From a virus, in IMG/VR virus record IMGVR_UViG_3300030109_003198, positions 1,473 through 29,444 of that record: a stretch of DNA of 27,972 nucleotides; one strand, given 5' to 3'. The notes under the pieces are model-generated. The model was not told the DNA's origin, did not search any database, and worked only from the letters and a program-made list of their open reading frames with translations. Positions 1 through 27,972 of this stretch are shown here, piece after piece; the stretch's first letter is position 1; each line of letters opens with the position of its first letter. A program made the position numbers and the translations under genes.

Positions 1-2924
1 TATACTCCAGCTTTTTCTATTTCACTATAATGATTTGTTAAATCAGAATCTGTTAATCTTATCGTAGCTGCTGATGAAGATATCTCTAGTTCTGCACTAG
101 GACTAGTTATATCTCCAATAGCAAGACCATTTCCATTAAGAGACATTCTCCTACCTCCCGCTGCTCCGAAGTCTAGTCTGCTATTGCCATGTCTATATTG
201 AACCCAACCCTGATAAGCGGCTGATCCAACCGTTCCGTCAGCAAAATATAAACTCGCGCTATGGGAAGTCCCAGCAAAGATCGTCATGCCTTGTGCTGCC
301 GACCCATCACCAACGACAAGTCTATTACCCTCACTATTGAAATCTTGTGGATTATTGTTTCCAATGCCCACCCTATCACCAAACAATCCAGTAACACCAG
401 AGATGTGTGGTCCAGTAGAAAGAATAGAAGTTGTTGTTGTGTTACCGCGAGTTGTAACAGTTTGTAAAGTATCAGCTTCTGGTGCTTCACCAGTAAGAAC
501 AGGAACACCACTAACAAATAAGCCTTGTCCGAACACTCCACTGGTAGGCACATGAACGCCACCAGCGAAATTTAATACCATTGCATTAGCGCCAGTGGAT
601 AATGTCGGCGTGGAATTAGAATCACTAAATACAAAAGCTCCTCCATGCCCTGCTTGGACTTTAGAATAAGAACCAGCAGCTACACCTGTACCACCTTTTA
701 CTTCGTTAAAGAGACCTCCAATGATAACAGAGCGATCTGCTTCAATTGTATTGTTAAGACCGCCCCCTATAACACTGCCTTCTCCACTTATAACATTTGA
801 TGCTCCAGCTCCGATGAAACTTCGGTTACTATTACCGTGAATTGTATTGCTCTGGCCTCCAACAATAACCGAACTAGCCCCTTTGGCCGTGTTACTAAAT
901 CCACCGCCCATAAATATACCATTTACTCCAGTGACTTTATTGCTAAAACCTCCAGCGATTACTGAATAATCAGAATCTAAAATATCATTATTGTAACCGC
1001 CTACACTAGAAGAATATTGACTATCTACAATATCAACTCCTGACCCACCCCCTACAAAGTTAAAACCTAAAGTGTGACCTGATATTTTATTTTGAGCGCC
1101 ACCCACTAAAGTGTTAAAGTGTCCACTAATATTATTACCCGTCCCTCCAAGAACTGCCGACCCTGTGGCTGGAGAACCCCCAAAAACATCTGCGCTAGCT
1201 CCTATTGCTACTGCATTATTTGTAAATAAATTTATTGTATCTGCTCGGGAGGTTTCGAAAGTGGTAATTTTACTACCAAAATTAACCGCCGAAGCTCCCA
1301 CTGCATAAGATATAGATGCATTTGAATCTCCATTAAAAATAATTTTTGATCCATTAAAATTAATATCAGTGGTTGTAGCATTACCCCTGTCTACAACATC
1401 TTGTAAAGTATCAGAGCCACCACCTCCCGCTGCATCACCTGTTAGCAAATACGGCAACCCTGATGGACCAGTTAATCTACCTGCATCTCCTGTTCCTAGT
1501 GCATTACCACTAACATTCAAGTTACCACCATCTTCATCATCTCCTTCCAAACCTGCCTCGATTGTAAAATCTCCTACGAGAGTTTGATCTCCTTGATTAT
1601 AAAGATTTAAATCGGGGCCTTCATTTTCAGGCTCAAGAGTAAACGGTCCGATAGTAAATAATTCTTCATTAAATCCTACTTCACTATCAGCCGCTAATTT
1701 AAAAAATAAACCTGTTCCTTCTGGGATGCCATCATTAGCGGTTAGTCTAATCTTTTGCCCCTCTTGTATAGAGTTCAAAGGGTAGTTGCCTACTAAAGTT
1801 CCCCTATTTGTTTCTAATTCTCCACTAGTGCCATAATACAGAACAGCTTCTCCTAAAGATGTAAAGTTGGGAGATTCATTAAATCCTAAATCTAATTCAA
1901 TAAATCCCGTGACACCAGAAGAGTTTATAAGTTGATTATTAAAATATTTTACAGCATCATTTCTAGCCGCTGTATTAGTTATCGACCCTGTATTTGGGGG
2001 ATCAAGATTTGTGTAAGTTTCATTTAAAACTGTTTCTCCTGAAGCTCTAACAAATACTTTGTCAAAAGTGGCGGTGTTGGCGTATAAGTAAAATTCACTG
2101 GTATGAACACCACCATCTTCGTTAACTACTTCATTCCTAATACCAAAGTTTCTGGTGAAAGAGCCAAAAACATCTATGTTTTGTGATCTAGAAAAAGAAA
2201 AAGTAGAATCTCCTCCAATTCGATAATCAGGAAAAGCTACGGTCCCATTTTTATTCAGAATGCTTATTCTTTGCCCACTGATAAATGGGTCTGCTGCTAT
2301 TTGAGCTGCCGAAGAAAGAAGTTCTCCGTTCCTGTTTAAAATACTAAATTGTAAAGTTACATCAGCCCCCTCTGTATAAACTCCACTACCTGTTGTAATT
2401 TTTGTTAAATCGCTACTGTCAGCGGTAAAAGAAGTTTCGAATTCGTAAATCTCGCGAGTATCGAAATTACCCTCGTAATATCCGCTTGCAGTGAAATCCC
2501 CTGCTGTTGTTCCAATTCCTATCTTCCCCGTGTGCCATTGATTAGCATTGCCTTTATAAATAGCGTATAAAGCTCCTGAATAGTTGGTTCCTTTTTCGAA
2601 ATTATAAGGGGTCACTGTCCCTATTCCATAATAACCTGTGGCCTCTGCTCTTAAATCTCCAATTGGTTCTGAAGCCCCGATTACAACCACTCCCCCTGTG
2701 AAAATATTATCAGGGGCAGACGCTCCGATACTTAGAGGCATAGTCGCTCCAGCTCCTACAGCGTTTATAAATTCTACATCATTCCACCCTGAAGCACCTG
2801 CTCTAGCATGTAAATATCCTCCTGCGCCTGTGGCTCCAGTAGCAAATTCTCTAGCGGTTTTTGCGTAAGCATATGCGCCTTCAAATTTGCTTAGTTTTAA
2901 TACTGTATATCCTGTTTGATTCAT
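1..2924 (-). CDS. Long tail fibre protein with YadA-like head repeats (3' end outside window)
   Basis: The frame is open from an ATG at 2924 to the window edge, about 974 residues without a stop, so the C-terminus is missing. The ATG overlaps the stop of the gpJ homologue as TAATG, so the genes are coupled. Roughly residues 588-745 carry about ten imperfect copies of a V(I/V)GGxxNxxxG motif, like the left-handed roll of trimeric autotransporter heads, which suggests a trimeric fibre. A DTLQxVxxRGNxTTT motif occurs twice (about residues 515-535 and 830-850). The last visible part has GDRVGIGNNNP followed by beta-rich sequence, the kind of region that precedes an S74 intramolecular chaperone in many tail fibres; that domain would lie beyond the window and is inference. 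Likely role: host receptor binding at the tail tip. Confidence 0.85.
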   Translation of the reverse strand, partial: MNQTGYTVLKLSKFEGAYAYAKTAREFATGATGAGGYLHARAGASGWNDVEFINAVGAGATMPLSIGASAPDNIFTGGVVVIGASEPIGDLRAEATGYYGIGTVTPYNFEKGTNYSGALYAIYKGNANQWHTGKIGIGTTAGDFTASGYYEGNFDTREIYEFETSFTADSSDLTKITTGSGVYTEGADVTLQFSILNRNGELLSSAAQIAADPFISGQRISILNKNGTVAFPDYRIGGDSTFSFSRSQNIDVFGSFTRNFGIRNEVVNEDGGVHTSEFYLYANTATFDKVFVRASGETVLNETYTNLDPPNTGSITNTAARNDAVKYFNNQLINSSGVTGFIELDLGFNESPNFTSLGEAVLYYGTSGELETNRGTLVGNYPLNSIQEGQKIRLTANDGIPEGTGLFFKLAADSEVGFNEELFTIGPFTLEPENEGPDLNLYNQGDQTLVGDFTIEAGLEGDDEDGGNLNVSGNALGTGDAGRLTGPSGLPYLLTGDAAGGGGSDTLQDVVDRGNATTTDINFNGSKIIFNGDSNASISYAVGASAVNFGSKITTFETSRADTINLFTNNAVAIGASADVFGGSPATGSAVLGGTGNNISGHFNTLVGGAQNKISGHTLGFNFVGGGSGVDIVDSQYSSSVGGYNNDILDSDYSVIAGGFSNKVTGVNGIFMGGGFSNTAKGASSVIVGGQSNTIHGNSNRSFIGAGASNVISGEGSVIGGGLNNTIEADRSVIIGGLFNEVKGGTGVAAGSYSKVQAGHGGAFVFSDSNSTPTLSTGANAMVLNFAGGVHVPTSGVFGQGLFVSGVPVLTGEAPEADTLQTVTTRGNTTTTSILSTGPHISGVTGLFGDRVGIGNNNPQDFNSEGNRLVVGDGSAAQGMTIFAGTSHSASLYFADGTVGSAAYQGWVQYRHGNSRLDFGAAGGRRMSLNGNGLAIGDITSPSAELEISSSAATIRLTDSDLTNHYSEIEKAGV

Positions 2925-5900
2925 TAGAGAATTGTTATTCTATCTAAAAATGATTTAGAAAATGTTAAGGTTTCTTCATATAAAACAAAAATTCCAGAAG
3001 ATGCATAATCAGAATCGAAATATGCGTTGCCTCCCGCTCCTCCGTTATTACCTAATGCGTTAACACTAAAATTAAATACACCTACTTGATTGAGGCCAGT
3101 AAATTGACCTCCTGTGGTAGTTATCGAATTGTTAATGACCTGTCCGTTAGGGAGAGTTAACGCCATGTTATATCCTGTGCTATTATTTACAGCCGACCAG
3201 TCCCCTGTAATAGTGAAAGTTGCATCTGAAGCGTTTGGAACTCCTGTAGTAACCGAATCAATACTCGGAGCATCTAGCGTCTTGTATGTGACACCATTAA
3301 TTGTTTGTGCGACTTGATAGCTGTAAGTATTAGCTTTATCTTCGATGCTGATATTTTTATCAATTAAATTAAATTTACCAGTGTCGTATTTTGTGGCTGT
3401 TACTAAATATTCATTAGGAGCCTCTTCTTTCATGGAAATCACTTTATAGATGAATGGGCTTGCATCTTTGATTTCAAATTTTGCAGGGCTTCCTAGTTTT
3501 ACAAAGGGTAAAATTTCTGGTTTATCAAAACCTGAAACTAAAGATCCGTAAGTTTGATCGGTTATAGAGCCTGTAACGCTTAAAACAGACAGTTGATCTG
3601 GACTTATTTCGGAGATTTCAGATTCGGTTATACCTCTGGTGTATGTAGTGAGAGAGCTTATGCCGCTGAAAGAAGAGGACGCACCCCTTGTTCTCGCTGG
3701 CATATTGAAAGCTGCTATTTTCCCTGTGTTAAAATCTGCTAAAGTTTGAGTTCCTGTCCATTCAGATATAAAATCTCCAGAATTTAAATTTATTGCACTC
3801 GCATTCCCCTCTCCAGTTCCAGAGGCGAAAACCCATCCAGTCACTCCCGTTTGGAAGTAAAGCATTCTGCCACTTTCTGGCAAGCCTGTGTAAGCAGCGT
3901 ATTGTTGAAATCTAGTTTCAGCCAAACCTGTGGCTTCTGTATATCCTTCTGTATATCCTGAAAATCCATATTGACCCGTATATTTAAACCAACTGTCTGT
4001 GGCTATACCTGTTACTGTGAAGTTGTAATATCTTTGCCTGATGGAATTAGCGATAGTATTTAAATCTTCATAAGAATCGCTTCCTGTGGGGTTATAAACA
4101 GTCAATACCCCATCCATTGAGGAAGAGTTGAACTGATTAGTTAATCGAAGGGTTTCAGCTCCGAGATCAACAGCCAAAACCTTACCAAAGTTTGCTTTAT
4201 TAGTTTTTAATTCATCTTCAATAATTACAAGATCTCCAGGCTTGCATAAAAGACTTTCTAATCCCGCTGTGAATGCAACTTGTTGGTTTTCTTTTATCTT
4301 CGAGAAGATTTGGTGTTGAGCGGTTCTGCGAGCCATTGCTCTAGAAGTAATACCTATGCCTTCTATTTTTTTCTTAAAAATACCTCGCTCTTTAATGTCT
4401 TCTTCGTCCTCTACAACTTCAATTTTGGGAGAGAAGTTGTCAAATCTATCTCTGTATCCAACCTCTATGCAGTTGAACTGTTCATCTCTCCTATTGTTTG
4501 AATAAAAGAAAAGGCCATCTTTAACGCTTTCGTTTGTAAATAAATTTACTGTGTCTCTAGGTCTATCGTCTACAAAGTTTATTTCTGAATTGCTAAAAAA
4601 TGTCCTTCCTTTAAATAAAGCAGCGATAGTGTTAATCGCATCAAAGATCTTTTGCCCTTGATCAAAAACTATATTACAAGAAAATCTTGGCTCTTTACCG
4701 CCTCTCCCATCAGTTACTCCGACAAAATATCCATCATCATCAACAGCATCACAAAATCTTCCTATTTTATATAACTGCCATTTATTAATTGTTTCGCTGT
4801 CTATATGCGAACCCATACCATATCTAGAATTTGTAAGTAAATCGTACAAAATCCATGCAGGGTTGTCTGTCCACATTAACTCATCATTGAAAGAGCCATC
4901 CCAGTCTCCTTTATAAACTAATTTATTTTCTTTACTGGTGTTATCGAAAAGTTCTTGGTTGGCATAATATCTTTTGTCCACACCTTTTTTAACAGGAAAA
5001 TAGTTGCTAGGAATTCTTACTTTTTTTAATTTGCAATCGAAACTCCTTCTAGGGATGCTTCCAAAAGCCCGAGAATCTAATTTGGTCCCGACTATAGCAG
5101 AAAAAGGATAAGGAAGATCTACTCCGATTATCTCTGTTACTTTCCTCACTGAAACTGTTTTAGCTAATAAAACAGAGTTAGACTCATAAGAGAGTTTAGT
5201 TACTTTAACGTATCTCTTTTGAGTGCTATCTTCTTCTATAGTCCCAGCTTCTACACCTCGCTCTCCATCTGCGCTTAAAACAGATTGTTTGCTAGTTGTT
5301 GTTTCAGGTAGCTGAAAAGGTTGAGATAAATAGTTTAAAGCGTCATCTGCTCCATTAAGCTCTACCACAAATTCTCTTCCACTTGTGGCTTGGTAGTCAG
5401 GATTACCAATATCAATTAAAGTATTTCCCTCGATGAGAGCTACAATACGGTAAGTGTAAGTCCTGAAAGGCACTTGTCCTTCCGAGCCGTCACTTTTCTT
5501 TCCTATTTTTCCAGTTTCGACCTGTATGTTTAATACTGTCGGGAAGGTGGTTCCTATAGAAATATTTTTATTATCTTCACCTCTTCCTGCTCTAACTCCA
5601 TCTACATCTTTTATTAAAGTATCTTTTAACTCTGTTATATCTAAAGTTATAAATACTTGATCTACATTAGGGTTGTAAATAGTATGAACGACAGGTATAG
5701 CTCTTTCGTCAAATGCCGCTAAAGAGTTCTCTCCCCAATCTGAATAATTTCTTGTGATTGCGCGAGCATCTTTTCTTTGATCATCGCTACCCTCATTTAA
5801 AGGTAAGCTTTCTACCAAATCTGTATTATAATTCGTCGCGGTTTCACCCAAAACACTCTCTCTTGTTAGCATTGATGAGTTAGGCATAATCCTTTGTGGG

Positions 5901-7585
5901 GCATTGCTTTGAGCGCCTACTGTATTAGGGTTGCCGTCAGCTTTAGCTGTGCCGAAAGGTCCGAACAGTTCTCTATCATACATGTGGTCTATAAAGACTC
6001 TGCTAAAAAATCTAAATGGATTTTGTGATTCTGTTCCTTTTTTTAATTCTGCTAATACGTTACTATAATTATATTTTAAATTAGTAGTGTTGAAATCGTT
6101 GATAGTAACATCTTGTGATACAAGGGTTTCAGTTATTTCAAGTGTTTTAGCATATTTAAAAGAATTTAAATCACTTAAGGCGCTTATAACTTCTCTAGGA
6201 ACTTGATATGAGTAAGCATAACCATAAGGATAATCATTTCCATGAGCTGTTCTAACTGTCAGTGCCACAGTGTCTTCTTGTATAGGGAATTCTATTATAA
6301 GAAAGCCATGCATCACTCCTGTTAAAGTCCCGCTTGTATCAATTTCTGGGCAAGTTACGTCTGTAACTCTCATTCCAGCATTTTGCATTACCGCGATCAA
6401 ATTAAATTGGTTTTGCAATCCGACAGGAAAAGTAGTCATGTTAAACAAATCTGCCCCATCTAAGATAGACTTGTTTAAATTGCTGTTTGTATTTTCTGTT
6501 TTTACAATAATAACCCCACCATATTCTTCGGGGTTTAAATAATCTGTAATTAAAGTGTTTGTATTAGATCCATTAAACCCGAGACGATTTAAAGCTCTTA
6601 AGGCTAACTCTTGTTGTATATCATTGCCGCCTTGCTGGTTGTTGTTAGCGTACAAGCCATAAATAGTATCAAGCTCTGAAAAAACTACTTCATTTATTTT
6701 TTGTTCGTTTTGATCAAATACTGTTCCGTTAGCTCTAACCCAGTCATCTCCATCTGGCCTACCCTCATATCTGTATCTTAAATCGGGTTGGAAAGAGAAG
6801 AAAAATTTAGAGGAATTTAAATTGGTATCTGCCCACAAAAGACTGCCTAATGTTCCTTTTGGTCTACTATCATCTCTAAAAGCTGCGTTAGCATCATTGT
6901 AGCCAGTTTGCTTTTCACCATTTAAATACCATTCAAAAGTTTCCGCTCCAGCACTACCTCTATATTTTACAAAACCCCTTATATAAGCAGCGTAATCAAA
7001 TATAGTAGATGGCAATAAGGGTTCTCGGGGTTCTGTTGCGATACCTCTTCCTTCATCGAATTCACCTCTTGGATATACATTGTCAGTTAATGCACTTCTA
7101 AGAAATACCATAGTTACATCGCTAGCAGATGAGGCTTCTTCATTGTCAAGACCACCAGCAGTGCTAGAATTTAAATCTGTTATTCTTCCATCAGAGCTTC
7201 TAAGATCAGCTTCTTGTAATTCTTGAAAAAACTTACTACAATAAGTGACCCCTTTAGTGCTGTCTAACTCCATGTTAAGAGTTTCTATAGTTTCAGTTTC
7301 TAAAGTTGTTAACTGATCTAGCTCTCTAGGAGAATCGGTAGTGACAGCTACCGCAGTATCATCTAAATAAATACCTTGTAGCATTTTTAAGCCGTCTACA
7401 GTTTCCCCGTTGGCGTTTACTAAGCCTTCTATTGGCCCGTCACTAATCAAATCTAATGTTTCAGCAAAACTATATGATGCTCCATATTGCAACTCTCCCA
7501 TAACAGGGGGTTTATAAATAGGAGGTTTTGGTTTTCTACTACCACCTCCACCAGCAATACTAAGCTTTTTTAATAGATGTTTCAT
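2924..7585 (-). CDS. J: Tail tip / host specificity protein, lambda gpJ family
   Basis: 1553 residues, longer than lambda gpJ (about 1130). The N-terminus has the family hallmark SFAETLDLISDGPIEGLV followed by KMLQGIYLDDTAV near residues 40-75. Around residues 888-925 lies the conserved core VYKGDWDGSFND...NPAWILYDLLTNSRYGMG. The C-terminal third contains beta-rich, FN3-like sequence (about 1400-1530). About residues 1190-1310 form a Gly/Thr/Tyr-rich stretch (YTEGYTEATGLAETRF, YFQTGVTGWVFASG) that looks like an inserted domain. In lambda, J forms the central tail tip and binds the receptor. The start codon overlaps the stop of the gpI homologue (TAATG). The assignment rests on motifs and on the L-K-I-J gene order, and is firm. 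Confidence 0.95.
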   Translation of the reverse strand: MKHLLKKLSIAGGGGSRKPKPPIYKPPVMGELQYGASYSFAETLDLISDGPIEGLVNANGETVDGLKMLQGIYLDDTAVAVTTDSPRELDQLTTLETETIETLNMELDSTKGVTYCSKFFQELQEADLRSSDGRITDLNSSTAGGLDNEEASSASDVTMVFLRSALTDNVYPRGEFDEGRGIATEPREPLLPSTIFDYAAYIRGFVKYRGSAGAETFEWYLNGEKQTGYNDANAAFRDDSRPKGTLGSLLWADTNLNSSKFFFSFQPDLRYRYEGRPDGDDWVRANGTVFDQNEQKINEVVFSELDTIYGLYANNNQQGGNDIQQELALRALNRLGFNGSNTNTLITDYLNPEEYGGVIIVKTENTNSNLNKSILDGADLFNMTTFPVGLQNQFNLIAVMQNAGMRVTDVTCPEIDTSGTLTGVMHGFLIIEFPIQEDTVALTVRTAHGNDYPYGYAYSYQVPREVISALSDLNSFKYAKTLEITETLVSQDVTINDFNTTNLKYNYSNVLAELKKGTESQNPFRFFSRVFIDHMYDRELFGPFGTAKADGNPNTVGAQSNAPQRIMPNSSMLTRESVLGETATNYNTDLVESLPLNEGSDDQRKDARAITRNYSDWGENSLAAFDERAIPVVHTIYNPNVDQVFITLDITELKDTLIKDVDGVRAGRGEDNKNISIGTTFPTVLNIQVETGKIGKKSDGSEGQVPFRTYTYRIVALIEGNTLIDIGNPDYQATSGREFVVELNGADDALNYLSQPFQLPETTTSKQSVLSADGERGVEAGTIEEDSTQKRYVKVTKLSYESNSVLLAKTVSVRKVTEIIGVDLPYPFSAIVGTKLDSRAFGSIPRRSFDCKLKKVRIPSNYFPVKKGVDKRYYANQELFDNTSKENKLVYKGDWDGSFNDELMWTDNPAWILYDLLTNSRYGMGSHIDSETINKWQLYKIGRFCDAVDDDGYFVGVTDGRGGKEPRFSCNIVFDQGQKIFDAINTIAALFKGRTFFSNSEINFVDDRPRDTVNLFTNESVKDGLFFYSNNRRDEQFNCIEVGYRDRFDNFSPKIEVVEDEEDIKERGIFKKKIEGIGITSRAMARRTAQHQIFSKIKENQQVAFTAGLESLLCKPGDLVIIEDELKTNKANFGKVLAVDLGAETLRLTNQFNSSSMDGVLTVYNPTGSDSYEDLNTIANSIRQRYYNFTVTGIATDSWFKYTGQYGFSGYTEGYTEATGLAETRFQQYAAYTGLPESGRMLYFQTGVTGWVFASGTGEGNASAINLNSGDFISEWTGTQTLADFNTGKIAAFNMPARTRGASSSFSGISSLTTYTRGITESEISEISPDQLSVLSVTGSITDQTYGSLVSGFDKPEILPFVKLGSPAKFEIKDASPFIYKVISMKEEAPNEYLVTATKYDTGKFNLIDKNISIEDKANTYSYQVAQTINGVTYKTLDAPSIDSVTTGVPNASDATFTITGDWSAVNNSTGYNMALTLPNGQVINNSITTTGGQFTGLNQVGVFNFSVNALGNNGGAGGNAYFDSDYASSGIFVLYEETLTFSKSFLDRITIL

Positions 7586-8187
7586 TAGGTCGGGTCTACT
7601 CTATTGCCTATGAAAACAGGGTTACCCCTGCTACCACCTAAAGCTTTTTGCGGTGTTTGATGTTGAGGGAATGATTTGATTGTGGCTTGAATCACTTGAG
7701 AACCAACTTTTAATCGGCCATATCCAATCGGAACTGGAGATCCTTGGCTTGCCACGTTAACTGTATTAGTGAATATTAAAGAAGATTTGGAAGCGTCAGC
7801 CTCTATTTCTAAAGCTTCTACTTCAGGTTTAGGTGTTAAAGCGTAACTTATAACAGCGAAAAATAGAGCGCTTGCTATATTAGCTAACAAAGCGCTTCCT
7901 CCAACTAATGGCAAAAAGAACGCTGGACCTGATCCTGCTATAGCTGGGACCAAATCTATTGTTTCAGGGTTTCTAACCCCAGAGATATGCTCTTCTTGAG
8001 TGACTCTTTTTTTATTAATAATAATATCATAGCAGAAACCTTGTTTTTGTAATTCCACTAATCTTTTAATAAAGCCGCCTTTATTACAATCTATAGCTTC
8101 CAATACATTTTTCGGGTTTGGTAAGCTAAATTTAAAAGAGCTTCCATATTCCCGTGCTAGAATTCCATGTATTTTTACTAGAGTCAT
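7585..8187 (-). CDS. I: Tail assembly protein, lambda gpI family
   Basis: 200 residues. The N-terminal part (MTLVKIHGILAREYGSSFKF) matches the ubiquitin-like opening of gpI-type tail assembly proteins. A glycine- and hydrophobic-rich middle (about residues 85-118, GSGPAFFLPLVGGSALL) is followed by a C-terminal segment with PVPIGYGRLKVGSQVI, a common signature of this family in phages. It lies between the gpK and gpJ homologues and overlaps both by 1-4 nt (ATGA and TAATG), exactly the lambda order. The family is needed for assembly of the tail tip; its precise action is not well defined. Confidence 0.88.
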   Translation of the reverse strand: MTLVKIHGILAREYGSSFKFSLPNPKNVLEAIDCNKGGFIKRLVELQKQGFCYDIIINKKRVTQEEHISGVRNPETIDLVPAIAGSGPAFFLPLVGGSALLANIASALFFAVISYALTPKPEVEALEIEADASKSSLIFTNTVNVASQGSPVPIGYGRLKVGSQVIQATIKSFPQHQTPQKALGGSRGNPVFIGNRVDPT

Positions 8188-8603
8188 TTTGCAGCCTTAA
8201 TCCTTTCTAGTATATTTACATCTGCTTCTATGGTTTTGGGCGTATAAATATTTATTTTTTTTGTATTTAAGCTGTAAATCAAAAAAGGTTGGCAGCAATT
8301 GTCAGACATTTTGACATCAAATTCTGATTCAGTCTCATCTCCTAGTATATGACTATGGAAAACTGCCACCATATCGTAAGAATCTTTAAACAATAAGTAA
8401 CTTAAAGGATTAATTAAAAAATAAGATCTGGGGTCATCTGAAGCATTGTCTTCTAACTGTATAATAAATTCTTTGTTTTTATGATCATAACCAAGAAAGC
8501 CACATATCTCTTTTGTGAAATGCTTGTGAGCGATTTCTTTTATTTTATGAAGAGCTGAAACCTCCCCTTTACACTTGTGCGTTTCGGCCATAGCTAAATC
8601 CAT
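8184..8603 (-). CDS. K: Tail tip JAMM metallopeptidase, truncated lambda gpK type
   Basis: 139 residues from the ATG at 8603. I chose this start because an AGGA sequence lies 5 nt upstream; the frame can be extended to a TTG at 8624 or shortened to an ATG at 8591. The JAB/MPN (JAMM) zinc-peptidase motif is complete: E32, then H83-S-H85, seven residues, S93 and D96. Lambda-type gpK normally carries a second NlpC/P60 peptidoglycan hydrolase domain; it is absent here, and the protein ends about 40 residues after the JAMM motif. The start lies inside the end of the gpL homologue (35 nt overlap) and the stop overlaps gpI. Family role: tail tip assembly or processing. Confidence 0.85.
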   Translation of the reverse strand: MDLAMAETHKCKGEVSALHKIKEIAHKHFTKEICGFLGYDHKNKEFIIQLEDNASDDPRSYFLINPLSYLLFKDSYDMVAVFHSHILGDETESEFDVKMSDNCCQPFLIYSLNTKKINIYTPKTIEADVNILERIKAAK

Positions 8604-10638
8604 CGGTTCCTGGGAAACCACCAAATCTTGGGTTTTCTGGGGTAGGGTTTGGTAAAAGGGTCTCGGGTGCTTCTTGATAAGTTTCTTGGATGGCTTTAAA
8701 TTCTCCGCTGCCTGTTAAATGATACGGCCCTGCTGTATGTATATCCAACATGCCAAGAGTGCTTCCAGCTACAATACCTGTGCTTGCATTCCACCACGCA
8801 ACAAGGCCTTCGCCTGTGATTGCTTTAAAATTTCCAGTGCATTCGTAATAATCCCGAGGCGCATAATCAAAAGAGTTGGTTGTTTGGTTCGGAGTTCTTA
8901 TTCTTTTATATAAAAAGCTTATCTCTTCATCATTTAAAGTTCTATTCCAAGTCGCCCAAGGGCCGATACAACCATTCATAGAAGTTGTATAACCAGCGTT
9001 TGGGTTTTCATAACCCGCTGTTCCTTGGTAATATTCTACTGCGCCCAACATAAAAGTTTGAGGCAGGGCTTTTTTCCCACCATCCCAAGTCATAGCTTCC
9101 CTCTCGCTTAAACTAGCGAAGTTACCTTGGTTTGTTGCTAATAAATTTGAGCCTACGTTAGATTCATTACTAGCTGATTTGCTAACTCCATTGACATAGA
9201 ATTTTATAAGAGTGTCTTGATTGTTGCCTTGTCCGTTAATGAAATTTGCAGTATCGGTGCTGTTGGTTATAATATATTGAACCCATTCTCTTGAGTCTCC
9301 TCCGTCTTGTTTGGCGTGTAAATTTACCTTCCTATAAGCGTTGTCAGAAGAACTGCTGCTACTACGATTTAAAAGGTAGCCTACATATCTAGCGGCAACT
9401 GTATTTGTGTTACCACCTCTAGCGTTTCTTCCCTTTGAGGTCGTAGCGGAATTGATATTTAAAAATCTTGTGTCAGGCCAATCTCCATCATCTTTAGCAG
9501 AAGTGCTGAAAACTCCAGCTCCCACAGGACTATTGTTATTTATATTAACCCAGCCCATAATAGTCCATTGGCCAGTGAAATGCCCTGTAAGACCTTCCAC
9601 AGTTGAATGAAACAAGCCTGTATGAGTTGGGATATTATCACCCTCACTTTTCATACCTGATATTGCTATTCCGCTAAAACCGCTTTGTATGTTTTGTCCT
9701 GCTACGAAACTTACTAAATCAACATCATTAAATCTTTTTCTACATGCTGATAGCTTTTTAGTGCATCCGTCTTTTTGCCAATAGCTTGGATTTTCATTCG
9801 GGGGTTGACCGATATTATCATCAACGCATACAAAAACTGTCTTAAGAGGAGACCCTTTTTGATTAGGATTAGGACTAGCCAAAGTAATAGTGGGGCTTTC
9901 TTGTATAACCACATCGCCTTTTACATACGATCTCCCCACACTCCATAAAGCTGATGGGTCATCGAAAAAGGAAACTGGAGAACCTGTAGGTCTTATGTAG
10001 TTAGGAACAACTGGCCCTCCAGTGGGGTCTAAAAAACTTTCACCATCATCTCTTTCGATAGGTAATCCTGCGTATCGACAACCTTCTCCTCTGTATTGCC
10101 AATAGCAAAATTTAGAAACTATACTCCTATTATTGACGGAAAAGTTTTCTAGGTCAAGGGGGGAGTTCAACTCAAACTCTACAAATATTTTGGATTCTTG
10201 GGTTTTTCGACCCATCAACCAAGTCTCATCAGTTAATTCTGCTTTCGGATCTGCTGTCCCAAATGGATTGCCCCCTTCAAAGTTCTCGTCATCAATGAAT
10301 TTTACAGAGACCCTTTTCCTTATTATTTTGGCGTTTTTAAAATCTTTGTAATTTTGTAGGAAATTTGTAATTACATTATTTTTATTAGCTACTCTTATTT
10401 TAGGTCGAGCCAATTTGCCGTCAGCCAATATATCGAAACCCTCTGATTCTATAGCTAGGGGGAGATATTGGACTCCTTGCCAGAATATAGATTTATCGTA
10501 TACGGCTCCTCCATGAAAACCTAGAAATAAAGTTGGTTTATTGATTCTATCAGGATAAACTCTAAACAATTCTAATATAGCTGTAGGTTGTAGATCTAAA
10601 AGACTACTCGCTACTTTATTTTTTCCTTCTGCCGCCAT
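8569..10638 (-). CDS. L: Minor tail protein, lambda gpL family, with internal LamG-like insertion
   Basis: 689 residues against about 230 in lambda gpL. Residues 1-190 are a normal gpL N-terminus with WQGVQYLPLAIESEGFDI and the cysteine motif CYWQYRGEGCRY (C178, C187); the second pair, C292 and C299 (GCTKKLSACRKRF), is also present. In lambda gpL the equivalent cysteines hold an iron-sulfur cluster. The canonical C-terminal end, (P)FGGFPG, appears only at residues 671-677, about 365 residues later. Between them lies a concanavalin/LamG-like domain (WTIMGWVNI near 358-366, IKFYVNGV near 478-485, IGPWATWNRTLNDEEISFLYK near 558-578). Residues 230-290 (WSVGRSYVKGDVV...YWQKDG) resemble a small chitin-binding-type module. 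It is the first gene of the tail-tip operon. Confidence 0.88.
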   Translation of the reverse strand: MAAEGKNKVASSLLDLQPTAILELFRVYPDRINKPTLFLGFHGGAVYDKSIFWQGVQYLPLAIESEGFDILADGKLARPKIRVANKNNVITNFLQNYKDFKNAKIIRKRVSVKFIDDENFEGGNPFGTADPKAELTDETWLMGRKTQESKIFVEFELNSPLDLENFSVNNRSIVSKFCYWQYRGEGCRYAGLPIERDDGESFLDPTGGPVVPNYIRPTGSPVSFFDDPSALWSVGRSYVKGDVVIQESPTITLASPNPNQKGSPLKTVFVCVDDNIGQPPNENPSYWQKDGCTKKLSACRKRFNDVDLVSFVAGQNIQSGFSGIAISGMKSEGDNIPTHTGLFHSTVEGLTGHFTGQWTIMGWVNINNNSPVGAGVFSTSAKDDGDWPDTRFLNINSATTSKGRNARGGNTNTVAARYVGYLLNRSSSSSSDNAYRKVNLHAKQDGGDSREWVQYIITNSTDTANFINGQGNNQDTLIKFYVNGVSKSASNESNVGSNLLATNQGNFASLSEREAMTWDGGKKALPQTFMLGAVEYYQGTAGYENPNAGYTTSMNGCIGPWATWNRTLNDEEISFLYKRIRTPNQTTNSFDYAPRDYYECTGNFKAITGEGLVAWWNASTGIVAGSTLGMLDIHTAGPYHLTGSGEFKAIQETYQEAPETLLPNPTPENPRFGGFPGTDGFSYGRNAQV

Positions 10639-10679
10639 ATTTTAAATTACACTTTATTACTATATAATATAAAAAAGAA
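10639..10679. promoter_or_regulatory. 41-nt divergent intergenic region with TATAAT box
   Basis: The tail-tip operon (minus) and the lysis-side operon (plus) start back to back here, so both need a promoter in or near this gap. On the plus strand a perfect TATAAT lies at 10663-10668, 11 nt before the GTG at 10680; no good -35 is visible. The box sits in a near-palindromic AT run (TATATAATAT), so it could also serve the minus strand. No Shine-Dalgarno sequence precedes the gpL start. The tail genes could instead be driven by a phage-specific polymerase or an activator. Confidence 0.5.
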
Positions 10680-11390
10680 GTGAAAATTACACAGGTAAAA
10701 GACGCTGCGGAAGTATGGCCGCATTTTTATGAGTTTTGTATTAAATCTAAGCCTTATGACTTCTGTTCTATTAAATCTAAATCATTAAGAGATAACAAAA
10801 TAAAAGATATTTTTACCGAATTTTTCTCTTATAGAGTATATAAAGCGCAAGAAAACGACACCATAGTGGGGTTTTGCTTTATGAAAGAAGAGCGATATTG
10901 TTTAGATGTAGCTTTTATTTTTGGTATATGGCGTAGTGTAAGAAGCTCTAAATTAATACTCGCCACTCACCAAATATTTAATAAAGCCTTACAAGATTGT
11001 AATAAAAATTATTTAAAAAGCCAAATTAGACGCACATTCAAAGTCAAACCTTATAAAAAATGGATTGAAAAATATGACAAGACTGCTATTATTTTTAATG
11101 ACGATAACAACACCGTAGTTTGGTGCAATAAAGATATTATGACCGTAAAATTCAAAGTAGTAGGGACAAATAAAGTCACAGAACATTTAATCGGCAAGGA
11201 GCTTCTTTTAGGCAAAACACAGAGAGTCCCTCATGGTCTGATGAGAGAATTCAATGATGGAGAAAAAACTTACCTTGTTGATGAAAAAGGGGTTGACTTT
11301 ATGTCTGAATCTGTTTTACTGCATGGACTTATTTCTGATAACGAAAACAATGTAGGGAATATCTCCCTACAATTCATACCAGACAAATGA
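10680..11390 (+). CDS. GNAT-fold-like protein with C-terminal extension, function unknown
   Basis: 236 residues from a GTG start; no ATG is available nearby. Residues 1-150 have the alternating pattern of an acetyltransferase-like fold: an acidic helix, then YRVYKAQENDTIVGFCFM (a typical beta-strand pair near residues 50-70), then LDVAFIFGIWRS, a helix, and KPYKKWIEKYDKTAIIF. No clear acetyl-CoA pyrophosphate loop (Q/RxxGxG/A) is visible, so catalytic activity is doubtful. The last 85 residues look like a separate small beta domain. Such GNAT-like proteins occur near structural or lysis genes in several phages. It leads an operon with ATGA coupling to the next gene. Confidence 0.5.
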   Translation: MKITQVKDAAEVWPHFYEFCIKSKPYDFCSIKSKSLRDNKIKDIFTEFFSYRVYKAQENDTIVGFCFMKEERYCLDVAFIFGIWRSVRSSKLILATHQIFNKALQDCNKNYLKSQIRRTFKVKPYKKWIEKYDKTAIIFNDDNNTVVWCNKDIMTVKFKVVGTNKVTEHLIGKELLLGKTQRVPHGLMREFNDGEKTYLVDEKGVDFMSESVLLHGLISDNENNVGNISLQFIPDK

Positions 11391-11587
11391 AAAAAAAAGC
11401 TATCCTTTATAGGGTATACACGAAGAAGGGCGAGTATCATCATGGCTATAGTGCAAAGCTAGAAGGGTCTCGCAATTGGGCTATTGATTGTGCTAAAACA
11501 ATCCGTGGCCGCGTCACAGAGGTTTATGATGATGTAGATGGACCTGAAGAGGCTATTTTTGATTATAATAAGAAAGCAAAAAAATAA
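11387..11587 (+). CDS. Small basic protein of unknown function
   Basis: 66 residues, lysine-rich at both ends, with no membrane segment or signal peptide and no motif I recognise. The sequence ILYRVYTKKGEYHHGYSAKLEGS suggests a small beta-strand-rich fold. The start overlaps the previous stop as ATGA and its own stop overlaps the next start as TAATG, so it sits in the middle of a translationally coupled unit leading into the spanin-like pair. Confidence 0.65.
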   Translation: MKKKAILYRVYTKKGEYHHGYSAKLEGSRNWAIDCAKTIRGRVTEVYDDVDGPEEAIFDYNKKAKK

Positions 11588-11856
11588 TGCTTTCAATAAT
11601 TAAATCTGTTTTAAAATCATTAGAATTATTTTTAAATATTAAAAATAACAAGTTCTACTATGATTTACATATAGAACATAACGAAAGAGAGGATAAACTT
11701 ATAGATGAAATTGAAAAACTTAGGCAAACTGGCACTAGTTGGGACGCTGATAGGGCTGACCTCCTGCGCCAGCGACTCGACTCTGAACGTAAACAGTTTA
11801 AACATTTATCAACCTTCTACTCTAAGACTGACGAAGGGGTCTCTAATACAGACTAA
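11587..11856 (+). CDS. Coiled-coil protein paired with spanin lipoprotein (Rz-like?)
   Basis: 89 residues. A hydrophobic or amphipathic N-terminus (LSIIKSVLKSLELFLNI) is followed by a strongly charged helical region with coiled-coil spacing (HNEREDKLIDEIEKLRQ, then DADRADLLRQRLDSERKQ). The gene for an out-of-frame lipoprotein starts inside its 3' half and runs past its end, the arrangement seen for Rz/Rz1 spanins. As an inner-membrane spanin it should have one N-terminal transmembrane helix, but residues 3-17 are short and contain lysine and glutamate, so this may be a divergent or peripheral partner rather than a true Rz. Confidence 0.6.
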   Translation: MLSIIKSVLKSLELFLNIKNNKFYYDLHIEHNEREDKLIDEIEKLRQTGTSWDADRADLLRQRLDSERKQFKHLSTFYSKTDEGVSNTD

Positions 11857-11947
11857 AGATGGTATATATACACCTCAAACCGATGAGGTTTGGCACTCTG
11901 ATGCAAGATATCGTCGCTTAGAGAGAGAAATTTATTCGGGAAAGTAA
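11705..11947 (+). CDS. Small lipoprotein, probable outer-membrane spanin (Rz1-like)
   Basis: 80 residues with a clear lipoprotein signal: charged MKLKNLGK, hydrophobic ALVGTLIGL, then lipobox LTSC with C21 as the lipidated residue. Alanine at +2 predicts sorting to the outer membrane. The mature part (about 60 residues) ends with EVWHSDARYRRLEREI. The gene overlaps the upstream coiled-coil gene by 152 nt in a different frame, as Rz1 does with Rz. In phages of Gram-negative hosts such a pair fuses inner and outer membranes at the last step of lysis. Holin and endolysin genes follow about 0.8-2.4 kb downstream. Confidence 0.75.
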   Translation: MKLKNLGKLALVGTLIGLTSCASDSTLNVNSLNIYQPSTLRLTKGSLIQTKDGIYTPQTDEVWHSDARYRRLEREIYSGK

Positions 11948-11967
11948 CACTTAATGTGTAAATTTAA

Positions 11968-11997
11968 TTGACAAGCATTACAATATTGTAATAATAT
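11968..11997 (+). promoter_or_regulatory. Strong sigma70-type promoter for the outer-membrane protein gene
   Basis: A perfect -35 box TTGACA (11968-11973) is followed after 18 nt by TAATAT (11992-11997). The ATG of the next gene starts at 12004, only 6 nt after the -10 box, so the transcript should begin at or next to the start codon. No Shine-Dalgarno sequence is present. The spacer holds a small inverted repeat (TTACAATATTGTAA, 11979-11990 region) that could be an operator. Confidence 0.75.
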
Positions 11998-12003
11998 AAA
12001 AAT

Positions 12004-12687
12004 ATGAAAACACTACTACTTGGTCTTATGACCGTATTGGGCGCTGCTTTTAGCATCGCAGGTTCTGAAGCGACCACTCTTGCCTCTGATATTAAGGGAC
12101 AAGCTGGAGCTTCTATTTCTAATTTCACTACAGATAGAGGTCTTGCTACTAGAGAAGACTCTCTCGGTGCTTCTATTTTGTTGGGCGCTCCTGTTGGTGG
12201 AGGCACTGTAGCTTTTGACTTTGCTCTTAGTGACACCGATAATGGCGGCGAGCTTGACTTCGGAGTTTCTTATGGTAAGGGCGTTACCTTGCTTGGCCAA
12301 GATTTCGATCTTACTGCTGGTATTTCTAGCGTAGAGTCAGTCTTTGGTGACAGAGAAGAAGTTTTTGTGGGCTTGGGTTATACTTGGGTCGCAGATTTAA
12401 CAGCAACTGTGTGGCATGAGGACAATAATGAATGGTATGGAGTTGAGCTTGGAGCTTCTTACGATATTGAGACTCCTGTCGCTGGACTTGTCGCTACTCC
12501 ATTTGCTACAGTAAATATCGCAGATGATTACAGCGCAGTAGAGGTCGGTGTAAAAGCAACTTACAAAGTAAGTGATGACCTTTCTCTAGGCGTTAAAGCT
12601 TCTTATAATAACAATGACTTCGACGGCACTTCTTTCCATGTCGATGATGAATGGATTGTCGGAGCGGGAGCTTCATTTAAGTTTTAA
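12004..12687 (+). CDS. Secreted outer-membrane beta-barrel-like protein (phage cargo gene)
   Basis: 227 residues. The N-terminus is a Sec signal peptide (MKTLLLGLMTVLGAAFSIAG, cleavage predicted near residues 19-24). The mature protein is almost entirely alternating beta sequence (ASILLGAPVGGGTVAFDFAL, TLLGQDFDLTAGISS, EVFVGLGYTWV, YGVELGASYDI, AVEVGVKATYKV, LSLGVKASYNN) and ends in phenylalanine (GAGASFKF), the usual signal for the barrel assembly machine. Its size suits an 8- to 10-strand barrel. The base composition is visibly less AT-rich than the neighbours. Own promoter upstream and own terminator downstream make it an independent transcription unit inserted in the lysis region, like the lom gene of lambda. 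Likely role (inference): altering the host surface, for example blocking superinfection. Confidence 0.8.
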   Translation: MKTLLLGLMTVLGAAFSIAGSEATTLASDIKGQAGASISNFTTDRGLATREDSLGASILLGAPVGGGTVAFDFALSDTDNGGELDFGVSYGKGVTLLGQDFDLTAGISSVESVFGDREEVFVGLGYTWVADLTATVWHEDNNEWYGVELGASYDIETPVAGLVATPFATVNIADDYSAVEVGVKATYKVSDDLSLGVKASYNNNDFDGTSFHVDDEWIVGAGASFKF

Positions 12688-12716
12688 TACCAAAGCTTTT
12701 TTAAAAAAAATAAAAG

Positions 12717-12744
12717 AAAAGCCTCCCGCAAGGGGGGCTTTTTT
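12717..12744 (+). terminator. Rho-independent terminator after the outer-membrane protein gene
   Basis: Stem GCCTCCC (12721-12727) pairs with GGGGGGC (12732-12738) with one G-T pair, closed by a GCAA tetraloop, and is followed by a run of six T. Four upstream A residues can extend the stem into the T run, so it may also work on the opposite strand. Confidence 0.92.
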
Positions 12745-12768
12745 CGTATCCCGTGTAAATAGTTAAAC

Positions 12769-13086
12769 ATGGAACCTGAAAAGTCTATTTTAAAAGAGTT
12801 TTTAAACGGAGGATGGTTAGTGCCGCTTGTTGGTGCTGCTGCTATGTTTGCTAGGTTATTGTCTGGGAACAGTGGTTTGTCTTTAAAACAACAATTTAAG
12901 AGAGTGGCTACAGCAGCTATTGCTGCTGGCATAGCTTGGTTTGTGTTGGAACAGACAGATGTCTCTTCTCTTACCAAAGCCATCACTTACGGTATTATAG
13001 GTGTAATTAGTCCAGAAGTAATTAGCGGAATTGTGAGACTAGCAGAAAAATTCGCTAAGAACCCAGAGAAATTTTTAAAGAAATGA
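12769..13086 (+). CDS. Holin
   Basis: 105 residues. Two hydrophobic segments are visible, about residues 14-31 (GGWLVPLVGAAAMFARLL) and 46-62 (VATAAIAAGIAWFVLE), with a weaker third around 71-90 (AITYGIIGVISPEVISGIV), and the C-terminus is lysine-rich (EKFAKNPEKFLKK), the usual holin layout. The pattern fits the LydA/superfamily III type of phage holins. It is followed directly (ATGA overlap) by a membrane protein and then the endolysin. It should form the inner-membrane lesion that times lysis. A possible weak -10 (TGTAAAT) lies in the short leader after the terminator. Confidence 0.8.
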   Translation: MEPEKSILKEFLNGGWLVPLVGAAAMFARLLSGNSGLSLKQQFKRVATAAIAAGIAWFVLEQTDVSSLTKAITYGIIGVISPEVISGIVRLAEKFAKNPEKFLKK

Positions 13087-13688
13087 GACCTAAGTTTATT
13101 GTTTATTGTTTAGCAGCTATTTGTTTGGCTTTTGCGTGGAAAGGATTGATTCTTACAGAAGACATTGAATCTACTTTAGAGGAAAATGCTAGGCAATCAG
13201 AGTCATCTATTATGGAAATAGGCATGTGCTTTGATTGGTATGGAGTTATTATAGTTAACTCTGTTGTCAAAACTTCTCACGGCTCTATAACTCCTGCGGA
13301 AATGGTTGATATTTTAGAAGAAGAGCGCGGGTATAAAGACGAATATTTAGAGGGCTATAAGAAAGATATTACCCCTGATGAGGTAGAATACGCAGATTTT
13401 GTGTTTAAACAAGAAGTTATTATAAATGCTTATGTTGATGAGTTGATTGCTTGGGCTAACAAAGGAGATGTAGAAATGATAAAAGCTTCAATACCTAGAA
13501 TGTATGATATGACTGATCCTACAATTGATGCGATCAATACCATAATGGATACAAAAATGTATTACAATGAAGCTCAAGCAGGAATTTTAAACGAAAAAAT
13601 ATGTAATTATAGAGACTTCATGATCTTAACTATCGTTTTATGTGTTGTGATGTCTATCTGCGCTGGTTTTAGTAGAAAGTGTGCATAA
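13083..13688 (+). CDS. Two-helix membrane protein with four-helix-bundle sensor-like periplasmic domain
   Basis: 201 residues. Hydrophobic helices at about residues 5-22 and 179-195 flank about 155 residues that would face the periplasm. That region is all helix, and its spacing (YVDELIAWANKGDVEMIKASIPRMYDMTDPTIDAI...YYNEAQ, shown in part) follows the ligand-binding four-helix bundle of methyl-accepting chemotaxis proteins. The C-terminus stops about six residues after the second helix, so there is no HAMP or signalling domain. It is coupled to both the holin (4-nt overlap) and the endolysin (TAATG), which suggests a job in lysis timing such as an antiholin that senses a periplasmic signal. 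That role is inference. Confidence 0.65.
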   Translation: MRPKFIVYCLAAICLAFAWKGLILTEDIESTLEENARQSESSIMEIGMCFDWYGVIIVNSVVKTSHGSITPAEMVDILEEERGYKDEYLEGYKKDITPDEVEYADFVFKQEVIINAYVDELIAWANKGDVEMIKASIPRMYDMTDPTIDAINTIMDTKMYYNEAQAGILNEKICNYRDFMILTIVLCVVMSICAGFSRKCA

Positions 13689-14308
13689 TGAATTTTAAAG
13701 GTAAAAAAGAAGTAGTAAGAGCGGTGCAGAAACTCCTTGGGGTATCTGCTGACGGCGCTGATGGGCCTGTCACTTGGAACGCTATCTTAGCTCAACTCTC
13801 AACGAAGGACGCTCCAGCCATCAATGGGAGTATAGCGCAGAAAATGGTTTCATTAGCTAGAGAGGAAATAGGGGTATCTGAAGTGGATGGTAGTAATTGT
13901 GGTCCTAGAGTAGATGAGTATAAAGCAGCAACATGGTTAGATCCTGAAAAGGGGTGGCCTTGGTGTGCAGCTTTTATTTGCTGGTTAGTAAGAGAAGCTA
14001 TAGATGGAGAAGACATCTCTTTCAAAAGACCTCGCACTGCTGGAGCTTGGGATTTTGAGAATTGGGCCAAACAACAATCTGGTAGAGGTGTAGATCTTCG
14101 TAAGCCCACCAATGAAGATATCAAAGCTGGAGATATTATTATTTTTTCATTTTCACATATAGGTTTAGCTATAAAAGATATTGACTCCAGTGGCTATGTT
14201 GTTGCTATAGAAGGTAATACAAATGGAGCGGGGAGCAGAGAGGGCGGCTCCGTCTTAGAAAAGAAACGTCATGTTTCTAAGATAAGAAGCAGAATAAGAA
14301 TAGTTTAG
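13688..14308 (+). CDS. Endolysin: peptidoglycan-binding domain plus CHAP amidase/peptidase
   Basis: 206 residues from the ATG at 13688, which overlaps the previous stop as TAATG; an in-frame GTG at 13679 is less likely. Residues 7-36 (VVRAVQKLLGVSADGADGPV) are a short peptidoglycan-binding type 1 repeat. The CHAP catalytic domain follows: C93 in WPWCAAFICW, H157 in SFSHIGLAI and N177 in IEGNTN form the expected triad. No signal peptide is present, so release depends on the holin. The PG-binding domain at the N-terminus is typical of endolysins against Gram-negative walls. Confidence 0.9.
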   Translation: MNFKGKKEVVRAVQKLLGVSADGADGPVTWNAILAQLSTKDAPAINGSIAQKMVSLAREEIGVSEVDGSNCGPRVDEYKAATWLDPEKGWPWCAAFICWLVREAIDGEDISFKRPRTAGAWDFENWAKQQSGRGVDLRKPTNEDIKAGDIIIFSFSHIGLAIKDIDSSGYVVAIEGNTNGAGSREGGSVLEKKRHVSKIRSRIRIV

Positions 14309-14336
14309 TAGACATATAACACACTGCTTATATAAT
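14309..14336 (+). promoter_or_regulatory. Promoter, TAGACA-16-TATAAT, 6 nt before start codon
   Basis: TAGACA (14309-14314) and a perfect TATAAT (14331-14336) are separated by 16 nt. The ATG at 14343 begins 6 nt after the -10 box, again predicting a leaderless transcript. The promoter fills the whole gap after the endolysin gene. Confidence 0.75.
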
Positions 14337-14342
14337 ACTTTG

Positions 14343-14636
14343 ATGAATAAGGTCGACATCAAAGTAAACAGTCACGACATCTTTAATTTTGTCGTCGGCA
14401 ATTCTGTTTTTGACCCTATCGAAAGATGTATTGATCCTACAAGATATGAAGTTTTTGATGCTTTTGTCTATGATAATAAGACTAAAGAAAACATCACGCA
14501 GGGTCATGAATATCAAAAGTTTTGTTGGGAAGTCACTAAATTAAAACAGTTGGCTAGGAAGATGGAGCGGAGAGAAGTAGAAAGTGTGTGTGAGGAAATC
14601 GCTGAAATTGCTCCCACTTATGTTTTATTGAATTAA
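14343..14636 (+). CDS. Unknown 97-residue protein
   Basis: 97 residues from the ATG at 14343; a TTG in frame one codon upstream is unlikely to be used because the -10 box ends only 6 nt before the ATG. The N-terminal half is beta-like (DIKVNSHDIFNFVVGNSVFD), the C-terminal half helical and charged (TKLKQLARKMERREVESVCEEIAEIA). There is no signal peptide or membrane helix and I do not recognise a family. It is the first gene of a unit that continues with a nuclease-like gene and a pyrophosphatase. Confidence 0.6.
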   Translation: MNKVDIKVNSHDIFNFVVGNSVFDPIERCIDPTRYEVFDAFVYDNKTKENITQGHEYQKFCWEVTKLKQLARKMERREVESVCEEIAEIAPTYVLLN

Positions 14637-14646
14637 CAAATTAAAT

Positions 14647-15147
14647 ATGACTACATTACCCATCAGAAAAGAAATATATAATTACAGTAAAGACTTAGTA
14701 GACCAAAACAACTTCGGGCAAAGAGGTAAAGATGACGGTAGCCCTAAAGAACAATTTATAGGTATTCTTTCTGAAAATATGGTCAGGCAATATTTAGGTC
14801 ATAAATTAATTGAGCCTAAAGGTTTTGATGGAGGTTACGATATAATATATAAAGATCTACGCACTGATATAAAATCAATGAATAGAACTGTAGACCCTAA
14901 ACCTTTCTATATAAATAATGTTTTTGATGTGCAGTTAAAACATGAGTCAGAAGCTTACATTTTTACTTCTCTAAATACTCAAAAGAAAAACTTGTCTATT
15001 TGTGGGTGGGTTACTAAAGAGCAATTTAAAAAGAGAGCATCTTTTTATCCTAAAGGAACTGTTAGGATGAGGGGAAGGGAACCTTTCCCACTAAGAGCAG
15101 ATAACTGGGAAATAGAAAATAAACATTTAAATGAATTTAGTAAATGA
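14647..15147 (+). CDS. PD-(D/E)XK nuclease-like protein
   Basis: 166 residues. The restriction-endonuclease-like core is visible: a helix with a glutamate (ILSENMVRQYL, E43 region), then FDGGYDIIYKDLRTDIKS, in which the D of GYD and the DIK form the PD-(D/E)XK pattern. A conserved follow-up strand and GWVTKEQFKKRASF helix occur in a family of small phage and restriction-associated nucleases. Substrate is unknown; roles in host DNA degradation, recombination or competition with other phages are possible. Its last 17 nt overlap the pyrophosphatase gene. Confidence 0.65.
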   Translation: MTTLPIRKEIYNYSKDLVDQNNFGQRGKDDGSPKEQFIGILSENMVRQYLGHKLIEPKGFDGGYDIIYKDLRTDIKSMNRTVDPKPFYINNVFDVQLKHESEAYIFTSLNTQKKNLSICGWVTKEQFKKRASFYPKGTVRMRGREPFPLRADNWEIENKHLNEFSK

Positions 15148-15733
15148 TATCCCGATTACTTCGGACGATTATGAGCATGTAAATTGCATAGTGGAGATTC
15201 CCAAAGGAACCAACACTAAATACGAATACGATGAGAATTTAAATATATTTAAATTAGATAGATGTTTGGTTTCTTCTTTGCAGTACCCAATTAATTATGG
15301 TTTCATCCCTCAAACCATCGCCCTAGACAACGATCCTTTAGATGTCTTGATATTTAATCACGACCCAATTGACAGAGCGAGTTTAGTTTCTTGTCGTATA
15401 CTTGGAGTCTTAGGGTTTGTAGATAGTGGGGAAGTAGATAATAAAATCATTGCTGTTCCTAACTGGTCTCCTGTAGAAAAATATAAAACAGTTCATGATA
15501 TTGAATCTTGTCATTTAAAAATTTACAGACAATTTTTTAAAATATATAAAATTGATAGAGACTCTAGCACCCAAGTAGGAGACTGGAAGTCTAAAGGGGT
15601 CGCCACAAAAATAACTAAAGATTCTCATAAAAGGTGGGAAAAAGCTAACGCTGAAAGGTTTCACCAAGAATGGTCTGATAGAAATTTTTGGAAAACAATT
15701 AGAGATAAGCGTTACATAGTTCAACCTGATTAG
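15131..15733 (+). CDS. ppa: Inorganic pyrophosphatase, family I
   Basis: 200 residues, slightly longer than E. coli PPase (about 175). The signature DNDPLD (66-71) and the other active-site residues are intact with near-constant offset to the E. coli enzyme: E22, K30, E32, R44, Y56, D66, D68, D71, D98, D103, K105, Y139 and K140. It hydrolyses pyrophosphate to phosphate in the cytoplasm, pulling nucleotide polymerisation forward. The C-terminal 45 residues after the catalytic core (KRWEKANAERFHQEWSDRNF) are an extra helical tail. It sits between a nuclease-like gene and a small membrane protein gene in a promoter-led unit, and is unusual cargo for a phage. Confidence 0.95.
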   Translation: MNLVNDIPITSDDYEHVNCIVEIPKGTNTKYEYDENLNIFKLDRCLVSSLQYPINYGFIPQTIALDNDPLDVLIFNHDPIDRASLVSCRILGVLGFVDSGEVDNKIIAVPNWSPVEKYKTVHDIESCHLKIYRQFFKIYKIDRDSSTQVGDWKSKGVATKITKDSHKRWEKANAERFHQEWSDRNFWKTIRDKRYIVQPD

Positions 15734-15747
15734 GTGTAAAAAGGAGT

Positions 15748-15930
15748 ATGGATACTATTCTTCAACTAGTTCAAGATAACCCTTGGTTCGGTGTAGTGAC
15801 TGCTGCAATTGCTTTAGCATCTGCTGTCGCTGCCGCCACCCCAACTCCAGAAGAGGGGTCTTTGTGGTCCAAAATCTATAAAATTATTGATTGGGCTGCG
15901 TTAAACATCGGGAAAGCCAAGCAGAAATAG
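15748..15930 (+). CDS. Small single-span membrane protein (holin-like)
   Basis: 60 residues. AAGGAG lies just 1 nt before the ATG, one of the few good Shine-Dalgarno sequences here. Residues 12-32 (PWFGVVTAAIALASAVAAAT) are one hydrophobic helix, followed by PTPEEGS and an amphipathic, lysine-ended tail (KIIDWAALNIGKAKQK). Size and layout fit a class III holin or another lysis accessory protein, but a two-/three-helix holin is already present upstream, so this could be a second holin, an antiholin or an unrelated membrane peptide. A terminator follows. Confidence 0.6.
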   Translation: MDTILQLVQDNPWFGVVTAAIALASAVAAATPTPEEGSLWSKIYKIIDWAALNIGKAKQK

Positions 15931-15962
15931 TCTACGGATTTATTTTAGATTAATCTCTAGGC

Positions 15963-15990
15963 ACCCCCTTCCTCTCGGGCAGGGGGTTTT
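15963..15990 (+). terminator. Rho-independent terminator
   Basis: ACCCCCT (15963-15969) pairs with AGGGGGT (15981-15987) around a small loop that can itself form two G-C pairs, followed by TTTT. It closes the unit 14343-15930. Confidence 0.85.
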
Positions 15991-16003
15991 GCTGTATATT
16001 TAC

Positions 16004-16032
16004 TTGCTTAAATTAAAATAACCGTATATAAT
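16004..16032 (+). promoter_or_regulatory. Promoter TTGCTT-17-TATAAT before the pilin-like gene
   Basis: TTGCTT (16004-16009) and TATAAT (16027-16032) have the ideal 17-nt spacer. The annotated ATG begins only 3 nt after this box (5-6 nt after the overlapping TATATA at 16025-16030), so the mRNA would start at or even inside the start codon. Confidence 0.65.
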
Positions 16033-16035
16033 TTA

Positions 16036-16257
16036 ATGGAGCATTCCAAGAAAGCTAAAACGCTTATGGAAACTCTTATAGTAATATTAATCATTGTAAT
16101 TTTATCGTCCATTTTAATTCCCACTGCTTACGGTGTTTACCACATTTTTGTAAGAACGACAACAAGCCAATATGATGAGTATTATAAAAATGATCCAGAG
16201 GCAAAATGGAAAAAACAAAGTGATGGTATTATGTATAACAAAGGTTGGAGAAAATGA
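16036..16257 (+). CDS. Type IV pilin-like small membrane protein
   Basis: 73 residues. A short basic leader (MEHSKKA) precedes a hydrophobic helix at residues 9-30. Counting from K8 as position 1, the sequence reads K-T-L-M-E with glutamate at +5 and proline at +22 (E12 and P29), the two most conserved landmarks of type IV prepilins and pseudopilins. Differences: Ala instead of Gly at -1 and Lys instead of Phe/Met at +1, so cleavage by prepilin peptidase is uncertain. The 44-residue remainder is polar (TTTSQYDEYYKNDPEAKWKK) and far shorter than a real pilin head. It could plug or imitate host pili, or simply be a bitopic membrane protein. The stop overlaps the next gene (ATGA). Confidence 0.6.
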   Translation: MEHSKKAKTLMETLIVILIIVILSSILIPTAYGVYHIFVRTTTSQYDEYYKNDPEAKWKKQSDGIMYNKGWRK

Positions 16258-16787
16258 TTTCTAATAAAGCAAAAGGTCTGTCAGGTTTAAGTCATGTAGC
16301 TCACACGCAAAAGCTTATAGACGAGTCTACAGAGAGATACCATCATTCTTGTTTATCTTCAGGTCTTACTATTAAAAAGACAGGTAAAGCCCAAGATATT
16401 GGTCATGTTGATTTTGTTGTAAATGGCGAAACAGTAGATTTAAAAGGGTTAAAAAACTCCACGCGGGAAGGTAAGATCCTATTAGAGTTTCTTAATGTAA
16501 ACGGAAAGAAGGGTTGGTGTAATGAGAACGGCACTCCCTTATGGATAGCTTTTGATTTCGGAGCGTTTTTTCTACACGCAAAGAACGTCGATTTATATAA
16601 CCTAGCGAAAGAAAAATGTAACTTGAGAGAAACGGTTAACCGAGTAGATGAGTGCCTTTATAAAGGATATCGACGCAAAGGTAGGAAAGATATGATGTCG
16701 ATGGTTTTACTTAAAGATGTTCTGCAAAACTGTGAGCATTGGTTTTTGCCATACTCTAAATATCAAGTACCTCTGGAAAAAGTTTAA
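16254..16787 (+). CDS. PD-(D/E)XK nuclease-like protein
   Basis: 177 residues from the ATG at 16254, preceded by GGAG; a TTG three codons upstream is rejected. The core HVDFVVNGETVDLKGLK carries the D...DxK arrangement of restriction-like nucleases. It is followed by LLEFLNVNGKKGWCNENG and PLWIAFDFGAFFLHAKN, strands typical of small phage nucleases of this fold. It is not closely similar to the nuclease-like protein at 14647. A C-terminal basic stretch (GYRRKGRKD) may bind DNA. Its stop codon overlaps the stop of the convergent gene on the other strand. Confidence 0.65.
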   Translation: MISNKAKGLSGLSHVAHTQKLIDESTERYHHSCLSSGLTIKKTGKAQDIGHVDFVVNGETVDLKGLKNSTREGKILLEFLNVNGKKGWCNENGTPLWIAFDFGAFFLHAKNVDLYNLAKEKCNLRETVNRVDECLYKGYRRKGRKDMMSMVLLKDVLQNCEHWFLPYSKYQVPLEKV

Positions 16788-17074
16788 GGCGTTGGTTGAT
16801 CAGGCCAGATAACCGAATCTTTTAGTTTACTCATTTCAGAGGCAGTTAATCCAGCTAATGATGTGTTCGGAATAGTCTCTTCCTCACCTTGAAAAACAAT
16901 AACTTGATCTGGGGGCCTTAAATATGGCTCATCAATACAAACAGCCCACTTACCAGCTTTTGTTTCTTTTGTTTCCCACCAATACAGAGTGGTAGAACTG
17001 CACCCTCTTGCTTGAGCCTCTTGTGCGCTTCTATCTTCAGCTTGTTGCTTTGTATTAAAAAGTAAATATTTCAT
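16784..17074 (-). CDS. Small protein downstream of adhesin, possible fibre accessory factor
   Basis: 96 residues, following the adhesin gene with a 3-nt gap. Visible features are an N-terminal strand-helix (MKYLLFNTKQQAEDRSAQEA), two cysteines, aromatic strands (TTLYWWETKET, GKWAVCIDEP) and a C-terminal helix ending in DQPTP. I recognise no named domain. Its position right after a tail adhesin suggests a fibre assembly or capping role, but this is only context. The stop codon overlaps the stop of the plus-strand nuclease-like gene. Confidence 0.6.
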   Translation of the reverse strand: MKYLLFNTKQQAEDRSAQEAQARGCSSTTLYWWETKETKAGKWAVCIDEPYLRPPDQVIVFQGEEETIPNTSLAGLTASEMSKLKDSVIWPDQPTP

Positions 17075-17077
17075 TTT

Positions 17078-18652
17078 TTATATTTTAAAATGGTTTTTAA
17101 TATCTGTTTCTATAGAAGTTCTATTTGCGGATTCTGTGCTGGAGCTATAAATAATAAACTCTCCCATTTTACCGTTGTAATGCAAAGAGTCAGCTAACCC
17201 TCCGACTCCTACAAGTGCAGTTCCTCCACTTTTGTCTTCTAAAGAGCCATCACTTCCCACTTGAGAGCTATTTAAAAAAGCTTTATATGCACCCTGTGTT
17301 GAATCTGCCACCATACTGACTAAATTTAAATTTGTGTTAGCAGAGGTAGAAGGAGCGGAACCAGCACCATAATTAAAACTAAAATTATTACTGCTAATGA
17401 AGGGAGCATACCATCTTTTATTAGAGTCTGCGAAGCTCCCTAGAGTAGAAACCATTTGAGTCCCTGCTATTGTGTCAGCTTGGAAAACTGTGTAAGAAGA
17501 CAAAGCATTTATATTTAAAGTGCTAGAGAAACCTGTATTCAATGTCATATGATGAGTGCTTCCGTTAAAATCTAAAGATGAATCTCCACTAGAGGTAGTT
17601 ACTAAAGTCCCTTGATTAACTAAAAGTGGCTGATCAGCAGCAGTCGTTTGAGTTAAATTGTTTTGAGCGCTCCCTGTTTGAGATTGATCATACCAAACAC
17701 TGCAACAGGCATCTCCAGTTCCCACCCATTCTCCCAGCGAATCATATAAAGGTTGAAACTGTAAAACGAAATTTTTTCTTGCGTCAGCGGGATCAGATCC
17801 ATTAGCAATAGCTCTAGCTTCGTTGGTGTAATAACTCAATCCTTTTACTCCGTCAGAGCCAGTGATAGCTTTAGTGTTTATAACCCAAGAACTAATAAAT
17901 CCAAAATATGATTGACCGAATGGATAATATAAAATTTCTCCTTCGGGGGTTTGTGGCACATTAGGAACAACTATATTTGTTAAGAAATTTGTAGAATTTG
18001 GAGTCCACCATGAGAGGTTATAACTTTTATAGTAATCTTGGAAACCGCTTACATGTTCAAAAGAATGATTAGTGGTGTACGTAACTTTGTATTTTTTACC
18101 TCTAATACCTGTAACAAAACTTTTAATATTAGCCGCTGGCACCCTTGACTCATATTGATTCCATAAAACAGTCCCCTGATAATCAGGAATTGTTCCTGTA
18201 GGATCTAAAGGTGAATCCATCGAAATAACATTATTAGCATCAGTCTTTACATAAGCCTCTTCATTTAGTACATAATCAAAATTACTCCTAACTTTCATTA
18301 AATACCCACCAAATCCTATTCTTCTTGTAGAATAAGCTCCATTAGATCCAGTATAAAGATCAGGAGTCCCCAAATAAGAAAACCCACCATTGAATGGTTC
18401 TAAATAAAATTGACCACCAGTTTGATTTAGCTCATTAATTTTCCGATTGTATTCTCTCAACAAATGTTGTCTCCCATCTTCTCCATTTTGGCCGCTCAAT
18501 ATATACATCCCTGTCACTTCAGAGCGAAAATTGGCCCATGTGCTGGAGCCAGATGAAAAATTCGAGTGGATTTCTGAATTTAAATCGTTAGGCATTACTA
18601 CCTTACTTACACTTTTTTCAGAATTCTTGAAAAATTCTCTTGACTCATACAT
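17078..18652 (-). CDS. Tail-associated adhesin with concanavalin/arabinofuranosidase-B-like domain
   Basis: 524 residues. The N-terminal 90 residues (LNSEIHSNFSSGSSTW, LREYNRKINELNQ) look like an attachment region. The C-terminal part, from about residue 315, has CCSVWYDQSQTGSAQNNLTQ (316-335), very like the CxxxxxYDQSGxGNxLTQ block of the arabinofuranosidase B fold, then LDFNGSTHHMTL and a final GEFIIYSSSTESANRTSIE, all typical of laminin-G-like jelly rolls in phage fibres. It probably binds surface glycan; catalytic residues cannot be confirmed. It forms its own minus-strand unit away from the tail-tip operon, with the start only 22 nt from the divergent gene at 18674. Confidence 0.75.
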   Translation of the reverse strand: MYESREFFKNSEKSVSKVVMPNDLNSEIHSNFSSGSSTWANFRSEVTGMYILSGQNGEDGRQHLLREYNRKINELNQTGGQFYLEPFNGGFSYLGTPDLYTGSNGAYSTRRIGFGGYLMKVRSNFDYVLNEEAYVKTDANNVISMDSPLDPTGTIPDYQGTVLWNQYESRVPAANIKSFVTGIRGKKYKVTYTTNHSFEHVSGFQDYYKSYNLSWWTPNSTNFLTNIVVPNVPQTPEGEILYYPFGQSYFGFISSWVINTKAITGSDGVKGLSYYTNEARAIANGSDPADARKNFVLQFQPLYDSLGEWVGTGDACCSVWYDQSQTGSAQNNLTQTTAADQPLLVNQGTLVTTSSGDSSLDFNGSTHHMTLNTGFSSTLNINALSSYTVFQADTIAGTQMVSTLGSFADSNKRWYAPFISSNNFSFNYGAGSAPSTSANTNLNLVSMVADSTQGAYKAFLNSSQVGSDGSLEDKSGGTALVGVGGLADSLHYNGKMGEFIIYSSSTESANRTSIETDIKNHFKI

Positions 18653-18667
18653 AATTGTAGGTATAAT
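18640..18667 (+). promoter_or_regulatory. Promoter TTGACT-16-TATAAT, 6 nt before start codon
   Basis: TTGACT (18640-18645) lies inside the start of the divergent adhesin gene; TATAAT is at 18662-18667 and the ATG at 18674. It drives the long plus-strand operon to about 23679. The same gap must also start the adhesin gene: on the minus strand TACAAT lies next to its ATG. Confidence 0.8.
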
Positions 18668-18673
18668 CCCTCC

Positions 18674-18805
18674 ATGCTATTATGGATATTTATTGTCACC
18701 GCCTGGATAGCGTTTGTCCTATTAATTTGTCGGTGCATGGGAATTAATTCAGAACATGAGCGCTATATTGAGCGCAAACAGAGAGAAAAAGAAGAAACCA
18801 AATGA
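18674..18805 (+). CDS. 43-residue membrane protein
   Basis: A tiny gene not obvious by length alone: a strong promoter 6 nt upstream and an ATGA overlap with the next gene support it. Residues 2-20 (LLWIFIVTAWIAFVLLICR) form one membrane helix, followed by a highly charged cytoplasmic tail (EHERYIERKQREKEETK). No family is recognised. Being first in the operon it should be strongly expressed. Confidence 0.72.
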   Translation: MLLWIFIVTAWIAFVLLICRCMGINSEHERYIERKQREKEETK

Positions 18806-19035
18806 AACAGCAGTTATATGAAATGCTCCGATCAGAGGCGGTCGCAGACAAAAAGAAAGCTTTACTTTCTTTCGATCTGTTAGTTGATTACCCCGCAGGT
18901 ATCGGCGATCACTCAACAGATGATTACTGGAAGAATGCTAGGCAAGCTCTAGAGCTTCTGGTAGATGCAGATGACAGGCTCTCATGCCTTGAGAAATATT
19001 TTCCTGACGAACATATGTCGAGAATGACGACATGA
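18802..19035 (+). CDS. Conserved-looking helical phage protein, unknown function
   Basis: 77 residues, helical and acidic, with KKKALLSFDLLVDYPAGIGDHST, a stretch that resembles small early proteins of marine phages, and a second helix pair (ARQALELLVDADDRLSCLEKYF). No membrane segment or catalytic motif. It is coupled to the membrane peptide upstream by ATGA. Function unknown. Confidence 0.7.
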   Translation: MKQQLYEMLRSEAVADKKKALLSFDLLVDYPAGIGDHSTDDYWKNARQALELLVDADDRLSCLEKYFPDEHMSRMTT

Positions 19036-19044
19036 CTGTAATAT

Positions 19045-19073
19045 ATGTCGAATAACCCCCTTTATTTCGACAT
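19045..19073 (+). promoter_or_regulatory. Strong hairpin between two operon genes
   Basis: ATGTCGAATAA (19045-19055) can pair with TTATTTCGACAT (19062-19073), 11 base pairs with one bulged T around a C-rich loop. It begins 10 nt after a stop codon and covers the first ATG of the next small gene. No T run follows, so it is not a standard terminator; it may stabilise mRNA or mask the start. Confidence 0.6.
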
Positions 19074-19155
19074 GTCTAGAATAGAAGCTTTTATTTATTT
19101 AGTCTTTTTGGTTTATTCTTTTTATATTTTATCTAGTTATTTCATATGGAAATAG
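19045..19155 (+). CDS. 36-residue membrane peptide
   Basis: An ATG at 19045 (or the in-frame ATG at 19072) opens a short frame whose residues 14-35 (AFIYLVFLVYSFYILSSYFI) are one long membrane helix. It overlaps the next gene by 10 nt, as real genes do in this operon. No Shine-Dalgarno sequence is seen and the first ATG is inside a hairpin. Existence is plausible but rests only on hydrophobicity and spacing. Confidence 0.5.
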   Translation: MSNNPLYFDMSRIEAFIYLVFLVYSFYILSSYFIWK

Positions 19156-19370
19156 ATACTTCATTTTTATCTGACGAAGCCATTATGTTTGACGACCTAG
19201 ATAAATGTATTATAGGGTCAGACCAGAGAGGCTTTCTTGTTTATTCCTATAAAAAAATGCTGATGCATTTCTCTAGAGACATGCCAACAGATGACGCTGC
19301 TGAATACATTGAATTTAATGTGGTAGGAATTAAGCCTGATAATTACACGGTGGTATATGATTTAATATGA
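19146..19370 (+). CDS. Small conserved phage protein, unknown function
   Basis: 74 residues. The layout DKCIIGSDQRGFLVYSYKKMLMHF...MPTDDAAEYIEFNVVG matches a family of small proteins common in phages and plasmids, in which the second half reads (M)s-x-E/D-x-A-x-E-(Y/F)-x-x-(F/Y)N-(V/I). No catalytic motif is known. Soluble, acidic, and coupled to the next gene (ATGA). Confidence 0.75.
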   Translation: MEIDTSFLSDEAIMFDDLDKCIIGSDQRGFLVYSYKKMLMHFSRDMPTDDAAEYIEFNVVGIKPDNYTVVYDLI

Positions 19371-19669
19371 AATTTAATTATTATAAAATAGCATACGCAA
19401 TATTTAGTATATTGGCGGGATTGACAGTAGGTGTTCTTTTGGCATTATTTGTTGGGTTAACTACTTTTTTCCAATCTCTTATTGCATTCCCTATTCAAGT
19501 ATACAGGCAATCTATCGCACAGTCTAAAGCCAGAAGGCTACAGAAAGTTTTTGGCATCCCTAAAGACTTCCAAGGTGCTGATTTTAAACAACCAAGTGAA
19601 GAATCTATTTGGGATAAACATATCCAAAGAATGGAAGAGAAAAAAGCTCGCAATCAAAATGAAAATTGA
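19367..19669 (+). CDS. Membrane protein with basic cytoplasmic tail, unknown function
   Basis: 100 residues. Residues 9-45 are hydrophobic and can form one long or two short helices (IAYAIFSILAGLTVGVLLALFVGLTTFF region), followed by a basic, helical tail (QSKARRLQKVFGIP...RMEEKKARNQNEN). No recognised domain. The last 11 nt overlap the start of the MazG-like gene. Confidence 0.68.
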   Translation: MKFNYYKIAYAIFSILAGLTVGVLLALFVGLTTFFQSLIAFPIQVYRQSIAQSKARRLQKVFGIPKDFQGADFKQPSEESIWDKHIQRMEEKKARNQNEN

Positions 19670-20057
19670 TAAACTCAAATATCAAATAGAAGCCAACAGT
19701 CCATATAATGACGGATGGACTAAAGATTTTTACCAAAAAGAAATAAATAACATGAAATCGTTTTACGAATTAAGTTTATACGTCCTTAAATGGGCAGAAG
19801 AAAGAGGCATCTTCAATAATGGAGAACCCTTGGCTCAACTTGCTAAGACTCAAGAGGAGCTAGATGAAACAATCCAAGCGGTTAAAGATGGTGACCATCT
19901 CGAAATCGCTGATGGCATTGGTGATATGCTTGTGACTATTATCATCGCCGCCAAAATGTTAGAGCTTGATCCTACAACTTGCTTGGACCAAGCATACAAT
20001 GAAATCAAAGATAGAACTGGGAAGATGGTCGATGGCCAATTTGTAAAAGATGAATAA
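19659..20057 (+). CDS. MazG-like nucleotide pyrophosphohydrolase
   Basis: 132 residues from the ATG at 19659. The frame is open further upstream to 19482, but that part lies inside the preceding gene and adds nothing to the domain. The all-alpha NTP pyrophosphatase motif is present: EELDE (66-70), then EIADGIGD (82-89) supplying the ExxE...ExxD metal ligands, then IIIAAKMLELD and AYNEIKDRTGKMVDG, a typical MazG end. The family hydrolyses (d)NTPs to monophosphates plus pyrophosphate; in phages it may clean the nucleotide pool or lower (p)ppGpp. The pyrophosphate it makes would be a substrate for the PPase at 15131. Confidence 0.85.
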   Translation: MKIDKLKYQIEANSPYNDGWTKDFYQKEINNMKSFYELSLYVLKWAEERGIFNNGEPLAQLAKTQEELDETIQAVKDGDHLEIADGIGDMLVTIIIAAKMLELDPTTCLDQAYNEIKDRTGKMVDGQFVKDE

Positions 20058-20532
20058 AAAAGATTTAATAAAAGCCTTGAGTGGGGGGTTAGCATTTGGC
20101 TTGCTCGTATTCGTATTCATTCAAATCTTTTTGTTTTTTGTAGATACGGAGTTTGAAACAGATGAAGTTTTAAAACCAAAAATCAAAGCCGAAGTTGTGG
20201 TCCCAGAAGTCCACCCTCTAGACGAAGAAGGGGAGCCAGATGTCACAGCGGTCACATTCAAATATGAAATCAGAATACAGAATTCATATGATGATGAGCA
20301 ACTAGAAGTCCTCCCTACCATAGAAGATGTTTTAGATTATCTAAATGAGTATACAAGATTCCATGAGGACTTATATGTTTATGATCTAAAAACAAGAGAA
20401 TTAGTTCTTGATTCCAAAACTTATGGCCAAATTAGACAGGAGTTATTAAATCACCAAGATTTATTGATTGACGCTTCTAATAATCCTGATAAATATACAG
20501 ACGAACAAATATTCGAACTACTAGTAGACTAA
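20050..20532 (+). CDS. Membrane-anchored acidic protein, unknown function
   Basis: 160 residues. One N-terminal helix (residues 12-31, LSGGLAFGLLVFVFIQIFLFF region) anchors a very acidic domain with beta character (EAVVPEVHP-like stretch, TAVTFKYEIRIQNS) and a helical end (YGQIRQELLNHQDLLID). No family recognised. It overlaps the MazG-like gene by 8 nt and the next membrane gene by 1 nt, and the two membrane proteins may act together. Confidence 0.65.
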   Translation: MNKKDLIKALSGGLAFGLLVFVFIQIFLFFVDTEFETDEVLKPKIKAEVVVPEVHPLDEEGEPDVTAVTFKYEIRIQNSYDDEQLEVLPTIEDVLDYLNEYTRFHEDLYVYDLKTRELVLDSKTYGQIRQELLNHQDLLIDASNNPDKYTDEQIFELLVD

Positions 20533-20849
20533 TGAAAGAAATAATTATTATTGGCTGTGTAATCTTTTTGGTGGCAACCCTTGGCGCGTTGCAGTTTAAA
20601 GAAGAAGTTATTGTAGATGAGATTATTGTCTCCTATGATAATAAAAAACAAAAAGAAATCCCAGTGAAGGTTACCCTTACTAAATACCAACTCGAAAAGA
20701 TGTTGAACATGGTAGACCAAGAGTATGGGTATGGTGGTCCTGCCGCACCGCAAGATAGCTTTACCTTTACTTCAATAGCTAAAGGCAATCAGCATTCAGA
20801 AGAATATAGTATTTCTTCTACGCATTTAGCTAGGAAGCCAATTAAATGA
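20532..20849 (+). CDS. Small membrane-anchored protein, unknown function
   Basis: 105 residues. N-terminal helix at residues 3-19 (EIIIIGCVIFLVATLGA), then a soluble region with VDEIIVSYDNKKQKEIPVKVTLTK, a glycine/proline stretch (YGYGGPAAP) and a polar end. The layout is like its upstream neighbour's. It starts on the last base of the previous stop codon and overlaps the next gene by ATGA. Confidence 0.65.
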   Translation: MKEIIIIGCVIFLVATLGALQFKEEVIVDEIIVSYDNKKQKEIPVKVTLTKYQLEKMLNMVDQEYGYGGPAAPQDSFTFTSIAKGNQHSEEYSISSTHLARKPIK

Positions 20850-21496
20850 GATATAGACCACTACCGCCACTAGAAGAATTAAAAGAATTCTTAGATTACA
20901 ATCCAGATACAGGGATATTTACTTGGATAAAATCAAGAGGCAGAAATTCAAGTGTTGTCGGCAAAGAGGCAGGACATAAACAAAAATTTGAGAGAGATAC
21001 TAGAATCAGAATAAGTGTAAATGGCAAACTTTATTTTGCTCATAGATTAGCTTATTATATTTATCATGGTGTAGACCCACTGGAAAAGGAGGTAGACCAT
21101 AAAGACCGCAATCCTTTAAATAACAAAATTGATAATCTTAGATTAGCGACAAAAAAAGAGAATTGTAGGAATTCTAGTATGTCTAAAAATAACACTAGCG
21201 GTGTAACTGGTGTGCATTGGCATAAAGTAAAGAAAAAATGGGAAGCAACGATAACAGAAGGTAAGAAAAAATATTTAGGTATTTTCACTAATAAAGAAGA
21301 TGCAATAAAAGCTCGTAAAGAAGCAGAGATAAAATATTACGGTGAGTTTCGGAGCAGAGAGCCAGAAAAAGAAAAAAGTATTTGTTGGCTTGGTGTTATC
21401 CCAGAGGGGATGAAAGATGAGATGCGCTATCCAACAGAAGAAGAAATAGATAAATTTTTAGAAGAAGCAGAAAATGACGAGCAAACAACTAATTGA
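20846..21496 (+). CDS. Free-standing HNH homing endonuclease with AP2 domain
   Basis: 216 residues. The N-terminus (DYNPDTGIFTW, residues 18-28) is the usual lead-in of HNH_3 endonucleases. The HNH core is EVDHKDRNPLNNKIDNLRLAT (82-101, shown by key residues D84, H85, N91/N92 and N97), with H66 upstream. An AP2 DNA-binding domain follows (118-165: SGVTGVHWHKVKKKWEAT, YLGIFTNKEDAIKARKEAE). The last 45 residues are an acidic extension. Such genes spread by cutting phage genomes that lack them. It overlaps its neighbours at both ends (ATGA; 23 nt), so it is well integrated in the operon rather than a fresh insertion. Confidence 0.92.
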   Translation: MRYRPLPPLEELKEFLDYNPDTGIFTWIKSRGRNSSVVGKEAGHKQKFERDTRIRISVNGKLYFAHRLAYYIYHGVDPLEKEVDHKDRNPLNNKIDNLRLATKKENCRNSSMSKNNTSGVTGVHWHKVKKKWEATITEGKKKYLGIFTNKEDAIKARKEAEIKYYGEFRSREPEKEKSICWLGVIPEGMKDEMRYPTEEEIDKFLEEAENDEQTTN

Positions 21497-21947
21497 ACTG
21501 CATGACCAAACCTGCAAATCTTGCAGGGACATTATGCTGAAGAAAAATAATGATTATACTGGTGGCAAGAAAGCCACAGATATATTTGCTAATTTTAATT
21601 CATCTAAAATTCTAGACATCCATCCAGTGCAGGGATTACTCTTGCGTGTGATAGATAAGGTGCAGAGAATCCGCTCCTTTACTAACGATAAAGAACTTTC
21701 TGTTCCAAACGAAACTGTAGAAGATGCTTGCGATGACATTGTAAACTATGCCATCCTTGCTAAAGCAATGCTCTTGGATGAAAGATCCCAGATCGAACGA
21801 CCAGTTGCCAAATTACCAACTGGAGAAGAAGAGATCGAAGCAGAGAAACGTATGAATGTTATCGGGCAAAACGGTAATGAAGGTCTTCATTATAAGCAAA
21901 CGTATGCTGTAGGAGAGGGGGATATGTCTTATGAAAATGACAAATAA
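21474..21947 (+). CDS. Nmad1 / DUF1599-like nucleotide-modification-associated protein
   Basis: 157 residues. The family pattern is visible: MLKKNNDYTGG (21-31), a hydrophobic helix with LLLRVIDKVQRIRSF (55-69), and VEDACDDIVNYAILAKAML (82-100). DUF1599/Nmad1 proteins have been linked by comparative genomics to phage base modification or nucleotide handling; the fold is helical and MazG-like. The last 45 residues are a non-conserved acidic tail. The gene overlaps the HNH gene and the cupin gene. Confidence 0.78.
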   Translation: MTSKQLIELHDQTCKSCRDIMLKKNNDYTGGKKATDIFANFNSSKILDIHPVQGLLLRVIDKVQRIRSFTNDKELSVPNETVEDACDDIVNYAILAKAMLLDERSQIERPVAKLPTGEEEIEAEKRMNVIGQNGNEGLHYKQTYAVGEGDMSYENDK

Positions 21948-22275
21948 TATATTTAATATCCATGATATAGGAGGCTCCGTAATAAAAGATAATAAAACCT
22001 ATCTTCTTAAAGATAATAAAACATTAAAAAATCTTGTATTAAGCAGCACTCTTCTCAAGCCTAATGAAGAAACACGGGGGCATTCGCATGAAGGACAGGA
22101 AGAAGTTTATTATTTTGTCGATGGTCACGGACAGATGACGTTAGGAGAAGAGTCTTTCCATGTTGCATCTGGAGATGTTGTTTTGATACCAGATGGAGTT
22201 TTCCATAAAGTAATTAACCCTACGGCAGAACACTTATATTTTGTTTGTGTGTTCGACGGCAAAAGAAATCATTAA
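21931..22275 (+). CDS. Single-domain cupin, probable metal-dependent sugar or small-molecule enzyme
   Basis: 114 residues. Cupin motif 1 is GHSHEGQEEVYYFVDGHG (50-67), giving metal ligands H51, H53 and E57 or E58; motif 2 is GDVVLIPDGVFHKVIN (81-96) with H92 as fourth ligand. All four ligands are present, so it should bind a metal. The family is broad (isomerases, oxygenases, mannose-6-phosphate isomerase-like), so the substrate cannot be read from sequence. The neighbouring glycosyltransferase makes a sugar role conceivable. It overlaps the Nmad1-like gene by 17 nt; an in-frame ATG at 21937 is an alternative start. Confidence 0.85.
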   Translation: MKMTNNIFNIHDIGGSVIKDNKTYLLKDNKTLKNLVLSSTLLKPNEETRGHSHEGQEEVYYFVDGHGQMTLGEESFHVASGDVVLIPDGVFHKVINPTAEHLYFVCVFDGKRNH

Positions 22276-22461
22276 ATGCATTTTAGAAAAGAGATCGAAG
22301 AGATCGCAGAATTAGCGAGTAAAGAACATCCGATTAAGATTGCTCATTGGGCAATTAAAAATAAAAAAGAAAGATTAGAAGAGGTTTTTAAATTTAGATC
22401 TAAGACATTCGCCAACCTAGAAGATTATCTTGACTATTGCGTTAAAGATTCTATAAGTTAA
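22276..22461 (+). CDS. Small helical protein, unknown function
   Basis: 61 residues, starting directly after the cupin stop codon and ending 2 nt before the next gene. Three charged helices are suggested (FRKEIEEIAELASKE, KIAHWAIKNKKERLEEVFKF, NLEDYLDYCVKD). No motif is recognised and no membrane segment is present. Confidence 0.62.
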   Translation: MHFRKEIEEIAELASKEHPIKIAHWAIKNKKERLEEVFKFRSKTFANLEDYLDYCVKDSIS

Positions 22462-22463
22462 TC

Positions 22464-22928
22464 ATGAACATATTTGCCGTAGATAGTGACCCCAAGACCG
22501 CAGCACAACAATTGTGCGATAAGCACGTTGTTAAGATGATTCTAGAGTCAGCGCAGATGCTTTGCGCTGTCTTTCCTAATGGTGATGCTCCATACAGGAG
22601 AGCATTCTACAATCACCCTTGCACCAAGTGGGCTAGAGAATCCGCAGAGAACTACGAGTGGTTAATAGATCACGCTTACGCTATGTGCCAAGAGTATACC
22701 AGACGTTACGGTAAGGTACATAAGTCCCTTGATACCATCCAATGGTGCGGATCTAATTACCACAAGCTAAATATACCACGCAAGGGATTGACTAAGTTCG
22801 CACAAGCAATGCCAGAAGAATACAAAAACAACTGTTCTGTTACGGCTTATCGTTCTTACTACAACGGAGAGAAAGCTTACTTCGCCAAGTGGACTAAGAG
22901 AAAGACTCCTTCTTGGTTTAATGCTTAA
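22464..22928 (+). CDS. Conserved phage protein with LCDKHVVKM motif, unknown biochemical role
   Basis: 154 residues. The start MNIFAVDSDPKTAAQQLCDK, the HVVKMILESAQML helix, the middle HPCTKWARESAENYEWL and the end AYRSYYNGEKAYFAKWTKR are, from memory, hallmarks of a family widespread in marine myo- and siphoviruses. It is sometimes annotated as pyrimidine-dimer DNA glycosylase-like, but I cannot verify that link from sequence, so no function is assigned. Conserved Cys18, His20 and several Trp/Tyr residues suggest an enzyme or nucleic-acid-binding protein. Base composition is richer in GC than the small genes around it. Confidence 0.75.
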   Translation: MNIFAVDSDPKTAAQQLCDKHVVKMILESAQMLCAVFPNGDAPYRRAFYNHPCTKWARESAENYEWLIDHAYAMCQEYTRRYGKVHKSLDTIQWCGSNYHKLNIPRKGLTKFAQAMPEEYKNNCSVTAYRSYYNGEKAYFAKWTKRKTPSWFNA

Positions 22929-23679
22929 AATTATTACGACTTGCTATAACTGCGAGCATTTCATAGAGAAATGTATCGAAAGTGTGTTGGTCCAAGATGA
23001 GAGCGAGTGGGAGATGTATATTACAGATGACGCAAGCTCTGACAAATCTGTAGAAGTAGCGCAAAAAACTGCAAATCGTGACCCAAGAATAAAAATTCTT
23101 CGCAATAAAAAAAACATGGGAGCAGTCTTTAACAAGACAAGTAATTTTGTTTATCACGCTAAACCTACCGATGAAGATATTATTGTGACCTTGGATGGCG
23201 ATGATAATCTTATTAATGCTAGAGCTTTATCATATCTAAAAGAAATATATTTAAAGGGTTATTGGTTAACTTATGGTGGGTTCAAATGTAGCGACAATGT
23301 TACTTTTCCAAATTCATTTATGAATCCAATAGATTGGTCATTATCATTGCGTAGACAACGGTATTGTTTAACTCATCTTAGATCTCATAAGTTTTTTCTA
23401 TATAAAAATATTAAAAATAAAGATTTAAGATACAAGAATGGAGTTTTATTTAAATTTCCAGAGGACATAATTTTAAATATACCTATGGCAGAAATGGCGG
23501 GACCAGATAAATGTTTCTACATTAAAGAAAAACTTTATCAGTATCGCTTTCATGAAAAGACAGACCACTTCTTGAATGATGATCACAGGACAAAAATAGT
23601 CCAAGATGATCTTAGTTACAGATCGGAATACCCACGCAAAACAAAAGATCAGTTATTAAAACATAAATGCGATTGGTAA
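22921..23679 (+). CDS. Family 2 glycosyltransferase (GT-A fold)
   Basis: 252 residues. N-terminus KIITTCYNCEHFIEKCIESV with TDDASSDKS (35-43) for nucleotide-sugar binding, and TLDGDD (90-95) as the metal-binding DxD equivalent. The C-terminal half (WLTYGGFKCSD, FHEKTDHFLND) fits acceptor-binding regions of GT2 enzymes, including those that glycosylate phage DNA or surface glycans. No membrane anchor is seen, so it acts in the cytoplasm. It overlaps the previous gene by 8 nt and is the last gene of the operon. Confidence 0.88.
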   Translation: MLKIITTCYNCEHFIEKCIESVLVQDESEWEMYITDDASSDKSVEVAQKTANRDPRIKILRNKKNMGAVFNKTSNFVYHAKPTDEDIIVTLDGDDNLINARALSYLKEIYLKGYWLTYGGFKCSDNVTFPNSFMNPIDWSLSLRRQRYCLTHLRSHKFFLYKNIKNKDLRYKNGVLFKFPEDIILNIPMAEMAGPDKCFYIKEKLYQYRFHEKTDHFLNDDHRTKIVQDDLSYRSEYPRKTKDQLLKHKCDW

Positions 23680-23684
23680 AACCC

Positions 23685-23715
23685 CCAGATCGAACGATAT
23701 TTTGCCAAATAAGCG
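23685..23715. repeat. Dispersed repeat unit, CCCAGATCGAACGA...AAATAAGCG
   Basis: Directly after the glycosyltransferase stop codon. CCAGATCGAACGA, 8 nt, then CAAATAAGCG matches the tandem units near 27905-27933 (CCAGATCAACCGA, 7 nt, TAAATAAACG). A partial copy (CCCAGATCGAACGA...GCCAAAT) also occurs at 21787-21811 inside the Nmad1-like gene. Confidence 0.55.
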
Positions 23716-23735
23716 TATATAAAATTAATAAAAAA

Positions 23736-23794
23736 AAATAAAAACTTAAAAAAATTAATTAAATATTTCTTTTTGTAAACTAAAGTTTTTATTT
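23736..23794. terminator. AT-only inverted repeat between convergent genes
   Basis: AAATAAAAACTT (23736-23747) and AAGTTTTTATTT (23783-23794) are a perfect 12-bp inverted repeat with a 35-nt loop, placed between the end of the plus-strand operon and the end of the minus-strand gene at 23812. It may be a weak bidirectional terminator; the stem has only two G-C pairs and a long loop, so this is uncertain. Confidence 0.35.
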
Positions 23795-23811
23795 ATTCGG
23801 TATCTAATTAA

Positions 23812-24150
23812 CTAAATCAAATCAATCGATTTACTTATTGAACCCAAAGATTTAATTTGTAGTATTAAGCTAGCTACGTTAGTAACACAAATCTTTTCTG
23901 TCGTTACTGTGAGAGGGTAATTCATCTCCGTATCTAATCTTATCCCTTCTTCGTTTGCCTCTGGCGATACAATCTCTGATACGAAATCGTATAAACCTTT
24001 TCTTTTTAATAGAGAATAATAATAATCTCTTTGTTCTTTTTGTGCCTCCACTATAACATCCATGTGGTAGTGCAATTTTATTGCGCTTGTTAGATACCTA
24101 AAATATAATCCTTCGTTTGTGGTGAGTTCAGAAACTACTATCAAGGTCAT
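23812..24150 (-). CDS. Lone minus-strand gene, unknown function
   Basis: 112 residues from the ATG at 24150. The frame extends to 24192, but the extra residues (MTFFYFKFFCVIKY) are translated from AT-rich promoter-like DNA, so the internal ATG is preferred. The start MTLIVVSELTTNEGLYFRYLT is followed by a helical, tyrosine-rich middle (QRDYYYSLLKRKGLYDFVSEIV) and NYPLTVTTEKICVTNVASL. No domain is recognised. It is the only right-half gene on this strand beyond the adhesin unit and is divergent from the AT-hook/RuvB operon, a position often held by regulators. Confidence 0.65.
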   Translation of the reverse strand: MTLIVVSELTTNEGLYFRYLTSAIKLHYHMDVIVEAQKEQRDYYYSLLKRKGLYDFVSEIVSPEANEEGIRLDTEMNYPLTVTTEKICVTNVASLILQIKSLGSISKSIDLI

Positions 24151-24200
24151 ATATTTAATTACACAAAAGAATTTAAAATAAAAAAAAGTCAAAAAAATGC

Positions 24201-24228
24201 TTGCGCCCCTAATTTAAATGGATATAAT
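24201..24228 (+). promoter_or_regulatory. Promoter TTGCGC-16-TATAAT for the RuvB operon
   Basis: TTGCGC (24201-24206) and TATAAT (24223-24228) are 16 nt apart; the ATG at 24238 follows 9 nt after the -10 box, leaving a leader of only about 2-3 nt. The divergent gene on the other strand needs its own signals in the same 87-nt gap, where TTGACT lies on the minus strand about 24186-24191. Confidence 0.72.
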
Positions 24229-24237
24229 AGACGGCAT

Positions 24238-24471
24238 ATGAACGAAACACCAAAGAAAAGAGGTCGCCCTGCGGGTTCAACTTCATTTACCAGAATCAAA
24301 CTAAAAGATCTGGCTGATCAGTTGGGACAGCAAGCGACCGTTGTAGTATCTAAACGGTGGTTAGAAGAGATTGGCTTGACAGTCGATGCTTCTCCTGCTA
24401 AAACAGAAACAATCCAAGAGGCAACGGAGCCAGAAGAAAAAATTCAATTCTCCGTCAACACATTTGAGTAA
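24238..24471 (+). CDS. AT-hook DNA-binding protein
   Basis: 77 residues. Residues 6-15 (KKRGRPAGST) are a perfect AT-hook core (RGRP flanked by basic residues), which binds the minor groove of AT-rich DNA. A small helical or strand region follows (IKLKDLADQLGQQATVVVSKRWLEEIGL), then a low-complexity Glu/Thr-rich tail. It is first in the operon and shares its last base with the start of the RuvB-like gene. It may help load the ATPase on DNA or act as a regulator; neither can be shown here. Confidence 0.75.
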   Translation: MNETPKKRGRPAGSTSFTRIKLKDLADQLGQQATVVVSKRWLEEIGLTVDASPAKTETIQEATEPEEKIQFSVNTFE

Positions 24472-25391
24472 TGAGCAAAACCACTGATATGTTTGAGGGT
24501 CTTATAGGACAAGACACATTAAAAACCAGACTAGGCTTTTATAAAGAAGCCAAAGAAGCTACTGGCACACTTCCTTTTCTTCTTTTCAACGGAGCAAAAG
24601 GATTAGGCAAGACAGAGTATGCAAAAGCATTTGCTAAATCTCTGGGTAAACCCATGATTGAAATTAATTGTTCTACTATTCGTAATGCAGAGCAGTTCTT
24701 TGAACAGGTTTTTATTCCTGCGATTCTGGACAAAGATGTAACCGTTCTACTGGACGAAGCACACGCACTACCGAAGGATTTAGAAATGTCGTTTCTGACT
24801 ATCTTCAATGTGGAGGGGGCTAAGACCAAACGATTTGAATTTGGTGAATCAAGTTTCTTGTTTGACTTCCAAAGGCAGACTTTCTTGTTTGCGACTACGG
24901 AGCTAGACAAATTGTTTCCTCCTTTTAAAGATCGCCTCACCCAATTAGACTTTGAGCCATATACTTCAGAGCAGTTGGGAGGCATCATTGCAAAGAAGTT
25001 AGACTGGATTACATTTAATGATGGAGTGATGGTTGACATTGCTGAAACAGTTAGAGGTAATGCACGGTCTGCTATAAAAAGATCTTTAGAAATCAGTTGT
25101 TACGCTGAAGTCAATAACAGATCTAACTTTGGCAGAAAAGACTGGAAAGAATTATGCGATCTCTTGGGCATCATGCCTTATGGAATCAATCACACCGAGC
25201 TACAGGTTATGCGTATCCTCAAAGATCGTGGAGCTTGCACCTTGCAAATGTTATGTGCGGTTACTGGAATGTCTAGGACAGCTATCCAGAAAGATGCAGA
25301 AGTCCACTTGTTGAAGAATGGCTTTATGAAGATAGACGGCAAGAGAGAAATCACAGGTAAAGGAATCAAAGCTTTAGAGAGATTAAGTTAA
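24471..25391 (+). CDS. RuvB-like AAA+ ATPase (Holliday junction motor homologue)
   Basis: 306 residues, close to bacterial RuvB (about 335). Walker A is GAKGLGKT (41-48), Walker B VLLDEAH (92-98), sensor 1 ATTE (141-144), the arginine finger probably R155 in PFKDRL, and sensor 2 R199 in GNARS. The C-terminal winged helix (about 238-306: HTELQVMRILKDRG, CTLQMLCAVTGMSRT) matches the RuvB DNA-binding domain. In bacteria RuvB drives branch migration with RuvA. No RuvA or RuvC gene is seen here, so the protein may use host RuvA, the AT-hook neighbour, or act as another replication or recombination motor. Confidence 0.85.
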   Translation: MSKTTDMFEGLIGQDTLKTRLGFYKEAKEATGTLPFLLFNGAKGLGKTEYAKAFAKSLGKPMIEINCSTIRNAEQFFEQVFIPAILDKDVTVLLDEAHALPKDLEMSFLTIFNVEGAKTKRFEFGESSFLFDFQRQTFLFATTELDKLFPPFKDRLTQLDFEPYTSEQLGGIIAKKLDWITFNDGVMVDIAETVRGNARSAIKRSLEISCYAEVNNRSNFGRKDWKELCDLLGIMPYGINHTELQVMRILKDRGACTLQMLCAVTGMSRTAIQKDAEVHLLKNGFMKIDGKREITGKGIKALERLS

Positions 25392-25708
25392 TGAACAAAA
25401 AGAAAACATATAGTTTACCTTCCACAATAACAGTTGGGGGCATGAAGTTCAAGATAGAATTCAAAGAGATGGATGATTATGGAGAGATGGACTTCGATAA
25501 AAAGATTATTTCTATTAGGAAGGGTCTTAGTATAGAGGATCAATTGGATACTTTAATTCATGAGGTTCATCATGCCGCCCTAGGTATCAGTGGTTTATCA
25601 AACATTCTTGATTGTGAGAATACAGAAGAGGCTTTGGTAAGAATCGTAGATTATATGGTTATTCCTATTGTCAAAGAAGAATATAAGAAGTATATTAGTA
25701 GCAAATGA
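25391..25708 (+). CDS. Small zinc metallopeptidase-like protein (HExxH)
   Basis: 105 residues. LDTLIHEVHHAAL holds H57-E58-x-x-H61, the zinc-binding motif of ImmA/SprT-like peptidases. Upstream strands GEMDFDKKIISIRKGLS and the later EALVRIVDYMV helix fit small phage proteins of this type, where a downstream acidic residue (E79/E80 or D87) would be the third ligand. It is coupled to the RuvB-like gene (TAATG). Possible roles include cleaving a repressor or another protein; no target can be named. Confidence 0.72.
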   Translation: MNKKKTYSLPSTITVGGMKFKIEFKEMDDYGEMDFDKKIISIRKGLSIEDQLDTLIHEVHHAALGISGLSNILDCENTEEALVRIVDYMVIPIVKEEYKKYISSK

Positions 25709-25875
25709 ACACACAATTATATAGCCAGTATTGCAGGGTAAATGATGCAGTATTCGAATTGGTTTCATCGATAGCGGAATTAGGAGCAAAAGATATAGAT
25801 GTAAACCTTACACTGTCAGATATCGAAGACACTGTATATAAGAAACTTAAAGAGATAGAAGATGCAGAAGAGTAA
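25705..25875 (+). CDS. 56-residue acidic helical protein
   Basis: The ATG overlaps the previous stop (ATGA) and the end overlaps the next start by 14 nt, which supports this short frame. The protein is soluble and acidic with helices FELVSSIAELGA and LSDIEDTVYKKLKEIEDAEE. No family recognised. Confidence 0.65.
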   Translation: MNTQLYSQYCRVNDAVFELVSSIAELGAKDIDVNLTLSDIEDTVYKKLKEIEDAEE

Positions 25876-26137
25876 ATTATTTACAGTAGTAGACAAAGCA
25901 GAGCAAACAAAAACTGTTTGTTGGTTGGGGGATGATAAATTTTCAGAGGACATTAAAACCTTTGATCCAGAGAGAGAAGAAGATTTAGATTTAGTTGATT
26001 TGGATTCTGTCATCAGCTATTACTTCGAGAAGGATGACTTAACCGAAGATAATGATTTGATTGGTATGAATTGGGATGGGAAAGAGGATGACTACACAGT
26101 GATCGAAAAGATCATTCACATACATATTATTAATTAA
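25862..26137 (+). CDS. Acidic protein, unknown function
   Basis: 91 residues, very rich in Asp and Glu (about a third of residues), with VCWLGDDKFSEDIKTFDPER and DWDG-like NWDGKEDDY. No membrane segment or catalytic motif. Highly acidic small proteins in phages sometimes mimic DNA and block DNA-binding host enzymes; that is only a possibility here. Starts inside the end of the previous gene. Confidence 0.6.
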   Translation: MQKSKLFTVVDKAEQTKTVCWLGDDKFSEDIKTFDPEREEDLDLVDLDSVISYYFEKDDLTEDNDLIGMNWDGKEDDYTVIEKIIHIHIIN

Positions 26138-26153
26138 TTTAAAAGAATTTAAA

Positions 26154-26402
26154 ATGACAAAAACAGAATATGAAGTCTACTTGAGGCATGGAGATGAAGA
26201 AGGGGAGTTCTTTGTAGACGTAAGAAAAGATATTGTTGATTCTAATAACGAGATCATTAATGGTGGAGAGTATATAGAAGGAGAGATTTTTGACAATTAC
26301 GATAAGGCGAAAGAAAGATTCTCACAGTTTGTGATGCAATTCTTGGAGACAGGTGACACAGTAGGTGAAAACAACGAAGTAGAATATGAAAAAAACATTT
26401 GA
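26154..26402 (+). CDS. Acidic protein, unknown function
   Basis: 82 residues, acidic, with alternating strands (YEVYLRHGDEEGEFFVDVRK, EIINGGEYIEGEIF) and a C-terminal helix (KAKERFSQFVMQFLE). No motif recognised. The gap to the previous gene is 16 nt of AT-rich DNA with no clear Shine-Dalgarno sequence; the end overlaps the next gene by 17 nt. Confidence 0.6.
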   Translation: MTKTEYEVYLRHGDEEGEFFVDVRKDIVDSNNEIINGGEYIEGEIFDNYDKAKERFSQFVMQFLETGDTVGENNEVEYEKNI

Positions 26403-26562
26403 GATACAATTACGGATGCACGTAGATGCAGAGACGGAAGAGGATGCTGTGAGTCAATTCTTTGATGACATTGACAGTAGTGATGTCACGCTAGATATTA
26501 GAGACATTGCTTCGGGGGAAGATGCTGTAGATGCCGTGAAGTTAACTTATGTGGACAAATGA
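26386..26562 (+). CDS. 58-residue acidic protein
   Basis: Short frame overlapping both neighbours (17 nt upstream, ATGA downstream). FEIQLRMHVDAETEEDAVSQFF and VTLDIRDIASGEDAVDAVKL look like a compact alpha/beta fold; the 'A.(T)EEDA...' strand-helix pattern is common in small phage proteins. No function recognised. Confidence 0.62.
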   Translation: MKKTFEIQLRMHVDAETEEDAVSQFFDDIDSSDVTLDIRDIASGEDAVDAVKLTYVDK

Positions 26563-26966
26563 TCTGCAAACAATCTAAATGCAAGTATCCTGTTACCTGT
26601 GACCATAACAGTAAATGCATGGAAGAATTAATTATATTAGCAAACCACAATAGAAACAATAAAATGAAAGCGACTATTAACATAACCAACACCATGCTCG
26701 ATAAGAGTATAATCGATGCAAACAAATCAGTTTGTGAGCTAGCCAAACAATTCTCTTTTGATTATTCAGAAGCAGATTGTGGAGCCAAACATCCAGTATC
26801 GGGTAAGTATCCTGATGGAACCGAAGCAAGAGTAACCTTTTATAAGGCTAAGACCAGAGGAGACAAGAGAATCTCTATTACCAAGCTAAAGCATCAAGCA
26901 GAGGCAGGTGATGTAGTAACACTCCAAAAGAATCGGGGTAAGATTAAGATCCTTATTAATGATTAA
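26559..26966 (+). CDS. Cysteine-rich N-terminus plus basic domain, unknown function
   Basis: 135 residues. The first 36 residues carry four cysteines (C3, C8, C14, C20) in spacing that could bind a metal. From the internal ATG at 26664 the rest (MKATINITNTMLDKSIIDAN onward) reads like a stand-alone basic protein with VTFYKAKTRGDKRISITKLK. So this may be one protein or two start sites. It is coupled to the gene before (ATGA) and overlaps the next by 8 nt. Confidence 0.62.
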   Translation: MICKQSKCKYPVTCDHNSKCMEELIILANHNRNNKMKATINITNTMLDKSIIDANKSVCELAKQFSFDYSEADCGAKHPVSGKYPDGTEARVTFYKAKTRGDKRISITKLKHQAEAGDVVTLQKNRGKIKILIND

Positions 26967-27063
26967 GATTTTGTTGGTCTGGTGGAGTCTGGGATTCGTC
27001 CCTGTAATTATACTTTATTGTTTAATGTGTTCCTTCACTAAACTAATCAAAGAGCTAAGATAA
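26959..27063 (+). CDS. 34-residue membrane peptide
   Basis: One hydrophobic helix fills most of the protein (ILLVWWSLGFVPVIILYCLM, residues 4-23) with a basic end (KLIKELR). Start inside the preceding gene, stop overlapping the next start as TAATG. The tight packing on both sides supports it despite its size. Confidence 0.58.
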   Translation: MIKILLVWWSLGFVPVIILYCLMCSFTKLIKELR

Positions 27064-27203
27064 TGAAGTATAAAACTGAAATACTAGAAATGGCAAGGAT
27101 TGCTTGTGCAAGCATCCACGATGATCTGCAAGATCAGATGGATATATCGGATGATCTGTTTATTGAGATCAGAGATTACATACAAGATAAACTAAATGAG
27201 TGA
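27063..27203 (+). CDS. 46-residue helical protein
   Basis: Starts on the last base of the previous stop (TAATG) and overlaps the next gene by 8 nt. Sequence is helical and acidic (TEILEMARIACASIHDDLQD, DDLFIEIRDYIQDKLNE). No family recognised. Confidence 0.6.
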   Translation: MKYKTEILEMARIACASIHDDLQDQMDISDDLFIEIRDYIQDKLNE

Positions 27204-27408
27204 TTACAAATCTCCAGATGAGCTTATCAGAGAGCTTGTCAACGTCCTGCTATCTGCTGAAGCAGATCTTATAGCACTACGTCAGGTAGACAATTCTGGT
27301 AGGACTAAAGACACACTAGGGGAGATATACAGAGTAAAAGAACTAGTAGAATACAATAGCAAGTATTCCAACAGCAAGAGTATAGATTTATTCAACCGCC
27401 GTTTGTAA
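27196..27408 (+). CDS. 70-residue helical protein
   Basis: Helical, soluble (DELIRELVNVLLSAEADLIALRQ, then EIYRVKELVEYNSKYSNSKS) with a basic C-terminus (LFNRRL). No recognised domain. Last gene of the coupled run that starts at 24238. Confidence 0.62.
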   Translation: MSDYKSPDELIRELVNVLLSAEADLIALRQVDNSGRTKDTLGEIYRVKELVEYNSKYSNSKSIDLFNRRL

Positions 27409-27584
27409 TTATAAAAACCCTTTTCTTTTCATTCGTTTGTAACTACAGAGAGTATAAGATACATAGAGGGGAATATATAAGAGAATATACTGCAACCATA
27501 GGGAAAACCTGCATATAAGTAGAATGGCTTACTCCCTACTCTTTTTAATTAATTAAATACCTTTTAATACAATTTAAAATAACT
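27409..27584. other. Non-coding AT-rich stretch
   Basis: No frame longer than about ten codons begins here. The sequence has several purine-rich AGAGAATATA-like blocks and a weak AGTAG...CTACT stem followed by TTTTT near 27517-27545, possibly a poor terminator. TACAAT (27568-27573) or TAAAAT (27575-27580) could be a -10 box for the next small gene. Confidence 0.4.
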
Positions 27585-27710
27585 ATGGGTGAGTTTAACC
27601 CCTTTATCTTTACAGTCTTATTCTTTTTACTCCTATATAGTGCCTTTAGGAACGGAGAGAAAACCTCTCATAGAGACGAAGACATAGACGATTACTGGTC
27701 TGATGGTTAG
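27585..27710 (+). CDS. 41-residue membrane protein
   Basis: Residues 5-21 (NPFIFTVLFFLLLYSAF) are one membrane helix, followed by a charged tail ending in DEDIDDYWSDG. Same plan (one helix plus charged tail) as the 43-residue protein at 18674. No Shine-Dalgarno sequence; possible -10 boxes lie 4-11 nt upstream. Confidence 0.55.
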   Translation: MGEFNPFIFTVLFFLLLYSAFRNGEKTSHRDEDIDDYWSDG

Positions 27711-27723
27711 GATATAAGACTAC

Positions 27724-27796
27724 GGGTGTGTAGCCCAACGGCAGAGGCAACAGACTTAAAATCTGTAAAGTGCGGGTTCGAATCCCGCCACACCCA
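27724..27796 (+). tRNA. tRNA with anticodon UAA (Leu, UUA codons), short variable loop
   Basis: 73 nt. Acceptor GGGTGTG/CACACCC, D stem GCC/GGC, anticodon stem ACAGA/TCTGT with loop CTTAAAA giving anticodon TAA at 27757-27759, five-nt variable loop AAAGT, T arm GCGGG-TTCGAAT-CCCGC, discriminator A; CCA is not encoded. The anticodon reads UUA, a leucine codon common in this AT-rich genome, but bacterial tRNA-Leu normally has a long variable arm, so charging identity is uncertain. Confidence 0.9.
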
Positions 27797-27972
27797 GATC
27801 GCCCAGTTCAACTCAAATAATCTAAATAAACAAAAAGTGCGGATCGAAAGAGATCGCCTTAAATAAACGTCAGGTCAACCGCACGTTACTAAATAAGCGA
27901 TTAGCCAGATCAACCGAAACATTCTAAATAAACGATTAGCGCAATCAAACAATAAGTTTTGTTGGTTTGTGA
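27797..27972. repeat. Degenerate tandem repeats, TAAATAA(A/G)C core, 30-37 nt period
   Basis: TAAATAA cores start at 27823, 27860, 27890 and 27925 (steps 37, 30, 35), each followed by A/G-C. The last two units also share CGATTAGC and ATCAA blocks, and AGATC-type blocks recur between cores. The region lacks a convincing gene and begins right at the 3' end of the tRNA; the array may continue past the window. Confidence 0.6.

Follow-up and report, generated by a model that had tools for sequence, protein, structure and literature searches.

What does a membrane protein with a predicted receptor-like outer domain do between a holin and an endolysin? This question is raised by a gene, here called X. 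It lies in a stretch of 27,972 nt (hereafter the window) that belongs to an IMG/VR virus record of 29.4 kb.

Lysis unit and neighbouring genes

In the window, lambda-like tail genes (L, K, I and J) lie on the minus strand and the lysis unit on the plus strand. The open reading frame of X proved to be real and is placed between holin and endolysin, as an earlier note made from the letters alone had claimed. It joins the holin gene in an ATGA overlap (13083-13086), and its stop codon and the start of the endolysin form TAATG. The lysis unit comprises the following features:

12722..12743, plus strand: intrinsic-terminator-like hairpin just 5' of the holin gene
12753..12758, plus strand: GTGTAA motif
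12769..13086, plus strand: holin, 105 aa, three TM helices, predicted N-out/C-in; proposed partner of X
13083..13688, plus strand: gene X, 201 aa; membrane protein in which two TM helices flank a predicted periplasmic four-helix bundle, proposed to regulate lysis as a partner of the holin
13688..14308, plus strand: CHAP endolysin, 206 aa from the ATG at 13688

The holin was assigned on the basis of its gene position and of phrog_6384 'holin', matched by 17/17 homologues (best E 1e-5), and the endolysin by CHAP (E 3.4e-6) and PHROG endolysins (E down to 1.3e-13). Searches with the endolysin returned CHAP lysins only, all below 60% identity, and those with tail protein L only distant lambda-like tails. 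PADLOC reported nothing, and no packaging ATPase of PF05876 was present in the larger contigs. For X itself, a single-sequence search among cultured phages and plasmids gave no match, and the X and holin profiles found no relative in GTDB genomes; in IMG/VR, 125 relatives of X were identified.

The ATGA overlap (-4) recurs at the holin/X junction of all 89 non-redundant loci with full-length X (89/89). In 79/83 loci, the next open reading frame with a length of 150 aa or more begins with an ATG at an offset of -4 to +3 relative to the X stop. Such junctions may give translational coupling of holin, X and endolysin. A hairpin is found just 5' of the holin in 85/89 full-X loci, and GTGTAA, a candidate phage promoter element for the three genes, stands 14–19 nt 5' of the holin ATG in 95/113 loci. 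As both elements stand just ahead of the holin ATG and recur commonly among relatives, holin, X and endolysin probably form a single transcription unit. Further GTGTAA sites lie near 10652 (-), 15734 (+) and 24164 (-), about 14–19 nt 5' of ATGs; among the genes preceded by the motif are the leading gene of the tail operon and one of 60 aa. GTGTAANTA occurs five times in the 27,972-nt window against 1.1 expected copies. The motif is a candidate for a phage-specific promoter with very short leaders.

Several neighbouring genes were noted as well. An overlapping pair in different frames (11587-11856 and 11705-11947, both +) is found in most relatives. The product of 11705-11947 is lipoprotein-like, with an LTSC lipobox as in Rz1-type o-spanins; in that of 11587-11856 the N-terminus is amphipathic and no TM helix is clear, so that it is not a usual i-spanin. 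Before the lysis unit, 12004-12687 (+) encodes an outer-membrane beta-barrel-like protein with weak Pfam porin matches, whose homologues occur in most X-bearing loci and are absent from most X-less ones, a linkage that is not strict. An inorganic pyrophosphatase gene (15131-15733, +; Pfam PF00719, E 3.9e-46) adjoins the lysis genes and is shared by many relatives and missing in others. Conserved 3' of the lysis genes in most relatives is a small hydrophobic protein of 60 aa (15748-15930, +; phrog_9685), a possible further membrane lysis factor, which is also encoded near the holin in locus L090. Directly 5' of a lone holin, two loci carry a gene for a secreted protein of 145–150 aa (phrog_6631/22529; L152 4313-4762 and L126 2932-3366, both -), which may be an alternative cell-wall enzyme; its assignment as a 3D/RlpA-type cell-wall protein was rejected, as no Pfam match supports it.

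Predicted topology, fold and constraint of X

Within X, the following parts were distinguished:

13095..13154, plus strand: TM1, residues 5-24, preceded by the basic N-terminus MRPK; kept in the shortened variants described below
13155..13610, plus strand: predicted periplasmic antiparallel four-helix bundle, residues 25-176 (AlphaFold2, Foldseek, hydropathy)
13212..13256, plus strand: near-invariant block of helix 1, residues 44-58, MEIGMCFDWYGVIIV, conserved on all helix faces
13512..13571, plus strand: second conserved block, in helix 4, residues 144-163, TDPTIxAINxxxDxKMYYNE
13611..13673, plus strand: TM2, residues 177-197, followed by a basic C-terminus

Since the hydropathy of X peaks at residues 6-24 and 179-197 and both termini are basic (MRPK at the start, SRKCA at the end), it is predicted to be N-in/C-in with a periplasmic part of about 150 aa. 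A third conserved hydrophobic stretch (residues 43-61) scores lower (1.34) and holds E45 and D51. AlphaFold2 predicts helices at residues 3-65, 71-93, 98-127 and 137-199, of which the first and the last run into the membrane anchors. The pLDDT was 79.3 in a first run and 89.5 (pTM 0.74) in a second one based on 27 homologues with more divergent ones added. Two TM helices around a four-helix bundle, as described earlier from the sequence, are thus predicted in both runs, so that the refuting outcome named at that time, a predicted structure lacking such a bundle, did not occur. The structure comparison proposed at that time places 4HB sensors nearest to X in predicted fold. HAMP, kinase and MCP signalling domains are absent, as the C-terminus follows 4–5 residues after TM2; here, too, the earlier description of a protein with no signalling domain was accurate. 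Two other identities were ruled out: a full chemoreceptor or sensor kinase by the lack of a HAMP or output domain, and an i-spanin, with a single N-terminal TM helix and a free periplasmic C-terminus, by the second TM helix at the C-terminal end.

In the Foldseek comparison of the second model with the PDB, bacterial 4HB sensors (NarQ, Adeh_2942, MCP2201, Tar) fill ranks 1–9, and the best TM-scores are 0.76 on the target for Adeh_2942 (4k0d, rmsd 2.9 Å) and 0.70 for 6its, with every E-value above 0.06 and other four-helix proteins matching too. The best BFVD match of the first model is annotated as 4HB MCP (TM 0.70/0.59, E 1.2e-3). This viral structure, A0A8S5L4P1, is assigned to the ssRNA phage SRR5466725_21 and could be either a bacterial transcript that was assigned wrongly or a further viral protein that uses the 4HB fold. 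Matches to Smoothened, A2A and Ctr1 structures were set aside as evidence against a sensor fold, since several of these entries carry a fused four-helix BRIL and therefore represent a four-helix match and not a receptor match. The fusion is stated for 8pwn and 7c6a, and others among these entries are BRIL fusions as well.

The proposed membership of X in 4HB_MCP did not hold at the level of sequence profiles, as no 4HB family was found in Pfam up to E 1 for 27 X homologues (set A1) or in NCBIfam for homologue set A2. More generally, Pfam, NCBIfam, PADLOC and annotated PHROGs gave no convincing family match for X, and a PDB sequence search gave chance matches alone. Given the weak Foldseek E-values and the silent Pfam search, the likeness in fold does not show homology to 4HB_MCP; structure prediction supports a four-helix, 4HB-like fold class. 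With the 4HB sensors NarQ, Adeh_2942, MCP2201 and Tar, X shares the antiparallel bundle whose end helices continue into TM1 and TM2 and the N-in/C-in topology, both as predicted for X, and its conservation peaks in helices 1 and 4. In contrast to them, X has neither a HAMP, kinase or MCP output nor a 4HB sequence match, and it is phage-encoded in a lysis operon.

X is under strong purifying selection. Its length is 201 aa in 80/80 homologues, across which pN is 0.135, pS 0.70 and dN/dS about 0.07 (pS being near saturation); pN is 0.065 for the neighbouring holin and 0.073 for the endolysin. Within the soluble part, pN is lowest at residues 41-60 and 151-160, that is, in helices 1 and 4. Residues 44-58 stay almost invariant even where the overall identity is 55%, which suggests a candidate ligand, dimer or partner surface. 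In the C-terminus, Cys200 is invariant among the X proteins and present in every variant.

Association of X with the holin across related loci

A DNA pattern of the holin, blind to X, matched at least 119 stretches. The pooled set of 114 non-redundant holin junctions includes loci found by an X query, so that its counts are not frequencies: 92 junctions carry X (two of them cut at the contig end), 13 lead from the holin directly to the endolysin, three carry an 81-aa and three a 93-aa protein, and three are others. Other arrangements of the holin without X were seen in L152, L194 and L090. X follows the holin in every locus whose contig reaches far enough and was never seen without it. Even for the divergent X proteins of L200, L201 and L202 (54–56% identity), the overlap with the holin gene is again 4 nt. 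L200 and L201 (54–55% identity) have unrelated neighbourhoods without an endolysin homologue within about 5 kb, the latter being a small lipoprotein-holin-X island; the endolysin is present in L202. As X and holin are paired in L200 and L201 even without an endolysin, the holin is the constant partner of X; as the holin leads directly to the endolysin in 13 loci, these two genes suffice and X is accessory. X is a holin-specific accessory: it depends on the holin, whereas the holin does not depend on X.

The 81- and 93-aa proteins, which occupy the site of X in other phages, differ from it in one segment:

13182..13571, plus strand: segment missing or replaced in the 81- and 93-aa variants, X residues 34-163

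A profile HMM built from 83 full-length X proteins matches the 93-aa proteins through the two ends of the profile only (positions 1-33 and 164-201; E 1.2e-14) and the 81-aa proteins with E 4–7e-6, against a best E of 0.048 among about 4,630 decoys and shuffled sequences. In addition, tblastn with the 81-aa query recovers the 93-aa form (E 4e-7). Based on these matches, both are X proteins without the bundle, here called mini-X; by this comparison, the two membrane segments are what stays constant and the bundle is what can be removed. In the 93-aa form (L195 2001-2279, L112 3257-3535), the periplasmic loop is short and contains CDFC (CxxC); it may be a substitute for the bundle that senses metal or redox state.

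In a holin tree, the holins of mini-X loci are nested inside the X-bearing clade (support 96/94), which argues for at least one replacement of the bundle, and the X-less phages form one clade (100/100). Independent events are few, because the X-less holins are one clade and mini-X is found in only three plus three non-redundant loci. Since the X-less holins form one clade, the holin differences P19S, S32H, G33A and G54T between X-bearing and X-less loci were dropped as contact sites.

Proposed role of X and known lysis regulators

We consider it rather probable that X is a holin-partner lysis regulator, probably antiholin-like, with a removable periplasmic sensor. In the full model, X would be anchored in the inner membrane by its two helices (N-in, C-in), next to the three-helix holin, and would most likely delay or set holin triggering. 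The periplasmic bundle of about 150 aa would act as an input domain, as in a chemoreceptor or a NarQ-type kinase. A periplasmic event (a small ligand, envelope damage or superinfection) would shift helix 1 against helix 4, moving TM1 against TM2 and thereby tightening or loosening the hold on the holin. Contact between X and the holin, an inhibitory sign and the signal-driven shift are elements that we infer. Two features count for the model: a bundle whose end helices are continuous with TM1 and TM2 has the geometry used for transmembrane signalling, and the most constrained stretches of X lie in helices 1 and 4. The lysis role suggested earlier from gene position now also has the dependence of X on the holin and the exchange of the bundle between conserved anchors behind it, so that the reading in that note is supported in part. 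As the two-TM partners N4 gp62 and LysF1a can promote lysis, the inhibitory sign is a guess. Tentatively, and at somewhat less than even confidence, we also suggest chemoreceptor-style control, in which X would grip the holin and an exchangeable periplasmic domain (bundle, CxxC loop or almost nothing) would pick the signal, extracellular or periplasmic, that loosens or tightens this grip. If this is true, phages tune the moment of lysis by exchanging the sensor while retaining the anchors.

Other explanations were weighed against this model. It is doubtful, although compatible with a regulator role of X, that the bundle serves as an inert spacer or as a rigid scaffold, for example one that dimerises X, so that X would regulate the holin without ligand or signal. 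Four-helix bundles are common as scaffolds and no ligand site can be named in that of X. A mere scaffold fits less well with the long invariant runs that cover every face of helix 1 and recur in helix 4, next to a variable membrane-proximal part of helix 4 and a variable TM2, and mini-X phages manage without any bundle. X might also be a lysis helper or second holin, whose two-TM hairpin joins or speeds the lesion while the bundle limits or orders assembly. We regard this as unlikely, since holin and endolysin occur without X in 13 non-redundant loci, which makes a second holin unnecessary, and since an ordered periplasmic bundle of 150 aa is unusual for a pore former. Class II holins share the N-in/C-in topology with two TM helices, and mini-X is little beyond a hairpin. 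Mixed holin/antiholin behaviour, as shown by N4 gp62 and mycobacteriophage LysF1a, would likewise suit it (PMC12642591, PMC13056207).

An inner-membrane location and a periplasmic domain, both predicted, together with a place in a late operon would also suit a protein of superinfection exclusion or envelope protection that is co-expressed with lysis genes by chance. Such membrane proteins block incoming DNA in T4-like phages. For X this is very improbable, as the strict linkage to the holin with a constant 4-nt overlap, even away from the endolysin, is unexpected for an immunity gene, and mini-X has lost the whole periplasmic domain and with it the expected blocking part. The predicted likeness to host-type 4HB sensors would allow X to be a decoy that disturbs signalling by pairing its domain with a chemoreceptor or a sensor kinase of the host. 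We give this the least credence: X has no sequence similarity to any 4HB family, and the domain is dispensable in variants that retain the membrane ends and the site beside the holin.

Returning to X as a holin-partner regulator, signal-dependent lysis timing is known from few phages in the literature covered (T4, N4, ICP1, BSPM4). If the model is true, a holin partner whose periplasmic domain is of the receptor type offers a tool to ask whether, and what, phages sense before bursting the cell, and the natural versions of X with the domain missing or replaced are a ready-made construct set. The family spans more than 120 IMG/VR contigs of a large group of uncultured phages and is no one-phage curiosity. 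That related phages lost or replaced the outer domain only, with the anchors kept, suggests a modular sensor of lysis timing. X would then belong to the phage lysis regulators, a known class, with the predicted chemoreceptor-like periplasmic domain as the new part. In the literature within our coverage, outside which most subscription journals lie, neither a 4HB_MCP domain next to a holin nor a holin partner with a chemoreceptor-type domain is described.

Among the known regulators, the T4 antiholin RI carries a single, cleavable anchor at its N-terminus and binds a periplasmic domain of the holin T (PMC11413866, PMC8385771). Its likeness to X lies in the proposed role alone, a membrane-anchored periplasmic domain that sets holin timing, whereas X is anchored by two helices and the holin encoded beside it is almost without a periplasmic domain. 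The earlier statement that T4 RI is unrelated in sequence agrees with our searches, in which X matched no annotated antiholin family (Pfam, PHROGs, NCBIfam). In ICP1, deletion of the antiholin ArrA, which acts with the holin TeaA, abolishes lysis inhibition, and ArrA homologues are reported from vibriophages only (PMC7182436); likened by description, ArrA and X are both accessory TM proteins encoded near the holin. Mycobacteriophage LysF1a, an 88-aa N-in/C-in protein with two TM helices in the lysis cassette, is not a pure antiholin and can promote lysis (PMC13056207). Its size and topology are close to those of mini-X, but in contrast to X it comes from a mycobacterial host and has no periplasmic sensor domain. 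The nearest functional parallel is N4 gp62, which has two TM helices, N-in/C-in, is encoded beside the pinholin, leads to earlier lysis when deleted and also shows lysis-promoting behaviour (PMC12642591). Likened by description and not by sequence alignment (X has no annotated PHROG match), both are accessory two-TM proteins whose genes adjoin that of the holin, and with 109 aa gp62 is near the mini-X sizes of 81 and 93 aa. Compared with gp62, which is paired with a one-TM pinholin, X has a three-TM holin as its partner and adds a periplasmic domain of 150 aa.
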